Shown here: in pieces, positions 1 through 64,000 of the stretch | How the letters are laid out: every line of letters begins with the position of its first letter | Position numbering within the stretch: position 1 is the stretch's first letter | Notes under the pieces: generated by a model | Told to the model about the DNA's origin: nothing | The model's input: only the letters and a program-made list of their open reading frames with translations | Databases searched by the model: none | NCBI RefSeq assembly: GCF_014854695.1 | Contig: NZ_CP027558.1 | Coordinates: 248,001 to 312,000 of the forward strand | Reading direction: 5' to 3' | From: Rhodococcus rhodochrous | Lineage (GTDB): Bacteria; Actinomycetota; Actinomycetes; Mycobacteriales; Mycobacteriaceae | DNA: 64,000 nt | Position numbers and translations under genes: made by a program

Positions 1-867
1 TACCTGCCGTGTATGCAGCAGGACTGCCCGGCGTGCCGCATCGGTGATCACCGCATGTGCCCCCAGACCGATCTGTTCGTAGGAAAGCGGCGAGTAGGTC
101 TGGTCCCGGCGAACGACGGGTCCGGTCTGCACGGCGGCAACGCCGAATACATGCAGCTCAGCGCAAACAGCCTCGTGTACCGCCTACCGGCGGATCTCGA
201 TGCGGACCTCGCGGCGTGGACACAGCCTTTCGCCAACGCGCTGGATTGGACGGTCGATGCCGGCGGCGCCGAGGAGGGGTCGACGGTCGTGATCATCGGC
301 CCCGGCTACCACGGTATCTCCGCAGTAGCCGCAGCCCGGGCTGTCGGTGCCGCCCGCATCGTCGTGATCGGGGTACCGGAGTCGGCCGGGCGCCTCGAGA
401 TCGCCGAATCTCTCGGTGCGGTGCCGGTGATCAACGACAACGACGACCTTGCCGAACTGATCCTGCGAGCCACCGGCGGTGAGGGAGCCGATGTACTCCT
501 CGACACCGTCGGACTCGGGGGACAGGCCGTGGCCGCCGCCCGTGTGCTGCGCAAGCGGGGCCGGCTGGTTATCGGCGGACTGGGGTCGACCCCGGTCTGC
601 GAACTCGATCTCAAATCTCTGGTGCGCGGCGCCAACACCATCGTCGGTGTCCGAGGCCGCTCTCCTGATGCAGTCACACGCAGCATCGAACTTCTCGCCG
701 GCGGCCGATCCGGATTGGAGATCGTGCCCTCCGTCGACGTCGGCCTCGACGAGGTCGACGACATGTTGGGGCGGATGGCCACCGGACAGGGGCCGGTGAG
801 CCCCCACGTCGTGATCCGTCCACAGTTGCGCCGCCCGAACACTCAGAAACGAGGAACGCTGTCATGA
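1..867 (+). CDS. Zinc-dependent alcohol dehydrogenase (MDR family), 5' end outside window
   Basis: The reading frame is open from base 1, so the N-terminus lies upstream and about 288 residues are visible. A structural-zinc cysteine cluster (DCPACRIGDHRMC) stands near the start of the visible part. A Rossmann fold with the dinucleotide loop GPGYHG follows at about residues 97-102. This is the usual order for medium-chain Zn alcohol dehydrogenases, which oxidise an alcohol with NAD(P)+. The stop overlaps the next start (ATGA), so the gene is translationally coupled to the unknown gene and the reductase that follow. The substrate cannot be read from sequence. Context suggests oxidation of an aromatic or alicyclic alcohol. 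Confidence 0.85.
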   Translation, partial: YLPCMQQDCPACRIGDHRMCPQTDLFVGKRRVGLVPANDGSGLHGGNAEYMQLSANSLVYRLPADLDADLAAWTQPFANALDWTVDAGGAEEGSTVVIIGPGYHGISAVAAARAVGAARIVVIGVPESAGRLEIAESLGAVPVINDNDDLAELILRATGGEGADVLLDTVGLGGQAVAAARVLRKRGRLVIGGLGSTPVCELDLKSLVRGANTIVGVRGRSPDAVTRSIELLAGGRSGLEIVPSVDVGLDEVDDMLGRMATGQGPVSPHVVIRPQLRRPNTQKRGTLS

Positions 868-1370
868 GCGAGACGACACCCCGCCGGCTGTCCTACGTAG
901 CTCGAATACTGCTGGTGCCCCTGGGGAAGTCCGGTGACGACCTGATCGAGCAGATGGCTCGGGCGGGGTTGACCGATGTCGACGTCGTCACCGCGCACTC
1001 GCCCGCCGAGGCGGCCGTACGCGACATCAACGCCGAGGCCACGGTGGTGCGTCGTATCGACGAATTGGTCACCGAATCGGACATGGTCATTCTCATCGGT
1101 TCGGTACTGCCCCAGGTCCCCATCGGCTTCGCCACCGCCATGGCCGAAGCAGCCCGCGAATCGGGCAACCTGCTCGCCGGTGTCCTGATCGACCAACAGG
1201 ACTGGGACAGCCCGCAAGGCGCCGAAGCGATGGCAGTACTGCGGATGGAACTCGACATGCTGGTGTCCCTCACCCAGGTCTCTCTCGCCACCGCCTTCGT
1301 CGACGTTCTCAAAGGGGGATACCGCACCCCGGGTGCTTACGCGCCAGTTCTCTCGACCTCAAGGATCTGA
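864..1370 (+). CDS. Conserved protein of unknown function, 168 aa, with a weak FtsZ-like pattern
   Basis: I do not recognise a named family. The start overlaps the dehydrogenase stop (ATGA) behind a GAGGAAC ribosome site, and the gene sits 2 bp before a flavin/iron-sulfur reductase, so it belongs to the operon. The order of elements (RILLVPLGKSGDDLIEQM, then DMVILIGSVLPQVPIG, then an Ala-rich helix and GVLI) resembles the first half of an FtsZ/tubulin-type Rossmann fold, but the glycine-rich GTP signature (GGGTGTG) is missing. No signal peptide or membrane segment is seen. It could be an accessory or assembly protein for an oxygenase encoded upstream. The FtsZ resemblance is my impression by eye. 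Confidence 0.6.
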   Translation: MSETTPRRLSYVARILLVPLGKSGDDLIEQMARAGLTDVDVVTAHSPAEAAVRDINAEATVVRRIDELVTESDMVILIGSVLPQVPIGFATAMAEAARESGNLLAGVLIDQQDWDSPQGAEAMAVLRMELDMLVSLTQVSLATAFVDVLKGGYRTPGAYAPVLSTSRI

Positions 1371-1372
1371 CA

Positions 1373-2350
1373 ATGACACAAGAGACCAGCCGCCTCGTGG
1401 TCCGGCAACAACGACTCGAATCCGACGGCGTGTTGTCGCTGACCCTCGAGCACCCGGAGGGGGCCGCCCTCGACGAATGGGAGCCCGGAGCACATATCGA
1501 CCTCGTGCTGCCCTCCGGGACCGTTCGGCAGTACAGCCTGTGTGGTGACCCCGAGGACAAGACTGCCTACCGGATCGCCGTTCTCAAAGAAGAGCAAGGA
1601 CGCGGTGGGTCGAAGGAAATCCACGACAGTGTCCGGGTGGGGGACCTCCTCGCGGTGCGGGGACCCCGCAACCACTTCGCCCTCGAGCCTGCACCCCACT
1701 ACCTCCTGATCGCCGGAGGAATCGGAATCACTCCCATTCTTTCGATGGCACGGAAACTGTCACGGGAGAACGCCAGCTGGTCCGCACTCTACGGCGGCCG
1801 CAGCCGCGCCACGATGGCATTCGTGGAAGAGATTTGCGGACTCGGCGAAGTAGACGTCTGTCCTGCAGACGAATTCGGAAACCTCGACCTGGCAGGCGCC
1901 GTGGCCGACGTTCCGGCCGGCACCGCCGTGTACTGCTGTGGCCCCGAAGGTCTACTGCAAGCGGTCAAATCGGTGTGTGGTCCGGCGCTCGGTGACGAAG
2001 CAATTCATTTCGAGCGGTTCGGTGCCCCTGTCGTGGAGGTCGATTCCTCCGAGGCTGCCGACGCATCGGAGGGGCAGTCGCCCACCGAATTCGAGGTCGA
2101 ACTGCGCCGGACCGGGTGCACGTTGAAGGTGCCTGCAGACCGCACCCTGCTCGAAGTCGTTCTCGAAGCGAACCCGAACATCCTGTACTCCTGCGAGGAC
2201 GGATTCTGCGGGTCCTGCGAAACCCGCGTGCTCGACGGAGTTCCCGAACATCACGATTCGATCCTCTCTCAGGCAGACCGAGACAAGGGCCAGACGATGA
2301 TGATCTGCGTCGGACGTTCTCGCACACCCACACTGGTCCTCGACGCTTGA
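1373..2350 (+). CDS. Phthalate dioxygenase/VanB-type oxidoreductase (flavin, NAD, C-terminal 2Fe-2S)
   Basis: A 325-residue reductase that passes electrons from NAD(P)H through a flavin to a plant-type 2Fe-2S centre and on to an oxygenase. An N-terminal FMN-binding barrel carries RQYSLCG near residues 51-57. The nucleotide domain has LLIAGGIGITPILSM, and the C-terminal ferredoxin domain has the CEDGFCGSC cysteine cluster and a later MICVG cysteine. Length and domain order match the phthalate dioxygenase reductase and vanillate demethylase reductase family. An AAGGA ribosome site lies 7 bp before the ATG. No oxygenase gene is present downstream, so its partner probably lies upstream of the window. 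Confidence 0.92.
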   Translation: MTQETSRLVVRQQRLESDGVLSLTLEHPEGAALDEWEPGAHIDLVLPSGTVRQYSLCGDPEDKTAYRIAVLKEEQGRGGSKEIHDSVRVGDLLAVRGPRNHFALEPAPHYLLIAGGIGITPILSMARKLSRENASWSALYGGRSRATMAFVEEICGLGEVDVCPADEFGNLDLAGAVADVPAGTAVYCCGPEGLLQAVKSVCGPALGDEAIHFERFGAPVVEVDSSEAADASEGQSPTEFEVELRRTGCTLKVPADRTLLEVVLEANPNILYSCEDGFCGSCETRVLDGVPEHHDSILSQADRDKGQTMMICVGRSRTPTLVLDA

Positions 2351-2793
2351 CGTAGCAGGATGCTGCGAGGAGGCGGGTGTCCGCTTTCTCGCAGTCAATG
2401 GTCGTGATTCCCGGAGCACGGCTAGGGATATCTCTGATGTCGACCGACGAGGTAACGTGAGCGTTCGCTGCTTTGATCACAGCGGCCTTCGAGAACATGC
2501 GTAGCATGGGATCGGAATGACCACTATCGTCGAAACCGAGTTGGTCTATCGCCATTCGCATACCGCGTCGAAAACAATCGATCGGGTCATCGGGTGCCGT
2601 TACTGAACTTGGTGTGCAAGACATCCCTTGGAGCACGATTGAGTGGGGCGCAGCGCACCGACCGACGCCCTTTACGGTAATCCCGCATTCGTGCAGGAAA
2701 GAGCCGATACGGTGCGCAGTGCGGATGAGCCTTGCCAGCCGCCGTACTGCACAGGATGTGCAGTAGTGTGAAGTCCCTTTGCTGTACTCAGGA
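2351..2793. other. Intergenic region with no convincing gene
   Basis: About 440 bp between two convergent operons. A long open frame on the minus strand runs antisense into the reductase gene and shows no recognisable motif, so I did not call it. The only clear structure is the hairpin at its right edge. Confidence 0.5.
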
Positions 2794-2832
2794 CGATCCT
2801 GTGTCAGATGGCATCCACCTGACACAGGATCG
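2794..2832 (-). terminator. Hairpin terminator of the lyase/CoA-transferase operon
   Basis: A perfect 14-bp inverted repeat (CGATCCTGTGTCAG with CTGACACAGGATCG) around an 11-base loop starts 6 bp after the stop of the minus-strand citryl-CoA-lyase-like gene. It may also serve the convergent reductase operon. Confidence 0.75.
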
Positions 2833-2837
2833 GTCGT

Positions 2838-3659
2838 CTATGTGCCGTCACTCGGGGGAGACACGTACTGGGCGTTGCGGTCGACCTCCATATAGATGCG
2901 GTTGGCGATGGGCGCCCGCATTTCTTCGGAAATCTGACCGAGGAGGCCCGCTGACCGCGCGAGCAGCGCGAATCCGCGTAAGATATCGGGCGGGAAACCG
3001 AGATCGGCGAGCGCGGCACCGCATACGCCGGCTCCATTGAGCGGGAGTTTCTTTCCAAGTCCGCGTTCGCTGACCCTACCGAGGGCGGCGAACAGTGCTA
3101 AGTGAGGACCGGTAATCCCCTCATCGGCAGCGATGTCGAAGATGATGGGGGTGCGCGGGTCGCCGCCCTTATGATTGGGGTGCCCGAGTCCAGGAACGAT
3201 CCGCCCGGCGGCACGCTCGGTACGGACCAAGCTGAGCGCGAAGTCGTCCCAGTCGGTTTCGGAGATGGGAAGACCCTCCCGGGACGCGAGTGCGGTGGAA
3301 AGGAAGCGCCCGGTGTCCTCGGTGACGCCGAGGAAGCGGGACCCGCCCCCGAGCAGGCCTGCAGCCATGGCTCCCTGGAGGGATTCGGGCGCGCTCAGGT
3401 AGGTGAGCCGAGCTGCTAGGGCGGTAGGAGTGAACCCATGATCGGCCAGCGCAACTAACACTGCCTCGAACAAGCGCAGTTCCCCAGGCTGCGGGCGTCG
3501 CAATGCAACGAGCCAGAACGCCAGTTCGCCGAAGCTGACCTTGCCCATCAGCTCGTTGGCCAGGTCGTGGCCAAGCAGCCGGATTTCGGTTGCCGAGGAG
3601 GTCCCCAGCGAGGTGGAGTACGGCGCGATCGAGTCAGCGTTGAACGAGGGGTGCGGCAT
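2838..3659 (-). CDS. Citryl-CoA lyase-like protein (citrate synthase superfamily)
   Basis: A 273-residue protein of the short citrate-synthase superfamily without the large domain of true citrate synthases. This group includes citryl-CoA lyases, which cleave a 3-hydroxy-3-carboxyacyl-CoA into acetyl-CoA and a keto acid. The central segment PGLGHPNHKGGDPR carries the conserved active-site histidine region. Its ATG overlaps the stop of the upstream CoA-transferase gene by one base (TGATG), behind a good AAGGAAGG ribosome site, so the two are co-expressed. A CoA transferase and a CoA-ester lyase together suggest activation and cleavage of a citrate- or citramalate-like dicarboxylate. The exact substrate is inference. 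Confidence 0.8.
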   Translation of the reverse strand: MPHPSFNADSIAPYSTSLGTSSATEIRLLGHDLANELMGKVSFGELAFWLVALRRPQPGELRLFEAVLVALADHGFTPTALAARLTYLSAPESLQGAMAAGLLGGGSRFLGVTEDTGRFLSTALASREGLPISETDWDDFALSLVRTERAAGRIVPGLGHPNHKGGDPRTPIIFDIAADEGITGPHLALFAALGRVSERGLGKKLPLNGAGVCGAALADLGFPPDILRGFALLARSAGLLGQISEEMRAPIANRIYMEVDRNAQYVSPPSDGT

Positions 3660-4909
3660 CAGGCGCCTTCCTTGTTTCGGGTGGGAGTGGAGTTTTCAGG
3701 CAGCTGTGCCGTGACATCTGGATTCGACAGCCATCTCTTGATCTCGTCGGTGTGCTCGCCAAGTGCGGGGGGTGCGAAATCGTAGCGTGGTGTTGCCGCC
3801 GAGAACGAGATCGGATTGCGGATACTGGGCACTTTGGCGGCGCCCACTTCGACAACGGGTTCGAGACCGAGTTCCTCGGCATACTCGACGCCTTGGGCGA
3901 TGGTGTTGATGGGACCCGAGGGGACGCCAGCGGCGTTGAGTTTGGTGAACCAATAGCGGGCCGTGTCGGTGCGCAGTCGCTCCACCAGGATTGGGCGAAG
4001 TTCCTCGCGGTTGGTGGTGCGGTCGCTATTGGTGCTGAAACGTGGGTCGTCGGCGATCTCGCTTATGCCGAGCACTTGCACGAGTCGCCGGAACTGGGCA
4101 TCGTTACCGGCCGCGACGATCAGATCGTTGTCTGCGGTCGGCAGCGGCTCGTACGGGAACAAGCTGGGGTGGGCGTTACCCATGCGAGTGGGTACCGTTC
4201 CGCCCGCAACAAAGGCGCCAGTTTGGTTGACGAGTCCGCTCAGGGCCGACGCCATCAAACTGGTCTCGATATGTTGGCCGGCGCCCGTCCCGCAGATGTC
4301 GCGATGCCGCAAAGCAGCAAGAATTCCGATCGCAGAGTGCAATCCGGTGATCACGTCGAAAACGCTGATGCCTGCGCGATATTCAGGTCCGTCTGGATCG
4401 CCGGTGAGGCTCATCAAACCTGACATCGCCTGGACGATCAGATCGTAACCTGCAAGGTTTGCTCCTTCGGTGGTGCCGAACCCGCTGATCGAGCAGTACA
4501 CGATTGCGGGGTTGATCCGTTGCACGTGCTCGTAACCCAGTCCCAGCTTGGCTAAACTGCCAGGCTTGAAGTTCTCGATCAGCACGTCGGCGCGGCGGGC
4601 GAGTTCCCGAGCGGCAGCAGCGTCGTCGGGATCCCGCAGGTTCAGCACGATGGATCGCTTGTTGCGGTTGATCGAAGAATAATAGGTCGATACCCCGTCA
4701 GGTCGTACCGGCGGCATCCAGGAGCGCGTGTCGTCCCCACCCGGGCTCTCTACCTTGATGACCTCAGCGCCCATGTCCGCCAACAACATTGTGGCGTACG
4801 GGCCCGCGAGGATCCGGGAAAAGTCGGCTACCAGGATGCCTTGTAAGGGCCGTAGGTGAGTGTCGGCAGCGGACGGAGCGGGTTCGGGTGGGTGAATTGT
4901 CGACGTCAT
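3659..4909 (-). CDS. CaiB/BaiF family (class III) CoA transferase
   Basis: A 416-residue class III CoA transferase that moves CoA between carboxylic acids. The N-terminus has the family pattern (ILVADFSRILAGPYATM, then LADMGAEVIKVE), followed by INRNKRSIVLNL and the ADVLIENFKPG segment typical of CaiB proteins. The open frame extends about 120 residues further upstream, but this ATG has GGAGG 7 bp before it and begins the conserved domain. It is the first gene of a two-gene operon with the lyase. A CGGACA-AC-TGTCCG dyad 34 bp before the start suggests control by the IclR regulator encoded at 8.7-9.6 kb. Confidence 0.9.
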   Translation of the reverse strand: MTSTIHPPEPAPSAADTHLRPLQGILVADFSRILAGPYATMLLADMGAEVIKVESPGGDDTRSWMPPVRPDGVSTYYSSINRNKRSIVLNLRDPDDAAAARELARRADVLIENFKPGSLAKLGLGYEHVQRINPAIVYCSISGFGTTEGANLAGYDLIVQAMSGLMSLTGDPDGPEYRAGISVFDVITGLHSAIGILAALRHRDICGTGAGQHIETSLMASALSGLVNQTGAFVAGGTVPTRMGNAHPSLFPYEPLPTADNDLIVAAGNDAQFRRLVQVLGISEIADDPRFSTNSDRTTNREELRPILVERLRTDTARYWFTKLNAAGVPSGPINTIAQGVEYAEELGLEPVVEVGAAKVPSIRNPISFSAATPRYDFAPPALGEHTDEIKRWLSNPDVTAQLPENSTPTRNKEGA

Positions 4910-4942
4910 CTGGTGCCTCCCGTGTAGCCCGCGAACGTAATG

Positions 4943-4956
4943 CGGACAACTGTCCG
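4943..4956. promoter_or_regulatory. Candidate IclR operator, CGGACA-AC-TGTCCG
   Basis: A perfect inverted repeat of 6-bp arms, 34 bp upstream of the CoA-transferase start. The same half-sites recur at 5188-5204 and, with one change, before the IclR gene at 9584-9597. This points to one regulator for all three promoters. Confidence 0.6.
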
Positions 4957-5187
4957 TTGCTTCTTGGTTGATTGCAGGTGCCTGTCCCCGTAGCTGGGTC
5001 GGCGAAGCGAGTATGGCTTGTGGGGTGCGGTCTACGCCAGCCTGAATGGCCTTTTTCCAGCTGTTTCCTGCGCTATTCGTATTCTCTGCGCGATCTGGAT
5101 AGATCTTATCGGGATCCGTGGGCAGCATGACCTGCGTTACATCCGTCACTGCGCGATGAAACTCTCGCATTCCGATCTGGGCTGTTA

Positions 5188-5210
5188 TGTCCGTATAACG
5201 GACAACTGCC
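5188..5210. promoter_or_regulatory. Candidate IclR operator, TGTCCG-TATAA-CGGACA plus an extra half-site
   Basis: TGTCCG (5188-5193) and CGGACA (5199-5204) form a dyad with a TATAA centre. The second arm is also the left part of CGGACAACTGCCGG, close to the operator at 4943. The site lies 55-70 bp before the VOC gene, in a suitable promoter position for the 5.2-8.7 kb operon. Confidence 0.6.
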
Positions 5211-5258
5211 GGGCGGGTGTTCGGGTGGTTGGTCGTGAGAAGAACAAGGGAGAAAACC

Positions 5259-5828
5259 ATGAGCACGCGAACCGAAGACCAGGCTGTCGAGGATCGGGGA
5301 GTGGGGGGTCCGCCGATGCGTCTGCATCACAACGCGTACGTCACCAACGATCAGGCAGCCACCCGCGAGTTCTACGAGGACATTATCGGGATGCCATTGG
5401 TGGCGACATGGAAGGAGTCTGACGTGCTCTTCGGTAAGGAACGCGTCTATTGCCACACCTTCTATGGGATGGCCGACGGGAGTGCTCTGGCGTTCTTCCA
5501 GTTCGCGAGCCCGGAGGACCAAGCCGAGTTCGGACCGGAGATGCCGCATTCGCCGTTCCAGCACATTGCGACCAAAGTCGACGTCACGACCCAGGCGGTG
5601 CTCGAGAAGAAGCTGCAAGACGCCAACTGGAAGCCGGAGGAGACTTACGTGCTCGAACACGGCTACTGCCGCTCGCTCTACACTGTCGACCCGAACGGGC
5701 TTCTACTCGAATTCACAGTCGATGCACCAGGTGTCGAAGAAGCCGACGCAGAGCGCCGCGCGACCGCCCGCGCTGATCTCGAATCCTGGCTCGCTGGTGA
5801 CTACACCAGCAACAACAACTACCGGTGA
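5259..5828 (+). CDS. VOC (glyoxalase/extradiol dioxygenase fold) family protein
   Basis: A 189-residue protein with paired beta-alpha-beta-beta-beta units of the vicinal-oxygen-chelate fold: MRLHHNAYVTND with an early metal-ligand histidine, a middle FQHIATKV histidine, and VDPNGLLLEFTVD with a late glutamate. These three positions normally hold the metal in glyoxalases and extradiol dioxygenases. I chose the ATG at 5259, preceded by AAGGGAG, over an earlier in-frame ATG. It is the first gene of an operon with an FAD monooxygenase, a SnoaL-like protein and a hydrolase, so it may cleave or isomerise the hydroxylated product. Which reaction it performs cannot be decided from sequence. Confidence 0.85.
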   Translation: MSTRTEDQAVEDRGVGGPPMRLHHNAYVTNDQAATREFYEDIIGMPLVATWKESDVLFGKERVYCHTFYGMADGSALAFFQFASPEDQAEFGPEMPHSPFQHIATKVDVTTQAVLEKKLQDANWKPEETYVLEHGYCRSLYTVDPNGLLLEFTVDAPGVEEADAERRATARADLESWLAGDYTSNNNYR

Positions 5829-5836
5829 GGAAAACC

Positions 5837-7501
5837 ATGCGCGCCAATGACAATCCTGAAGTCCTCATCGTCGGTGCCGGCCCGACCGGTCTGATCCTTG
5901 CTCACGAACTTCTGCGCCGCGGTGTGCGGATTCGGCTCGTGGAGAAGCGTCAAGGACCATCACACACCACTCGCGCAATGACCGTGCATGCGCGGTCGAT
6001 GGAGATGTTCGACCATATCGGTGCTGCACACCGGCTCGAGGAGGTGTGCGCTGAATGCCCAGGCAACATCTACCATTTCCCCGGACGTGAGGAGGACGAT
6101 CAGCCTCGTACCGATTACCGATCGTTGCCGACCCGGTACCCGTTCTACTACAAGATCAACCAGAACGACTTCGAGCAGGTTCTGCGTGAGCATCTGCTGG
6201 CGGTGTACTCGCTCGTCCCCGAGTACCGCACCGAGGTTATCCGTATCGACAGGACTGGTGGGGACGGTGACGTGACTGCCGTGCTCCGCCATGCCGACGG
6301 CACAGAGGAAATCGTGACGGCGCCGTGGGTGGTCGGCTGTGACGGGAAGCGCAGCTTCGTGCGGGAGGCCGCGGGTATCGGATTCCGGGGTGAGGAAGTC
6401 GCATCCATGTCAATGATGGATGTCGAGCTCACCAATGTGACGTTCGACGACCGGTGGATGAACTATTTCTTCGACAAAGACCTCTTCATGAACTGCACCA
6501 AGCTTCCGGGGAGGAACTGGCGCATCTACATGAGTGACGCGACCGGTGAGTACGTCCATGCCGAGGACCAACGCGCCGCTTTCCAAGAGGTTGCCGACAG
6601 GATCGGCGTCGGTATCAAGATAGGGGAGCCCGAATGGGTCACCCGGTGGCCGATCCTCAACAATATTGCGGACCGGTACCGGAACGACAGGCTGCTCATC
6701 TGCGGCGACGCCTCACACATCCATTCCCCATCCGGCGGGCAAGGCATGAATGGGTGTATGCAGGACGCGTTCAATCTCGGCTGGAAGCTGGCCGCGGTTG
6801 TGCAGGGAAAATCCGATCCGGTCATCCTTGACACCTACGAGCAGGAACGGCGCCCAATTGGTGAGCAGGTCACCGCCGGAGCAATGGCCACTCACGAAAT
6901 CGTGATGGGCTTCGGCATCGAGCCCGAGGAGCGGTACCCCCTGACCCAGGTCCCCGGGTGGGAGGAAGAGACCATCCGACTCGTATCGGGGCTGGCACAC
7001 ACCTATCGCGATGTGGTAGCGGTGCCCGAAGGTCTGCGCACACTGGACGGCCCGCAGCCGGGCGAACGTGCGCCCGACGCAACGCTGGTCGTCGAGCCGC
7101 ACAAGCGCCTGTACGACGTATTCAGACATCCCGGTTTCACTCTTGTCGCAGTCACGGGTGAGGGTGCTGACGAGTCCGAAACGGTAGATGTCGCGCTGCG
7201 TGTGCAAGGTCTGATCGACGCCCGGCATCCAGGACAGGTACGGACGCACCTCGTCACCGAGACCTCTGACGATTCGACGTTCGACTTCGACCACCGCAGT
7301 GCAGACGAACTCGGTGAACTGCACGAGCGCTATTCGGTTGGTGCCGTCAGCCGGCTGATCCTCGTGCGGCCGGACCTCTACGTCGGAATGACCTGTGCTC
7401 TCGAGGATGCGGACAAGATCATCGACTACCTCGACACCTGGTTCATTCCGGACCCGGTCGTCCCGCGCGTCGAGGGATTGACGGCTGTCGGCGCGCGCTG
7501 A
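5837..7501 (+). CDS. FAD-dependent aromatic-ring monooxygenase (PheA/TfdB/MhpA superfamily)
   Basis: A 554-residue flavoprotein hydroxylase expected to add an ortho hydroxyl to a phenolic ring using NAD(P)H and O2. It has the N-terminal FAD motif VLIVGAGPTGLI, the middle VVGCDGKRSFVRE (DG motif), and GDASHIHSPSGGQGMN, which binds the flavin ribityl phosphate, at about residues 290-305. The C-terminal part is a thioredoxin-like dimerisation domain, as in phenol hydroxylases. A GTG 12 bp earlier is in frame, but the ATG at 5837 has GGTGAGG at ideal spacing. It follows the VOC gene directly. Confidence 0.9.
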   Translation: MRANDNPEVLIVGAGPTGLILAHELLRRGVRIRLVEKRQGPSHTTRAMTVHARSMEMFDHIGAAHRLEEVCAECPGNIYHFPGREEDDQPRTDYRSLPTRYPFYYKINQNDFEQVLREHLLAVYSLVPEYRTEVIRIDRTGGDGDVTAVLRHADGTEEIVTAPWVVGCDGKRSFVREAAGIGFRGEEVASMSMMDVELTNVTFDDRWMNYFFDKDLFMNCTKLPGRNWRIYMSDATGEYVHAEDQRAAFQEVADRIGVGIKIGEPEWVTRWPILNNIADRYRNDRLLICGDASHIHSPSGGQGMNGCMQDAFNLGWKLAAVVQGKSDPVILDTYEQERRPIGEQVTAGAMATHEIVMGFGIEPEERYPLTQVPGWEEETIRLVSGLAHTYRDVVAVPEGLRTLDGPQPGERAPDATLVVEPHKRLYDVFRHPGFTLVAVTGEGADESETVDVALRVQGLIDARHPGQVRTHLVTETSDDSTFDFDHRSADELGELHERYSVGAVSRLILVRPDLYVGMTCALEDADKIIDYLDTWFIPDPVVPRVEGLTAVGAR

Positions 7502-7584
7502 CGGTCACAGACATGAGGACGCCGGATCGTGCCACCAACTCGCTGCGGTTGGGGCACGGTCCGGCCGTTTGGACAAGGATTTTC

Positions 7585-7992
7585 ATGACAAGCACGCCAA
7601 TCACGGCCAGAGATCGCGTCGAGGAACTTCTTGCGCTGCAGGGCGCAGGTAAGGCAGCAGACGCTGCCGATCTCTTTGCTGCAGAGGTTGATTTTCACAT
7701 CCCCAATAGTCGTCATCTACCGTGGGTGCCCCAAGAGCCAGGCAGCCGCGCCTCGATGAGGAAGCTGTTCGAGTCGCTGGGAAGCCTGACCGAATCGCGA
7801 CGGTTCGAAGTCTTCATTATCGTCGGTGACGCCGATAACGCCGTGGTACTGGGAGAATTCACCTCGGTAGTGTTGGTCACCGGTCGCACGGTTACGTCGA
7901 AATTTGCCTTATGGGTGACATTGCACGACGGCATGATCACGCGCTATCACTTGTACGAAGACAGTTTCGCTATGGCGCAGGCCGCGCGATGA
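7585..7992 (+). CDS. SnoaL-like (NTF2 superfamily) protein
   Basis: A 135-residue cone-shaped NTF2-fold protein: an N-terminal helix (RDRVEELLALQ), then AAEVDFHIPNS and a curved sheet ending in WVTLHDGMITRYHLYED. Such proteins act as small cyclases, isomerases or dehydratases, or as binding partners of oxygenases. The frame is open further upstream, but the ATG at 7585 follows an AAGGA site. Its stop overlaps the next start (ATGA). A role in the same ring-modification route is inferred from position. Confidence 0.8.
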   Translation: MTSTPITARDRVEELLALQGAGKAADAADLFAAEVDFHIPNSRHLPWVPQEPGSRASMRKLFESLGSLTESRRFEVFIIVGDADNAVVLGEFTSVVLVTGRTVTSKFALWVTLHDGMITRYHLYEDSFAMAQAAR

Positions 7993-8714
7993 CGGCGGAA
8001 CCTCAATTTCAATCCGGCGAACCGTCGGTTGTCCTGGTGCACGGCGCTAACCACGATGGATGGTGCTGGACGATCGTTGTCGGGTTGCTCGAGAATGTCG
8101 GGATCCGTTCGCACGTAGTGGATCTACCATTGAGCAGTCTCGAGTCGGATTGCCGCGCGGTCGCTGTTGCTGTCGACCGCGCCGCTTCCGAGGGCCCAGT
8201 CCTTGTGGTTACGCACAGTTACGGAGGGCTCCCGGTGTCGATCGCGGCGGAGCGTGCGGACGCGCTGATCTACGTCGCTGCCCGGATGCCACTGCGGGGA
8301 CAGAGTCCGGCGGAACGGACGTCCTCGTGGAATACTCCAGAATTCACAAACTGTGTGCGGCGCGAGGACGGCGTCATGACCCTCGCTTCGCACGCGGACG
8401 GCATCCTCTATAACACGACCCCACGGAGTCTGCGTGATCTCGCACGCGCCCGGTGGCGGCCGATGAGGAGCGGTGTACCTGTTCAGCCTGTAGCCAACCC
8501 GGTCTGGGAGCACGTGCCGACGGTGTACGTGGTGTGTACTGCCGATCGTGCGGTTGACGTTGCGGCCCAACGCGAGGCGGCCACTCACGCTGATGAGATG
8601 ATCGAGCTCGATTGCGACCACTCACCGTTCTTCTCTGCCCCCTCACAGCTCGCCGCCGTGGTGGAGTTCGAGGTTGCCGCTATGCGTTCACGGACCGGAC
8701 TTTCGGGCGGGTAA
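7989..8714 (+). CDS. Alpha/beta hydrolase
   Basis: A 241-residue hydrolase of the small salicylate-esterase/hydroxynitrile-lyase-like type. It has VLVHGANHDGWCW (oxyanion strand and loop), the nucleophile elbow THSYGG at about residue 75, an aspartate strand near TVYVVCTADR, and the catalytic histidine in DCDHSPFFSAP. It is translationally coupled to the SnoaL-like gene and is the last gene of its operon, 25 bp before the end of the convergent IclR gene. It probably hydrolyses an ester or a carbon-carbon bond formed by the upstream oxygenase. Confidence 0.85.
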   Translation: MTAEPQFQSGEPSVVLVHGANHDGWCWTIVVGLLENVGIRSHVVDLPLSSLESDCRAVAVAVDRAASEGPVLVVTHSYGGLPVSIAAERADALIYVAARMPLRGQSPAERTSSWNTPEFTNCVRREDGVMTLASHADGILYNTTPRSLRDLARARWRPMRSGVPVQPVANPVWEHVPTVYVVCTADRAVDVAAQREAATHADEMIELDCDHSPFFSAPSQLAAVVEFEVAAMRSRTGLSGG

Positions 8715-8739
8715 TCCCTGGTCGTGTTCGACGCAGATG

Positions 8740-9564
8740 CTATGTGGCAGAGGAGTCGGCCGAGGCCGGGGTCAGATCTGCGATCGGCACGCGCTTTCCC
8801 AGCTCGATGTCAGCGGAAATCTCACTCGCTGTATGTAGCAGCGGCGATAGATATCGGCTCACCAGCTCGTCCATCGACGTTTCCGCCGCGTGCGCATTGA
8901 CGTTCACCGCCGCGATGGTGGCACCGTGACCATCACGAATCGGCGCGGCGATGGACCGGATGCCCGGTGCCAGTTGTTGGTCGGTCGTTGCCCAGCCGCG
9001 TGCGCGAACCTCACGTAGGACAGGCCTCGCCTCGTCCACGCTGGGTTGCCACACCGGCAGGATCCTGGAGCGACTGGGTTGAGATAGAACGAAGTCGAGT
9101 TCGTCGTCGGGGAGGCCTGCGAGCAGTACTTTTCCGAGCGAAGTCTGTAAAGCTGGAAATCGTGTACCGATCGTCACGCTTAATGTGACCAGCTTAGGTA
9201 CTGCGACGCGGCCCACGTACACGATGTCGGATCCGTCTAGTTGAGCGATGGAGCAAGACTCTCGCGTCTGTTCGGCGAGGTTGCGCAGGTGTTCGCGGCT
9301 GAGGTCCCAGATGTCGCAATTCGCAATGTATGCGAGCCCGAGTTCTAGTACTCGCGGTGTGAGGATGAATGTGTTGGCGTGTGAGCGTACGTAGCCAAGT
9401 TGCTCGAGGGTGATGAGCATGCGCCGTGCTGTGGGTCGGGCCAAGCCGGTTGCCGCCGCAATGTCGGCGAGAGAGGCTTCGGCAGGTAGGTGCTCAAAGG
9501 CCTTGATCACATCCAACCCCCTGGCGAGCGCTTCAATGAAGTCCGGCCCTTCTCCACGTCTCAT
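8740..9564 (-). CDS. IclR-family transcriptional regulator (PcaR/PobR type)
   Basis: An IclR protein with an N-terminal winged helix (SLADIAAATGLARPTARRML) and a C-terminal ligand domain (CSIAQLDGSDIVYVGRV; later GIRSIAAPIRDGHG). These regulators often control protocatechuate, p-hydroxybenzoate and related aromatic genes. I prefer the ATG at 9564 (274 aa) to one 57 bp upstream: only then does the CGGACATATGGCCG dyad fall in the promoter instead of inside the gene. No strong ribosome site is seen, so the start is uncertain. Matching dyads precede the CoA-transferase and VOC operons, its likely targets. Confidence 0.88.
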   Translation of the reverse strand: MRRGEGPDFIEALARGLDVIKAFEHLPAEASLADIAAATGLARPTARRMLITLEQLGYVRSHANTFILTPRVLELGLAYIANCDIWDLSREHLRNLAEQTRESCSIAQLDGSDIVYVGRVAVPKLVTLSVTIGTRFPALQTSLGKVLLAGLPDDELDFVLSQPSRSRILPVWQPSVDEARPVLREVRARGWATTDQQLAPGIRSIAAPIRDGHGATIAAVNVNAHAAETSMDELVSRYLSPLLHTASEISADIELGKRVPIADLTPASADSSAT

Positions 9565-9583
9565 GCTGTCATCGTACGCCAAG

Positions 9584-9597
9584 CGGACATATGGCCG
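9584..9597. promoter_or_regulatory. Candidate autoregulatory IclR operator, CGGACA-TA-TGGCCG
   Basis: One mismatch from the perfect dyad at 4943-4956, with the same 2-bp centre, 20 bp before the chosen IclR start. Confidence 0.5.
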
Positions 9598-9724
9598 GGA
9601 AAATGCTCTCGAAAATAGCATAGGAAGCTCCGATGTTGGTACCTTCGTGCAGTTCTCAAGAGATAAATGCTTAATCTTGACCGGGATGCGTACACTTGAC
9701 CGAAAGTGATCGGAGGCTATAGGT

Positions 9725-10708
9725 ATGGGTGCGACGCAACCACTCCATCGTCATCTCGTCGTATCGTCCTCCGACGTCGACAGGGTGGTTTCAGCAGGTT
9801 CTACTTTGTTCTCGCCGCACCGCCTGCGTTGCCGGGCAGTAGATGCATCCCTGGCGGCGATGGAGCTCGACACTGTCACCTTGATTTCGATGCAGTACGG
9901 TGGAGATTCGATCGTCGAACCCTCTCACCCCCTCGACTATTACGCCGTCCACGTTCCCTTGAACGGACACGGCATCGTGCGTTTCTCTGGCGAGCAGATC
10001 GAGACGGGCCCTAATACCGCAGTGGTCTTCAGTCCTCGCGACGAGCCCAAAATGCGTTGGGCGCCGGATCTCCTCCAGATTGCATTCACCGTCCCCGCGG
10101 ATGCGATGCGAACTCATCTCACCAAGCTGACGGCCCGTTCCAGCGGGCGTCCGCTGGTCTTCTCACACTCGGCGCCGTCGAAACGCAGCGTGGCTACCGA
10201 CGGCTGGATAAACACCGTGCGGATGGTTTTTCGCACGGCAGACGCCTATCGACAACGCCCTCTTCCTATTGGTCTGCGCCGGTCACTGGAGGACATGCTG
10301 CTCACCAGTCTTCTGATGACCCAGCCCAACAACTGGACCGATACCCTGTATTCGGGGGTTCCCAGTGCCGCCCCGCATGCGGTCGCCCTCGCGATCGAGA
10401 GGATCGAGGCGGAACCTGAGGACAATTGGAGCCTGGCGCGATTGGCAGCCGAGACGGGCGTCAGCGCACGATCCTTGCAGGAAGGGTTTCGCCGCGCCAA
10501 AGGAATGCCCCCTATGACGTACGTCAAGAACGCTCGTCTTGATCTGGTACGACGTCGCTTGGAAGATCCACTTCGGACCGACGAATCGATCTCCGATATT
10601 GCATTCGACGCCGGATTCACCCACCTGGGCCGGTTCTCATCGGCGTTCCGTGAGCGCTTCGGGATCAAACCGTCCGAGTTGCGTCGCACCACGTCGCACC
10701 GAACGTGA
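9725..10708 (+). CDS. AraC-family transcriptional regulator
   Basis: A 327-residue regulator with an N-terminal AraC-binding-like sensor domain (about residues 20-210) and a C-terminal double helix-turn-helix: SLARLAAETGVSARSLQEGF, then SISDIAFDAGFTHLGRFSSAF ending in FGIKPSELRR. It matches the AraC_binding_2 group linked to aromatic and aliphatic catabolism. The ATG has GGAGG 8 bp upstream. It is divergent from the IclR gene and may act on the same gene set or on genes outside the window. Confidence 0.9.
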   Translation: MGATQPLHRHLVVSSSDVDRVVSAGSTLFSPHRLRCRAVDASLAAMELDTVTLISMQYGGDSIVEPSHPLDYYAVHVPLNGHGIVRFSGEQIETGPNTAVVFSPRDEPKMRWAPDLLQIAFTVPADAMRTHLTKLTARSSGRPLVFSHSAPSKRSVATDGWINTVRMVFRTADAYRQRPLPIGLRRSLEDMLLTSLLMTQPNNWTDTLYSGVPSAAPHAVALAIERIEAEPEDNWSLARLAAETGVSARSLQEGFRRAKGMPPMTYVKNARLDLVRRRLEDPLRTDESISDIAFDAGFTHLGRFSSAFRERFGIKPSELRRTTSHRT

Positions 10709-11198
10709 TCAAGGTCGTTCGTCGGGGGGACATCACCACCACAAGCGGCGCCGTACCACACGTCGCTATCAGCGCGGTCACGCGACGATCGGCTGGAAGT
10801 ACAGTTCACCGTCCCTCCACGAATCCGGCAGGATCCCCGACCGTGTCGCCCGGCGACCGGTTGCTGTGCCGTGCGGATGTCGTGATCGCCGGGACCTTAC
10901 TGAGGTTGCGCGACGTCACTGTCGGACACGGTTATCCCGCGATATAACCTCGGTGCAGGAGGCGCGCTCGTCGCGCATTGGGAGACTACCTGGCCGCTGT
11001 GGAAACGCTTCCATATCTCTTGGCAAGTCTCGTTCGCAGTCGCCTCGTCTGCGTTTTCGTAAGGCCCCCGAATCCGTTTGGGAGCGCAACTTCCCTGATC
11101 GGTCATTGCGGTCTCAGCTGGGTGTCAATGATCGTCTCGCGCTCGGCCCACCGCGTGCGCGTAACGCACGGAGCGCGGGGCGCGGCCCGGGTGACACC
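10709..11198. other. Intergenic region with no convincing gene
   Basis: About 490 bp between the convergent AraC and IclR genes. Open frames on both strands lack motifs, ribosome sites and normal codon pattern. I see no clear hairpin or repeat. Confidence 0.5.
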
Positions 11199-12005
11199 TC
11201 AAAGAAGCCGGCCGAGCCTTTCGGCGTACTCGTTCAGTACGGGCACGGCCGCTTCCTGGAGGTCGTGGAGGGTGGTTCTGGCGGTGGATGCACTGACGCT
11301 CATGGCCGCCACGGTTTCACCGCGGGCGTTTCGGACCGGTACGGCTATCGACAGCATGCCGAGTTCGATTTCTTCGTCGGTATACGCCATGCCGCTCTCC
11401 CTCGCTGCCAGAATCCGTTCCCTGACGGCATCGATATCGGTCAGTGTCTGGGGTGTGCGTGTCTGGAGGTTGCACCGTCGGAGGTAGTCGTCCAGTTGCG
11501 TATCGGTCAGTCCTGCCAGCAGTACTCGACCGGTTGCCGAGTTGTGGGCGGGGAGTTTGGCGCCGACCCGGACTCCGGTCGAGACGATCCGGGTGGCCTC
11601 GGCGCGGGCGACGAACAGGGCCCACCCGTCTTCGAGGACGGCGAGTGATACCGATTCGTCCAGCGCATCGCGTGCCTCGGTCAGTTGCGGTTGGGCGAGT
11701 TGCGGGAGCGGCGCGGTGTCCAGATAGGCGCCGCTGAGACGGAGCATTCTCGGTGTCGGGCGGAAGTTTCCGTTGTCGTGGGTCAGGTAGCCGAGCTCGA
11801 CGAGGGTGAGCAGGCAGCGCCGTGCTGCGGCGCGAGAGGTGTCGGTCCGCTGTGCGGCATCGGTGACGGTCAGTTGTGGGTGGCGGATGTCGAAGGCTTC
11901 GATGACCGCCAGACCCTTCGCCAATCCGGCCATTCCTTCGGGGGCGCGGGAAGAACTCTTGACACTTTCTTGGGCGTCCTGCTTAATTGTTCGAGAATTG
12001 CTCAT
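11199..12005 (-). CDS. tphR: IclR-family regulator of the terephthalate operon
   Basis: A 268-residue IclR protein divergent from the terephthalate dioxygenase operon. That is the position and family of TphR (Comamonas) and of the Rhodococcus tpa regulator, which activate in response to terephthalate. The winged helix is in LTVTDAAQRTDTSRAAARRC and the effector domain follows (SVSLAVLEDGWALFVARAEA; MLSIAVPVRNARG). The start is taken at 12005. There is no good ribosome site, and the dyad TGTTCG-TTATA-CGAACA touches the start codon, consistent with a near-leaderless, autoregulated transcript. The symbol rests on family and context. Confidence 0.85.
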   Translation of the reverse strand: MSNSRTIKQDAQESVKSSSRAPEGMAGLAKGLAVIEAFDIRHPQLTVTDAAQRTDTSRAAARRCLLTLVELGYLTHDNGNFRPTPRMLRLSGAYLDTAPLPQLAQPQLTEARDALDESVSLAVLEDGWALFVARAEATRIVSTGVRVGAKLPAHNSATGRVLLAGLTDTQLDDYLRRCNLQTRTPQTLTDIDAVRERILAARESGMAYTDEEIELGMLSIAVPVRNARGETVAAMSVSASTARTTLHDLQEAAVPVLNEYAERLGRLL

Positions 12006-12006
12006 C

Positions 12007-12023
12007 TGTTCGTTATACGAACA
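12007..12023. promoter_or_regulatory. Candidate TphR operator, TGTTCG-TTATA-CGAACA
   Basis: A perfect 6+5+6 dyad in the 92-bp divergent interval between the regulator and the dioxygenase alpha gene. It has the same architecture as TGTCCG-TATAA-CGGACA at 5188, differing at one position per arm, as expected for paralogous IclR proteins. Confidence 0.65.
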
Positions 12024-12097
12024 AGCGCGGGGCGTGTCAAGCCCAAGCGAGCGAGTTCTCTGATGTCCCGACTGGTTGTCCAGACTGAGGAGAAATA

Positions 12098-13363
12098 ATG
12101 GAAAGCAGCGTTGTCGACACAGGCCGCGATACCCCGGTGGAGTGGACCGACGACCTCACCCGAGTGCCGTATCGGGTGTTCCAGGACCAGGATGTCTACG
12201 CCGCCGAGCAGACCAAGCTGTTCCAGGGGCCGTATTGGAGCTACCTGTGCCTCGAGGCAGAGGTGGCCGGCCCGGGAGACTACTGCTCGACCTTCGTCGG
12301 CGAGACGCCGGTGATCGTGGCACGTGATCGCGACGGGGAGCTCTACGGATTCGAGAACCGCTGTGCCCACCGAGGTGCCCTACTGGCACTGGACGACCGC
12401 GGGAACACGAAGGATTTCACCTGCGTCTACCACGCCTGGAGCTACAACCTGCAGGGCGATCTGACCGGCGTCGCCTTCAAAGACGGAATCAAAGGCAAAG
12501 GGGGAATGCCTGATTCGTTCTGCATGGAGGATCACGGCCCGCGCAAGATGCGCATCGCCGTCCTCCACGGCCTGGTCTTCGGAAGCTTTTCCGATGACGT
12601 GCCGGACATCGAAGAGTATCTCGGCGAAGAGATCACGAGCCGGATCGCCCGGGTCCTCAGTGGCCGTACGCCCGAGATCATCGGACGCTTCACGCAGGTG
12701 CTTCCCAACAACTGGAAGCTGTACGTAGAGAACGTCAAGGACTCCTACCACGCCAGCATCCTGCACCTGTTCTTCACCACCTTCGAACTCAACCGCCTGT
12801 CGCAGCGCGGCGGGATCATCGTCGACGAGAGCGGCGGTCACCACGTCAGTTACTCAGCGATCGACCGAGACGCCGAGAAGGACGTCGCCTACGCCGACCA
12901 GAACATCCGATCCGAAAGCGCCTACAAACTGGCCGATCCGTCGCTGCTCGAGGGGTTCAGCGAGGTCGGCGACGATACGACGCTGCAGATCCTCTCCGTC
13001 TTCCCGGGTTTCGTGCTGCAACAGATCCAGAACTCCGTGGCCGTGCGCCAGATCCTCCCGACCGGAGTCGAGCAAACCCGCTTGAACTGGACATATCTCG
13101 GATTCGAAGAAGACACGCCCGAGCAGCGGGAGATCCGTCTCAAGCAGTCCAACTTGGTGGGCCCCGCAGGTTACATCTCGATGGAGGACGGCTGCGTCGG
13201 AGGTTTCGTGCAACGCGGAATCGCAGGTGCAGCAAGCGAGTCTGCAGTGCTCGAAATGGGAGGAAGTCTGGCCGAATCCAGCGAGAGCCGTGTCACCGAA
13301 GCATCGGTACGCGGCTTCTGGAAGGCATACCGGACCGCGATGAACCGACAGGAAGAGGCATGA
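12098..13363 (+). CDS. tphA2: Terephthalate 1,2-dioxygenase, alpha (large oxygenase) subunit
   Basis: A 421-residue Rieske non-heme iron oxygenase subunit that, with the beta subunit and reductase, converts terephthalate to its 1,2-cis-dihydrodiol. The Rieske cluster ligands are C89-x-H91 (CAHRG) and C109/H112 (CVYHAW). The mononuclear iron histidines are H218 and H223 in [14 protein letters not shown]. From memory, long stretches ([32 protein letters not shown]) agree with Comamonas TphA2. The gene is called tpaAa in Rhodococcus. An AGGAG site precedes the ATG. It is the first gene of a five-gene operon. Confidence 0.93.
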
Positions 13364-13830
13364 GCATGAACGACTTCCAGCGAATCGGCCGTGTGCAGGC
13401 CGACTACTCCCGTTGCATCGACGAGGGCCCGCTCGAGCGTTGGCCGGACTTTTTCGTCGAGGACTGCATGTACCGGATCACCACCGCGCAGAACTACAGC
13501 GAGGGCCTGCCCGCAGGACTGGTATGGGCCAACACTCGCCGCATGCTCGTCGACCGCGTATCGGCACTGCGCGAAGCCAACATCTACGAGCGACACACCT
13601 ACCGTCATATCCTGGGCCAGCCCCTGGTGCTGGAGGAGAACGGCGACGGTATCCATGCCGAAACCAGCTTCCTGGTGGTGCGGGTGATGCGTGACGGCCA
13701 ATCCGACATCTTCACCAGCGGGCGATATGTCGACCGGTACGTGGAGGTCGACGGTCAGTTGAAGATTGCCGAACGGGTCGTGGTGTGCGACAGCACCAAC
13801 ATCGATACCTTGCTGGCGCTCCCACTATGA
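13360..13830 (+). CDS. tphA3: Terephthalate 1,2-dioxygenase, beta (small oxygenase) subunit
   Basis: A 156-residue NTF2-fold small subunit of a ring-hydroxylating dioxygenase, about the length of TphA3. It has typical beta-subunit features: an N-terminal helix containing [21 protein letters not shown], then [13 protein letters not shown] and a C-terminal strand with [16 protein letters not shown]. It supports the alpha hexamer and has no cofactor. Its start overlaps the alpha stop (ATGA). An ATG 6 bp later is an equally possible start. Confidence 0.92.
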
Positions 13831-14828
13831 ACGGGTCCCCGCCCCGGGTCCTGCTCACGATCGGCGACCCGAACGGAATCGGCCCCGAAATCGCGGTGAA
13901 AGCCGTCGTGGCAGCACAGGAACATCCCGCATTCAATCCGGTCCTGGTGGGCGATCGACATGTCATCGAATCGCTCGCCCACCAGGCCGGCATGACGGTC
14001 CGCGAGACGGTCGACGGCCACCGCGCACCCCTCGCCAGTGTGGTTGACGTCCTCCCCGTCGACTCGTTGCCCCCCGGAGCGTTCGCCCCGGGCCGGGTGA
14101 GCGCAGAAGCCGGGACGGCGACCGTGGCGTACCTCGAACGCGCGGCGCGCTGCCTGCAGGGCGGTGGAGCCCGCGGCATCGTCGCGTGCCCGCACTCGGA
14201 AACCGCGATCAACGCCGCCGGTATCTCTTTCAACGGATATCCAGGCATGCTGGCCGAACTCGTCGGCGCGCGACGGGACAAGGTTTTCCTGATGCTCGTC
14301 GGTGCCGGTCTGCGCATCGTGCACGCCACCTTGCACGAATCATTGAAAGATGCGCTCGGGCGCCTCACACCGGAGCTGGTGTACAGGGCAGCGCACGCTG
14401 TGGTGCAGACCCTTCAGGACCAGGGCATCGCGTCCCCGCGTATCGGCGTGTTCGGTATCAATCCGCATGCCGGAGAAGGCGGCCTGTTCGGCGACGACGA
14501 TCTGCGGGTGACAGCGCCTGCGGTCGAGCGGCTGTGCGCCGCAGGGATCGACGCCTACGGACCGGTCGGAGCCGACCTCATGCTCGGCGATACCAGCTTC
14601 GACGCGTTCGTCGCCATGTACCACGACCAGGGCCATATTCCCGTCAAACTCCTCGCCGGACGCACCGCAGCCGCGATGACGATCGGCGCCGGCGTGCGGT
14701 TCTCCAGTGTCGGGCACGGCGCCGGGTTCGACATCGCCGGCCAGGGAACAGCCGATGCGGACGCCGTTGTCGCGGCGGTGCGGCTGGTCGGCGCCTCATC
14801 ACACGTAACCGCAGGAGTCACGTCATGA
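13827..14828 (+). CDS. tphB: Terephthalate cis-dihydrodiol dehydrogenase (PdxA family)
   Basis: A 333-residue PdxA-fold dehydrogenase. In terephthalate operons TphB oxidatively decarboxylates the cis-dihydrodiol of terephthalate to protocatechuate with NAD+ and a divalent metal. It shows the family signatures LLTIGDPNGIGPE at the N-terminus, GINPHAGEGG in the middle, and MYHDQGHIPVKLL with its metal-binding histidine. The start overlaps the beta-subunit stop and the stop overlaps the reductase start, both ATGA, so three genes are coupled. Similarity to vitamin B6 PdxA is expected. The operon context identifies the catabolic version. Confidence 0.92.
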   Translation: MNGSPPRVLLTIGDPNGIGPEIAVKAVVAAQEHPAFNPVLVGDRHVIESLAHQAGMTVRETVDGHRAPLASVVDVLPVDSLPPGAFAPGRVSAEAGTATVAYLERAARCLQGGGARGIVACPHSETAINAAGISFNGYPGMLAELVGARRDKVFLMLVGAGLRIVHATLHESLKDALGRLTPELVYRAAHAVVQTLQDQGIASPRIGVFGINPHAGEGGLFGDDDLRVTAPAVERLCAAGIDAYGPVGADLMLGDTSFDAFVAMYHDQGHIPVKLLAGRTAAAMTIGAGVRFSSVGHGAGFDIAGQGTADADAVVAAVRLVGASSHVTAGVTS

Positions 14829-15835
14829 CCTACCAGGTAACCGTCACGGGATCGGACATCAATTTTCCGTGCGAGCCCGACGAGAGTGTGCTCGACGCGG
14901 CGGAACGCGCGGGATACGCGATCCCGTACTCGTGCCGCAAAGGCGTGTGTTCGAGTTGTGAAGGTGCGCTCGATGCCGGCAGCCTCGCGGTGCGCGGCCG
15001 GGGAACGGCGCAAGGCCCCGAAAACGGAGTGCTGTTCTGTCAGGCGCAGCCCACCACGGACGTCGACATCACACCGAAGCGGATCACCGAACGAGACAAG
15101 GTGGTACGTAAGCAACTCACCGCGAAGGTCCACCGAATCACTCGCCCGACACCCGATGTTGCGGTCGTGCAGCTGCGTCTGCCCACCGGAGTGCGTGCGA
15201 AGTTCGCCGCGGGTCAGTACCTCAAGGTTTTTCTCGACGACGGGGACAGCCGGAACTATTCGATGGCGAATCCGCCACACGAGAACGTCGGAGTGCAACT
15301 GCACATTCGTCACGTGCAGGGGGGACGATTCTCCGAGGAGGTGCTTCGCACGCTCGAGAAGGGAAGCAAACTGAGAATCGAGCTGCCCTACGGCGAGTTC
15401 TCGTTGAACCCCGACTCGGACAGGCCCGTCATCTTCGTCGCCAGCGGCACCGGCTTCGCCCCGGTGAAGTCGATCGTCGAGGACCACCTCAAACGCGGGG
15501 GAGAGCGGTCGTTGCATCTCTACTGGGGTGCACGACGGCAAGAGGACATCTACCTGCCCGAGTTGCCCGAGAAGTGGGCCTCGGTTTCGGATCGGGTTTG
15601 CTTCACTCCGGTCCTGTCGCATCCCGCCGAGGACTGGACCGGTCGCACGGGTCTCGTTCATCGAGCCGTGCTCGAGGATTATGCAGACCTCAGCGGCCAC
15701 GAGGTCTATGCATGCGGAAGTCCCGCAATGACCTCGGCGGCACGCGAGGATTTCGTCCACGAGGCCGGTTTGGCACCGGACAACTTCTACTGCGACGCCT
15801 TCGTACCGTCGGGCGATCTTGTTGTCACCGCGTGA
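14825..15835 (+). CDS. tphA1: Terephthalate 1,2-dioxygenase reductase
   Basis: A 336-residue reductase, the same length as Comamonas TphA1. The plant-type 2Fe-2S domain is N-terminal (C37, C42 and C45 in CRKGVCSSC, with C72 in LFCQ), followed by a flavin domain (RNYSMANPP) and an NAD domain (VIFVASGTGFAPVKS). It moves electrons from NADH to the Rieske oxygenase. This domain order is opposite to the phthalate-type reductase at 1.4-2.4 kb. The true start is the ATG that overlaps the tphB stop. The open frame runs much further upstream, but only as antiphase sequence inside tphB. Confidence 0.93.
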   Translation: MTYQVTVTGSDINFPCEPDESVLDAAERAGYAIPYSCRKGVCSSCEGALDAGSLAVRGRGTAQGPENGVLFCQAQPTTDVDITPKRITERDKVVRKQLTAKVHRITRPTPDVAVVQLRLPTGVRAKFAAGQYLKVFLDDGDSRNYSMANPPHENVGVQLHIRHVQGGRFSEEVLRTLEKGSKLRIELPYGEFSLNPDSDRPVIFVASGTGFAPVKSIVEDHLKRGGERSLHLYWGARRQEDIYLPELPEKWASVSDRVCFTPVLSHPAEDWTGRTGLVHRAVLEDYADLSGHEVYACGSPAMTSAAREDFVHEAGLAPDNFYCDAFVPSGDLVVTA

Positions 15836-15889
15836 TCCGCTACCACCACCACATCCGGGAATCCCGGTACCAGACACTGTGAGGCACTC

Positions 15890-17269
15890 ATGTCCATCGC
15901 ACCATCGCGCGTGACACTGCCGGATTTCATCGATTCGCGGCCGGTGAGTCGATACCAGTACATCGTGATCGGCCTGTGTGGGTTGGTCATGTTCATCGAC
16001 GGCTTCGACACCCAGAGCATCAGCTACATGGCGCCCCACATCGCCGAGGAGTGGGGTCTGTCGAAACAAGTGCTCGGGCCCATCTTCTCTGCCGCTCTCG
16101 CCGGTCTGATGGTCGGCTATCTGGCGCTCTCGCCGCTGTCCGAGCGGTTCGGTCACCGCCGGATGATTATTGCGAGCACAGTCCTCTTCGCGCTCGGCAC
16201 GTTGGCCGCGGCCTGGTCGCAGAACGTCACCGAGCTGATGGCGTTGCGTTTCATCACCGGAATGGGACTCGGTGCTGCTGCGCCCAGTGCCATCGCGCTG
16301 ACGGGCGAATACAGCCCCAAGCGTCTTCGAGCGACCTTCGTCCTGGCGATCTACTGTGGTTTCTCCCTCGGTTTCGTCGCGGCAGGGTTGGTCTCCGGTT
16401 GGCTGATCCCGATCTTCGGCTGGCGGTCGGTGCTGGTCGTCGGCGCAGTAGCACCGCTTCTGCTGCTCCCGGCATTGCTGCGCTTTCTGCCGGACTCGCT
16501 CACCTTGATGATCAACAAAGGTGCCGAACCCAAGCGGGTCAGGTCGATCCTGCGCAGGATCGATCCCGGTCTCGCCGCCGGCTCCGACTTCACCTACGAG
16601 GCAGAGAAGCAGCCTGACGAACAGCGCACTGCACTGAGGAACCTGTTCACCCGTGACCGGGTGTTGGGCACGCTGCTGTTGTGGTTGGTCTTCGTCATCA
16701 ATCTCGGTGAGTTCTACGCACTGCAGAGCTGGCTACCGTCGATCATGACGAGCCTGGACTACGACATGGGTACGGTGGTCACCGCTACGACCCTGACGAC
16801 TGTCGGCGGCATCGCTGCGGCGTTTGTCACCGGGCCGTGTATGGACCGACTCGGTGCGTATCTCACCCTCGGAACGGTGTACATCGTCGGATTCGCGTTC
16901 GTCGCATTGACCGGTCTTGCTTTGAGTGCGCCGTTGTGGGTCCTGCTGACTGCCAACTTCTTTGCGGGTGTGTGTATCAGCGGCGGACAGAAGAGCTTGA
17001 TCGCCTTGTCTGCGGTGTTCTATCCGACATCGATGCGTTCGACCGGTGTCGGTTGGGCATTGGGTGTGGGCCGCATCGGTGGAATTGTCGGGCCGATCGT
17101 GGTCGGAGCGGCTCTCGGGATGGGGTGGTCCGCCAGTGCAGTGTTCTATGCGATGTCGATTCCCATGCTCGTGGCCGGCGTGGCGGTACTGCTCCTGGGT
17201 CGATGGGTCCGGAGCGACAAACACCCCGACCGTGCGGTGGCGGAAAGTCAGTCGCTGGCGCACAAGTAG
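15890..17269 (+). CDS. tpaK: Aromatic acid:H+ symporter (MFS, AAHS family), probable terephthalate transporter
   Basis: A 459-residue membrane protein with about 12 hydrophobic segments. It has the AAHS signature near the first helix (FIDGFDTQSISYMAP, with DGFD) and the MFS loop LSERFGHRRMII between helices 2 and 3. AAHS proteins import benzoate-like acids with protons. It is last in the terephthalate operon, 54 bp after the reductase. A transporter of this family (TpaK) accompanies tpa genes in R. jostii RHA1 as I recall it. A strong hairpin follows at 17411. Confidence 0.88.
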   Translation: MSIAPSRVTLPDFIDSRPVSRYQYIVIGLCGLVMFIDGFDTQSISYMAPHIAEEWGLSKQVLGPIFSAALAGLMVGYLALSPLSERFGHRRMIIASTVLFALGTLAAAWSQNVTELMALRFITGMGLGAAAPSAIALTGEYSPKRLRATFVLAIYCGFSLGFVAAGLVSGWLIPIFGWRSVLVVGAVAPLLLLPALLRFLPDSLTLMINKGAEPKRVRSILRRIDPGLAAGSDFTYEAEKQPDEQRTALRNLFTRDRVLGTLLLWLVFVINLGEFYALQSWLPSIMTSLDYDMGTVVTATTLTTVGGIAAAFVTGPCMDRLGAYLTLGTVYIVGFAFVALTGLALSAPLWVLLTANFFAGVCISGGQKSLIALSAVFYPTSMRSTGVGWALGVGRIGGIVGPIVVGAALGMGWSASAVFYAMSIPMLVAGVAVLLLGRWVRSDKHPDRAVAESQSLAHK

Positions 17270-17410
17270 TACGAGTCGGCGACATGCCGAGGAGTCGGAG
17301 CCGGGGCTGCTCCGCGAACGGATGTCCGCGTACCCGCTTGCGGGTCGGTCCGGGTAGAGCCGTCTCTGTCGGTGTTCGGTGAGTGCTGCCGTTATGCGTC
17401 TCCACGGCAT

Positions 17411-17462
17411 GGGCCGTCCTTCGGTTCGCTTTTCGTCAGGTCGACGAACCGAAGGGCGGCCC
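17411..17462 (+). terminator. Strong hairpin, probable terephthalate operon terminator
   Basis: Two 18-base arms (GGGCCGTCCTTCGGTTCG with CGAACCGAAGGGCGGCCC) pair fully if one G-U pair is allowed, around a 16-base loop, about 140 bp after the transporter stop. A smaller hairpin (ACCCGC-TT-GCGGGT, 17332-17345) lies between. Confidence 0.6.
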
Positions 17463-17600
17463 GTGCCCAGGGTTGTTGATGGAGATCGCGAATCGCGGAA
17501 GCTCGCGAGTTCGTCGGGTGACAGCCGACGTCGCGCTGCACGGCAATGTGCGTGCGACTGCATGGAGTTTGCGGGGGTACCGAGCGGGTACGCGAAGACG

Positions 17601-18695
17601 GTGTCGGCGAACGAGCATCTGCAAGGATCGCGTTCCGGTGCCGGCGGTGAGCAGGTCTCGGTGTTGTTGATCGCGGATCCGGGCGAGCCGGCGGCACTGG
17701 CCGAACGCATTGCGGAGTACCTGCCGGAACGCCTGCGCAGCTCTGCTCGCGTCGAGCGCCGGTGGACGGTGTGTGTGCGCAACGAACCGTATCTTCCCGA
17801 CGAGCAAGCGGAGTTCGCGGAGGTCATCGACACGGTCGATCCGTCTTCGGAACACGAAGACATCGTCGTCTACCTCACCGATCTGCCGCGCCGCGATGAC
17901 ACCCTGCCTGTGGTGGCCGACGTCAGCGCCGACCACAAATTCGCGCTCGTCTCGGTCGCGGGAGTGGGTGGTTTCGGCATCGAGCGTCGCGTTCGCACGG
18001 TCACCGAACTTGCGATCACCCACATACTCGGTGAGCCGGAACTCACGCCCGGGGCCGCGCGGCAGTTTCCGTCTACGCAGATCGAGGACGGCATCCGGTA
18101 TTTTGCGCCTTCGGGACTGCGGCGACTGCGGTTGTTGTCGGGGATGGTGCGTGCCAACCGGCCGTGGCGGCTGGTGACCGGACTGTCGAAGGTTCTCGTC
18201 GGCGCGTTCGCCACGGGGGCGATCGCCTTGGCCACCAATACGATCTGGTTGTTCGCCGACACGATGGGACCGTGGCGTATGAGTGCGGTGACGGTCCTGT
18301 CGATCATGGCGATGATTCTCTGGCTGATCCTCGACCATGAACTGTGAGAGCGTCCGAAATCACCGGAGGAGCGTGACCGTTCGGTGCTGTACAATACCGC
18401 GACCGTGGTGACCTTGACCGTCGGTGTCGTCGTGCTGCACGTGGCTCTGTTTTGTCTGCTGTTGGCTACTGCGAGTTTGACTCTTCCCCCGGAACTGTTG
18501 TCCCGTGTTCTCGGGCACGGGGTGAGCTTCTCCGATTATCTGACGCTCACCTGGTTGCTGACGTCCATTGCGACCATCGGTGGGGCGCTTGGGTCGGGGC
18601 TCGAGGACGACGCCGCCGTCCGAGAGGCGGCATACGGGGTCCGGCAACGGCAACGCATGGAGAAGATGAGCGAGGCGTCGAACGAGACGGGGTAG
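17601..18695 (+). pseudogene. Membrane protein gene interrupted by an in-frame TGA
   Basis: The frame runs from about 17601 (a GTG; start uncertain) to a TGA at 18345-18347 and continues open in the same frame to 18695. Before the stop are a soluble domain (SVLLIADPGEPAALAERIAE onward) and two hydrophobic helices (VGAFATGAIALATNTIWLF; TVLSIMAMILWLIL). After it come a charged linker (ERPKSPEERDRS), two more helices and a soluble tail. The join DHEL-stop-ERPKSPEER reads naturally with tryptophan, so a TGG-to-TGA change is the simplest explanation. I know of no named family. A GTG at 18384 could restart the second half. A damaged second copy of its 3' end lies near 20.0-20.1 kb. Confidence 0.65.
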
Positions 18696-18868
18696 GTGTC
18701 CTCGGGGCATCCGGTGGCGGGAACATCAAAGACGGATCAATCGAGATGGTTGTGGTCAGGTTTCGCACCTTGACCGGGGTTCGGTGAGACGGGGCCATCG
18801 TGACAAGAACGCAGTCTCGACCTCGTAGGTGAGATCCGGCCTGTGGTGGGGTGATCGGTGACCGAGTT
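18558..18868. repeat. Diverged direct repeat, copy A
   Basis: Covers the 3' end of the membrane-protein gene, its downstream spacer and the end of a LysR remnant. It aligns with copy B at about 20000-20325, for example TCGAGGACGACGCC with TCGAGGACGATGCC and CTCGGGGCATCCGG with CTCGGCGCCTCCGG. Similarity was judged by eye, so the edges are approximate. Confidence 0.65.
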
Positions 18869-18988
18869 GTCGTGATTCGTCTGAACCAGCCAATGCTTTC
18901 GTCGGTTTTCGGGTGGTGTCCGTGCAATGGGGGCCTTATCGGTGACCTGGTCGGCGCTCATTGTGGGCAACTGGGCAAAGAGATGATC
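18839..18988 (-). pseudogene. Remnant of a LysR-family gene (internal deletion)
   Basis: Read on the minus strand, this stretch encodes DHLFAQLPTMSADQVTDK and ARTPPENRRKHWL. These align with NHPLAQLPEVSVEQVTNE and ARKAPENWRNYWL in the intact LysR protein encoded at 20280-21248. It then jumps to NSVTDHPTTG, matching the C-terminal NSITESAHRTTG, so about 85 codons between are lost. It is a deleted paralogue of the neighbouring LysR gene and is not expected to be functional. Its DNA also supplies the last codons of the overlapping nucleoside hydrolase in another frame. Confidence 0.65.
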
Positions 18989-19977
18989 TGTGCGTCAGGC
19001 TCCCGAAGTGTCTGGGCATTCGGGAGCAGGGCGCTCATGAGAAGGGGGCCGAAATCGGCAGTCGCGGACAAGGCGATGCGGTGCCGCGATGCCGACGTGT
19101 CCGGTGATGCGTCCTCGTCGAAGGTCACGAGCGTGCGGCCACGATGCTCTCCGTCGGTTTCTACCGAAATCGTGCACGAGGGGGACTCGTTCAAGCTGAC
19201 CGAACCGAGGGCAATTGCTGCGGCAAGGGGGTCGTGCAACAGGCATTTGGAGTGGTCGAACTCCGGGTGTCGGTCGAGATAGTAGGCGAGCATCGTTGCA
19301 GCGAGTTGGACTGCCGGATCGGTGGATGCGGTCTGCAGCAGGTCCACGTCGGCTCGGGAAAGACTGTGATTGTTCGTGATGTCGAGTGGTACCAGCGTGA
19401 GATTCCGCCAGGGGGCAGAGAACACTTGCGATGCGGCGACGGGGTCGGCGAAGATGTTGGCCTCGGCGTGGGGGGAGACATTGCCGGGAACGAGGTGAGC
19501 GCCGCCCATGATGGTGATGGCACCGACAGTTTCTGGGAGAGTTTCGTCGATCGCCAGTGCGACCGCGATGTTCGTCAGTGGGCCGAGAGCGATGATGTGA
19601 AGCCGGGACCCGATCTCGTGAGCCGTTGCGACCAGCCGTTCTGCGGCGGCCATATGGTCCGTGGGCGTTTGGGACGGAGGTAAGTCCAGGCCGGCGAACC
19701 CGTTGGGTCCGTGGATCCATTGAGCACCTCCCCAAAATTCCCCGGTCATCGGTTCCTGTCTTCCTACTGCGACCGGGATATCGGGGCGGCCGGTCAGCGC
19801 GAGCCAGCGACGCGCGTTCTCTGCGGCCTGGTCCACAGCGACATTGCCGGCAACTGCTCCGATGCCACGCAGATCGGCGTGGCATTTGATGAGGTATATC
19901 AACGCCAGTGCATCATCGATTCCCGGATCACAATCGACGTAGAAGACGGGGTCCCCACTGATTGAGTTTTCTCCCAT
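18958..19977 (-). CDS. Inosine/uridine-preferring nucleoside hydrolase
   Basis: A 339-residue nucleoside hydrolase that cleaves the N-glycosidic bond of ribonucleosides. The calcium-binding motif DCDPGIDDALAL is at residues 15-26. The middle has GPLTNIAVAL and ITIMGGAHLVPGNVSPHAEANIFADP, and a C-terminal HDPLAAAIAL carries the conserved histidine. The ATG at 19977 begins just before the motif; no clear ribosome site is seen. The gene lies exactly between the two copies of a diverged repeat, and its last ten or so residues are read from LysR-remnant DNA. It therefore looks inserted or recombined here. Its role is nucleoside salvage, unrelated to its neighbours. Confidence 0.9.
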   Translation of the reverse strand: MGENSISGDPVFYVDCDPGIDDALALIYLIKCHADLRGIGAVAGNVAVDQAAENARRWLALTGRPDIPVAVGRQEPMTGEFWGGAQWIHGPNGFAGLDLPPSQTPTDHMAAAERLVATAHEIGSRLHIIALGPLTNIAVALAIDETLPETVGAITIMGGAHLVPGNVSPHAEANIFADPVAASQVFSAPWRNLTLVPLDITNNHSLSRADVDLLQTASTDPAVQLAATMLAYYLDRHPEFDHSKCLLHDPLAAAIALGSVSLNESPSCTISVETDGEHRGRTLVTFDEDASPDTSASRHRIALSATADFGPLLMSALLPNAQTLREPDAQIISLPSCPQ

Positions 19978-19999
19978 AGAAACGATTCTATCTTGAAAG

Positions 20000-20325
20000 C
20001 TGTTGTCGTTCTCTGTGACACGGTGACCCTCGGGCCGGGTCGGGTCGTCGAGGACGATGCCGTCCCAGAGGCGGTACGGGGTCCCGGGGCGGCAACGCAT
20101 GAAAGAACGAGACGAGCCAGGTGTCGAAGGACGCGGGCTCGTTGCCCTCGGCGCCTCCGGCGCAGGAGCATCGAAGGGGAAGACCGGTGAGATAGCGGGG
20201 TCAGGTCTCGCACGCTGAGCAATGGGTTCGGTAAGAAGGCACCAGTGATCGGAATGCCGATTCGAGGGGCCAGGAGAAGTCAGCCTGTCGTGCGGTGGGC
20301 ACTTTCGGTGATCGAGTTGTGAGGC
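20000..20325. repeat. Diverged direct repeat, copy B
   Basis: A degraded copy of the 3' end of the membrane-protein gene (VEDDAVPEAVRG matching LEDDAAVREAAYG, with frameshifts) and its spacer, running into the 3' end of the intact LysR gene. It is in the same order and orientation as copy A, and the nucleoside hydrolase lies between the copies. Confidence 0.6.
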
Positions 20326-21248
20326 CGGGTGGACCATGCTCCGGGCACGGTGTGGAGCGAGGCCACAGCGCGTGCTGTGTCGATGAAATTCTGTACGGGT
20401 TTGGATGCGACATCCGTGCGCCAGGCGATGGACAGCGCCGTGGGCGGGATGTCGGTCACCGGCACGAATGCCAGGCTCGGTCTGCTGTAGAAGCGCTGCG
20501 TCGAGGCTTGTGAGAATGCCACGCCGCGCTCGGCGAGGATCGCTTCGAAGCATTCGTCGACGGTGGCGACGTCTGCGCCGACCCGCACCGGTTCGCCTTG
20601 GCGCGATTCTGTGGCCAGCCAGTAGTTTCGCCAGTTCTCGGGGGCTTTGCGTGCGACGAAGAACTCGTTGGTGACCTGCTCGACGCTCACCTCGGGCAAC
20701 TGGGCGAGCGGATGATTCGCAGACACGACCATCACCCTGGGTTCGACGAACAGGGTTTCCATGCCCAGCCAGTCCTGCATCAACAGCGGGGGCCGGACGA
20801 AGGCGACATCGGAGGATCCGTCGGCCAACCCGACATACGGGTCGGAGAAGTCGTAGGAGTGCATCTGGACCTGGATGCCCGGATGCAGCGACTGGAACGT
20901 GCTGAGAATGTGCGGTGTGAGCTCTGCAGCTGCGTTGCCTTGGAAGCCGATGACCAACTTGCGGGTACTGACGCCGTGGGCGGCTTCGCGGGTGAGGTTG
21001 ACTGCTCGTTCGGCGTTCGCCAGCAACCGGCGGCTTTCGTCGAGCAGGATCTGGCCGGCAGGGGTCAGTTCGACATGCCTGCTGCTGCGCAGCAGCAGCA
21101 CTGCGCCGAGGTTCTGCTCGAGTTTGCGGATCTGCACGCTCAGTGAGGGCTGAGCGATGTGCAGACGGGCGGCTGCGCGCCCGAAGTGCAGCTCTTCGGC
21201 AACTGCCACGAAATAGGACAGAAGTCGCAGGTCGAGCTGGGGTTGCAT
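20280..21248 (-). CDS. LysR-family transcriptional regulator
   Basis: A 322-residue LysR protein. The N-terminal winged helix (LRLLSYFVAVAEELHFGRAAARLHIAQPSLSVQIRKLE) occupies about residues 7-45 and a periplasmic-binding-protein-like effector domain follows. The open frame extends over 200 codons upstream, but the ATG at 21248 starts the conserved domain. It is divergent from the hydrolase/dehydrogenase operon starting at 21466, and a CCTATC-N11-GATAGG dyad lies in the shared promoter region, the usual LysR arrangement. A deleted paralogue is present at 18839-18988. Confidence 0.92.
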   Translation of the reverse strand: MQPQLDLRLLSYFVAVAEELHFGRAAARLHIAQPSLSVQIRKLEQNLGAVLLLRSSRHVELTPAGQILLDESRRLLANAERAVNLTREAAHGVSTRKLVIGFQGNAAAELTPHILSTFQSLHPGIQVQMHSYDFSDPYVGLADGSSDVAFVRPPLLMQDWLGMETLFVEPRVMVVSANHPLAQLPEVSVEQVTNEFFVARKAPENWRNYWLATESRQGEPVRVGADVATVDECFEAILAERGVAFSQASTQRFYSRPSLAFVPVTDIPPTALSIAWRTDVASKPVQNFIDTARAVASLHTVPGAWSTRPHNSITESAHRTTG

Positions 21249-21294
21249 GTTTCCGAAGATAGACAACACCACCCCGGGAGACCAGTAGTCATTG

Positions 21295-21317
21295 CCTATC
21301 GATCCGGGCCGGATAGG
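21295..21317. promoter_or_regulatory. Candidate LysR operator, CCTATC-N11-GATAGG
   Basis: A dyad with 6-bp perfect arms and an 11-bp centre, partly extended (ATTGCCTATC against GATAGGTATT). It lies between the divergent LysR gene and the 21466 operon, 47 bp upstream of the LysR start. Confidence 0.55.
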
Positions 21318-21465
21318 TATTGGACGCACCCGGCGGACACGAGGTGTGATGGCTGTCATGGCCGGCACGGCATCCGGGAGGCCAGCACTTTCCGGATTCG
21401 GGTCGGCATACCGGAGCGAGTGCTCGCACTCGGCCTCGCTGTCTCCCTCATCGAAGGAATCCCAC

Positions 21466-21873
21466 ATGACCGTCACTACGCGTGCCCTCGACACGGCCGA
21501 CTGGGCTGCCTCGTTCACCGAGGCGAACAACACCGACCCCGAGATCCAGGCACACGGCAAGTACTTCACCTGCTCGTACCTGCTCGACATGACCGACCAC
21601 ACGTTCGTCATCCAGATGAGCCGCGGCAACGTGGTGGACATCGCGATCGACCCCGGTCCGCTGGATGTGCCGTACCAGTTCGCGCTGCGTGCCAGCGCGG
21701 ACACCTGGCGTAACTTCGGCGTCCCGGTGCCCGCCCCGATGTACCACGGCATCTGGGCCGCGAGCTTCCAGCGCGACATGAAGCTCGAAGGCGACATCCT
21801 GGTGCTGATGCAGAACCTGCGGTGCATCACCCGCCAGATCGAACTCCTGCGCACCGTCGGCGTCCCGGTCTGA
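21466..21873 (+). CDS. Small protein of unknown function, possibly SCP2-like
   Basis: A 135-residue protein. The pattern of a ligand-binding sheet (YFTCSYLLDMTDHTFVIQM, then GNVVDIAIDPG), followed by FALRASADTWRNF and a helix with DMKLEGDILVLMQNL, is reminiscent of sterol-carrier-protein-2 domains. I give this as a resemblance, not a firm assignment. The ATG follows an AAGGA site. It is the first gene of the operon controlled by the divergent LysR gene and lies 34 bp before an alpha/beta hydrolase. It may bind or present a hydrophobic substrate to the next enzymes. Confidence 0.65.
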   Translation: MTVTTRALDTADWAASFTEANNTDPEIQAHGKYFTCSYLLDMTDHTFVIQMSRGNVVDIAIDPGPLDVPYQFALRASADTWRNFGVPVPAPMYHGIWAASFQRDMKLEGDILVLMQNLRCITRQIELLRTVGVPV

Positions 21874-21907
21874 TCCTCCCACCCCCTTTGAGCCGTAAGG
21901 AACACTG

Positions 21908-22777
21908 ATGAGCAAGATTTCCCCGGTCACCGGCCACTACGTCGACGTCGACGTCGACGGACTGCTGTACAAGGTCTTCTACCTCGAGAACGGCACCGGC
22001 CAGCCGCTGGTGTGCCAGCACACCGCCGGCTGCCACAACCACCAGTGGCGCGGTCTGCTCGAAGACGAGGAGATCACCGCCAACTACCGTGTCATCGCCT
22101 ACGACCTGCCGCGGCACGGCAAGTCGGATCCGCCGGAGAACACCGAATGGTGGACCGAGGAATACCAGCTTTCCGCGGACCACTTCGCCAATTTCATCGT
22201 GGCGCTGTGCGACGCGCTCGAACTCGAGAACCCGATCTTCATGGGCTCCTCGTTCGGCGGGAACATCGCCCTGCAGCTTGCGCTTCGGCACCCTGACCGC
22301 TTCGCCGGCGTCATCCCTGTCGAGGGTGCGGACTACTCGCCCGGCTTCTACCTCGACTGGTGGCAGCACCCCCACGCCAACGCGGCACAGGTCTGCGCGA
22401 GCGGCGTGTGGGACCTCATGGCCCCGCAGTCGCCCGAGGCGGACCGCTGGAAGACCTGGTTCTACTACAGCCAGGGTTCCGAGTCCTTCCGCGGTGACCT
22501 GCACTTCTACTCGGTCGATCACGACCTGCGCGGAAAGCTCGCGGACATCGACGGTGACCGGTGCCCGGTTGTGATGCTGACCGGTGACTACGACTACCTC
22601 ACCACCCCCGAGGACAGCGCCCGCACTGCGGGGCAGATCCCGAACGCCGAGTTCATCGAAATGAAGGAGATCGGCCACTTCCCGATGAGCGAAAACCACA
22701 CGGTCTTCCGTGGATACCTCATCCGGGCACTCGAAATCCTCCAGGACAAGGCACGCAAGTCCGTCACCACCAGCTAG
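21908..22777 (+). CDS. Alpha/beta hydrolase
   Basis: A 289-residue hydrolase with QHTAGCHNHQWRG at the oxyanion position, YDLPRHGKSDPP, and the nucleophile elbow MGSSFGGNIAL at about residue 114. The acid is probably the aspartate in TGDYDYLTTPE, and the histidine is in IGHFPMSEN. The family covers esterases and C-C bond hydrolases. It lies between the small SCP2-like gene and an aldehyde dehydrogenase, so a hydrolysis step that releases an aldehyde precursor is plausible. The substrate is unknown. Confidence 0.87.
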   Translation: MSKISPVTGHYVDVDVDGLLYKVFYLENGTGQPLVCQHTAGCHNHQWRGLLEDEEITANYRVIAYDLPRHGKSDPPENTEWWTEEYQLSADHFANFIVALCDALELENPIFMGSSFGGNIALQLALRHPDRFAGVIPVEGADYSPGFYLDWWQHPHANAAQVCASGVWDLMAPQSPEADRWKTWFYYSQGSESFRGDLHFYSVDHDLRGKLADIDGDRCPVVMLTGDYDYLTTPEDSARTAGQIPNAEFIEMKEIGHFPMSENHTVFRGYLIRALEILQDKARKSVTTS

Positions 22778-22912
22778 TACCCACTCGCCCGCTCGGGTGT
22801 GGCCACCGAACGCGGGTGGCCACACCCGAGCGACCTGCATCGGCCTCGGCACCCCCTTCGGATGCCGACTGGCCGGGCGTGGCGATGAACCTTCACACAC
22901 TCGGCAGGAGCT

Positions 22913-24358
22913 ATGACCCACACTCTCCCCGCGGGCGTCCCCACCCAACTCTGGATCGGTGGAAAACTCGTCGATTCGTCTACCGGCACCACTTTCCCCG
23001 TAGAGGACCCCGCGACCGGTGCCGTGATTGCGCATGTTGCCGACGCCGCGCCCGAGGACGGACGCCGAGCTCTCGAACACGCCACTACCGTGCAAGGGGA
23101 CTGGGCGCGGACCCCCTCGCGTCGACGTGGCGAAATACTGCGCACCGCATTCGAACTCATCCATCAACGGGCAGACGACCTCGCGCGCACCATCACTCTC
23201 GAGATGGGTAAACCGCTCCACGAGGCGTATGCGGAGATCGAATACGGCGCATCATTCCTGCACTGGTTTGCCGAGGAAGCGAACCGAATCAGCGGGCGAA
23301 TCTCGCCGTCCCCGTCGGGAACCGGCACCATCGTCGTCACCAGAGAACCGGTCGGGCCGGTACTGGCCATCACCCCCTGGAACTTTCCGCTGGCCATGGC
23401 CACGCGCAAGATCGGTCCAGCACTGGCGGCCGGATGTTCGATCATCGTCAAACCAGCGGCCGAAACGCCTTTGACGATGCTGCTGGTCGGTCAGATTTTC
23501 GCCGATGCGGGTCTGCCCGAGGGTGTGCTGTCGATTCTGCCGACCTCCGATGCTGCAGCGCTGACCGCACCACTGATCGACAGTGCTGATCTGCGTAAGA
23601 TCACGTTTACCGGATCCACCGGTGTCGGCAAGCTGCTGGTTCGTCAATCAGCGGATCGGCTCCTGCGGATGTCGATGGAACTCGGAGGCAATGCCCCCTT
23701 CCTCGTGTTCGATGACGCTGATGTCGATGCAGCGGTCGACGGCGCGATGGCTGCAAAATTCCGCAACGGCGGCCAAGCATGTACAGCAGCCAACCGATTC
23801 CACGTCGCATGTAGCGTCGCAGAAGAGTTCAGCGAGAAGTTCACCGCACGCATCAGTGCCTTGCGCACCGGACACGGTCTCGAAGCAGGAACCGATATCG
23901 GACCGCTGATCACCGCGAAGCAGTGCGCCACCGTCGATGCTCTGGTCGAAGACGCCGTCGCGAAGGGTGCACGTATCCGCATCGGCGGTGGCCGTCCTGA
24001 CGGGCCGGGAACGTTCTATTCCCCGACCGTTCTCGACGGTGTGAGTCCCGACGCGCGTCTGCTGCGTGAGGAGATTTTCGGCCCGGTAGCCGCGATCACC
24101 ACCTTCGATACGGAGGACGAAGCGATCGCGGCGGCGAACAACACCGAATACGGCCTCGCTGCGTACTTCTACACCCAGAATCTCGACCGAGCGTCCCGAG
24201 TCGCCAACGCACTCGAGACCGGCATGGTCGGAATCAACCGAGGCATCATCGCCGACGCGGCCGCACCCTTCGGAGGGGTGAAGGAGTCCGGCTTCGGCCG
24301 CGAAGGATCGGTCGAAGGTATCGACGAGTATCTCGCCACCAAGTACATCGCACACTGA
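22913..24358 (+). CDS. NAD(P)-dependent aldehyde dehydrogenase (succinate-semialdehyde type)
   Basis: A 481-residue class I aldehyde dehydrogenase. It contains ITPWNFPLAMATRKIGPALAAG (cofactor-binding start), the catalytic glutamate in MELGGNAPF and the catalytic cysteine in NGGQACTAANRF. The C-terminus (PFGGVKESGFGREGSVEGI) is typical of succinate-semialdehyde dehydrogenases. An AGGAG site precedes the ATG at 22913. It ends the operon, with a 14-bp-arm hairpin 66 bp later. It oxidises an aliphatic aldehyde or semialdehyde to the acid. Confidence 0.92.
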   Translation: MTHTLPAGVPTQLWIGGKLVDSSTGTTFPVEDPATGAVIAHVADAAPEDGRRALEHATTVQGDWARTPSRRRGEILRTAFELIHQRADDLARTITLEMGKPLHEAYAEIEYGASFLHWFAEEANRISGRISPSPSGTGTIVVTREPVGPVLAITPWNFPLAMATRKIGPALAAGCSIIVKPAAETPLTMLLVGQIFADAGLPEGVLSILPTSDAAALTAPLIDSADLRKITFTGSTGVGKLLVRQSADRLLRMSMELGGNAPFLVFDDADVDAAVDGAMAAKFRNGGQACTAANRFHVACSVAEEFSEKFTARISALRTGHGLEAGTDIGPLITAKQCATVDALVEDAVAKGARIRIGGGRPDGPGTFYSPTVLDGVSPDARLLREEIFGPVAAITTFDTEDEAIAAANNTEYGLAAYFYTQNLDRASRVANALETGMVGINRGIIADAAAPFGGVKESGFGREGSVEGIDEYLATKYIAH

Positions 24359-24423
24359 TCACCGGTGGCAGCATCCAGACCGGCGAATGCCCCTGCCCTC
24401 AACAAACACTCGTGCGCCGGGGG

Positions 24424-24461
24424 CTGGTGAAGGACCCGCCGAACGGTGGGTCCTTCACCAG
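24424..24461. terminator. Bidirectional hairpin terminator
   Basis: A perfect 14-bp inverted repeat (CTGGTGAAGGACCC with GGGTCCTTCACCAG, 10-base loop) sits between the convergent aldehyde dehydrogenase and MHYT genes. Confidence 0.8.
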
Positions 24462-24469
24462 AGAGGTGG

Positions 24470-25402
24470 TTACCGCACTCGTTTGTGTGGCACTACCTGC
24501 ACATCACCCTTGCGAAGGGGATCGGCAGGTCGACGCGGAACGTCCCGACGAGTGTCGAGTTCAGCTGTGGCCTCCTGCCCCCGGTCACCGGGGTAGGGGA
24601 CAGCATCATTGATCTCCGCGCTCCACGTGGCGATCGCTTCGTCGACCTCGGTGTCGGCACTCTGGCGAGCGAGCACCAATGCGACGAGCGGCGTGGCCAG
24701 TATGATCGTGCCGAAAATGTATGCCGGAAGCATCAAATCGAGGAGCGTCGCGCCCTCCGGCATGGTGGCCGTCGGGTCCAAGGACGCGTGAACTCCAGCC
24801 ATGCCGGTGTAGTGCAATGCCGCCACTGCACAACCCATCACCAGCGCGCCGAGCAGACGGGTGGCTCGGATGAATGCCGTTCGTACCAACCACAACGCGG
24901 CGATGGATGCCCCGATCCCGATAGCCACCGAGGCGGCGACGAGTACCGGGTCGTGGGACAGTTCGCCGCGAATGCGGATAGCGGCCATGCCGCAGTAGTG
25001 CATCAGGCTCACCGCGACGCCCATCACGGCGCCGCCGATCAGTAACGCCGACCTGTCCAGGATCGGACGCCCGGCCAAGGCCCGTAGATCGACCAGCCAC
25101 AGCCCGAACAGGGTCGCGCTGATAGCGATGACCGCCGAGAGGATCGTCAGCATCGGGTCGTAGCGGATGATGGTGCCGGGCACCGCGAAGCCCATCATGG
25201 CGATGAAGTGGGTCATCCAGATCCCGACACCGCCGATGGACAGGGCTGCCATCACCAACCAGCGCCAGCGCGTCGGACCGAGTGGGGTGGTAGCGGCTCG
25301 GCGAGCGCAGGACAGGCCGACGAAGGACCCGGCGATCGAGGTGCCGTAGGCGAGAAAGAGCACCCACAGTCCCAGATCGAAATGGTGCATTTCGTGTGAC
25401 AT
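24470..25402 (-). CDS. MHYT-domain integral membrane sensor
   Basis: A 310-residue membrane protein with seven hydrophobic helices carrying the MHYT-type motifs MTHFIAMM, MHYCGMAAI and LHYTGMAGV. MHYT domains are thought to sense oxygen, carbon monoxide or nitric oxide through bound metal. The C-terminal 60 or so residues are soluble and charged, with no GGDEF, EAL or kinase domain, so it is a stand-alone sensor. AAGGAAC precedes the ATG. It is not linked to an operon and ends at the shared terminator. Confidence 0.88.
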   Translation of the reverse strand: MSHEMHHFDLGLWVLFLAYGTSIAGSFVGLSCARRAATTPLGPTRWRWLVMAALSIGGVGIWMTHFIAMMGFAVPGTIIRYDPMLTILSAVIAISATLFGLWLVDLRALAGRPILDRSALLIGGAVMGVAVSLMHYCGMAAIRIRGELSHDPVLVAASVAIGIGASIAALWLVRTAFIRATRLLGALVMGCAVAALHYTGMAGVHASLDPTATMPEGATLLDLMLPAYIFGTIILATPLVALVLARQSADTEVDEAIATWSAEINDAVPYPGDRGQEATAELDTRRDVPRRPADPLRKGDVQVVPHKRVR

Positions 25403-26502
25403 CAGTGTTCCTTACCAAGGCACGCTCAAGCACCTGCGCCGGCGGTCGCGTGCCGAACCGTCCGGGCAGGACTGCGATCTCGGCCCCCCGAGCAGCGACA
25501 GCAGCGTACCTAACGCGACTTATGTTTCAAACCAGACCAACGCAACGGGGCGACCCGGACAGCCTCGCCTCCTCGGTCGCGGCGGTTCCTTCGCTGAATG
25601 GTTGCCGACTCGACGTGGTGCACCGTGAAGGGCTGTATGCCCGATCTCCCTCAGGCAGTCAAAGGTCGAGTTCGTCGGCTGCACGATGTATGGACGAGTC
25701 TGCGTCCATGTACGGATTAAGGCTGAGGCCGTAGCAAAAACGATTGGCCTCTCCTTCGGCGGACGCCGGCCGTGGCGGTGGCGGACGCCACGCTGTCCGT
25801 CGGTGTCGGATTCCCGCTCGTTTCCTTCCGTCATCGCGTTGAGTTCGATCGCGACCGGTGGCGCGGCCGGTCGCCTGACCGCCGACGGGGCAGTCGACGA
25901 CTCCGGCCCCCTGCGCCGGAAGTGTCGTGCCCCGTCGGCTCTCCTCGTCAGCAGAAGATCGCCGGCGAGAAGATCAGGCGGTGCTCGTGCAGATTATTCG
26001 TTTTCTGCAAGATCATGCGTATTTTGAACAGGCCCGGTCGGTCTGGTGTCCATGTTTCGTCGAATGTCCCCTTCGTTCGGGTCGTCGGGAGGCTGTGATT
26101 CGTCCCGTCTTCGTGGCGGATCCCGGCCGCAAGGGATCAGTCGATGTCAATTCGAATTGCAGCTACCGGAACACGGTTCGGATTCTGTGGCATCCAACGG
26201 TCGCGGTTGGAAGGCCGGAATGTGTCGGATCGCCGACTGTGTGCTCATATCGGTGCGGCAGCGACCCGAATCGAGATCGCGATCGCGGCGGTGTCGAGCA
26301 TGTGGCAAGATGGGCCCGGAACTGGACTGGTCGTAGGAATCATTGCACGACAGCATATTTCGTATGTACTACAGGACTCTGTGCCGAAGGTTGTCCACCG
26401 CGTCGTCGAAAACATCCCCGAGTCGTAGATCGGTTCTGCTGGGGTGCTGGCGATGCGAGAGGCGCCGGACTCGGTGATATCCATGCCAGCGAAGCCGGGA
26501 AG
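25403..26502. other. Long non-coding or degraded region upstream of the BVMO gene
   Basis: About 1.1 kb with only short open frames that show no family motif on either strand. Compared with its neighbours it looks less constrained by third-position GC. It probably contains eroded gene remnants and, at its right end, the promoter of the Baeyer-Villiger monooxygenase. Confidence 0.45.
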
Positions 26503-26537
26503 TGTCCGAAGATGGGACAGCCATGTGAGGCGCACAT
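26503..26537. promoter_or_regulatory. Candidate activator site of the ketone operon (TGTCC-N7-GGACA, then ATGTG-N5-CACAT)
   Basis: TGTCC (26503-26507) and GGACA (26515-26519) form a dyad with a 7-bp centre. ATGTG (26523-26527) and CACAT (26533-26537) form a second. The same pair of elements, with the same 7-bp spacing in the first, lies before the AcoR-type regulator at 29765-29807. The site is 47-81 bp upstream of the monooxygenase start. Confidence 0.55.
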
Positions 26538-26583
26538 CACGATGATGGCTTTCACGTGACCTGCACTACAGAAAGGCTAGGAC

Positions 26584-28227
26584 ATGTCGCCTCACTCTTC
26601 CTCTGCGGTCGGACTTGCTGATACCGAGGTGTCACTCGAGTTGGATGCGTTGATCATCGGTGCGGGAGTCGCCGGTTTGTATCAGCTGCATCAGCTTCGC
26701 GAGCTGGGGTTGCGGGTGCGCGCCTTCGATACCGCCTCCGACGTCGGCGGCACCTGGTACTGGAATCGTTATCCGGGTGCTCGATTCGATTCGGAGGCCT
26801 ACATCTACCAGTACCTGTTTTCCGATGAGCTGTACAAGAACTGGAGCTGGAGTCAGCGCTTCCCCGGCCAACCCGAAATCGAGCAGTGGTTGCATTATGT
26901 GACCGACAGTCTCGACCTGCGCCGCGACATCCAATTCTCGACGACGATCACCAGCGCGCACTACGTCGAGGACTCGAAGCGATGGATCGTACGCACCGAT
27001 CGCGGGGACACGATTGCCACCCAGTTCCTGATCACCTGCGCCGGCATGCTGTCGGCACCGATGTCGTCGGTGTTCGAGGGCCAGGAAAGCTTCGCCGGCC
27101 CGATCTTCCACACCTCTCGATGGCCGAAGGAAGGCGCCGATGTCGCGGGCAAGAGGGTCGCAGTGATCGGTGTCGGCGCCACCGGGATTCAGGTCATCCA
27201 GACCATCGCCGAGAAGGTCGAACATCTGAAGGTGTTCATCCGTACACCGCAGTACGCCCTGCCGATGAAGAATCCGTCCTACGACGACCGGGATGTTGCC
27301 GCGTACAAGGAGCGCTTCGAGGAACTTCGCGCGACGTTGCCGCATACGTTCAGTGGCTTCGAGTACGACTTCGAGCATGCATGGGTCGACCTGACTCCCG
27401 AGCAACGGCGGGAAAGGCTCGAAGAGATCTATGACAACGGTTCACTCAAGCTCTGGCTCGCTTCTTTCGCGGAGGTGTTCTCCGATGACGAGGTCAGTGA
27501 GCAGGTGTCCGAGTTCGTGCGAGAGAAGATGCGTGCGCGACTGAAGGATCCGAAGCTGTGTGAACTGTTGATTCCGACCGACTACGGCTTCGGTACACAC
27601 CGGGTACCGCTGGAAACCAACTATCTCGAGGTCTACCACCGTTCGAATGTCGAAGCAGTGGGGGTGCGCAGCAATCCGATCAGCCGCATCGTCCCGGAAG
27701 GGATCCTGTTGGAGGACGGCACGCTGCACGAAGTCGACGTCATCATCCTGGCCACGGGATTCGATGCGGGATCCGGCGCGCTGACACGAATCGATATCCG
27801 TGGACGTGAGGATCGATCGCTCGCGAGCGACTGGGCGCGTGACATCCGCACGACGATGGGCCTGATGGTGCACGGCTATCCCAACATGCTGACCACCGGC
27901 GCCCCGCTCGCCCCCTCTGCAGCACTGTGCAACATGACCACCTGTCTGCAGCAACAGACGGAATGGATCACCGAGTGCATCCGGCACATGCGTGAGCACG
28001 GGTACACCGTCATCGAACCGACCGTCGAGGGTGAGGACGAATGGGTCGCCCACCACGACGAAACCGCGAATGCCACGCTGATCTCGAAGACCAATTCCTG
28101 GTACAACGGCGCGAACGTTCCCGGAAAACCTCGCCGCGTGCTGTCCTACACCGGTGGGGTCGGCACCTACCGAGAACTCACTCTTGCGGCCGCCGCGGCC
28201 GGCTACAAGGGATTCCAGCTGAGCTGA
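26584..28227 (+). CDS. Type I Baeyer-Villiger monooxygenase (flavin)
   Basis: A 547-residue FAD/NADPH monooxygenase that inserts oxygen beside a ketone to give an ester or lactone. The FAD motif GAGVAGL is near residues 26-32. The type I fingerprint FAGPIFHTSRWP is at 170-181. The NADPH motif GVGATG follows, and the second fingerprint-like ATGFDAGSG is near residue 395. It is followed by a MetX-fold esterase gene, as in the methyl-ethyl-ketone pair mekAB of Pseudomonas veronii. An acyclic or methyl ketone substrate is therefore my inference. Confidence 0.92.
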   Translation: MSPHSSSAVGLADTEVSLELDALIIGAGVAGLYQLHQLRELGLRVRAFDTASDVGGTWYWNRYPGARFDSEAYIYQYLFSDELYKNWSWSQRFPGQPEIEQWLHYVTDSLDLRRDIQFSTTITSAHYVEDSKRWIVRTDRGDTIATQFLITCAGMLSAPMSSVFEGQESFAGPIFHTSRWPKEGADVAGKRVAVIGVGATGIQVIQTIAEKVEHLKVFIRTPQYALPMKNPSYDDRDVAAYKERFEELRATLPHTFSGFEYDFEHAWVDLTPEQRRERLEEIYDNGSLKLWLASFAEVFSDDEVSEQVSEFVREKMRARLKDPKLCELLIPTDYGFGTHRVPLETNYLEVYHRSNVEAVGVRSNPISRIVPEGILLEDGTLHEVDVIILATGFDAGSGALTRIDIRGREDRSLASDWARDIRTTMGLMVHGYPNMLTTGAPLAPSAALCNMTTCLQQQTEWITECIRHMREHGYTVIEPTVEGEDEWVAHHDETANATLISKTNSWYNGANVPGKPRRVLSYTGGVGTYRELTLAAAAAGYKGFQLS

Positions 28228-28347
28228 CCTTCTCGGATATCCGACCCCTGCGGTCGACCACTGCTCGTCTCACGGCGGCGTAGGTGCATGTCCATTGGGT
28301 GAGCACGCGCTGCTACCGCTTTCTCATAGCTCAGGAGGACGATCTCG

Positions 28348-29409
28348 ATGATCGACAACCCGTACTACACGCACGACTTCCACGGTGATTACGACCTGAT
28401 CGGCATCGGAGCCCTCGACCTCGAGGAGGGTGGCTCGATCCCGGACTGCCGGCTCGCGGTGGCAACGTTCGGAACGCTGAACGAAGCCAAGGACAACGCA
28501 ATCCTCATCCCCACCTGGTACTCGGGGACCCATCAGATCTGGCGTGACGCATACATCGGTCCTGACCATGCTCTCGACCCGAACAAGTATTTCATCGTCT
28601 GCGTGGATCAGATCGGCAACGGTCTGTCGACGTCTCCGCACAACGCCACCGGCGTCAACGCAGAGATCGCCATGTCGAAGTTCCCTCGTGTTCGGATCGG
28701 GGACAATGTCGTGGCCCAGGAGCGGCTGCTCCGGGAGCATTTCGGTATCGAACGCCTCGCGTTGGTGACGGGAGGCTCCATGGGAGCTCAGCAGACCTAC
28801 GAATGGGCGGTGAGGTTCCCCGACAAGGTTCTGCGCGCCGCACCGATTGCCGGTACGGCACGCAACACTCCCGGTGATTTCCTGATCGCGGAGATCATGC
28901 GCGAAGCGATCCTGTCGGATCCGGGCTGGAACGGCGGCGAATACACCTCGCATACGCAGGTCGTCGACGGCCTCACCAGGCAGGCTCACATCTGGGGAGT
29001 GCTCGGATTCTCGACCGAGTTCTGGAAGCAAGAAGTATGGCGAGCAATGGAGTTCGATTCCCTGGACGCGTTCCTGACCGGATTCCTCGAGCCCTACTTC
29101 ACGGCGATGGATCCCAACGCACTCCTCACTCAATCCTGGGCCTGGCAACGTGGTGACGTCTCCCGGCATACCGGGGGAGACCTGGCCGCTGCACTCGGAC
29201 GGATCACCGCCAAGACCTTCGTGATTCCCATCGACGAAGACCAGTTGTTCCCGGTTCGCGACTGTGCTGCCGAGCAGGAACTGATCAAGGGCAGTGAACT
29301 GCGCGTGGTCGAAGATGTGCTCGGGCATCTGGGTCTGTTCGCTGTCGCTCCGACCTACATGCCGCAGATCGACCGCCACCTTGCGGATCTTCTCGCGATC
29401 GAGGTCTGA
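28348..29409 (+). CDS. MetX-fold alpha/beta hydrolase, probable acetyl-ester hydrolase (MekB-like)
   Basis: A 353-residue member of the homoserine O-acetyltransferase superfamily, with TWYSGTHQIW in place of the usual oxyanion strand, the nucleophile elbow VTGGSMGAQQTYEW, the aspartate in DEDQLFPV and the histidine in VLGHLGLF. In P. veronii the MetX-like MekB hydrolyses the acetate ester made by the Baeyer-Villiger enzyme MekA. The same order here suggests the same job rather than methionine synthesis. It lies 120 bp after the monooxygenase, behind CAGGAGG. Confidence 0.85.
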   Translation: MIDNPYYTHDFHGDYDLIGIGALDLEEGGSIPDCRLAVATFGTLNEAKDNAILIPTWYSGTHQIWRDAYIGPDHALDPNKYFIVCVDQIGNGLSTSPHNATGVNAEIAMSKFPRVRIGDNVVAQERLLREHFGIERLALVTGGSMGAQQTYEWAVRFPDKVLRAAPIAGTARNTPGDFLIAEIMREAILSDPGWNGGEYTSHTQVVDGLTRQAHIWGVLGFSTEFWKQEVWRAMEFDSLDAFLTGFLEPYFTAMDPNALLTQSWAWQRGDVSRHTGGDLAAALGRITAKTFVIPIDEDQLFPVRDCAAEQELIKGSELRVVEDVLGHLGLFAVAPTYMPQIDRHLADLLAIEV

Positions 29410-29415
29410 AGCGGT

Positions 29416-29481
29416 GCCGCCACGACAACGGTCCACGTGGGCGGGACGGTAGTGAGTGTGCCCGCCGGCGGTCGTGGCGGC
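29416..29481 (+). terminator. Long-arm hairpin after the esterase gene
   Basis: Eleven-base arms (GCCGCCACGAC with GTCGTGGCGGC) separated by 44 bases, starting 7 bp after the esterase stop. It may be a terminator or an mRNA-stabilising structure. The shorter hairpin at 29555 is the better terminator. Confidence 0.4.
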
Positions 29482-29554
29482 AGAGAACACCGAGATTTTC
29501 GCGCGGTTGCCGGCGATGTCGACCTCTATGCGTAGGGCGGGGCAGGTGATGGAA

Positions 29555-29590
29555 CGGGCTCGGCTTCCCCTGGGGGTGAAGCCGAGCCCG
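29555..29590 (+). terminator. Hairpin terminator of the ketone operon
   Basis: Perfect 13-bp arms (CGGGCTCGGCTTC with GAAGCCGAGCCCG) around a 10-base loop, between the esterase and the regulator gene. Confidence 0.7.
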
Positions 29591-29764
29591 GTGATCCGGT
29601 CGCCGTCGACGACCTGACGTCAGTATCCTGATGGTGGTGTGCACCCCGGATCCCGGCAGTCGGTGGTCCGGGGAGTAGGCGCGGTGCGGACCGCGAGTGC
29701 CGACCTCCGGCCGGCGGGGTGGTCGTACCCGCCCCCGTTACTGCCGTTGGAGACGGCAGGTTGA

Positions 29765-29807
29765 TGTCCTATTCTGGGACATCCATCGAATGTGATGTGC
29801 GGCACAT
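29765..29807. promoter_or_regulatory. Candidate autoregulatory site (TGTCC-N7-GGACA, then ATGTGC-G-GCACAT)
   Basis: TGTCC (29765-29769) and GGACA (29777-29781) share exact spacing with the site before the monooxygenase. A perfect ATGTGC-G-GCACAT palindrome follows at 29795-29807. The regulator ATG is at 29847. Confidence 0.55.
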
Positions 29808-29846
29808 TGAGGGGGATGACAGTACTGCGACCTGCAAGGAAATGTG

Positions 29847-31601
29847 ATGGACAGTGACAACCGCCGACGCCGTGTGACCACCACCCGGCACCTCCATGAC
29901 CTCGCCGGTTCCCCCTCCGAGGACGTCTCGCCCCTCATCGCACAGTCATGGCGACGCTCACGTCAGGCGGGTGTCATCCCGGACGGCTCGCACCTTCCAC
30001 AGCTGCAGTACGTCGAAGACCTCGACCTTCGCCGACGACTGGTGCAATGCGCCCTGCCGATCCTCGATCGGCTCCATGACGACCTGTCCGACATGTCCCT
30101 CAGTGTCGCGTTGAGTGACGAGCATGCGCGTGTGCTGGTCCGGCGGGACAATGATCCCGTCCTCGCCGCGAAGCTGGACAAGGTGTACTTCGCTCCCGGG
30201 TTCACCTACGCCGAAGAGCTCGTCGGTACCAATGGAGTGGGCACAGCCCTCGAGACCGGGATGGCCGTCTACGTCGACGGCGCTCAGCACTATCACGAAT
30301 CGATCCAGTACTTCACCTGTGCCGGCGCGCCCATTCACAACCCCACCACCGGTCGTGTCGAAGGACTGATCGACATCACAGGCTTGACCCACACATCGAA
30401 CCCGTTGATGCGCCAGCTCGCCCTTGGAGCGGCTCGTGATATCGAGTCGGCTCTTCGCGCCACGGGATCGATCAAGCAACAGCTCGTGCTCGGCGAGTTC
30501 CTCGTAGCCTGTCGGCGCCGGCAGACGGCGGTGTACTCACTCAGTTGCGGTGTTTTCATGTCGAACGAGATCGGCTCGCGCCTTCTCGACCCGATCGACG
30601 AGGCTTTTCTCCGCGAGGAAGCACAGTCGATGCTCGATCCGTCACGAGTTGCCCAGTTCGACCTGCGCCTTCCGTCCGGAGGTAGCATCACCGTCAAGCG
30701 CACCCTCGTCGAACATGGCGGCGACATCGCCGGCATCGTCCTCGAAGTCGAGGCGACATCGTGTCCCACGAAGACCGTGCAACCCCGGCGCACGGTTCCC
30801 GTGTTTCCGGGGGTGGCGGGGTCTTCGCTCCAATGGAACCGGTGTCGAGGGGAGTTGACGTCCCTCGCCGCGACAGATGCCAACGTGATCCTCAAAGGTG
30901 AACCCGGAAGCGGCAAACTCACTCTCGTTCGGGGCATGCACCTGTACAAGAATCCGCAGGCCCCGATTGTCGTCGTGGATTGCTCTGCTGGAAAGTCCGC
31001 TCACGAGGAATTGCGCACTGCGCTCGACTCCGCAGCGACCACGATCGTCCTTCGTCGCATCGACCGACTCGACGCGAGCACCGATGAGCTCTTTGCCGAC
31101 CTCATATCCGCCGACCAGCACCGATACCCCGCTCGGTGGATCGTCGCGACCACATCCACTGATGGGGACGCACTTCAGAATTCTGCTCTCGCCGAGCATT
31201 TCATCGCCACCGTCGAGGTCCCCGCATTGCGTCATCACCCCGATGACATCCCGGACATCATCCGAATGCACCTTGCACCTCACCGCGAAACCGCTTTCAG
31301 CGACGACACGATGCGAACCCTGAAGAAGTACCATTGGCCCGGCAACGTCCGTGAACTGGTCGACACTCTCAATCACGTACTTCGCGCCAAGCCCGCGGGA
31401 ACGATCGCAGTAGCTGATCTGCCTTCAGCGCTCAGCTCCGCGCCTCGCCGGACGATGACGGCAATGGAAAGAGTCGAGCGCGATGCCATAGTGGCTGCGT
31501 TACGGGACAGCGGTGGCAATCGCGTCGCCGCCGCGAAGTTACTGGGGATCGCGAGGTCGTCTCTCTACCGCAAGATCGACACGTTCGGCATCCACGTGTG
31601 A
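29847..31601 (+). CDS. AcoR/MimR-type activator with degenerate AAA+ domain
   Basis: A 584-residue regulator. The N-terminal half is a GAF-type sensor (EELVGTNGVGTALETGMAVYV), the middle an AAA+ domain with Walker A GEPGSGK at about 351-357, and the end a Fis-type helix-turn-helix (GGNRVAAAKLLGIARSSLYRKI). The sigma-54 contact loop GAFTGA is absent and the Walker B region reads TIVLRRIDRLDA instead of an acidic LDE-type motif. Actinobacteria generally lack sigma-54, so a sigma-54-independent mode is expected. A GTG 3 bp earlier is possible, but AAGGA fits the ATG. Shared dyads suggest it controls the preceding ketone operon and itself. Confidence 0.88.
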   Translation: MDSDNRRRRVTTTRHLHDLAGSPSEDVSPLIAQSWRRSRQAGVIPDGSHLPQLQYVEDLDLRRRLVQCALPILDRLHDDLSDMSLSVALSDEHARVLVRRDNDPVLAAKLDKVYFAPGFTYAEELVGTNGVGTALETGMAVYVDGAQHYHESIQYFTCAGAPIHNPTTGRVEGLIDITGLTHTSNPLMRQLALGAARDIESALRATGSIKQQLVLGEFLVACRRRQTAVYSLSCGVFMSNEIGSRLLDPIDEAFLREEAQSMLDPSRVAQFDLRLPSGGSITVKRTLVEHGGDIAGIVLEVEATSCPTKTVQPRRTVPVFPGVAGSSLQWNRCRGELTSLAATDANVILKGEPGSGKLTLVRGMHLYKNPQAPIVVVDCSAGKSAHEELRTALDSAATTIVLRRIDRLDASTDELFADLISADQHRYPARWIVATTSTDGDALQNSALAEHFIATVEVPALRHHPDDIPDIIRMHLAPHRETAFSDDTMRTLKKYHWPGNVRELVDTLNHVLRAKPAGTIAVADLPSALSSAPRRTMTAMERVERDAIVAALRDSGGNRVAAAKLLGIARSSLYRKIDTFGIHV

Positions 31602-32123
31602 TCGCGCAGAATGCGGTGATCCGAGAGTCGTCCTATGGCCTTGCGTCCGGTAGCGGTGACTGTCGGAAGGTGCAGTTGATTTCATGCCGGAGAGCAGGTT
31701 TCCGGCGCACCAGGTCTGATCGCAGGTGCTCGGGTAGTTCAGTCTGCCCGGGGAGGTGTGACTGAATGTGTAGTCCTGACCATCGAATTCACGCACGATC
31801 GCGTGGTGGTCGATCATGCCGGAGGCCGACCGCGGTGCCGGGGCACAGTTGAACACACACGATGTCGTTGTTGTATCTGTTTGTGGTGTCGAGCTGCCTA
31901 CGCCCTGGGCAAGCGTGGCGGTGGCGCGCGCTTCCAGGGCAGGTGGGCTGCTCTCTCGCAATCGGTATGCAGCACAGCCCGACCGGACTCATGGCCGAGT
32001 ATCAGGGTGCAGGATGGTTCGTCTCCGGGCGACCTCGGGAAACCGATCGCCCTCGCGGCAAGCCCGTGGGAGATGGTGTTCGCGCTCGACCTGTTGCACC
32101 CAGACCTCGAACGGCGTGGCAAC
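31602..32123. other. Intergenic region with no convincing gene
   Basis: About 520 bp after the regulator. Short open frames on both strands show no motif. The region ends in a very strong hairpin. Confidence 0.45.
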
Positions 32124-32165
32124 ACCACACCGCTGCGGGTGTTTCGACACCCGCAGCGGTGTGGT
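32124..32165. terminator. Very stable hairpin with a TTCG tetraloop
   Basis: Perfect 19-bp arms close on the extra-stable loop TTCG. The core arm is CCACACCGCTGCGGGTGT (32125-32142) and its complement is at 32147-32164. It lies between the convergent regulator and serine-hydrolase genes, 136 bp after the latter's stop, and should terminate either strand. Confidence 0.75.
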
Positions 32166-32300
32166 TTCCGTGCGTCGGGTGGGGGATTTCACCCGATCTC
32201 GTTGATGTCGTCGTGTGGCTGTTCGGCGAGCGCGCCGGTTACGCGAGCGGTCAACGGATCGAGGTCGATGTCCGGTGCCGCGGCTTGGGATGGAACCGGG

Positions 32301-33482
32301 TCAGGAAAGGGCTCGATAGACGGCGGTCTCCATGTCGAGGTAACCACCGAGTGAGCCGGGGTCGGCGAACGGGAAGATCTGCGTCGCCCAGTAGCCTCCG
32401 ATCTTGTTGTGCCGGTCGATCCAGTAGTAGAGGTTGGCCAGGCCTGCCCAGGCGAGAGAGCCTGCGGGACGGCCCGTGGGTGCTTCGGTTTCGTTGGTCA
32501 TGAACGTGTAGCACCAGCCCTTGCGCTGGCCAGGGAAGAACTCGGCGTCGTTCGACAGCGACCCGATGACACCCGGAAGCATCTTCACGGTCAGGTCGCC
32601 GAGGTCGTTCCTGGTCGCCCACTCGACGGTGTCGGGGCGGAGGATGACGGTGCCGTCGTCTGCCTTGCCGTCGTTGAGCCACATCCGGATGAAGGCGAGA
32701 TAGTCACCGACGGTGGAGAACAGTCCGTGCCCACCCATGTCGACCTCGGGCGGGGTGGGGATGACGAAATCGGTGGCCTGGAGCCCGTCGTCGGTGCGCT
32801 GGTGCATGGTCGCCAGACGCGCACGCATGTCGTCGGACGGAGTGAAGGACGTCGATGTCATGCCGAGTGGGTCGAGGACTCGTGTCTTCAGCGCCTCGCC
32901 GAGGCGGGTGCCGACGATGCCTTCGATCACCTGGCCTGCCCAGTCGATATTCGAGCCGTACTCCCACTGGGTGCCGGGATCGAACAGCAGCGGTGTCTTG
33001 AGCGCGTCCTTGGTGGCGGTGACGATGCTGGGCTGACCGTGGTTCTCGGCGAGGCGGTTGTACGTCTCGTTGAAGAAGTCGTATCCGAAGCCGGCGGTGT
33101 GCAGCAGTAGTTGGCGGGTCGTGATGTCGGTCTTCGGTGCTCGCAGCAGCGGCTCACCGTTCGAGTCGAAGCCCTCGATGACCTGGAGTTCGCCGATCGC
33201 GGGCGCGTACTCCTCGGCCGGGGAATCCAGGTCGAGATCACCGGATTCCACGAGTTGCAGCGCCACGGTGCCGGTGAGGGCTTTGGTGGTCGAGAAGATG
33301 CTGAAGACGGTGTCATCGGTCATCGGTTGATCGTTGTCGACAGACCGCACCCCGGCGGACTCGATGAACAGGGCTTCCTGGTCGTTCGTCATGCCCGCTA
33401 CTACTCCGGGCACGGCACCGCTGTTCACCGTGGTGTGGATGACTTCGCGGGCTGAGTCGACGACGCGCTGGGTATCGGACAT
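32301..33482 (-). CDS. Serine beta-lactamase-fold esterase (EstB type)
   Basis: A 393-residue class C beta-lactamase-like hydrolase. The catalytic SxxK is in [12 protein letters not shown] and the second motif (Tyr-x-Asn type) in [11 protein letters not shown]. There is no signal peptide, so it is a cytoplasmic esterase rather than a drug-resistance enzyme. An earlier in-frame ATG exists at 33533, but the one at 33482 follows GAGAGGAA. It is divergent from a second esterase gene. It may hydrolyse esters produced by Baeyer-Villiger oxidation, but that link is only positional. Confidence 0.88.
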
Positions 33483-33655
33483 GGGAGGTTGTTCCTCTCG
33501 TTCGGTCGACAGTGACGCTGCTCCAAGTTTCATGAACGTGTGATGGGTGTCTCAACCGACGCGGCGGCGCAGTTTCGCTCTGTTTCCCCGCCGAATGGCG
33601 GGTCCCTCGGTCGAGCGGTCGCCGTATTCTCGATCCGAGTCTTCGAGGAGGTGAC

Positions 33656-34627
33656 GTGACGATGGCCCGAGCCGTGCCCCATCCACCATTCGATGCCGAA
33701 CTCAAGGCGGGATTGGCTGTGGTAGGCGGTATGTTCCCTCCGACCATCACTGCGGACCTGATCGAGTTCATGCGTACGTCCTATGCGTCCCCTCCGATGG
33801 ACGAGGAATTCGACCGCCGGCGGATCGCGGTGAACGACGTGACCTTCCCCGGGGGTGATGGCGCTGCCGTCAACGCTGCGGTGCTTCGTTCCCGGGACTT
33901 CAGCGGGCCCCGTCCTGCGGTGCTGTACGCGCACTCCGGAGGATTGATGTTCGGAGACATGTTCAGCGGCCTGGACCTGGTGCTGGACTGGGTGACCGAA
34001 CTGGGGGCGGTTCTTGTCACGGTCGATTATCGTTTGGCCCCTGAGTATCCCGACCCCTACCCGCGTGAGGACATGTATGCCGCCCTGGAGTGGTTGGCTG
34101 CGCATGTCACCGATCTGGACGTGCGGGCGGACCGGATCCTGGTCGCCGGTGCCAGCTCCGGTGGCGGACTGGCAGCCGGTCTCGCGCTGGCTGCGCGGGA
34201 CCGCGGTGGTCCCCGGTTGTGTGGGCAGGTGCTCGACTATCCGATGCTCGACGACCGGTGCATGACCGCTTCGATCGAGCAGTTCGACGGTATCGGTGTG
34301 TGGGACCGGATCAGCAACGAAACCGGCTGGACCGCCCTGCTGGGTGAGCAGCGGGGCACCGACCTTGTCTCGCCGTATGCAGCCCCGGCCCGCGCGCAGA
34401 ATCTGCGCGGATTGCCGCCGGCCTTCATCGACGTCGGTGCGGCCGAGATCTTCCGGGACGAGGCGATCGACTATGCCAACAGGATCTGGCAAGCCGGTGG
34501 CGATGCCGAGTTGCACGTATGGTCCGGCGCCTTTCACGCGTGCGACATTTTCGCCCCGCACACCAGCGTGGGCCGGTCCATGATCCGGACCCGCAACACC
34601 TGGGTCGAGAAAATCCTTGCGGACTGA
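33656..34627 (+). CDS. Hormone-sensitive-lipase-family esterase
   Basis: A 323-residue alpha/beta hydrolase of the HSL (type IV) group. The oxyanion motif is YAHSGGLMFGD (HSGG in place of HGGG), the nucleophile is in AGASSGGGLAAGL, the acid is probably in GAAEIFRDEA, and the histidine is in SGAFHACDIF. The GTG at 33656 has GGAGG very close, and the ATG two codons later is better spaced, so the start is uncertain by two residues. It is followed 14 bp later by the PucR-type regulator and probably co-transcribed with it. Confidence 0.88.
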   Translation: MTMARAVPHPPFDAELKAGLAVVGGMFPPTITADLIEFMRTSYASPPMDEEFDRRRIAVNDVTFPGGDGAAVNAAVLRSRDFSGPRPAVLYAHSGGLMFGDMFSGLDLVLDWVTELGAVLVTVDYRLAPEYPDPYPREDMYAALEWLAAHVTDLDVRADRILVAGASSGGGLAAGLALAARDRGGPRLCGQVLDYPMLDDRCMTASIEQFDGIGVWDRISNETGWTALLGEQRGTDLVSPYAAPARAQNLRGLPPAFIDVGAAEIFRDEAIDYANRIWQAGGDAELHVWSGAFHACDIFAPHTSVGRSMIRTRNTWVEKILAD

Positions 34628-34641
34628 GGGCAGGAACGAAC

Positions 34642-35730
34642 ATGCAAGAGCTACTCGGACGGATCGCCCGCCTCGATCCCAGCGCCAGTTTGGGTCTGCG
34701 TGTCATCGCGTGCTTCGACGAGTTGATCGTCGGCAACGTCAACACCCGTGCCCTGCTGGCAACCGCTGCCGCGCTGGCCGGTTGTACTGCAGGGTTCCGG
34801 CAGAGCGTCCCGCCGCGGACTCTACGAGTCACTCCGAAAGGAGAAGCAGTGCAGGGCGAATCGCCGACAGATCCTTCGAATCTGCACGTGGCGTCGGAGG
34901 ACGGCATCGACGTCTGGCTCGAACGCGACGGTGCTGCTGGGCCGAACGACGCACTCATCCTCGAGCGCTTGGCACTGGCCGTGCGGATCCGGAACGGGCG
35001 TGGAGCCCGGGAGATCGACAATCGCCGCCACCTCGGCATACTCACCGGTCGCGAGAGCACTCCCGACGAGCGGTTGACCGCGGCGAGCGCGCTCGGCTTG
35101 TCGGCAACGGGCATGTATCGCCTCGTGGTGGCCCCGCTGTTCGCGGTGTGGCGCAATCATCCCGCCGGTCCGGAGGACGTGATTGCCACCCCGTTCGGTC
35201 CGGTCCACGCCATCGTTGTGCCGGAGCGGTACCCGCCGTTCGGCGCTTCGCCGTGCGGTATCGGAACAGCCACGCCGCCGGACTCGTTGGATCGGTCGTT
35301 CCGGACCGCGATGGTCGCTCTGCGCCTGTGCCGAGCCCCGAAGGAACCCCAGGTTGTTGCCGACTCCTACGGGGGTCTGATCGAACTGCTTGCCGACGCC
35401 GATGAGCACGCTCCGCACAGCGACGCCGACCGTGTCGAGGCCATCGCACACTACGCCTGGGGGATGGAGACGATCGATGCCGTCGTCGCTGCGCAGTCCG
35501 TTCGGGAAGCGGCGCGACTGCTCAACATCCACCACAGCACGCTTCAGAGCAGGATCGATACCATCACTGCGACACTCGGTTTCAACCCGTTCGAGGGATT
35601 CGGGCGCAGCCGGCTCGGGGCAGCGTTCCTGCTGCATCGCTTGCGTACGTCGACGGTCCTCGACCTGCCGGCGGCTGCGGCACCCGGCAATGTCGCCGTG
35701 CTCGGTCCTGCTCGTCACGCGACGGTATGA
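34642..35730 (+). CDS. PucR-type transcriptional regulator
   Basis: A 362-residue protein with a C-terminal PucR helix-turn-helix (SVREAARLLNIHHSTLQSRIDTIT, about residues 292-315) and a variable N-terminal sensor half (MQELLGRIARLDPSASLGLRVIACFDELI). The internal ATG with CAGGAA 6 bp upstream was chosen over an earlier frame extension inside the esterase gene. Its closeness to the esterase suggests local control. The effector is unknown. Confidence 0.82.
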   Translation: MQELLGRIARLDPSASLGLRVIACFDELIVGNVNTRALLATAAALAGCTAGFRQSVPPRTLRVTPKGEAVQGESPTDPSNLHVASEDGIDVWLERDGAAGPNDALILERLALAVRIRNGRGAREIDNRRHLGILTGRESTPDERLTAASALGLSATGMYRLVVAPLFAVWRNHPAGPEDVIATPFGPVHAIVVPERYPPFGASPCGIGTATPPDSLDRSFRTAMVALRLCRAPKEPQVVADSYGGLIELLADADEHAPHSDADRVEAIAHYAWGMETIDAVVAAQSVREAARLLNIHHSTLQSRIDTITATLGFNPFEGFGRSRLGAAFLLHRLRTSTVLDLPAAAAPGNVAVLGPARHATV

Positions 35731-36655
35731 GGCCGTCAACGCTTCACGATGTGGTCTCGGTCATCTCTGTGCCGGTTCGGCGCGTTGGCGTGTCGGTGAT
35801 CGCCGGAAGTGGCACATCGTTGTGCGGGTGATGTCCCTGCGACGTCAGCTCCGGGCGGCGGAGCCGTCTTCATCCCAGTCGGGTAGGGCCGGCACTCGGG
35901 TGGCGAGGGCGGTATCGGCGACGATCAGCACGACTGCGATTGCGCGAGCCAGAGGCTGGATTACGAGGCTGGAAATCATCAGAAAACGGTCTTCCTTGGT
36001 CGTGGGTCGTCCGGTGGAGCCGGGGCGTCCCGTCGGGAGAACGGGTCTGCCGATCGTGGTCGGACCTGCCATCTACGTGCCGGAGTTGATCGTCCGGGCG
36101 GATCGGCTCGGACGACAGCAGCGGTAGTCGATTGTTCAACCATAATTATGCTACTCGGTTCCGAAAATCAAGTCGATCATGCCACGGAACCGAACGAGCA
36201 GCCGACATCGATGGTGCACCCTCCGATCGGATGTCCGAATCTCTTCTGCATGAGCGGTACCGTCCATGTTCGCAGGTGAACGTAAAGAGGATTCCGATAA
36301 GGGGGCGGGATTGGACGGTGAGAGCGATCGGCATACCGACTGTCCCGCAGGTAAATACCGGCGAACGGCACCGGCGGGACATGGCGAGCTCATCGACCGA
36401 ACGGATGGCACACAACCCCGCCCTGCGCCGCACGGTATGGAGGGCCCGGATGCCCTGCCCGTTGGAGGAGGGGGGACAGGCAGGGCATCCGGGACGGGGT
36501 CGGTTCACCGACCGGGATCCACGGTCCGCCGACAGGGGGTGACGGGTCGTGGTGGGTGTCGCAAGATCATGTTGTCGGTCGCTTCGCGCGTCGCCTATCT
36601 TTACGGTACCGGGTACCCAAAATCAAGTCTCGGGTCGGAAAAAGGGGGGAACGCG
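35731..36655. other. Long region without a convincing gene
   Basis: About 925 bp between the PucR-type and TetR genes. Open frames on both strands lack motifs. The only strong structure is the stem-loop at 36445-36493. The AT-richer stretch near 36130-36170 could hold a promoter. Confidence 0.45.
36445..36493. terminator. Fifteen-base-pair stem-loop of uncertain role
   Basis: Perfect arms (CCCGGATGCCCTGCC with GGCAGGGCATCCGGG) around a purine-rich 19-base loop. It is 700 bp from the previous gene and 160 bp before the TetR start, so it may be a distal terminator or belong to an untranslated leader. Confidence 0.45.
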
Positions 36656-37270
36656 ATGGCTACCGGCAGACGTGGACGTCCACAGGTGTCGTCTCGTGCG
36701 CAGGTCGAGGCCGCCGCGTTCGAGTTGTTTCTCGAACGGGGCTATGCGGAGACATCGATCATGGACATCGTTGCGGCCGCAGGGATCAGCAAGACCACCT
36801 TCTTCCGGTACTTCTCCAGCAAAGCGGCACTCGTGTGGTTTCCTTTCGAGGAAAGCACCCGCGATCTGCAGAGCGCCTTCGACACAGTCGGCGATGAGGT
36901 GCCGGTCATGGAAGCGATCCGGGCCGGGGTGATCGATACGGTAGCGGCCCGACTCGACGACGAGGGCGTCTGGACCGCCCAGATTCGGATCCTCGACGCC
37001 TCACCGGAACTCCAGGCCGAGGGTGCGCAACGGTGGTTGGTGTGGTCCGAGGTCGTCTCGACGTTCGTTGCGTCCCGTGTCGGTACGCGTCCGGCGGCGG
37101 TGGTGCCGGCTGCTGTCGGGGGTGCGGTGCAGTCCGTGGTGCTCGCCGTCCTGCGCGAGGGAGTGAGGTCTCCCGCATCCCCCAGTGAGGTGTTGACCAT
37201 ACTCGATAGGTCGTTGGCTTCGCTGGGGCACAGCCTGCAGAAGTGGATCGACGAACAACCTTGTAAGTAA
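36656..37270 (+). CDS. TetR/AcrR-family transcriptional regulator
   Basis: A 204-residue TetR protein. The N-terminal helix-turn-helix is in AAAFELFLERGYAETSIMDIVAAAGISKTTFFRYFSSK (about residues 18-55). The C-terminal ligand domain is shaped like the mycofactocin-associated MftR group (FEESTRDLQSAF; WSEVVSTFVASRVG), but no mycofactocin genes are nearby, so I do not use that name. AAAGGGGGG precedes the ATG. It stands alone and its targets are unknown. Confidence 0.88.
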   Translation: MATGRRGRPQVSSRAQVEAAAFELFLERGYAETSIMDIVAAAGISKTTFFRYFSSKAALVWFPFEESTRDLQSAFDTVGDEVPVMEAIRAGVIDTVAARLDDEGVWTAQIRILDASPELQAEGAQRWLVWSEVVSTFVASRVGTRPAAVVPAAVGGAVQSVVLAVLREGVRSPASPSEVLTILDRSLASLGHSLQKWIDEQPCK

Positions 37271-37716
37271 GGCGCATCGGCCTCCTGCGCAGTGGCGGAA
37301 CCTACGTGCGAGATGTGCCCGAGGGCCAGTGACGTGCGCACCGTCGATGTACCGGATCGATGCACCGCCGGTGGTGGTGGTTTGCCCGCGGACGGGACTC
37401 ACCGTTTCCCGGCCCGTTGCCGTCCGGAATGCCGGCCGTCGATCGTGAGGCGCTGCATCGTGCCGAACCGCCGGCCCGGGCAGAGTTCGTCGCCGCTCGG
37501 CCCGATGGGGAACTGGTGAAGTATCTGGCCGGTGAAGCGCGTGGCGCCACTGGGTTCGGTATTCGCGACACTTCGAGCGATCGGAGTGGGTGCGCAGGTG
37601 CGAGTCGCACTTGTTCGGATGTCGAACTGCATCGCAGGCCGTGCCGGTGATGCACATCTCGAAAATTCCTCGCACACGATTTGTTCGTGCACGATCGATT
37701 CCAGTACGCTCGTCCT
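37271..37716. other. Intergenic region upstream of the OhrR-type gene
   Basis: About 445 bp with no convincing gene. A TCGTGCACGA palindrome (37685-37694), 23 bp before the OhrR start, is a possible operator. No ohr peroxidase gene is seen on either strand. Confidence 0.4.
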
Positions 37717-38253
37717 GTGACCACAGGTGACCTCGCTTCGATCGGGCTGGGGAACGACGACCTCTTGGCGTTGGACCGACAGGTCTGCTTCGCGCTTGCC
37801 GTTGCCAACCGGGCCGTCCTGGCTGTCTACCGGCCCATCCTCGAGCCGCTGGGGCTCACTCACCCGCAATACCTGGTGATGTTGGCGCTGTGGGGGAAAG
37901 CTCCGATGTCGGTCAAGGCGATCGGCGAAGCGTTGGCGCTGGACTCGCCCACGCTCTCACCTTTGTTGAAGCGCCTCGAAGCCTCGCAGCTGATCACTCG
38001 TTCGCGCAGTCGTGTAGACGAACGTCAACTGGTCGTCGATCTCACTGCCCGAGGTCGCGCCCTGCGGAACGAAGCCGAGAAAGTCCCGGTCGCCGTAGTC
38101 GAGAAGCTCGGTGTCTCGCCCGCGGAGCTCCAGGAGCTGCATCGGGCACTGACCCGTCTCAATGATGCTGCAGCACATGCAACAACCAGTTCGGATCGAC
38201 GTCCGTCCCGAGATCCATCCGAGCCACCGGATACAACGAAGGGAACGCTGTGA
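37717..38253 (+). CDS. ohrR: MarR-family regulator of OhrR type
   Basis: A 178-residue MarR protein. The segment RQVCFALAVANRAVLAVYRP, followed by LGLTHPQYLVMLALW, is the OhrR signature, with the reactive cysteine in QVCFAL that senses organic hydroperoxides. The winged helix follows (SVKAIGEALALDSPTLSPLLKRLE). The usual partner ohr is missing nearby. The start is uncertain: GTG at 37717 is used, and a TTG at 37681 is also in frame. The stop overlaps the next start (GTGA). The C-terminal tail is longer than usual. Confidence 0.82.
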   Translation: MTTGDLASIGLGNDDLLALDRQVCFALAVANRAVLAVYRPILEPLGLTHPQYLVMLALWGKAPMSVKAIGEALALDSPTLSPLLKRLEASQLITRSRSRVDERQLVVDLTARGRALRNEAEKVPVAVVEKLGVSPAELQELHRALTRLNDAAAHATTSSDRRPSRDPSEPPDTTKGTL

Positions 38254-38639
38254 CGACCCCACTTCGCACACGACCTACCGTGATTCAGCGCCTGGCCTAT
38301 GTGGTTGGCCGCCCCTTGCCTCCGCAGATGCAGGACTGGGTCCGTAACGACATCCTGGGGCCGGGTGGCGTGCGCCGATATCTTCTTCGGTGGAATGTGC
38401 CGGTCATCCCGCTGCTGCTGTTGTTCCTGCTGATCCCGGGACCGGTATGGATTCCCGTCTCGATGATGATGTTGCTGCTCTTGCCCTGGATGTACTTTTC
38501 TGTGGCGTTGATGAGCATCTGGCAACGTCATCGACTCCAGCAACACGGTCTCGATCCGGATCTGCTCAGTGCGAAGGCACAGGCGCGCGCCTCGCGTGAA
38601 CGCGAGGATTACGAACGCCGGTTCGGTCGCGCAGCCTAG
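38250..38639 (+). CDS. DUF5313-family small membrane protein
   Basis: A 129-residue protein with the N-terminal pattern RPTVIQRLAYVVGRPLPPQMQDWV, which I recognise as DUF5313, an actinobacterial family of unknown function. Two hydrophobic helices follow (VPVIPLLLLFLLIPG; MMMLLLLPWMYFSVALMSIW), then a charged, basic tail. It is translationally coupled to the OhrR-type gene (GTGA), so it may be part of a peroxide or membrane-stress response. Confidence 0.8.
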   Translation: MTTPLRTRPTVIQRLAYVVGRPLPPQMQDWVRNDILGPGGVRRYLLRWNVPVIPLLLLFLLIPGPVWIPVSMMMLLLLPWMYFSVALMSIWQRHRLQQHGLDPDLLSAKAQARASREREDYERRFGRAA

Positions 38640-38710
38640 ACAGTACGGGCAGCTCTGAACGCGGAGTCAGGGTTGCGGACCGGCGCCTATCTCACCCACG
38701 TTGGCGGATT

Positions 38711-38736
38711 GCCGGGCGGCAGGGCCCCTGCCCGGC
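38711..38736 (-). terminator. GC-rich hairpin, possible terminator of the selD operon
   Basis: GCCGGG and CCCGGC arms, with an inner CAGGG/CCCTG pairing, lie about 180 bp after the last stop of the minus-strand selD operon. The stem contains a bulge. Confidence 0.35.
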
Positions 38737-38914
38737 TCTTGCGGCGGTGGTGGGATGCCCCGGCATCGAGGCACGACCGCACGGTCTACGGCCGATTTCG
38801 GTACCGCACACGGTGCACGAGGGGCGTCCTCGTGTAACCGGTGAGTGAGTGGTGCACATGGCGGCGACAGTCGTCGTTCGGCGTAGCGGTGCTGCGCAGA
38901 CCGGGAAAGGAAGG

Positions 38915-40249
38915 TCAGCCCGCCGGCATCGCGGCAGGGCTATCAGGCAACGCGAGGGTCTGTCGCGGAGTTGCTCGGTGGCCGAGGAACACCGGCCGAT
39001 TCGCGTGACCGAACAACAGGGGAAGCAGGTCGCGGGCAGCGACGGTTCCGTACCAGCCGCGGTGCGCGAACGATTCCCCGAATCGAGTGACTGCGTCGGG
39101 CCGCACGGTGGGTCCGACGACGAGGAGCGGGGTGGGGTCGGCGGTGTGCAGGACGCCGTCGGCCGAGGGAGTGGCGTGATCGCCGGTGATCGCGACAATG
39201 GCGCGCTCCGACAAGGACTCGAAGCGTTCGAACGCCGGGTCGAGCGCTTCGAGTACGTCCAGCTTGGCGCGTGGCTGTTTGGTGTGCCCGGCCTCGTCGG
39301 TGGCCTTGGTGTGGATGTGGACGAAGCGTGCACCCTCGTCGATCAAGTGCTCGGCCGCCTCGATACGTGTGGTCATATCCACACCGTGATCGGTGGCGGG
39401 AGGCAGGTGATGGTGCCGCATCCCGAGGAGCCCAGCGATGCCCCGATAGAGGCGGGTGCTGGTGACGGCAGCTCCTGCCACGCCGGCGTGGGTGAGGAAA
39501 TCCGGCACGGGTCGCCGGCTGCCCGACCATTTGGTGGTCATGACGTCGAGAGCGGGGCGTCCGTCGGCGGCGCGTACTGCGTTGACCGGACTCGTGAGGA
39601 GATGACGCCGGGCGGTCAGCAGCAGTTCGTTGAGGCGTTCGGCCAGATCTGTCGCCTCCGGACCGGCCGATGTGACCTGCAACCAAGGGTGGAAGTCTTC
39701 GAAGAAGGGGTCCGAGTCGGTGACGTCGCCGCGGGTGTGGTGCGGGAGGACGAGCACCGCTTCCCCTCGACCGACCGGATGAAGCTGCGCGTCGGCCTTG
39801 TCGAACAGCGGTGCCAGTTCCTCGAATAATCGATCGGCGTCGGCAGCGTCGTCCTTACCTACGCGCCCGGTGATCCATACCTGTCCGTTCTGGACGCAGG
39901 ACGTGCGTAGTGCGGCAAAAGTGGTCGCGGCGTCGAGCGGTAGGTCGATGCCCGCGCCGACTCCTTCGAGGACGGCACGTCCGGGAAACGGTATGTCGGA
40001 GTATCCGAACATGGCCCAATGGGCCAGTTCGGAGGCGGGGGCGCGTCCCCATCCGAACGGTATGTGCCACCCGCTGCTCCCGCGGGCGGTCAATCGGTCG
40101 AGGACGGGGGTGCGTGCCGCCTCAGCGGGGGTCCGGCCCGACAACTCCGGGACGGGTCGGTCCCCGAGCCCGTCGAGAGTGACCAGGATGACGGGCATCC
40201 GATCGTCGTCGAGGCGGGGCTGGGTTTCGCCGTAGCCGGGCATCCTCAT
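38915..40249 (-). CDS. Archaeal-type cofactor-independent phosphoglycerate mutase-like protein (aPGM family)
   Basis: A 444-residue member of the alkaline-phosphatase superfamily, closest to aPGM. The N-terminus is VILVTLDGLGDRPVPELSGRTPAEAARTPVL (metal-binding aspartate). The region GRAPASELAHWAMFGYS occupies the position of the phospho-acceptor serine. HIHTKATDEAGHTKQPRAKLD and VAITGDHATPSADG hold the C-terminal metal ligands. All key metal residues appear intact. Glycolysis does not need this enzyme type here, and its coupling (ATGA overlap) to a nucleotidyltransferase and selD suggests a phosphoryl- or analogue-transfer step in a special pathway. Confidence 0.85.
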   Translation of the reverse strand: MRMPGYGETQPRLDDDRMPVILVTLDGLGDRPVPELSGRTPAEAARTPVLDRLTARGSSGWHIPFGWGRAPASELAHWAMFGYSDIPFPGRAVLEGVGAGIDLPLDAATTFAALRTSCVQNGQVWITGRVGKDDAADADRLFEELAPLFDKADAQLHPVGRGEAVLVLPHHTRGDVTDSDPFFEDFHPWLQVTSAGPEATDLAERLNELLLTARRHLLTSPVNAVRAADGRPALDVMTTKWSGSRRPVPDFLTHAGVAGAAVTSTRLYRGIAGLLGMRHHHLPPATDHGVDMTTRIEAAEHLIDEGARFVHIHTKATDEAGHTKQPRAKLDVLEALDPAFERFESLSERAIVAITGDHATPSADGVLHTADPTPLLVVGPTVRPDAVTRFGESFAHRGWYGTVAARDLLPLLFGHANRPVFLGHRATPRQTLALPDSPAAMPAG

Positions 40250-40791
40250 GGCTGTTCCTCCAGCACGCTCGTGGCGATGAGCTCGCTGAGCAACGCCACG
40301 GTGGCTGCGGGCACGTGGTGTCGCCAGCTGTCGTCACCGGCCAGCATCGCCTGGCGGATGTCGGTCGCGTTCAGCTTGGTTACCGGGTCGCCGTCGACGA
40401 CGGTTACCGCGTAGCCGGCCTGCGCGAGCCATCTGGCTTTGTCGTGTTCCCAGTCGCTGAAAACCCGCACGAAATGCCGTGCCGAGTGGGGTACATACTG
40501 CGGCCAGAGCTGCGGTTGGGTCAGGTCGAACGGCACGATGGTCACTCGTCCGGCCCGGACGTGGTCGGTCAGGGCAGCGTCGAGCAGGCGGGCCCGCTCG
40601 AAGTAGGTGAACGGATTGGCCGCCCGGGTGTGTCGGTGCGCCGAACTTGCTTCTTCGTGGTGTGCGCTCGGATCCGGGTTGGTGATCGCCACCACCAGGT
40701 GATCGCACTCGTTCAGGGCGATCTCGAACAGTTCCATGTGCTGATTGTGCACAGGCTGGAATCGGCCGGTGACACAACCGAATTCGGTCAT
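40246..40791 (-). CDS. Nucleotidyltransferase of the archaeal NMN adenylyltransferase type
   Basis: A 181-residue cytidylyltransferase-fold enzyme. The N-terminal GRFQPVHNQH is the nucleotide-binding (H/T)xGH-type motif, here with Gln replacing Gly (H15, H18). The C-terminal KLNATDIRQAMLAGDDSW corresponds to the ISSTxxR motif. The family transfers AMP or CMP to a phosphate group. NadM makes NAD, while PhpF of phosphinothricin biosynthesis activates phosphonoformate. Both its ends overlap neighbouring genes by 4 bp, so NAD salvage seems less likely than a dedicated activation step. Confidence 0.85.
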   Translation of the reverse strand: MTEFGCVTGRFQPVHNQHMELFEIALNECDHLVVAITNPDPSAHHEEASSAHRHTRAANPFTYFERARLLDAALTDHVRAGRVTIVPFDLTQPQLWPQYVPHSARHFVRVFSDWEHDKARWLAQAGYAVTVVDGDPVTKLNATDIRQAMLAGDDSWRHHVPAATVALLSELIATSVLEEQP

Positions 40792-41864
40792 CGTGTGCTC
40801 GTTTCAGCAGTGACGACGCCGGGACGGCCGTCGTCGACGAATTCACCGATCACGCAGGCATGGGCATCACCGCCGGCGCGCAGAGCGGCAACGACCGAGA
40901 CGGCATCGTGGGGTGGAACGGCCAGAAGCAGCCCCCCGGAGGTTTGGGCGTCGGCCAATAGGAGCTGCTGCTCCTGCGGGAGCGAAGAAGGCTCGAACCA
41001 CCCTTTCCGCAGTGCATTGACCAATGTCCTGCGGCTTCCGTCGGGAGCACAGCCGTCGGCGATCAGAGCCGTCACTCCGGGCAGAAGAGGAACTCGGTCG
41101 ATGTCGATGCGAGCTCCGAGGCCGGCCGCGGCCGCCATCTCGTGCAGGTGGCCGATCAATCCGTAGCCGGTGATGTCGGTCGCTCCTTTCAGCCCGGCCT
41201 CACTGGCGATCCGGCTGGCCGAGTAGTTCAACCTGGTCATGCTCGCGACTGCAGCGGTACGTGAGTTCTGCGGGGCTTGACCACGTTTGATTGCGGTACT
41301 GATGATGCCGACCCCGATGGGTTTGGTCAGCACCAGTAGATCGCCGGGGCGAGCGCCACCTTTGGTGAGGATCTTGTCGCGCTCGACCTCACCGATCGCG
41401 ACGAGGCCGTATTTGGGGATGGGGTCGGTGATGCTGTGGCCGCCGACGACCAGAGCGCCGGCGGCAGAGACAGCATCCGCGCCGCCGTGGAGAACCTTGT
41501 TCAACATGTCCGCGCCGAGGTCGGTGGGCCAGGCAAGGATGTTGAGGGCGATCAGGGGGCGGCCGCCCATCGCGTACACATCGGACAGGGCATTGGTGGC
41601 GGCGATCCGGCCCCAGTCGCGGGGGTCATCGACGAGGGGAGTGAGGAAGTCGGTGGTGACGATCCATGCCTTCGTGTCGTCGATGGCGTAGACGGCAGCG
41701 TCGTCAGGGGTGTCGAGTCCGATCAGCAATCCGGACTCGTCCGACTGGGGAACTCCGGCCTGTCGCATCATGGTGACTACGTCGTCGAGCATCGACTGTG
41801 GGAGTTTGCAGGCGCATCCTCCGCCATGGGAATACTCGGTCAGGCGGCGCATCGTGGTGGTCAT
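40788..41864 (-). CDS. selD: Selenide, water dikinase (selenophosphate synthetase)
   Basis: A 358-residue SelD that makes selenophosphate from selenide and ATP. The catalytic C17 and K20 lie in SHGGGCACK, the same positions as in E. coli SelD. ATP/metal-binding elements follow (LDTPDDAAVYAID, TNALSDVYAMGG, VVGGHSITDPIPKYG, GADITGYG-like segment, DAQTSGGLL). No selA, selB, selC or selenouridine synthase gene is in the window, so this is an orphan SelD by context. It is coupled by ATGA overlaps to the acyl-CoA-dehydrogenase-like gene before it and the nucleotidyltransferase after it. Confidence 0.93.
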   Translation of the reverse strand: MTTTMRRLTEYSHGGGCACKLPQSMLDDVVTMMRQAGVPQSDESGLLIGLDTPDDAAVYAIDDTKAWIVTTDFLTPLVDDPRDWGRIAATNALSDVYAMGGRPLIALNILAWPTDLGADMLNKVLHGGADAVSAAGALVVGGHSITDPIPKYGLVAIGEVERDKILTKGGARPGDLLVLTKPIGVGIISTAIKRGQAPQNSRTAAVASMTRLNYSASRIASEAGLKGATDITGYGLIGHLHEMAAAAGLGARIDIDRVPLLPGVTALIADGCAPDGSRRTLVNALRKGWFEPSSLPQEQQLLLADAQTSGGLLLAVPPHDAVSVVAALRAGGDAHACVIGEFVDDGRPGVVTAETSTR

Positions 41865-43111
41865 GACACTGCTGCTTCGCGGAGTAGGCCACGGGCGATG
41901 GCGTTGAGCTGCACTTCGGAGGTGCCGGCGGGGATCCGCAGGTTGCGGGCCACTCGGAAGAGTTTTTCTTCCGGGGAGCCACGCAGCAAACCGTTGGCGC
42001 CGTGGACCTGGATTGCACTGTCGGCCAGGCGGTAGAACGCCTCGTCATTGATGATCTTGAGAAGGCTGATCAGGCGCGGCGCTTCCTTGTGCAGTGGGAT
42101 CTCGAACGCGCCCCACTGGTCGAGTTCGGCTTGTGCGACCAGGGAGGTCGAGCGTGCTTGGTAGAACTCGAGAGCCATGCGGGCGATCAGGTGCTGGATC
42201 GATTGCAGATCACCGATGGGGCGGCCACCGGATTTGCGTTCCTGCGATCGGGAGATCGCTCGTGTGATGAGCCATTGGCCCCATCCGGAACACATGCCAC
42301 CGCGGCACAATCGCCGCCAGTTGATCCAGGACATGGCCAGGGCGAAGCCGTCGCCCACCTCACGGACGATGTCCTCCGCAGGCACCCGCACATCACGGAA
42401 TTCGAGTTCGCCGGTGAGTCCGTCGTCCATCATGGTCGGCAGGTCGGGGCCGCGCTCGAGACCGGGGGCGTCGGCATCGACGAGGAACATCGTCAGCGAC
42501 CGGGTTCCGGCGCCGGGTTCGGTGACGGCGACGACCTGGTATACGTCGGCGAAATGGGAATTGGTGATCCATGCTTTGCGGCCGTTGATGATCCAGTCGC
42601 TGCCGTCTTGTTTCGCCCAGGTCTCCATACCCAGGACATCAGTGCCGACATTGGGTTCGGTGTTGGCGAACGCAGCAGTGATCTGACCTTTGATCAACGG
42701 CGTGAGATACCGCTCCCGCATCGCTTCCGACATGTGCTCGCTCGCGGGGTTCGGGCCCTCTGTCCATGCAAGGGCGGCCAAACCGAGCCCGAGACCGGAA
42801 TGGCGGTAGACGAATTCCTCGACGTGGTGCATCTCCACGCGGTTGAATCCACCGCCTCCGAGTTCGGCACTGATGTGTGGGGCGTACAGGTTCAGGGCGC
42901 CGGCGCGCCGTTGCACCTCACGGCGAGCCTCCCACACGATCGGGTGCATTCGGCCTTCACTGTCGAGCTTCGGTTGTCCGGCAGTGCCGACGTTGTGCTT
43001 CGCGAGTTCCTCTTCGAGTGGACGGACGTCCTCGTCGAGGAACCGGCGAAAACGGTCGGTGTACTCCTGCACCCGAGCTGTAGGAGCGATCGACATGGAG
43101 TGTTCGGTCAT
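41861..43111 (-). CDS. Acyl-CoA dehydrogenase-fold flavoprotein lacking the canonical catalytic glutamate
   Basis: A 416-residue acyl-CoA-dehydrogenase-like flavoprotein, with FANTEPNVGTDV and KAWITNSHFADVYQVVAVT (flavin contacts), GRPIGDLQSIQHLIARM and a C-terminal RIPAGTSEVQLNAIARG. In medium- and short-chain enzymes the last motif reads EGT with the catalytic base; here it is AGT. The alternative base position of isovaleryl-type enzymes is also not glutamate (INWRRLCRGG). Classical alpha,beta-desaturation is therefore doubtful, and another flavin reaction is likely. It is the first enzyme of the selD operon, 22 bp after the TetR gene, and its stop overlaps selD. Confidence 0.88.
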   Translation of the reverse strand: MTEHSMSIAPTARVQEYTDRFRRFLDEDVRPLEEELAKHNVGTAGQPKLDSEGRMHPIVWEARREVQRRAGALNLYAPHISAELGGGGFNRVEMHHVEEFVYRHSGLGLGLAALAWTEGPNPASEHMSEAMRERYLTPLIKGQITAAFANTEPNVGTDVLGMETWAKQDGSDWIINGRKAWITNSHFADVYQVVAVTEPGAGTRSLTMFLVDADAPGLERGPDLPTMMDDGLTGELEFRDVRVPAEDIVREVGDGFALAMSWINWRRLCRGGMCSGWGQWLITRAISRSQERKSGGRPIGDLQSIQHLIARMALEFYQARSTSLVAQAELDQWGAFEIPLHKEAPRLISLLKIINDEAFYRLADSAIQVHGANGLLRGSPEEKLFRVARNLRIPAGTSEVQLNAIARGLLREAAVS

Positions 43112-43133
43112 CGTCTCTCGATTCTGTTTCAGG

Positions 43134-43784
43134 TCATAGCCTTTGGTGTGTAGCCACCATCTTCAGGTAGCTGTCGAGCATGGCTTCGGCGTCGTCGCGG
43201 ACCGATTTCACGCGACCGGTTTTTGTCATCAGGAGCAATCCGAAGACCCAGGTGGCATGGACCACCGCGAGGTGGTGTGCAGTCTGCTCGGTTGCCAGTC
43301 CGTCGGTGATCAGACCATTCGCGATCAACGTCATCACTTGGTCGAACAGGGTGTTCAGTTCCTCGTCGAGCTTCTTGTTGAGGCCTGCAGGGCGGACTCC
43401 GCCGTACAGGTAGAAGCCGAGTTCGAAGTCGGCGGGATGGGTGTCGTAGAAGGACCACAAGCCGTGCAGTGCCGCGGCCGATGCCGGCCTGTCGGGTGAG
43501 GTTTCGACGGTGGTGGCCACTTCGGACTGCAGGGCGTGCAGGGAGTCTCGCAGCACTTCGGCGTAGAGCTCTTCCTTGGTGTCGAAGTAGGTGTAGATGG
43601 CTCCCGTTGTGTAGCCCGCGGCCTGGGCGATCTCGCGCATCGAGGCGGCGTCGATGCCGCGTTCGGCGAAGATGCGCTTCGCGGCATCGCGTATCAGTCC
43701 TTTCTTGAACTCCCGCACGGCACCGCGCCGTGACCCGGATTCGCGGACCGTGTTCTGAGCATTGATCGACATGTCATTTTCCAT
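43134..43784 (-). CDS. TetR-family regulator leading the selD operon
   Basis: A 216-residue TetR protein with the helix-turn-helix RIFAERGIDAASMREIAQAAGYTTGAIYTYFDTKEEL (about residues 37-72). The C-terminal domain contains GLWSFYDTHPADFELGFYLYGGV. It is the first gene of the five-gene minus-strand operon with selD and probably autoregulates it through the dyad at 43794-43808. An ATG four codons in (43772) has the better ribosome site (GGAAAA), so the start is uncertain by four residues. Confidence 0.88.
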   Translation of the reverse strand: MENDMSINAQNTVRESGSRRGAVREFKKGLIRDAAKRIFAERGIDAASMREIAQAAGYTTGAIYTYFDTKEELYAEVLRDSLHALQSEVATTVETSPDRPASAAALHGLWSFYDTHPADFELGFYLYGGVRPAGLNKKLDEELNTLFDQVMTLIANGLITDGLATEQTAHHLAVVHATWVFGLLLMTKTGRVKSVRDDAEAMLDSYLKMVATHQRL

Positions 43785-43793
43785 AACAGCGTT

Positions 43794-43808
43794 CAGTTTC
43801 CTTAACTG
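43794..43808. promoter_or_regulatory. Candidate TetR operator, CAGTT-TCCTT-AACTG
   Basis: A 5+5+5 dyad 10 bp before the first TetR start codon, in an AT-richer stretch suited to a promoter. It would let the regulator control the whole selD operon. Confidence 0.45.
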
Positions 43809-45365
43809 TAGTTCTCTTCTGTGAGGGGCGTCAACGGTTCCAGCTTGCCGGACCCACTGTCGGGGTTGTTCTGAGTGGTACCGGCATCAGGCCTGCGTCC
43901 CAGCCGTCGCCGATACCGAGCGACCGAGCGCGTGGATCCGGCGTCTGAACGAGACCCGGTGTACTCGGTCGGCCGAGGTGAGGACGGCCCCACAGTCGAC
44001 AAGCTCGTGCACCGTCGACCACTCGCGCTCTGCGTCCACACGGATGCACCCACCATCGATGGTTCACATGATGCTCATGGCAACCTCAGCGATGCCCGAC
44101 GGCATGCTGAACAGGCGATTTTCTCGCTGCCCGCCGCAGTAGCAGGACATGCTGCAGGCGCTGGTGACCGACGGCGTCATGGCACGGCCCGACGCTGCGG
44201 GCTGCACACTCCGATCCGGTCGTCGGAGATGCACCAGCGCCTGCTCGCGGCTTCCGGATCCGAGTCCACCTGCTCGGCGCCAAGCCCCGGTGTGTAGGCG
44301 GCTCGAACTTTCCCGTTGATGTGACCCTCAGCTGGGTGCACGGTGCGGTCCGGTCGGCAACGGGGTGGCTCGGCAGCCGTCTGTGCCGTCTCCTTCCGGG
44401 CGATCCTCGGTCGTTCTGTGTCGTCACTCTGTTCGACCTGAGGGAGGGAAGGGTGGTGTGGTCGAAGGGGTGGTCCGGTTCGGTCAGCTGGTGACCGAAC
44501 CGGGTGATCGATTCCGGTAGGACTCCGACGTCGGTGACAGCCGGCACCACGTTCTGGCGGTGGACGAGATCGCCGTCGAGCCACCGACTACAGTGCGCTG
44601 CACTGCTGCTCGCAGCGCCTGTCCACCGAACGCCCGCAGCGACATCTGCGGATATATGCCGGCAGCTGTCAGCATCGGTACGCAGCGGAGACGACGCGAG
44701 GTCGGCTCCATAGCCGTTCGATACCACCGAGACCACGGTTGCGATCACAGCGGCGACGGTGGCCCCGGTCCCCGTGCTCGACGCACGTGCGATGTTCCCC
44801 CTCGGCTCGAGTACCGCGGCGACCGCGCGCTGACACCTGTCGGAACGGGTGCTACTCATCCGGTGGTCAGCACTTCACCGATCGGATCGGCTTCACCGAT
44901 GGAGGGCCGGCTCGGCGAATCGCAAGGCTCTTGACCCAGCCGGGGGACTGGTTGCGTCCCGGCACGCGAACACTCGGTGTGGCTGATGTACGGACAGGAC
45001 GATGGACACCTAGCGTGCTCGTCCGGCGATCCGGTCACCGGCCGGGAGTGTTGCGGCGGCACACCGGGTCCCGATTCTCGGTCGGCAGGCGCGAATTCGA
45101 CCGACCGGTCCAGGGGTCACGCTGGCCGTCGTCGCCGGTGGGTCCTGCCGAGCACTGGCATCGCGGCCCGGATGCATCTGGGCAGGTGCATACCGCTCGC
45201 GGACACCAGGCCGGAATGGTCCTGGAGGTCACCAGCGGTGCCCCCGGACAATCCCCGAGCGATCGAATTGCGGAAGGAAGCCAACCTGCCGGCTTCGGCT
45301 TCATCGGAAGTGACGGACCGAACGGTGTGCAAGCGAACAAGGGCAGGCCGGATACCGGGCTCTTT
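43809..45365. other. 1.5-kb region without a recognisable gene
   Basis: Between the divergent selD operon promoter and the 3' end of the nitrilase regulator. Several open frames of 100-250 codons exist on both strands, but they are rich in Arg/Ser/Pro/Gly as expected of antiphase GC-rich DNA and show no motif. It is probably eroded sequence. Confidence 0.45.
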
Positions 45366-46325
45366 CTACGAAGCCTCCGTCGGTGGTGCTGATGCAGAAG
45401 CCGCCCACTCTCGGGCAGTGATGCCGTAGGCGTCTTTGAACGCGCGTGAAAACGTTGAGGGATCGAGGAACCCCCATTTTCTCGCCAACGCGCTGATCGT
45501 ATATCGCCGACTCGTTGGGTCTGCCAGCTCAGTCTTGATGCGCTCGAGTCGGAGGGTACGGATGTGTTCGGCCACGCCCTGTCCCGTGGCCGAGAACAGT
45601 CGGTGGAGGGTCCGCACAGAGACGTTGTGCTCCGCCGCGATCTGTGAGGCACACAGGTTCGGGTCGGCCAGGTTCTGTCGGATATACGCAAGCACGCACT
45701 CGAGTAGGCCGTCGGAGGCGGCGGCTTGATCGGCAAGCTCGGTCCGTATCGCCGCTGACAAAAGATCGACAGCACTGTTGTGGAGTGAAGCTACCTCCGC
45801 CAAGTCTCCTGCATCGGTCGCATCGTTGATGCTTGTCATGAAGGATGAAACCACTCGTCCGATACCGCGATCGCCCCCGACATTCACCGCGGTCATCCTG
45901 CCGATGAAATCTTCGGTGAAGCCGAAAGAGTATCGCGGGAACTGGAATACGCTCATTCTCCAGTCTGTCGGGAACAGGATGTCGTAGGGATGGCGAGTGT
46001 CCCAGAAAACCAGTCCACCGCGACCGACTCGTGCAGTTCTGCCGTGCTGCTGCACGAGTGCATGGCCGGCGGACTGCACCCCAACCATGAGGTACTCACG
46101 CTCGTCCTGGCTGATCAAGCGACGAGTGCGGGTGATCTGCTGGGGCAGTGACGAGGACGTCGCGATACGTACCGTGCCCAAGTTGCCCGTCGAGACCGTA
46201 CCGATGAAGGGTTGCTCGCTCGTGAGGGTGATGTTGAGCGGGACATAGCTGCGGCAGATGACATCGTGCCAGAGCGCGACGCGATCGGGTGCCGAGACCT
46301 GGTCAGAGGAGAAGAAAGTGTTCAT
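45366..46325 (-). CDS. nitR: AraC-family activator of the nitrilase gene
   Basis: A 319-residue AraC regulator, the length of NitR as I recall it from R. rhodochrous J1. NitR is required for nitrile-inducible nitrilase expression there and lies downstream of nitA in the same orientation, as here. The N-terminal sensor (SSDQVSAPDRVALWHDVICRSYVPL) is of the FeaR/AraC-binding-like type. The C-terminal double helix-turn-helix includes SQIAAEHNVSVRTLHRLFSA and SALARKWGFLDPSTFSRAF. It starts 312 bp after the nitA terminator. Confidence 0.9.
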   Translation of the reverse strand: MNTFFSSDQVSAPDRVALWHDVICRSYVPLNITLTSEQPFIGTVSTGNLGTVRIATSSSLPQQITRTRRLISQDEREYLMVGVQSAGHALVQQHGRTARVGRGGLVFWDTRHPYDILFPTDWRMSVFQFPRYSFGFTEDFIGRMTAVNVGGDRGIGRVVSSFMTSINDATDAGDLAEVASLHNSAVDLLSAAIRTELADQAAASDGLLECVLAYIRQNLADPNLCASQIAAEHNVSVRTLHRLFSATGQGVAEHIRTLRLERIKTELADPTSRRYTISALARKWGFLDPSTFSRAFKDAYGITAREWAASASAPPTEAS

Positions 46326-46636
46326 CGACCTACCTGGTGCTAACCCCGTTCATTGTTCTTTTCAGGGTAGCCGTAATCGTGATGCCGGGCTCGGTCTCGA
46401 TGTCGGCTCTCTGCGGTGCGGCGAGAAGGTCATCGCGACATAGGGTGGTGGGCGCCTTCAGCTCAGGGACTCTGGATGTCGATACAGGCCACGACGACCT
46501 CGATTACCCCATGTCGAGAAGGCGTGACCGGGGATACGTGGGGTGGACCTATCGGGGGTTACGGGCGGGCTGACTCGCTGCGATCGACGATGCGTTGTAC
46601 TCGGTGATCCTCCGATTCCCCTGTCTCGCCCCTTCA

Positions 46637-46671
46637 CGCACCCGTGGCGCTTCGGAGGCGCCACGGGTGCG
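46637..46671 (-). terminator. Hairpin terminator of nitA
   Basis: Perfect 14-bp arms (CGCACCCGTGGCGC with GCGCCACGGGTGCG) and a 7-base loop, 6 bp after the nitA stop. Confidence 0.78.
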
Positions 46672-46677
46672 CCCGAG

Positions 46678-47778
46678 TCAGAGGGTGGCTGTCGCCCGGT
46701 CCGTCTCGTCGGAATGTGTGGAGGGCAATGCGCGCTGTTCGTCCGCTCCGTTGAGCTCACGGACGCCGTCGAGTGCCCCGAACTGCGGCACGAACGTGTG
46801 CGTGGCATGGATGGTGGAAAGTGGGGTGTTGACGGGCGTGGTGCGGCGCTGATTGAAGTTCAGCGACAGCACATCCGGCCGTGAGTAGTGGCCCACGGGG
46901 TCAGCGGCCTGCTTCGCCAAGGTGATCGCAGACAGATCGATGTCGGCGTAGAGGATCCCCTCCTCATCTTCGGCGAGAGGAGTTGCGAGATCGCGGCCGT
47001 CGGGCCCGATGATGCGCGCGAAACCTCCGCCTCGGCCGATCAACTTTCGCTGTTCCTCGTTCTCGCAGAAGAACTCGTGGGCCTCCGGTGTGACCACCTG
47101 GGTGGTGCAGACCACGAAGGTTTGTCCCTCGAGTGCGTACATACGCGTGGCCGTGAGCTGGGCATCGACACCGAAGGCGGGGACCTCCGGCTGGTACAGC
47201 GACATGCCAGGCCAGCTCGCGACGTGGACCTGCTCGTGCATCGAGTACATTGCGTACTTGGTGAGCGTCTGGAAATGCTCCCAGCAGTTGAGCGCGCCAA
47301 GCCGTGCGAAAGGCATGTCGTACACGGAGATATCCGAGCCGTTTCCTTCTCCGTATACCGAACGCTCGACGTGGGTGGGCTTGAGCTTGCGGCGTCGGGC
47401 GACCAGTTGCCCCTCGGCGTCGATGATGAGCTGGGTCATGTACAAGCTGCCGCCATCCCGCTCGCTGATTCCCACCACTACGGCGATGTCGTGGTCGCGG
47501 GCGGCATCGCGCAACCGCTGTACGTGCGGGCTGTCCATCGTCAGGGAATTCTCGTGGTAGCGCACGGCGAACTTCGCCATTCCGGCGAGCGGGCTGTCGA
47601 CCCAGATGTGGTACGGGTACCCCGGGATGAATACCTCGGGAAACGCAACGAGCTCGCACCCGTTCCGGGCTGCTTCCGCGATGATGGACACGGTCTTGTC
47701 GACCGTTTTGGCCGCGTCGAACCACACAGGCTGTGCCTGCACCGCAGCAACTTTGAATGTGTTTGTGTATTCGACCAT
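46678..47778 (-). CDS. nitA: Nitrilase
   Basis: A 366-residue nitrilase that hydrolyses nitriles, especially aromatic ones, directly to carboxylic acid and ammonia. The catalytic residues are E48 (FPEVF), K131 (RRRKLKPTH) and C165 (GALNCWEHF). From memory the protein is nearly identical to R. rhodochrous J1 NitA, which has the same length. The ATG at 47778 has GGAGG upstream. An in-frame extension to 47865 has no ribosome site. The C-terminal tail after about residue 320 is the type trimmed in the active J1 oligomer. Its product acids could enter aromatic catabolism. Confidence 0.95.
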   Translation of the reverse strand: MVEYTNTFKVAAVQAQPVWFDAAKTVDKTVSIIAEAARNGCELVAFPEVFIPGYPYHIWVDSPLAGMAKFAVRYHENSLTMDSPHVQRLRDAARDHDIAVVVGISERDGGSLYMTQLIIDAEGQLVARRRKLKPTHVERSVYGEGNGSDISVYDMPFARLGALNCWEHFQTLTKYAMYSMHEQVHVASWPGMSLYQPEVPAFGVDAQLTATRMYALEGQTFVVCTTQVVTPEAHEFFCENEEQRKLIGRGGGFARIIGPDGRDLATPLAEDEEGILYADIDLSAITLAKQAADPVGHYSRPDVLSLNFNQRRTTPVNTPLSTIHATHTFVPQFGALDGVRELNGADEQRALPSTHSDETDRATATL

Positions 47779-48463
47779 GTCCGTACCTCCGTTGCTTGTG
47801 TTTGGCAGGACAGTACGAGGTGAAAAGGCGCGTGAATTGACGTGGAATGACACGGGTCCTGGCATTCTGCGCCACCCGTGTAGGGGAGTTCATCGAGCGG
47901 TTCGGCCGGGGGGTCCGAGGCGGCTCTTCGCCGTTTCGATTCGTCGAAGGACTGGCCGGGCACGTTGAAGGATGTTGAAGCGGTGGTGGTCGGTGTCCTT
48001 CTGCGGAACGGCGGATAGGTCGAGGTCTACGTCGGCTGTGCGTCCCCGTTTCTGGTTCGATCGTCGAGTAGCGGGGGGATCGATGGGTTTGTGGTAGTCG
48101 TTCGGCAGGAATGTGTCCACGCCGCAATTGCGTGCTCTCTGTGAGAGTAAGGGCGTGATTGCACTCCGCGAAGTCGGTGGTAGCATGCTGTTGATGCACC
48201 ACATTACTTGTTGGACAGCGACTTCCGAGACGGTCAGGTCATGTGGTCGACTGTAGGCGATGTAGGTGCTTTGCAAAAGTAATAATTCGATTCGGGGTGG
48301 AAGTTCGGGTTCCGCTGCTCCCGCGTGTCTGAGGGTGTGGATGAGCCTTCGGCGCTGGGGTTCTCGGCCAACGGGATCTCGGTATCTAGCGGTGCGGCCT
48401 TGGGTGCACCCGTGAATTCTGATCGTGGCAATGCGTCCCTGCCGACGGTTCGAGGTGATCTCT
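47779..48463. other. nitA upstream region with no convincing gene
   Basis: About 690 bp that should contain the nitA promoter at its left end. A 200-codon minus-strand frame has no motif or ribosome site and was not called. Confidence 0.4.
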
Positions 48464-48481
48464 GGTTTACCGCGGTAAACC
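48464..48481. repeat. Perfect 18-bp palindrome upstream of parAB
   Basis: GGTTTACCGCGGTAAACC is fully self-complementary, 570 bp before parA. It is a good candidate for a regulator-, partition- or replication-protein site. A GTCAC-A-GTGAC palindrome (48554-48564) and two copies of GTAGCGCGAT (48507, 48586) are close by. Confidence 0.5.
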
Positions 48482-48853
48482 GCAGTGGGGTTCATGGCGG
48501 TCCTCAGTAGCGCGATGGGTTGCCAAGTCGTGTGACTTGGTCACCGGTTCGCTGTCACAGTGACGAAAGTGATGCGCGGTTCAAGGTAGCGCGATCAGCG
48601 CTCGACCGTCAGGGCTTGCCCGCATCATCTCGTCAATCTGCATTCTTGAACCCCGGCACGCCACCGATCGGGCCGAGTTCGGCGCGGTATAGGGAACCCG
48701 TAAGTTTGCGGAGCCGTGTGGGACCGTTTCCGCATCGACAGTGTCAGGGAGATAGCAGGATTGAGATAGTTACCATGTATTCACTTGGTGCAGAATGTCT
48801 TTGAAGAGAAGGTGTTCGGTGGCGCTGGAGGTGGCGTCGACTCGGTCGGCGCT

Positions 48854-48928
48854 CTCACGTGAGGGTGAGAACGCAAGGCATCTGAGATGATTCGGCGAAA
48901 GCTTGTTCGGTAGACCTGTAAGGGTCTA
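48854..48928. promoter_or_regulatory. Palindromes before parA, candidate parS sites
   Basis: CTCACGTGAG (48854-48863) is a perfect palindrome, with a further TGAGA nearby. TAGACC-TGTAAG-GGTCTA (48911-48928) is a second dyad. Both lie within 200 bp before parA, where plasmid centromeres and ParA/ParB operators usually are. Confidence 0.4.
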
Positions 48929-49051
48929 TCGTACGTGTTGCGCGTCTCGCGGAGATTACCGTGGTGCAGGCGCAATCATCATCTCCGTCAAGAGATGACG
49001 ACGCGAGTCCGAAGTAGCCCCACCCTGGGGTGAAGCATACGGAGGTAACCT

Positions 49052-49771
49052 GTGGCTGTTCATGTCATGCTCAACCAAAAAGGTGGTGTCGGAAAATCGA
49101 CGCTCACTATGAACCTTGCCGCTGTCAAAGCGGATGTCCTCACCGCCGTGACCGCCGGCGCCGATGACGATGTTCAGTCCCCGGTCGCCGCGATCTCGGT
49201 CGACCCGCAGGGCTCCGCAGTCTGGTGGGCTTCGCGGGTCGAGGAGTTGCCGTTTCTGATCGATCAGGTCCACGACAACCTCGACGTGCTCCGTAATCTC
49301 GACAAGTTGCCCGGCATCAAGCACGTTTATGTCGACACCCCGGGCTGGATCGACCTGTCCGGTGCCGACGACGGCACCGATGTGCTCGGCACCGGCAGTT
49401 CCGCCGACGCCCTGCGCGCCGTGCTCGAGGTCGCTGATCTGGTCATCGTTCCGATCGAACCCGAACCGCTGTGTTTCGATCCCACCGCGCGCACCATCAA
49501 GCAGGTCATCGAACCTCTCGGCAAGAAATTCATTGTTGTGGTGAACAATTGGGATCCCCGCGACGGCAAGGTCGACCTCGAGCAGACGCGCGAGTTCGTC
49601 CAGGCCAACGGCTGGCCGCTGGCGCGAACGGTGGTGCGGCACTACAAGGTCCACACCCGCGCCGCCGCCGAAGGCCGTGTCGTTACCGAGTACGAAGCCA
49701 ACCGCGTCTCGTTGCAGGCACGGGAGGATTTCTACAAGCTCAGCCTCGAGCTCGCGGATGGTGGTCGCTGA
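49052..49771 (+). CDS. parA: ParA-family plasmid partition ATPase
   Basis: A 239-residue ParA with the deviant Walker A motif KGGVGKST at residues 10-17 (N-terminal sequence LNQKGGVGKSTLTMNLA), the Walker A' region DPQGSAVWWAS, and the Walker B-type segment YVDTPGWIDLSG. It lacks the N-terminal helix-turn-helix of large ParA proteins, so it is a small type Ib-like member. It starts at a GTG with GGAGG 6 bp upstream. The stop overlaps the parB start (TGATG). It segregates the plasmid with ParB. Confidence 0.92.
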   Translation: MAVHVMLNQKGGVGKSTLTMNLAAVKADVLTAVTAGADDDVQSPVAAISVDPQGSAVWWASRVEELPFLIDQVHDNLDVLRNLDKLPGIKHVYVDTPGWIDLSGADDGTDVLGTGSSADALRAVLEVADLVIVPIEPEPLCFDPTARTIKQVIEPLGKKFIVVVNNWDPRDGKVDLEQTREFVQANGWPLARTVVRHYKVHTRAAAEGRVVTEYEANRVSLQAREDFYKLSLELADGGR

Positions 49772-50685
49772 TGCCGCCCAAGGGTGGGCGCGCGAACTTC
49801 GCCTCCCTCGTCGGAGCAGTCGGCGACAATTCTCCGGTCGACCGCAAGCGCACCCCCGCACCCACGAAGACGAAGACGACGATCGAGCCGCTCGAAGGTC
49901 AACTGCTCGCCGATGTTCCGGTCGATCAGCTCATCGCCAACCCGCGCAACCCGCGTGACGAGCTCGGGGATCTGTCGGATCTGGCGACCATTACCGACCG
50001 GCAGCTGCAACCGGGCACCGTGGTCAGCCGCACGGCGTGGTTGAAACTGTGGCCCGAGGATGAAGACGATCTCGGTGCAGCGCAGTACATCGTCGTCAAC
50101 GGCAACCGCCGGCTCGCTGCGGCCCAGAAGTACGGCCGCCCCGGCCTCGATGTGGTGCTGCGCGACAGCATCGCCGTCGACAAGGGCGAAATCCTGTGGG
50201 CGGCAACGAGTGAGAACATCGACCGCCGCGATTTCGACGTCCTCGAAGAAGCCAAGGCCGTGGAGTTGATGGTCTCCGAGTTCGGTAGTGCGGATGCGGC
50301 GGCGAAGAAGCTCGGCCGCTCCAAAGGCTGGGTGTCCCAGCGTCGTGCTCTGCTCAAACTCGCCCCCGAGTTGCAAGCAGCCCTGCGGGCAGGTGATCTC
50401 GCTGTGCGGCAAGCCCGTTCGCTGGCGCGGGTTCCGCTCGAGGACCAGGTCGCGGCGTGGGAAGCAGCCCAGAACCCTGAGCCGGCACCTGAAGCCGACG
50501 CAGAGACTGCCGAGCCTGAGGCGCCGCAGCCGAAAGAACCTGCGAGCAAGCTCGAGCCGGTGGACAAGGTGGCTCAGGCGCTCAAGCGTCTGGGGGCGGA
50601 TCCGGATGTGCTGGCCGCGGCGGTGCGGAAGCACTTCACCGATGACGAGCGTCGCAAGCTCATCGATGCACTCGAGCTCCGGTAA
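49771..50685 (+). CDS. parB: ParB-like partition DNA-binding protein
   Basis: A 304-residue ParB. The N-terminal ParB/Srx domain is at about residues 50-140 (VPVDQLIANPRNPR, then IVVNGNRRLAAAQKYG). The central helix-turn-helix is EEAKAVELMVSEFGSADAAAKKLGRSKGWVSQRR. An acidic, proline-rich linker (PAPEADAETAEPEAPQPKEP) leads to a helical C-terminal dimer domain. It binds parS and is coupled to parA. The pair shows that the window is plasmid or plasmid-derived. Confidence 0.92.
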   Translation: MPPKGGRANFASLVGAVGDNSPVDRKRTPAPTKTKTTIEPLEGQLLADVPVDQLIANPRNPRDELGDLSDLATITDRQLQPGTVVSRTAWLKLWPEDEDDLGAAQYIVVNGNRRLAAAQKYGRPGLDVVLRDSIAVDKGEILWAATSENIDRRDFDVLEEAKAVELMVSEFGSADAAAKKLGRSKGWVSQRRALLKLAPELQAALRAGDLAVRQARSLARVPLEDQVAAWEAAQNPEPAPEADAETAEPEAPQPKEPASKLEPVDKVAQALKRLGADPDVLAAAVRKHFTDDERRKLIDALELR

Positions 50686-50813
50686 CGGCGATCCAAAGCC
50701 GATAGCGTTGCTTCACAGTGGTTTCCACTGCTCAGCCTTGCGTAGTGATGTACTTGGAATATGGGCCCGGCTTGGGAAGAGTGACTAGTGGGCCTGTAGT
50801 AGTGCATTGCTTG

Positions 50814-50835
50814 ATAACCGCGGCGGTGCGGTTAT
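50814..50835. terminator. Small hairpin between parB and the convergent mhp operon
   Basis: ATAACCGC and GCGGTTAT arms with a 6-base loop, in the 210-bp interval between converging genes. A second hairpin (CAGTGG-TTT-CCACTG) is at 50716-50730. Confidence 0.5.
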
Positions 50836-50895
50836 GGTCGCGCTCAGTTGGACTTGTCGAAGACGACAGACCTTTTCTGGGGGTGCAGCTGCCGG

Positions 50896-51852
50896 TCACT
50901 TCATGTGGTTCGAGGATCGGGTGAAGGCTGTCGTGATTCCGAATCCTGCTATCCACTCAGGTATTTCGCGGTAGAAGCTTGAGGTGACCTGGTAGGGGCC
51001 GTTTGCGTGGAGCGCGGCGTAGGCGGCGATCCAGGTGCGCACCTCATGGGACGAGTGGCCGGCCTGCTCGACGAACCAGTCATTGGTCCACGTGTCTATT
51101 TGTTCAAGTTCGCCGGATGCCAGAATTTCGAGAAGATGCTGGTCCCAGTGGGGGTTCAACGGCTGAATGGTGGCGGTACCGGCAGCGAAATCTCGCCCGG
51201 CGGCGATGACGCGTCGTTCGCGGACTTCGCGTTCGGCGTCGCTCGGATTGCGGCCGTCGATCAACCGTTCGCGCACCTGCTCAGGCGAGGTGGTGAACTG
51301 CGGAATCGGTGGGTCGTGGGAGAGTCCTCCGGATCCGACGAACAGGACGCGTCTGCCCAGTTTGTTGGCTGCTCGTCCGACAGCTTCGCCGAGCAGCCGA
51401 ACTCGGCTGATGGGGCCGAGGGGTTCGGCGACGGAGTTGATGAAGATCGGCACAGTCGGTACTGCGGTGATCGATCCGACGAGTAGTTGTAGTGCCTGGG
51501 CGAAACCGTGGTCGACGTGCATGCGTTCGGAGAACGCCGCGTCGATGCCGCTGTCGAGTACTTCGCGCGTAATAGTGTGAGCGGCGTCGCGGTCGACGTC
51601 GAGGGGGCCAGCTTCGGTGCCGTAGTCGCCGACGGACTGCGCAGCGGCTCCGATGCAGAACGGTGGCAACAGGTCGTAGAAGACCCCGTTGTAGTGGTCG
51701 GGGGCGAAGATGACGATCAGATCTGGGGCGAAATCGGCGATGAACCGGCGCGCGTGGTCGAAGGCGGCGTCGACGGCGTCGATGACTTCTTGATCGGGGT
51801 CGTTGCGTCCCATCAGGGGGGAGTGCGACATCGCGCACAGCGCCACAGGCAT
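50896..51852 (-). CDS. mhpB: Class III extradiol dioxygenase (2,3-dihydroxyphenylpropionate 1,2-dioxygenase type)
   Basis: A 318-residue LigB-fold extradiol dioxygenase that cleaves a catechol next to its hydroxyls with Fe(II). It matches MhpB throughout: CAMSHSPLMGRNDP at the N-terminus (iron histidine), IVIFAPDHYNGVFYDLLPPFC, MHVDHGFAQ, RVLFVGSGGLSHDPP and the C-terminal IPEWIAGFG. The start at 51852 follows AAGGAG. It is last in the transporter-hydroxylase-hydrolase-dioxygenase operon. A 2,3-dihydroxyphenylpropanoate-like substrate is inferred from the MhpB match. Confidence 0.92.
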   Translation of the reverse strand: MPVALCAMSHSPLMGRNDPDQEVIDAVDAAFDHARRFIADFAPDLIVIFAPDHYNGVFYDLLPPFCIGAAAQSVGDYGTEAGPLDVDRDAAHTITREVLDSGIDAAFSERMHVDHGFAQALQLLVGSITAVPTVPIFINSVAEPLGPISRVRLLGEAVGRAANKLGRRVLFVGSGGLSHDPPIPQFTTSPEQVRERLIDGRNPSDAEREVRERRVIAAGRDFAAGTATIQPLNPHWDQHLLEILASGELEQIDTWTNDWFVEQAGHSSHEVRTWIAAYAALHANGPYQVTSSFYREIPEWIAGFGITTAFTRSSNHMK

Positions 51853-51986
51853 CGCGGAGTCTCCTTGCTGGTACTTCACGGCCTCTGCCCGGATGGTTCG
51901 AGCGAGAGCGGATGAGGTTCGTCGGATGGGTGGGTCCTGCCGGTGCCGCCAGGGGGTTCAGGGGAGGGCGGCACCGACTGCATCTG

Positions 51987-52856
51987 TCAACTGCGATCGA
52001 GGAGAAAATCCAGGTGCAGTTTGTTGAAGGTGTCGGGGTCTTCGTACTGGGGCCAGTGTCCGCAGTTCTCCATGACCGCTAGCTTGGCGCCGGGGATGTG
52101 GGAGGCGATGCGCTCTGCTTCGTCGACCGGACCGGAGGGATCTTTGGTGGTCCACAGAACCATCGTTGGCACGGTGATGCCGTGGAGGGTGGCATCGGTG
52201 ATCATGTTCCGTTTGCGGGTTTCGAGGTCCTGCAAGGCCATGTTCATTTCGCATGCCTTGAGCCAGTCCGGTTGTTGGAAGATGGCCTGGCGGGTGCGGA
52301 TGAGGTCGTCGGTGACCATGTTCGGGTCGGCCATGAGCCATTCGAGGCGTGCTTTGACGCGTTCCCAGCTCGGGTCTTTGGCGGCTTCCATCGACAGGGT
52401 GTAGAGCCGTTCCATTACCTGTGGGTTGGCCATGGTGCCGCCCATGGTGTTGAGCACGATCCTCTCGACTTTGTCCGGGTGGTCGTGAGCGAACTGGGCG
52501 GTGACCCATCCGCCCAGTGACTCGCCTGAGAAGGATGCCTTCTCGACGCCGATGGCATCCATGAGGTGCAGCACGTGGTCGATGTAGTGCTTGATCTCGA
52601 GCGGGTGATCGGGTTTGGCGGAGTAGCCATGGCCGATGAAGTCGATGGCCCAGACATTGAAATGCTCGGAGTGTGAACGCAGATTGCGGACATATGCTTC
52701 GGCGTGGCCGGTGATGCCGTGTAGGAAAATGAGTGTGGGCTTGGAGTCGTCCCCGGCGTGCAGATAGCGGGTGCGGTATGGGCCGGCCTGGATGAACCCC
52801 TGGCTGAACTCGACCTGGTTCAGATCGTCCCAGACGCTGGTGTACGGGCGGGTCAT
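51987..52856 (-). CDS. mhpC: Meta-cleavage product C-C hydrolase (MhpC-like)
   Basis: A 289-residue alpha/beta hydrolase expected to split the ring-opened meta-cleavage product into a 2-hydroxydienoate and a short acid. It shows LIFLHGITGHAEAY, DFIGHGYSAKPDHP, the nucleophile elbow FSGESLGGWVTAQF, the acid near TTKDPSGPVDEA and the histidine in ENCGHWPQYEDP. Its start overlaps the hydroxylase stop (ATGA) and it precedes the extradiol dioxygenase. Assignment rests on motif and operon. The acyl specificity may differ from E. coli MhpC. Confidence 0.87.
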   Translation of the reverse strand: MTRPYTSVWDDLNQVEFSQGFIQAGPYRTRYLHAGDDSKPTLIFLHGITGHAEAYVRNLRSHSEHFNVWAIDFIGHGYSAKPDHPLEIKHYIDHVLHLMDAIGVEKASFSGESLGGWVTAQFAHDHPDKVERIVLNTMGGTMANPQVMERLYTLSMEAAKDPSWERVKARLEWLMADPNMVTDDLIRTRQAIFQQPDWLKACEMNMALQDLETRKRNMITDATLHGITVPTMVLWTTKDPSGPVDEAERIASHIPGAKLAVMENCGHWPQYEDPDTFNKLHLDFLLDRS

Positions 52857-54748
52857 GCGTGTGCTCCCTCGATTGGTGTGATGCTGGCTGTGGAGGCTGG
52901 TGTTGCGTCGTCGGCGGTGACGTGCGGGACGACGATCGGTACGGCGTGGGTGCTGTACTGGGGCGTACCGCCGTTCCTGGCGCTTGGGGTCTCGTGCGGG
53001 GCGCGGTCGAGGACGATGGTGAGCGCGTTCTCGAGGTGGGTGAGTGCTTCGCTGTCGTCCCATACCGGAGCGCTGTACCGCCAGGCGACGTAGCCGTCGG
53101 GGCGCACGAGAAGAGCCCCGGCCTCATGGATTTCACGGATCTGCCGCCAGTACCCGTACGAGTCGTTGATGCCCGCTTCACCGATGACTATGGTGCGCAA
53201 GAACGGTAGGTCCAATGTGGCAGCGGCACGTTTCCATGCCTGGCCGCCGATGCCGGTGAGCAGGGTCATCTGTCCCTTGCCGGTGACGTCGAGGGTCGAG
53301 ACCCGGGTACCGTCCGGGCCGACCAACCAGGCGTGTGGCAGCTTGGCGCCAGGACGAGTGGTGGCCTGCAGGTACAGTTCCCGGTCGCGTCCCCATACCT
53401 CCTCACCGGCTTCAAGGTCGGGGACCACCGCAGACGAGGCGTAACGCTGGTTGAGTTCGACGCCGTGGGCATTGAACTCGGTGTTCTTGACCTCGAGTGC
53501 CTCGTACAGGCGCTCGCGCAGGGCCGCGCCTTCGGGGGAGGGGGCTTTGAGCGTGATCAGGCCGGCGGTGACCGGGTCGTCGCTGGTGGGATCGAACCAC
53601 TCGCGCAGACCGGCGTAGTCCTTGCGGGACTGGTTGGCGCGCGCGACGATCTGCCTGCCGACCGGGACCCGCTCGGGGGAGTAGGACTCGAGCAGTCCCG
53701 GTCCCGCGTATCCCTTGACGGCGTAGGCGATCTTCCAGGCAAGGTTGAATGCGTCCTGCATGGAGGTGTTCGAGCCCAGGCCGCTGCTCGGCGGATGCCG
53801 ATGTACGGCGTCGCCGCCACAGAACACCCGGCCGGATTGATAATGCTCGGCCCACTGCTGATTGACGTACCAGAACGAGCGCGACACGATGTCGATGGTC
53901 AGCTCAGGGTCGCCGACAAGGGTACGGATCTGTTCGAGCACAACGTCATCGGATATGTCGGGTTCGCCCTGGGACATGTCGAAGCCCCATCCGGCGATCC
54001 ACTGGCCCCAAGGTCTGATCGCCCGCAGCAGACCCATGCCGATCTCACCGAAACCGGCCTTGGAGTTGAAGATCCAATGCAGAATGCTTGGCCGGTGAGC
54101 GACGTACTTGCTCAGATCCGCGTTGAACAGGATGTAGGCGGTGCCGGCACGGGCGAGCTCGCCTTCGAAGGGCAGTCCGATCTGTTCGGCGATCTTCGAG
54201 CGGGCACCGTCGAAGCCGAGCAGGAAGCGCGCTCGCTGGGTGAACTCGGTGCCCGAGCGCACATCCCGGAATCTCACCGTGACACCGTCCTCGTCCTGGC
54301 TGTGATCGAGGTATTCGGTGTTGAAACTGATCAACGCACCGCGTTCGGCCGCGTTCTTGATCAGTACCGGTTCCATCAGGGGCTGAGGGATGTCGAGCAT
54401 CGCGCACGGGCTGCCGGCGAGATAGTCGCCGTACCGGGCGCCGGTGCCCCATGTTTGCATCCGGACGATTTCTTCACCGGCCAGACTGGTGGTGAACAGG
54501 GTGTCGCCCATCTGGTCCCACGGGGTGGCGTATGTGCGGGCTTCGTCTTCGACGCCCAGGTCGCGGAGTACTTCGACGGCGCGTTGGTTGGTGATGTGCG
54601 CGCGGGGTGAGTTTGCGACCCAGGGGAACATCGAGACGGCGTGGACGCGTACACCGTAGGTGGCCAGGGCGAGAGCGGCTGTGCCGCCGGCGGGACCGAG
54701 TCCGACGATGATGACATCGGTGTCGTACGTGGAGTCGTGGTCGTTCAT
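52853..54748 (-). CDS. FAD-dependent aromatic hydroxylase (MhpA/TfdB type)
   Basis: A 631-residue flavoprotein hydroxylase. The FAD motif is VIIVGLGPAGGTAALAL, the DG motif lies in LGFDGARSKIAEQ, and GDAVHRHPPSSGLGSNTSMQDAF is the ribityl-binding region, closest to phenol hydroxylases of the TfdB group. The C-terminal third is a thioredoxin-like domain. It is longer than E. coli MhpA (about 554). In this operon it should convert a (hydroxyphenyl)alkanoate or related phenol to the catechol used by the MhpB-like enzyme. The ATG at 54748 begins the conserved domain; the frame continues upstream without support. Confidence 0.9.
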   Translation of the reverse strand: MNDHDSTYDTDVIIVGLGPAGGTAALALATYGVRVHAVSMFPWVANSPRAHITNQRAVEVLRDLGVEDEARTYATPWDQMGDTLFTTSLAGEEIVRMQTWGTGARYGDYLAGSPCAMLDIPQPLMEPVLIKNAAERGALISFNTEYLDHSQDEDGVTVRFRDVRSGTEFTQRARFLLGFDGARSKIAEQIGLPFEGELARAGTAYILFNADLSKYVAHRPSILHWIFNSKAGFGEIGMGLLRAIRPWGQWIAGWGFDMSQGEPDISDDVVLEQIRTLVGDPELTIDIVSRSFWYVNQQWAEHYQSGRVFCGGDAVHRHPPSSGLGSNTSMQDAFNLAWKIAYAVKGYAGPGLLESYSPERVPVGRQIVARANQSRKDYAGLREWFDPTSDDPVTAGLITLKAPSPEGAALRERLYEALEVKNTEFNAHGVELNQRYASSAVVPDLEAGEEVWGRDRELYLQATTRPGAKLPHAWLVGPDGTRVSTLDVTGKGQMTLLTGIGGQAWKRAAATLDLPFLRTIVIGEAGINDSYGYWRQIREIHEAGALLVRPDGYVAWRYSAPVWDDSEALTHLENALTIVLDRAPHETPSARNGGTPQYSTHAVPIVVPHVTADDATPASTASITPIEGAHA

Positions 54749-54758
54749 GGTGGTCACT

Positions 54759-56165
54759 TCACTTGTCCAAGGTCCGCAGGGACTGTGCGGCGTCGATGGT
54801 GGGCGGAGCCGAAAAGGATGCGGTGGCAGTTGCATTCGGTGTCGAGGTGCGCTGGTCGGCAACCAGTTGGCGTGTCGCGCCCTTGCGTCCCCAGCCGCCG
54901 GGCAGCAGGATCACCGAGACCACCGAGATGGCCGAGACGATCAGTAGGTAGAGCACGATCGAGTTGCTGGTGTTGGTGGAGGCGTACAGGGCGGTCGCAA
55001 TGGTCGGGGCGAACGCCGAGCCCGCGACCTGGGAGATCGTGTAGCCGATCGAGACGCCGCTGTAGCGCACATCCGCATCGAAGATCATGGTGAACAGCGA
55101 TCCGGTTACTCCGGCGGCGGGGGCCATGGAGATGCCGAAGACCAGTACCTGCGCGGTCATGAAAAGCCAGGGGTTTCCGGTGTCGATCAGTGCGAAGGCC
55201 GGGCCGATCGCCACCCCCATGGTGACGGCGCCGAGCAGGTACATGGTCTTGCGGCCGAAGGTGTCCGACAGGGCGCCGAAGACGGGATAGAGGAGGACGG
55301 CGACGAGGCCGGCGACGAACACGCCGGCCAGGGCGAAGGTGCGGCTGATTCCGGCGACGGTGGTGCCGTAGGAGACGAGATACGCCATGCAGATGTAGGC
55401 GAACACTCCCTGGGACAGGTAGGTGCCGGCAATGAGGAAGATTTCTTTCCAGTGCTTGCGGAATGCGACGGCGATCGGCATCCGCACTACAGCACTGTTG
55501 GCTTTGATCTCGGCGAAGTCGGGGCTTTCGGTCAGGGACAGGCGGATGAACAGGCCGATTACGATCAGGACCGCGCTGAACAGGAACGGTAGCCGCCAGC
55601 CCCAACTGAGGAACTGCTCGTCCGGGAGTTGAGAAGCGGCGAAGAACGCCAGGGTCGCAATGCTCGTCCCGGCGGGAGCACCCATCTGTGAGAAGGAGCC
55701 GAAGAATCCTTTCTTCGCGGTGGGGGCATGCTCGACGGCCATCAAGGTGGCGCCACCCCATTCACCGCCTACGGCGAAGCCTTGAACCAGGCGCAGCAAG
55801 GTGAGCAGGATCGGAGCGGCGATGCCGATCTGGGCGTAACCGGGTAGCAGTCCCATCAGTACTGTGGCGGCACCCATACCGACGAGAGAGATGACGAGCA
55901 TCTGTTTGCGGCCGACCCGGTCACCGAAGTGGCCGAAGACGATGCCTCCGAGGGGTCGGGCGAGGAATCCGACGCCGAAAGTAGCGAAGGACAACAGGAT
56001 TCCGATAGCAGGTGAAGCATCGGGGAAGAACAAGGTGGGGAAGACCAGTGCGGCCGCGGTGCCGTAGATGAAGAAGTCGTAGTACTCGACGGTGGTCCCT
56101 ACGAAGCTGGCCAGGGCCACCCGCATCGGGGAGGTCTTCGTTGCGGAAGTCGGCGCGGTGGTCAC
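54759..56165 (-). CDS. MFS transporter of the metabolite:H+ symporter (MHS) family
   Basis: A 468-residue membrane protein with about 12 helices and the MHS/KgtP features SFVGTTVEYYDFFIYGTAAAL in helix 1, FGHFGDRVGRKQMLV after helix 2, and LRLVQGFAVGGEWGGA. It probably imports the aromatic acid used by the operon, in the place of hppK or mhpT in related clusters. The GTG at 56165 with GGGGGAA upstream was chosen over an earlier frame opening. It is the first gene of the operon, with a GntR-type operator 140-160 bp upstream. Confidence 0.87.
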   Translation of the reverse strand: MTTAPTSATKTSPMRVALASFVGTTVEYYDFFIYGTAAALVFPTLFFPDASPAIGILLSFATFGVGFLARPLGGIVFGHFGDRVGRKQMLVISLVGMGAATVLMGLLPGYAQIGIAAPILLTLLRLVQGFAVGGEWGGATLMAVEHAPTAKKGFFGSFSQMGAPAGTSIATLAFFAASQLPDEQFLSWGWRLPFLFSAVLIVIGLFIRLSLTESPDFAEIKANSAVVRMPIAVAFRKHWKEIFLIAGTYLSQGVFAYICMAYLVSYGTTVAGISRTFALAGVFVAGLVAVLLYPVFGALSDTFGRKTMYLLGAVTMGVAIGPAFALIDTGNPWLFMTAQVLVFGISMAPAAGVTGSLFTMIFDADVRYSGVSIGYTISQVAGSAFAPTIATALYASTNTSNSIVLYLLIVSAISVVSVILLPGGWGRKGATRQLVADQRTSTPNATATASFSAPPTIDAAQSLRTLDK

Positions 56166-56303
56166 GGTGTGGTTCCCCCGCTGCGAGGGGCGGGGCAGGC
56201 TGGCACTGCGAACAATGCTGGGTGCGAGGCGGTCATGGCCGCGCCTTTCGTCTGAGATTCGTCGGGATGTCGAAGAGGGCCGCCGCAGAAAGGGGCCGAG
56301 CAA

Positions 56304-56323
56304 CTGGAATGCTAGACGTCTAG
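56304..56323. promoter_or_regulatory. Candidate GntR operator before the transporter operon
   Basis: CTGGAATGCTAG (56304-56315) is identical to a half of the near-perfect palindrome at 57337-57356, up to one variable base. It overlaps a perfect CTAGACGTCTAG palindrome (56312-56323). Confidence 0.6.
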
Positions 56324-56402
56324 TTTCGAAGCTACTCCAGCGCGAATGGTGACGCAAGTCTCTGTCGGAGGAGGCTGGATCGCTCTGTGGCGATCAATGT
56401 GA

Positions 56403-56432
56403 TGCGGCGCTGCCTGAAGATACAGCGCCGCA
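56403..56432 (-). terminator. Hairpin terminator of the GntR gene
   Basis: Perfect 10-bp arms (TGCGGCGCTG with CAGCGCCGCA) and a 10-base loop, 65 bp after the GntR stop and before the transporter promoter. Confidence 0.65.
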
Positions 56433-56496
56433 GGCGGGGCGGAAGCCTGTAGGCCTGTCTGGTCGCACAGAACCCGTTACAGGGAGCGGCTCACCA

Positions 56497-57237
56497 TCAG
56501 CGCGATGGCTGAGCACTCGATTCGTCGCGAATGACCGCGATCGTGCCGACGATATGGCGCTCCATCGCCTCACGCGCCGCAGCGGCATCGCGATTTCGGA
56601 TCGCCTCGGCGATCTCGTGATGGTCGTGCTGGCGGTCGGGTAACGCACTCGCGAGCGGGTTGGTGATGCCGGCGGTGTTGATCAGGAAATCCGACAGATC
56701 CCACATCCGCTGACTGGTCTCCTCCATGATCCGTGAATGCGCCATCGCATGGATGGCGGCATGGAATTCCCTGTTGTGAACTCGGTATCCGTGGGCGCGG
56801 ACCTCGGGATCGTCGGAGGCGATCAAGGCATCGACGCGTGCAGAGATCAGATCCAGTTCCCGCACCTGCGCCTCGGTTCGCCGCGTGGCCGCCACCGCAG
56901 CAATGGCTCCTTCGAAACCACCGAACAGGGTGAAGAAGTCCTCGACCTCACGCGGGGTGTAGGAAACGACCTCGCATCCGACCTGAGGGACGATGTAGAC
57001 CAGTTTGTCGCTCGAGAGGCGACGCAGGGCATCCATGACCGGCTGTTTGCTCACCCCGAATTCCTGCCGAATCGACTCGACGACGATCTTCTCGCCAGCT
57101 GTATAGCGGCCTTCGAGCAATCGGGTCTTCAAGATGTCGTAGAGCGCGGAGGACAGGCGTGCCCCGGAGGTGCGGACGTGCGCAAGGAGGGCGGCAGCCT
57201 CGGTGCTAGCCGTAGGGCCGGGATCGGTCGAGGTCAT
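56497..57237 (-). CDS. GntR-family (FadR/FCD) transcriptional regulator
   Basis: A 246-residue GntR repressor with an N-terminal winged helix (SSALYDILKTRLLEGRYTAGEKIVVESIRQEFGVSKQPV) and a C-terminal FCD helical domain (VHNREFHAAIHAMAHS; HEIAEAIRNRDAAAAREAMERHI) with metal-type histidines. It lies between the meta-cleavage operon and the divergent oxidoreductase/hydrolase operon. The CTGGAA-type palindromes before both suggest that it controls both, and probably itself, as a ligand-relieved repressor. Confidence 0.9.
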   Translation of the reverse strand: MTSTDPGPTASTEAAALLAHVRTSGARLSSALYDILKTRLLEGRYTAGEKIVVESIRQEFGVSKQPVMDALRRLSSDKLVYIVPQVGCEVVSYTPREVEDFFTLFGGFEGAIAAVAATRRTEAQVRELDLISARVDALIASDDPEVRAHGYRVHNREFHAAIHAMAHSRIMEETSQRMWDLSDFLINTAGITNPLASALPDRQHDHHEIAEAIRNRDAAAAREAMERHIVGTIAVIRDESSAQPSR

Positions 57238-57336
57238 CGGCTCAGGCTTTCCGTCGGTTATCGGTGGTGCTGGGAGTTGAAGGCAGCGACTTGCATTCTA
57301 GTACTTGTGGTGTGAGTCACTGTGGGCTACCTTCAT

Positions 57337-57356
57337 CTGGAACGCTAGCATTCCAG
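57337..57356. promoter_or_regulatory. Candidate GntR operator, CTGGAACGCTAGCATTCCAG
   Basis: A 20-bp palindrome with one mismatched pair, in the divergent interval between the GntR gene and the luciferase-like gene. Its left half recurs at 56304. Confidence 0.65.
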
Positions 57357-57501
57357 TTCGCGATCGGTAGGCAGCATCCCCAATCGCGGAATTCACTCCG
57401 GAGGCATGCACACCCGCAGTGAGGCCGTCGGACACATCCCCGCTACGACGGGTAGGACGAGCCAAGTGCACACCACCGGGCCCCGTGCAAGGAGAAAACT
57501 T

Positions 57502-58575
57502 ATGGAATTCTGTATCGGCACCTGCGCCAAAATCGACCAGGTCGCGATGGTGAAGCAGGCCGAGGACCTCGGGGTCACTCACTTCGGTGTCGGCGAAGGC
57601 CCGTTGCTGTTCTCCGATCCGTACCAGTTCCTCGCACTGGCTTCGCAGCAGACCACCGGCATCCACCTGGGCACCATGGTCACCAACCCATTGACCCGCA
57701 TCGCCCCGGTCACCGCGAACTCCATGGCCACTCTCAATGCCTTGGCGCCAGGCCGAACCTTCCTCGGTATCGGTACCGCCAACAACGCGCTGCGTTCCAT
57801 GGGCAACCGCACCGCGAAGATCTCCGAACTGTCCCACGCCATCGAGGTCTCCCGTGAACTGATGGCAGGCCGCCGGGTCAACCACACCTGGCTCGGACAG
57901 TCCCGGGACGTGGAGTTTCTCGACAAGGAAAGTGGCTTCTACAACGTCACCGACCACATCCCGATCTGGGTTGCTGCCGGCGGGCCCCGCGGTCTTGCCG
58001 AAGCAGCCAAATACGCCGACGCCGTCGTCTACTGCCTCGGACCGAACATCGACATGATCCAGATGATTCGTAGGCTCCTGGACAAAGCCGTCGCCGATGC
58101 CGGACGAGCCCCAGGCTCTGTCAAGCTCGTCTCGTTGTCCTGGTTCTACCAACTCGGCAACGGAGAAACCTGGGAAGACGGCGTCACCAACGGCTTCGGA
58201 TCCGGACCGATCAGCTCATGCATCACCAACGCCGGACTGATGGACCAACACCGCGACGAACTCGGCGACTCGATCGTCGACGCCTCACTCACCGCCGCCC
58301 AGCAATACCTCGGCGACCCGAAATCCGCGGACCAACCGCACTACCTCGACGTCTGGGCGAAGTACCTGCGCGGCCTCGACCCCCGGCACCGTCCGATCAT
58401 CACCAAGGAACTCGTCGACTACTGGTGCCTGTATGGCTCTCCTGCCGAGCTACGAGAAAAAACAGCCCTGATGCGCGAGGCCGGCGTCGACATCCTTCAA
58501 GTCTTCCTGTCCAACCCACGCACAGCCGCCCGCGACATCGACAACATCGGGCATTCGATCCTCGCCCACGCCTGA
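57502..58575 (+). CDS. Luciferase-like (LLM class) flavin-dependent oxidoreductase
   Basis: A 357-residue TIM-barrel flavoprotein of the bacterial luciferase superfamily, with FCIGTCAKIDQ at the first strand, IHLGTMVTNPLTR, GRTFLGIGTANNALR (flavin loop) and IPIWVAAGGPRGLAEAAKYAD. These enzymes are FMNH2-dependent monooxygenases or F420-dependent dehydrogenases; sequence alone does not decide. No flavin reductase gene is adjacent. The ATG follows AAGGAG. It is divergent from the GntR gene and paired with an isochorismatase-fold hydrolase, so an oxidation-then-hydrolysis step before the meta-cleavage route is plausible. Confidence 0.87.
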   Translation: MEFCIGTCAKIDQVAMVKQAEDLGVTHFGVGEGPLLFSDPYQFLALASQQTTGIHLGTMVTNPLTRIAPVTANSMATLNALAPGRTFLGIGTANNALRSMGNRTAKISELSHAIEVSRELMAGRRVNHTWLGQSRDVEFLDKESGFYNVTDHIPIWVAAGGPRGLAEAAKYADAVVYCLGPNIDMIQMIRRLLDKAVADAGRAPGSVKLVSLSWFYQLGNGETWEDGVTNGFGSGPISSCITNAGLMDQHRDELGDSIVDASLTAAQQYLGDPKSADQPHYLDVWAKYLRGLDPRHRPIITKELVDYWCLYGSPAELREKTALMREAGVDILQVFLSNPRTAARDIDNIGHSILAHA

Positions 58576-58604
58576 TCCTTCCCCGTTCTGCCCAGGAGAT
58601 ACTG

Positions 58605-59225
58605 ATGGAACTCGACCCGCGTACCACTGCGCTCGTGGCTGTCCACTGTCAAGGCGACGTCGTCGAACCTACCGGCGCCTTCGCCGACTTCTTCTACCAG
58701 CAGGTGACCGAGCGCAAGGTCATCGACCGCATAGCCACGCTCATCACCGCCGCCCGTACCGCCCACACCACGATCGTCTACACCCGGGTCGCATGGAAGC
58801 CGGACTTGTCCGATCTCGACGCCAACTCGCCCCTACTCGGCATCGTCGCCCAATCCGGTTGCCTCAAGGAAGGCAGCGAACTCGCCGAGATCATCGAACC
58901 CCTCACGCCGCATGATGAGGACATCGTGCTCACTCACCAGCGCATCGGAGCCTTCGCCCGTACCGACCTCGACACCATCTTACGCAGCAAAGGCATCACC
59001 ACCCTCCTCTTCGCCGGTGTGGCCACAAACGCCTCCGTCGAGGGAACAGCCAGGGTCGCAGGCGATCTCGGATACCGAGTGGTGATCGTCGAGGATGCAT
59101 GCTCTGCGACCAATCTCGCAGCGCATCAAGCCAGCATCGACTCCCTCGCGCTACTGGCCGAGATCAGCACAGTTGACGAAGTCCGCGCTGCTTTGGCTAC
59201 GACGATCACCGGCACCCCGGTCTGA
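58605..59225 (+). CDS. Isochorismatase-fold hydrolase with non-canonical catalytic residues
   Basis: A 206-residue isochorismatase-superfamily protein. The usual Asp-Lys-Cys triad is not seen: the first strand reads ALVAVHCQGD where family members normally have a catalytic Asp, THQRIGAF replaces the Lys-containing segment, and GVATNASVEGTAR has Ser where the nucleophile Cys (TNxCVExTA) is expected. It may act without a cysteine nucleophile, as true isochorismatases do, or have a changed mechanism. AGGAG precedes the ATG, 29 bp after the luciferase-like gene, so the two form an operon. Confidence 0.85.
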   Translation: MELDPRTTALVAVHCQGDVVEPTGAFADFFYQQVTERKVIDRIATLITAARTAHTTIVYTRVAWKPDLSDLDANSPLLGIVAQSGCLKEGSELAEIIEPLTPHDEDIVLTHQRIGAFARTDLDTILRSKGITTLLFAGVATNASVEGTARVAGDLGYRVVIVEDACSATNLAAHQASIDSLALLAEISTVDEVRAALATTITGTPV

Positions 59226-59340
59226 CCGCCGACACCCAGTTCTCGGGCACAGCGCGTCGATGCCTATCCGCCCTCACATTGCTGATCTCAGACCAAAAAA
59301 CCGTCTACATCAGCAGTTCGTATGTGAAGGCCACCATTTG

Positions 59341-60720
59341 GGGTCTGTCAGGTAATCGGTGGATCCGGTTCTGGCGCATCGGTTTAGTTCTCACTCGGGG
59401 TGATCCGACCCTCGAACGTGATAGCGAACGCGTTCAACGCCGGCTTCCACCTCATCGCCCATCGTGCTCTTCCCTTCCCGGTCGGGTCCAGCGCCCGGGT
59501 CGCCAAATACAGACACTTCAACGCGGCTTGCTCGTTGGGGAAATGTCCGCGGGCCCGGGTCGCCCGGCGGTACCGCGCGTTGATGCTCTCGATCGCGTTG
59601 GTGCTGCAGATGACGCGTCTGATCTCGGGGTCGTAATCGAGGAACGGCACGAATTCGCTCCAGGCGCTGCGCCACAGCCGGATGATCGCCGGGTAGCGCG
59701 GGCCCCATTTGACGGCGAACTCGTCGAACCGCTCGCCGGCCGCGGCCTCGTTGGCTGCGGTATAGATCGGCCGCAGATCCCGGCTCATCTCATCCCAGTA
59801 CCTACGTGACGCATAGCGGAAGGTGTTGCGCAGCAAATGGATCACACACGTCTGGACGATCGCGCGGTCCCACACCGTGGTGATGGCCTCGGGTAGGCCC
59901 TTGAGTCCGTCACACACCACGATGCACACGTCACCGGTCCCGCGATTCTTGATCTCGGTCAGGACGGCGAGCCAGAACTTTGCACCCTCGCCGCCGTCAC
60001 CGGCCCACAACCCCAGGATGTCGCGATGCCCGTCTACGGTCACGCCGATCGCGACGTAGACGGGCCGATTGGTGACCTGCCCGTCGCGAATTTTGACGTG
60101 GATCGCGTCGATGAACAGCACCGGATATACCGGATCGAGCGGCCGGACGGACCACTCCGTCATTTCGGCGAGCACCTTGTCGGTGATCTTGCTGATCGTC
60201 TCCTTCGACACCGTGGCGCCGTAGACGTCGTCGAAGTGGGCGGCGATCTCACCGGTGGTCAGACCCTTCGCCGACAGCGACAAGATGATCTCGTCGACCC
60301 CGGTCAGGCGTCGCTGACGTTTCTTGACGATCTGCGGATCGAACGAGGCATCGGTGTCTCGCGGAACCTGGATCTGCACCGGGCCGATCTCGGTCAGGAC
60401 GGTCTTGGTGCGCCGACCGTTGCGGGAATTCCCACTGTTACGTCCTTCTACCTGGTTTTTCTCGTAGCCGAGGTGCTCGTCCATCTCCGCTTCGAGGGCG
60501 GTTTCGAGCACGGTGGCGGTGAGTTGGTTGAGCAGTCCGTTCGGGCCGACCAGCTCGACGCCGTCGGCTTTGGACTGGGCGAGCAGTTGCTGCGCCAGCT
60601 GTTGGGGATCGATCTTCTGCTGATCCATGGGATCGAGTGTTTCGGTCATGATGGTGCCTTCTCGCCAAGCAAGCTCGGCGTGTCGGCCAAAACCAGATCA
60701 ACCGTTATCCCGACAGTCCC
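59341..60720. mobile_element. Complete IS256-family insertion sequence, 1380 bp
   Basis: The ends are imperfect inverted repeats (GGGTCTGTCAGG at the left and GGGACTGTCGGG read inward from the right; about 26 of 34 positions match). The element is flanked by a perfect 8-bp target duplication, ACCATTTG, at 59333-59340 and 60721-60728. One intact transposase gene fills it. The intact ends and duplication suggest a recent insertion. Confidence 0.93.
59384..60649 (-). CDS. IS256-family (Mutator-like) transposase
   Basis: A 421-residue DDE transposase of the IS256/Mutator family: an N-terminal DNA-binding part (ALEAEMDEHLGYEKN), then VPRDTDASFDPQIVKKRQRR, SLSAKGLTTGEIAAHF, the first catalytic Asp in PVLFIDAIHVKIRDG, the second in VVCDGLKGLPEAI followed by CVIHLLRNT, and the glutamate in STNAIESINARYR. 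All catalytic positions are present and there is no frameshift, so it is probably active. Confidence 0.95.
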   Translation of the reverse strand: MTETLDPMDQQKIDPQQLAQQLLAQSKADGVELVGPNGLLNQLTATVLETALEAEMDEHLGYEKNQVEGRNSGNSRNGRRTKTVLTEIGPVQIQVPRDTDASFDPQIVKKRQRRLTGVDEIILSLSAKGLTTGEIAAHFDDVYGATVSKETISKITDKVLAEMTEWSVRPLDPVYPVLFIDAIHVKIRDGQVTNRPVYVAIGVTVDGHRDILGLWAGDGGEGAKFWLAVLTEIKNRGTGDVCIVVCDGLKGLPEAITTVWDRAIVQTCVIHLLRNTFRYASRRYWDEMSRDLRPIYTAANEAAAGERFDEFAVKWGPRYPAIIRLWRSAWSEFVPFLDYDPEIRRVICSTNAIESINARYRRATRARGHFPNEQAALKCLYLATRALDPTGKGRARWAMRWKPALNAFAITFEGRITPSEN

Positions 60721-60842
60721 ACCATTTGCGACGCCCGCCTCGCCCGGCACATGCCCGAAGGAACTTCGACGGTATGTGCTTGTGCGGTCCCGGTGAGCGG
60801 CTCCGTGGGGTGTTCTGTGAGGTATGCACTCGCGCCAAATAG

Positions 60843-61151
60843 AGCTGACACCGCGATACCGTCGGGCTGGCAGGAGTGCGCCGATCACTTTCCGTGCCGC
60901 CGGCACATCACCGGAAAGCATCGACGTTCTCCTCGGCCATTGCGCGAAGGTCTTGGCAGCTGCACGCGAAACGGCGGCAGCAGGCGTCTGCACCGTCGCG
61001 GTCGCTGGTCGGAGATGCCGATAGCCCTACACGGAGATCGGTCGCCCGTTGAGCAGTGTCCGTCGTAGGGCGCCATGTGCAATGCCGTTGGTCTCAAGAT
61101 CCCAGCTGTGGCATCTGCATGCGGTCCGGCGCGTTGGCCTGTCGGTGTTGT
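60843..61151. other. Intergenic region with no convincing gene
   Basis: About 310 bp between the IS256 junction fragment and the 3' end of the GAF-ANTAR gene. Short open frames show no motif. Confidence 0.45.
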
Positions 61152-61634
61152 CTATGGATTGTCGGGGTCGAGTGTGAGGTGGTGGGTGATGATGTCGTGG
61201 GCGATGAGGGTGATCCTGCGGTGTTGGGTGTATGCCATTGCTTGTAATCGGGCGAGGGCGTCGCCGGCGGAGATCTGGAGTTGGACAGCGAGCATTCCTG
61301 CGGCGATATGGACGTTGCCGCGGGGGAACAGTGCGGGGTCCAGCATCGGAGAGGAGGTACGGGTGGGGTCGAGTTCATCGACGAGGGTGAGGCCGAGGGT
61401 GGCGGCGTAATCGGTGGCGATGCGGTAGTGCGGGGTCTCGAGGGGGCCGGGTCTGGTTCGGTAGAGCTCGAGGACGCCGATATTGGCGGCCTTGTCTACC
61501 GTGAGGGGGAAGGCGAAGAGGTCGCGGACGCCGAGGTCGAGTACTTCGGAGGTGAACATCGGCCAGCGGGTGGCGGTGGGGTCTGCGAGGTCGGGGTGTA
61601 TCTCGGGGACGGATGTGCGGTATGCGGTCAGACA
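61152..61634 (-). pseudogene. GAF-ANTAR regulator, 3' part, disrupted by an IS110-family element
   Basis: The 161 codons encode the C-terminal part of a GAF domain (CLTAYRTSVPEIHPDLADP, then FAFPLTVDKAANIGVLELYR) and an ANTAR domain (HIAAGMLAVQLQISAGDALARLQAMAY) that would bind RNA hairpins and cause antitermination. The first part of the GAF domain is at 63128-63244. Removing the IS110-family element joins them in frame as LREGP-CLTAYR. A start codon inside the remaining part could give a truncated ANTAR protein. Confidence 0.85.
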
Positions 61635-61681
61635 TCCCTGGATCTCGGATGTCAAGCAGCGATGATGGGTTGACGATGTGA

Positions 61682-62872
61682 CTAGGCGGTCGCCTGGTCA
61701 TAGTGCGTGTGGGTCTTGAGGCAGCCGTGAAGGATGCCGACGAGCCGATTGCCGACCTGCCGCAGAGCGGCGTTGTGGCTGACGTTGCGGGCGCGGAGTT
61801 GGTCGTAGTAGACACGCACCTGCTCATCGTGCAGGATCGCGCAGGAAGCCTGCATGTGCAGGGCATCGACAAGCCGATCGTTGTGTACGTGCCTGGCGGA
61901 GACCACTCGCGTTTTGCCGGACTGCCTGGTGATCGGACTGGTCCCGGCGTAATTCTTGCGTGCCTTTGCGCTGGCGTATCGGCCCGGGGCGTCCCCGAAC
62001 TCGGCAAGCACCCGGGCACCGAGAACGACGCCGAGACCGGGCTGGCTGAGCAGGATCCCAGCGTCCGGGTGCTCACCAAAATGCGTCGACACGTCTTTCT
62101 CGAGGTTCGCGATCTCGGTGTTCAACGTCGTCAGAATCGCAACGAGCGACCGCACCGTTGCCGCATATGCCGCGCTCACCGGACCGGGTTGACCGAGGTG
62201 CTCGGCGCGCAGCGCCTGCTGGAGTGCCGCCGCTTTGGTCTCGATGTCACGGCGGCCCTTCAACGCGGCGGTGATCTGCCGCAAGGTGAGCGCGGCGGCC
62301 GCGTCCGGGGCAGGAGCCTTGGTCAGCAGGGCCAACACCGTGGTGGAGGTAAGTCCGAGCGGTGTGTAGGCCTCGAGCGCGGCGGGGAAGTAGTCCCGCA
62401 ACGCCACCCGCAGCCGCAGCAGGTGGCGGGTACGTTCCCAGATCAACGTCTGATGCGCGCGGGCGACGACCTTGACTGCCTCCGCGACCTCGGAGTCCGC
62501 GGCAACCTCACGAAGTTGATGCCGGCGGGTGCGGAGCATGTCGGCGAGGGCGTGCGCGTCTCCCTTGTCGCTCTTGGCTCCGGAGTTTCCGAGGATTTCC
62601 CGATGTCGCGCAGCCTGTTTCGGATCGACACTGAACACGGTGTAGCCGGCTGCCAGCAGTGCTTGTACCCAGGGTCCGCGGTCGGTTTCGATGCACACCA
62701 GCACGTCGGCACACTCGGTGTCGTCGTCGGCGAACCGTCCGGCGAGTTCCCCGAATCCGCGGATCCCCGCTATCCCTTCCGGCAATCGTTCGCGTCGCAG
62801 GACTCGGCCGTGTTCGTCCTGGACTTCCACGTCGTGGTGGTCTTCGGCCCAGTCGTCTCCGATGTACAACAA
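61682..62872 (-). CDS. IS110-family DEDD recombinase (transposase)
   Basis: A 396-residue IS110 recombinase. The N-terminal RuvC-like DEDD domain has YIGDDWAEDHHDVEV and VLVCIETDRGPWVQALL, with later acidic residues in AKSDKGDAHALADML. The C-terminal Tnp20 domain has ILLSQPGLGVVLGARVLAEFGD and the conserved serine region NYAGTSPITRQSGK. I placed the start at a TTG with AGGAGG 6 bp upstream (62872). The longer frame upstream has no support. It appears intact. Confidence 0.92.
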   Translation of the reverse strand: MLYIGDDWAEDHHDVEVQDEHGRVLRRERLPEGIAGIRGFGELAGRFADDDTECADVLVCIETDRGPWVQALLAAGYTVFSVDPKQAARHREILGNSGAKSDKGDAHALADMLRTRRHQLREVAADSEVAEAVKVVARAHQTLIWERTRHLLRLRVALRDYFPAALEAYTPLGLTSTTVLALLTKAPAPDAAAALTLRQITAALKGRRDIETKAAALQQALRAEHLGQPGPVSAAYAATVRSLVAILTTLNTEIANLEKDVSTHFGEHPDAGILLSQPGLGVVLGARVLAEFGDAPGRYASAKARKNYAGTSPITRQSGKTRVVSARHVHNDRLVDALHMQASCAILHDEQVRVYYDQLRARNVSHNAALRQVGNRLVGILHGCLKTHTHYDQATA

Positions 62873-63127
62873 CCTGCACCTCCTGGATCGTCGAGCGTCC
62901 GGCGGCAGCCTGCAGGAAGTTCGTTCGCGGACTAATGGTCGAGTGCTCACGGCCTCGGCCGGGCACGACATCCCACCAGCGATGCAGACCTCCTGGCACG
63001 CTGGTGGAGGCCCGGTCTGACCTCAGGACTCGGCCAATCGGTCCAGTCGGGGAGAGTGCTCATCCACCAGCGGCTACCAGGTGCCAAGTCTGCCTGACCG
63101 GCCAGCCTTGGTGCCTCCCATTAGTCA
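62873..63127 (-). ncRNA. Candidate IS110 bridge RNA region
   Basis: The element's 255-bp end upstream of the recombinase codes for no convincing protein. In the IS110 group the bridge RNA that guides target and donor recognition is transcribed from this position. I infer the RNA from family knowledge and location and did not fold it. Confidence 0.45.
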
Positions 63128-63244
63128 GGGGCCTTCACGCAGGGTGAATTGGAGTTCGTCGACCTGCTCAGCGATGGTATCGGTGGCGTAGACCAGGTCT
63201 CGGGTGGCGAATCGTGCATGTAGCCGGCCGCACTCGTTCCTGCA
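63128..63244 (-). pseudogene. GAF-ANTAR regulator, 5' fragment
   Basis: About 39 codons (LHARFATRDLVYATD, then EQVDELQFTLREGP) match the first part of an actinobacterial GAF-ANTAR protein and end exactly at the IS110 junction, where a TGA of the element stops the frame. The true N-terminus may be up to about 20 codons further upstream. Confidence 0.75.
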
Positions 63245-63407
63245 GGGGCAAGGAGTGGGAGCGCCGGGTGTGGCCCGGCAAGAGCGGGTCATCGGGTCAC
63301 GGCTCGGGTCGGTCGCGAGATAGAGGGTTGCATGCGAGCGGGTGATTTCACGGGTGAATTGCCTACTCGTCGGTAACAAATGGGCCGCAGAGATCGGTGT
63401 CCGGTAT

Positions 63408-63596
63408 GTGAACTGGGGTTTCTGGCTGATTGTCGCGTGGCTTGCCGTATCGGTGACCTTCGCTGCTGTCTTCGGTCGTGTCATCCGCGCCCGCGACCAA
63501 CGTGAGATACCGCCACTTGACCAGGACAACGACGGCGAACGGTCGCGACGCACGCCAGCCGAGGCATGTAAGTGCAAGCGGAGGATGCCGTTATAA
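63408..63596 (+). CDS. Small single-span membrane protein
   Basis: A 62-residue protein from a GTG (VNWGFWLIVAWLAVSVTFAAVFGRVIRARDQREIP). It has one hydrophobic helix, then a basic stop-transfer region and a charged, Cys-containing tail. I have a general memory of similar short proteins in actinobacteria but cannot name a family. The ribosome site is weak, and a start 66 bp upstream is possible. It is divergent from the broken GAF-ANTAR gene. Confidence 0.5.
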   Translation: MNWGFWLIVAWLAVSVTFAAVFGRVIRARDQREIPPLDQDNDGERSRRTPAEACKCKRRMPL

Positions 63597-63909
63597 GGTG
63601 CCCCACCTCGGGCGCCGCCCACCGAAATCGCCGACCAGCGTTATGCCCATCTCGACGATCCCCATGTTCTGGCAACCGAGGACCATACCGCGCGCCGAGG
63701 CTGTGTGGCCGTCAGGCATGAGGAGATTCGATCCGCACGTAGCTAACAAGCACCAGGTCCGCCCTGGCGCACGCAGTGTCGTCTCCCTGCTGATGAACCC
63801 GCAGGTGCAGTGGCGAACCTGTCGACGGCGTTCGCCTCTACGACCACACCCAGTATCTCCCCCTGGGGGTGGCTACACGTAGTCTGCCGGGACGCTCGTC
63901 GGCGGTCGC
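63597..63909. other. Intergenic region with no convincing gene
   Basis: About 310 bp with no motif-bearing frame, between the small membrane protein and a gene end entering from the right edge. Confidence 0.4.
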
Positions 63910-64000
63910 TCACAAGGTCATCCAGACATCGACTAGTTCACCCAGGTCGAGACCGGTGTCCATGGTGGGGTGGATGTGGAGTTCGGTACCGCGCAGTGCT
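63910..64000 (-). CDS. C-terminal end of a gene running off the right edge
   Basis: The minus strand is open from the edge for about 30 codons (ALRGTELHIHPTMDTGLDLGE, ending in VWMTL) to a TGA at 63910-63912. Too little is visible to assign a family. Confidence 0.4.
   Translation of the reverse strand, partial: ALRGTELHIHPTMDTGLDLGELVDVWMTL

What the first reader, a model, noticed from the sequence alone, without database searches (positions are those of the whole stretch)
61152..63244. IS110-family element splitting a GAF-ANTAR gene, with a TG core and a likely bridge RNA end
Excision rejoins LREGP and CLTAYR exactly in frame, giving precise element ends. TG occurs at both junctions, and a 255-bp non-coding end precedes the recombinase, where IS110 elements encode the bridge RNA. 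The pre-insertion target can be read directly, so guide and target loops could be predicted.
Basis: partly seen in the sequence, partly recalled or inferred. Interest (0 to 1): 0.62.

Follow-up and report, generated by a model that had tools for sequence, protein, structure and literature searches.

The report
IS110 jumping element with bridge RNA
This is an intact bacterial jumping element that carries its own RNA guide for choosing where to insert; it is a new example of a recently discovered, well-described kind, and it landed in a gene that was already broken.

Summary
The feature is real: a 1,493-bp IS110-group element (minus strand, 63124-61632, plus a second core copy at 61631-61630) inside a GAF-ANTAR gene remnant. 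Its recombinase is intact (396 aa, all five catalytic residues) and its left end encodes a predicted bridge RNA.

The core is CT, not TG. A real empty site exists on Rhodococcus rhodochrous plasmid pNit (flanks 99.9% and 99.7% identical) and reads GGCCCCTGA-CT-GACCGC, so the gene already carried a TGA stop, and a 5' deletion, before insertion. Excision would restore LREGP*LTAYR, not LREGPCLTAYR.

The bridge-RNA guess is right and now strongly supported. In 44 relatives the right target guide matches its own target's first four bases in 98% of cases, against 42% when targets are swapped; the four left-target bases next to the core match in 81% against 39%. Eleven held-out elements behave alike. 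Donor guides match the element ends, and TTGACA-N17-TCTAAT forms across the predicted circle junction.

It works like IS621 and meets the tested features of the IS110 group. Differences: a longer right guide and possibly a helix enclosing both loops. Expression and activity are untested. New member of a known kind; modest interest.

The parts
61630..63124 (-). IS110-group element with a CT core copy at each end (63124-63123 and 61631-61630); 1,493 bp counting one core
   Evidence: shared ends in 88 loci; empty site on pNit L137
61682..62872 (-). DEDD recombinase, 396 aa, TTG start 62872-62870, preceded by GGAGG; D7, E62, D102, D105 and S318 align with IS621 D11/E60/D102/D105/S241
   Evidence: Pfam; phmmer to IS621 8wt6 E=6e-11 and ISCro4 9t56; residue positions; active site from PMC11208158
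62904..63112 (-). predicted bridge RNA, approximate limits (from about 7 nt after the junction -10 box to the end of the enclosing helix)
   Evidence: consensus structure of 43-47 relatives; transcription itself not tested
63056..63072 (-). target-binding loop, 5' arm of outer stem (CGCUGGUGGAUGAGCAC)
   Evidence: pairs with 63013-62999; outer stem 95% of cells paired, 8 of 10 pairs with changes on both sides
63045..63054 (-). left target guide CUCCCCGA plus core CU
   Evidence: matches target GCCCCTGA-CT at -6,-5,-4,-2,-1 and core; mismatch at -3
63017..63024 (-). right target guide GAGGUCAG, pairs with target CTGACC (core and +1 to +4; mismatch at +5)
62999..63013 (-). target-binding loop, 3' arm of outer stem
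62967..62975 (-). left donor guide UGGGAUGUC, same sequence as the element's own right end GGGATGTC(T)
   Evidence: covaries with donor-end A/G change in relatives
62932..62938 (-). right donor guide CCAUUAG, reverse complement of element start CTAATGG
   Evidence: covaries with element start GG/GA/CA/AA across relatives
62913..62995 (-). donor-binding loop, outer stem CAGGAGGU (62995-62988) with ACUUCCUG (62920-62913)
   Evidence: 95% paired, 7 of 8 pairs with changes on both sides
61650..61655 (-). TTGACA -35 box in the right end; in the circle it lies 17 bp before TCTAAT, which spans the core
   Evidence: exact TTGACA at this spacing in 36 of 46 distinct relatives
61152..61629 (-). 3' part of a GAF-ANTAR gene remnant, right flank of the insertion
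   Evidence: 99.7% identical to pNit over 639 bp
63125..63210 (-). residual 5' part of the GAF-ANTAR remnant; about 500 bp upstream, including the gene start, deleted between CCACCC repeats (same deletion on pNit); end coordinate approximate
   Evidence: comparison with PD04 L138

Best explanation
An intact IS110-group insertion sequence that moves by bridge-RNA-guided recombination at a CT dinucleotide. Shown by sequence comparison: the CT core, the two target guides and two donor guides in the left-end RNA, conserved paired stems around them, an intact DEDD/serine recombinase, and insertion into a site that pNit still holds empty. Inferred by analogy with IS621: the element excises as a circle; closing the circle joins TTGACA and TCTAAT into a promoter that transcribes the bridge RNA; the RNA holds circle and target together while the recombinase exchanges strands at CT. 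Here the target was GGCCCCTGA-CT-GACCGC in an already dead GAF-ANTAR gene.
For: Empty site with CT overlap. End consensus in 88 loci, 52 distinct left ends. Guide-target match own versus swapped: RT +1..+4 98% v 42%, LT -4..-1 81% v 39%, 0 of 20,000 shuffles reach it; holds inside each of two subclades and in 11 held-out elements, 93% v 36% and 80% v 49%. Close relatives L086, L087 and L115 (82-88% DNA identity) changed guide and target together: GACC, GACG, CAAC. Donor guides covary with element ends. Helix conservation with two-sided changes. Recombinase similarity to solved IS621 and ISCro4.
Against: Folding of the window sequence alone is not more stable than shuffles (z = -0.74), so structure rests on the comparison. 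The own guide has a mismatch at -3 and at +5. Shuffle tests do not remove relatedness, although the multi-copy and close-relative results do not depend on that. No expression or transposition data; only one copy in the genome.
Confidence: 0.95

Rival explanations
1. One reading: core TG, ends at TG|ACTAATGG and GGGA|TG|TCTGACC, inserted into an intact GAF-ANTAR frame (LREGPCLTAYR).
For: TG does occur at both junctions and the rejoined frame is open; the intact codon TGT is present in the homologue on PD04.
Against: The nearest empty site has TGA, as a CT core predicts and a TG core does not. In relatives the left junctions have no TG in common before CTAAT, while CT is shared at both ends. TGTCT at the right end is part of the shared element end in the copies.
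Confidence: 0.02
2. The left-end RNA is a dead relic and the element was placed by another means, for example a related active element in the same genome (L002/L003) acting in trans.
For: Single copy; two copies of a relative with 57% protein identity and a different guide (GACTTC) are present.
Against: The target fits this element's own guide at 11 of 12 positions from -6 to +4 including the core, and fits the relative's guide less well; recombinase and ends are intact.
Confidence: 0.04
3. The conserved left end is a 5' UTR or regulatory region, and its agreement with targets reflects shared descent of insertion sites.
For: Shuffles do not model phylogeny.
Against: Copies of one element lie in unrelated sequence and agree mainly in the guide-matched bases (Planomonospora, Tsukamurella, Kibdelosporangium); close relatives changed guide and target together.
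Confidence: 0.02

Closest known systems
IS621 (E. coli, IS110 group; Durrant 2024 PMC11208160, Hiraizumi 2024 PMC11208158; PDB 8wt6)
   Same: CT core; bridge RNA in the left end with target loop before donor loop; left guides copy the top strand, right guides are its reverse complement; promoter across the circle junction; DEDD plus serine active site
   Different: Low protein identity and a longer recombinase (396 v 326 aa); right target guide matches four to five bases beyond the core against two in IS621; right donor guide pairs without interruption; a possible extra helix (GGUAGCC/GGCUGCC) encloses both loops
ISCro4 (PDB 9t56)
   Same: Related recombinase by sequence (E=7e-9)
   Different: Shorter recombinase (341-residue chain); its RNA was not compared here
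IS1111 group (Siddiquee 2024 PMC11187229)
   Same: DEDD recombinase, RNA-guided target choice
   Different: IS1111 has the RNA downstream of the gene and longer subterminal inverted repeats; here the RNA is upstream
IS2112 and other actinobacterial IS110 elements (from memory; ISfinder not available)
   Same: Same family and similar hosts
   Different: Sequence not compared here

Membership tests
[quoted passage not shown]
   both above curated cut-offs
IS110 group of the IS110 family | DEDD and serine catalytic residues | tested here: met
   D7, E62, D102, D105, S318 by alignment with IS621
IS110 group of the IS110 family | Long non-coding end upstream of the recombinase (left end longer than right) | tested here: met
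   about 250 bp upstream, about 50 bp downstream
IS110 group of the IS110 family | Short core at both ends, no other duplication | tested here: met
   CT overlap against real empty site
IS110 group of the IS110 family | Bridge RNA with target and donor loops whose guides match target and donor | tested here: met
   covariation and structure; sequence evidence only
IS110 group of the IS110 family | Promoter formed across the circle junction | tested here: met
   TTGACA-N17-TCTAAT, conserved; activity not tested
IS110 group of the IS110 family | Circular intermediate and RNA-programmed transposition | not testable with these tools
   needs experiment
IS1111 group | RNA-bearing end downstream of the gene | tested here: not met
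   the guides lie upstream of the gene

The most novel reading that the evidence does not exclude
This actinobacterial clade uses a distinct bridge-RNA design: a right target guide of core plus four to five bases, and a helix GGUAGCC/GGCUGCC that ties target and donor loops into one closed unit, unlike IS621, where the RNA ends at the donor loop.
Probability: 0.3. Interest if true: 0.45.

Novelty: new member of a known kind. Interest (0 to 1): 0.3.

Why it matters
It gives a complete, checkable bridge-RNA system for actinobacteria: ends, core, four guides, promoter and a true before/after pair. The clade shows natural reprogramming between close relatives, and its longer right guide would be of use to those who seek more specific bridge recombinases. 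The mechanism itself is already known.

Tried and rejected
TG core: rejected by the empty site and relatives. Reading the window's TGA as a mutation after insertion: rejected because pNit carries the same TGA without the element. Single-sequence folding as evidence: not informative, z -0.74. Pairing of the element start CTAATGG with CCATTAG in the consensus fold: set aside as RNA structure, because it is the donor-guide match and the element start probably lies before the transcript. Rfam Ms_AS-4 match inside the recombinase gene: also found in four of five relatives searched, so it follows the coding sequence and is no evidence for the bridge RNA. The 5' hairpin was not well aligned across relatives (65% paired), so no claim is made on it. 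Four of the 50 representative left ends failed the automatic guide rule and were left out of the statistics, and 11 of the later loci had no recognisable full ends.

Full report
What is there. On the minus strand of the window, 63124 to 61630, lies an IS110-group insertion sequence. The recombinase (TTG start at 62872, stop at 61682, 396 aa) matches PF01548 and PF02371 and, by sequence, the solved IS621 and ISCro4 recombinases. The residues that align with the IS621 active site are all present: D7, E62, D102, D105, S318 (active site from PMC11208158). The genome holds one copy, and two copies of a relative with 57% protein identity.

Ends and core. Multi-copy relatives in other actinobacteria share CTAATGGGA-like left ends and GGGATGTCT right ends, and differ outside. 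The same two ends could be placed in 88 loci with 52 distinct left ends. The common dinucleotide is CT. A direct test exists: Rhodococcus rhodochrous ATCC BAA870 plasmid pNit (NZ_CP032676) has the same gene without the element, with flanks 99.9% identical over 874 bp and 99.7% over 639 bp. Its sequence is GAAGGCCCCTGACTGACCGCATACCG. The left junction of the window follows it through ...CCCCTGACT, the right junction from CTGACCGC on, so the overlap is exactly CT.

The target gene. In Rhodococcus sp. PD04 the homologous gene is intact: 232 aa, REGPCLTAYR, codon TGT. pNit and the window share two older lesions: about 500 bp deleted between CCACCC repeats, which removes the gene start, and TGT to TGA. 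The element therefore entered a gene that was already dead. The same TGA mutation turns -1 of the target from T to A, the base that the element's guide carries; whether that made the site usable is an inference from one case.

The bridge RNA. Aligning the left ends shows a variable stretch after GAGCAC and another before AGAYCGTGCC. The first reads like the DNA left of the core, the second like the reverse complement of the DNA right of it. Over 44 elements with complete flanks, guide and own target agree at +1 to +4 in 98% of cells against 42% after swapping, and at -4 to -1 in 81% against 39%; none of 20,000 shuffles reaches the observed values, and this holds within each of two subclades. 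With the rule fixed, 11 new elements gave 93% against 36% and 80% against 49%. Shuffles do not remove relatedness. Two results do not depend on it: copies of one element in unrelated places agree mainly at the guided bases, and the close relatives in the window, in genome G004 and on pRhX5 changed guide and target together, GACC, GACG and CAAC. In the window the guides are CUCCCCGA-CU (63054-63045) and GAGGUCAG (63024-63017); from -6 to +4 they fit the target at 11 of 12 positions, the mismatch being at -3.

Donor guides. UGGGAUGUC (62975-62967) copies the element's right end and CCAUUAG (62938-62932) is the reverse complement of its left end. Where relatives changed an end (GGGGTG; CTAATCAG; CTAATAAG; CTAATGAG), the guide changed with it.

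Structure and promoter. The outer stems of the target and donor loops are paired in 95% of cells, with two-sided changes at 8 of 10 and 7 of 8 pairs; slid controls stay at 60% or less. A further helix, GGUAGCC with GGCUGCC, encloses both loops: 94% paired but with few two-sided changes, so it is suggestive only. IS621 RNA ends at its donor loop (PMC11208158). Joining the ends gives TTGACA-N17-TCTAAT; TTGACA stands at exactly this spacing in 36 of 46 distinct relatives. IS110 elements are known to form such a promoter on excision (PMC11208160).

How it works, and what is new. The anatomy is that of IS621, and every IS110-group feature that could be tested is met. It differs in the longer right target guide, which Durrant and colleagues note for some relatives, and perhaps in the enclosing helix. 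Expression, circle formation and transposition were not tested. The finding is an ordinary but unusually well documented new member of a known kind.

Noticed in passing
window 61964-62045 (+): Rfam Ms_AS-4 (actinobacterial sRNA) matches antisense to the recombinase gene; four of five relatives searched show the same match inside theirs, so the family may simply follow IS110 coding sequence.
   Followed up: partly
window about 63210 (minus strand, upstream of the gene remnant): A deletion of about 500 bp between CCACCC repeats, shared with plasmid pNit, removed the GAF-ANTAR gene start before the insertion.
   Followed up: yes
G000:C1:4540097 and G000:C2:88452 (L002, L003): A second IS110 element of the same clade, two identical copies in different places, with its own guide (GACTTC) and targets (GAGTTC, GAGTTA).
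   Followed up: partly
L177 (Mycobacterium riyadhense plasmid) 1-600: A group II intron reverse-transcriptase gene ends just before the IS110 gene, about where the bridge RNA should be; the expected full ends were not found.
   Followed up: no
window 48000-64000: The region is about 98% identical to large Rhodococcus plasmids (pNit, PD04 unnamed1) over 82% of its length, so the window probably lies on a large plasmid.
   Followed up: partly
L115 and L116 (R. erythropolis pRhX5, R. qingshengii plasmid): The IS110 relative there (82% DNA identity over the full length) has no gene listed under it in either record.
   Followed up: no
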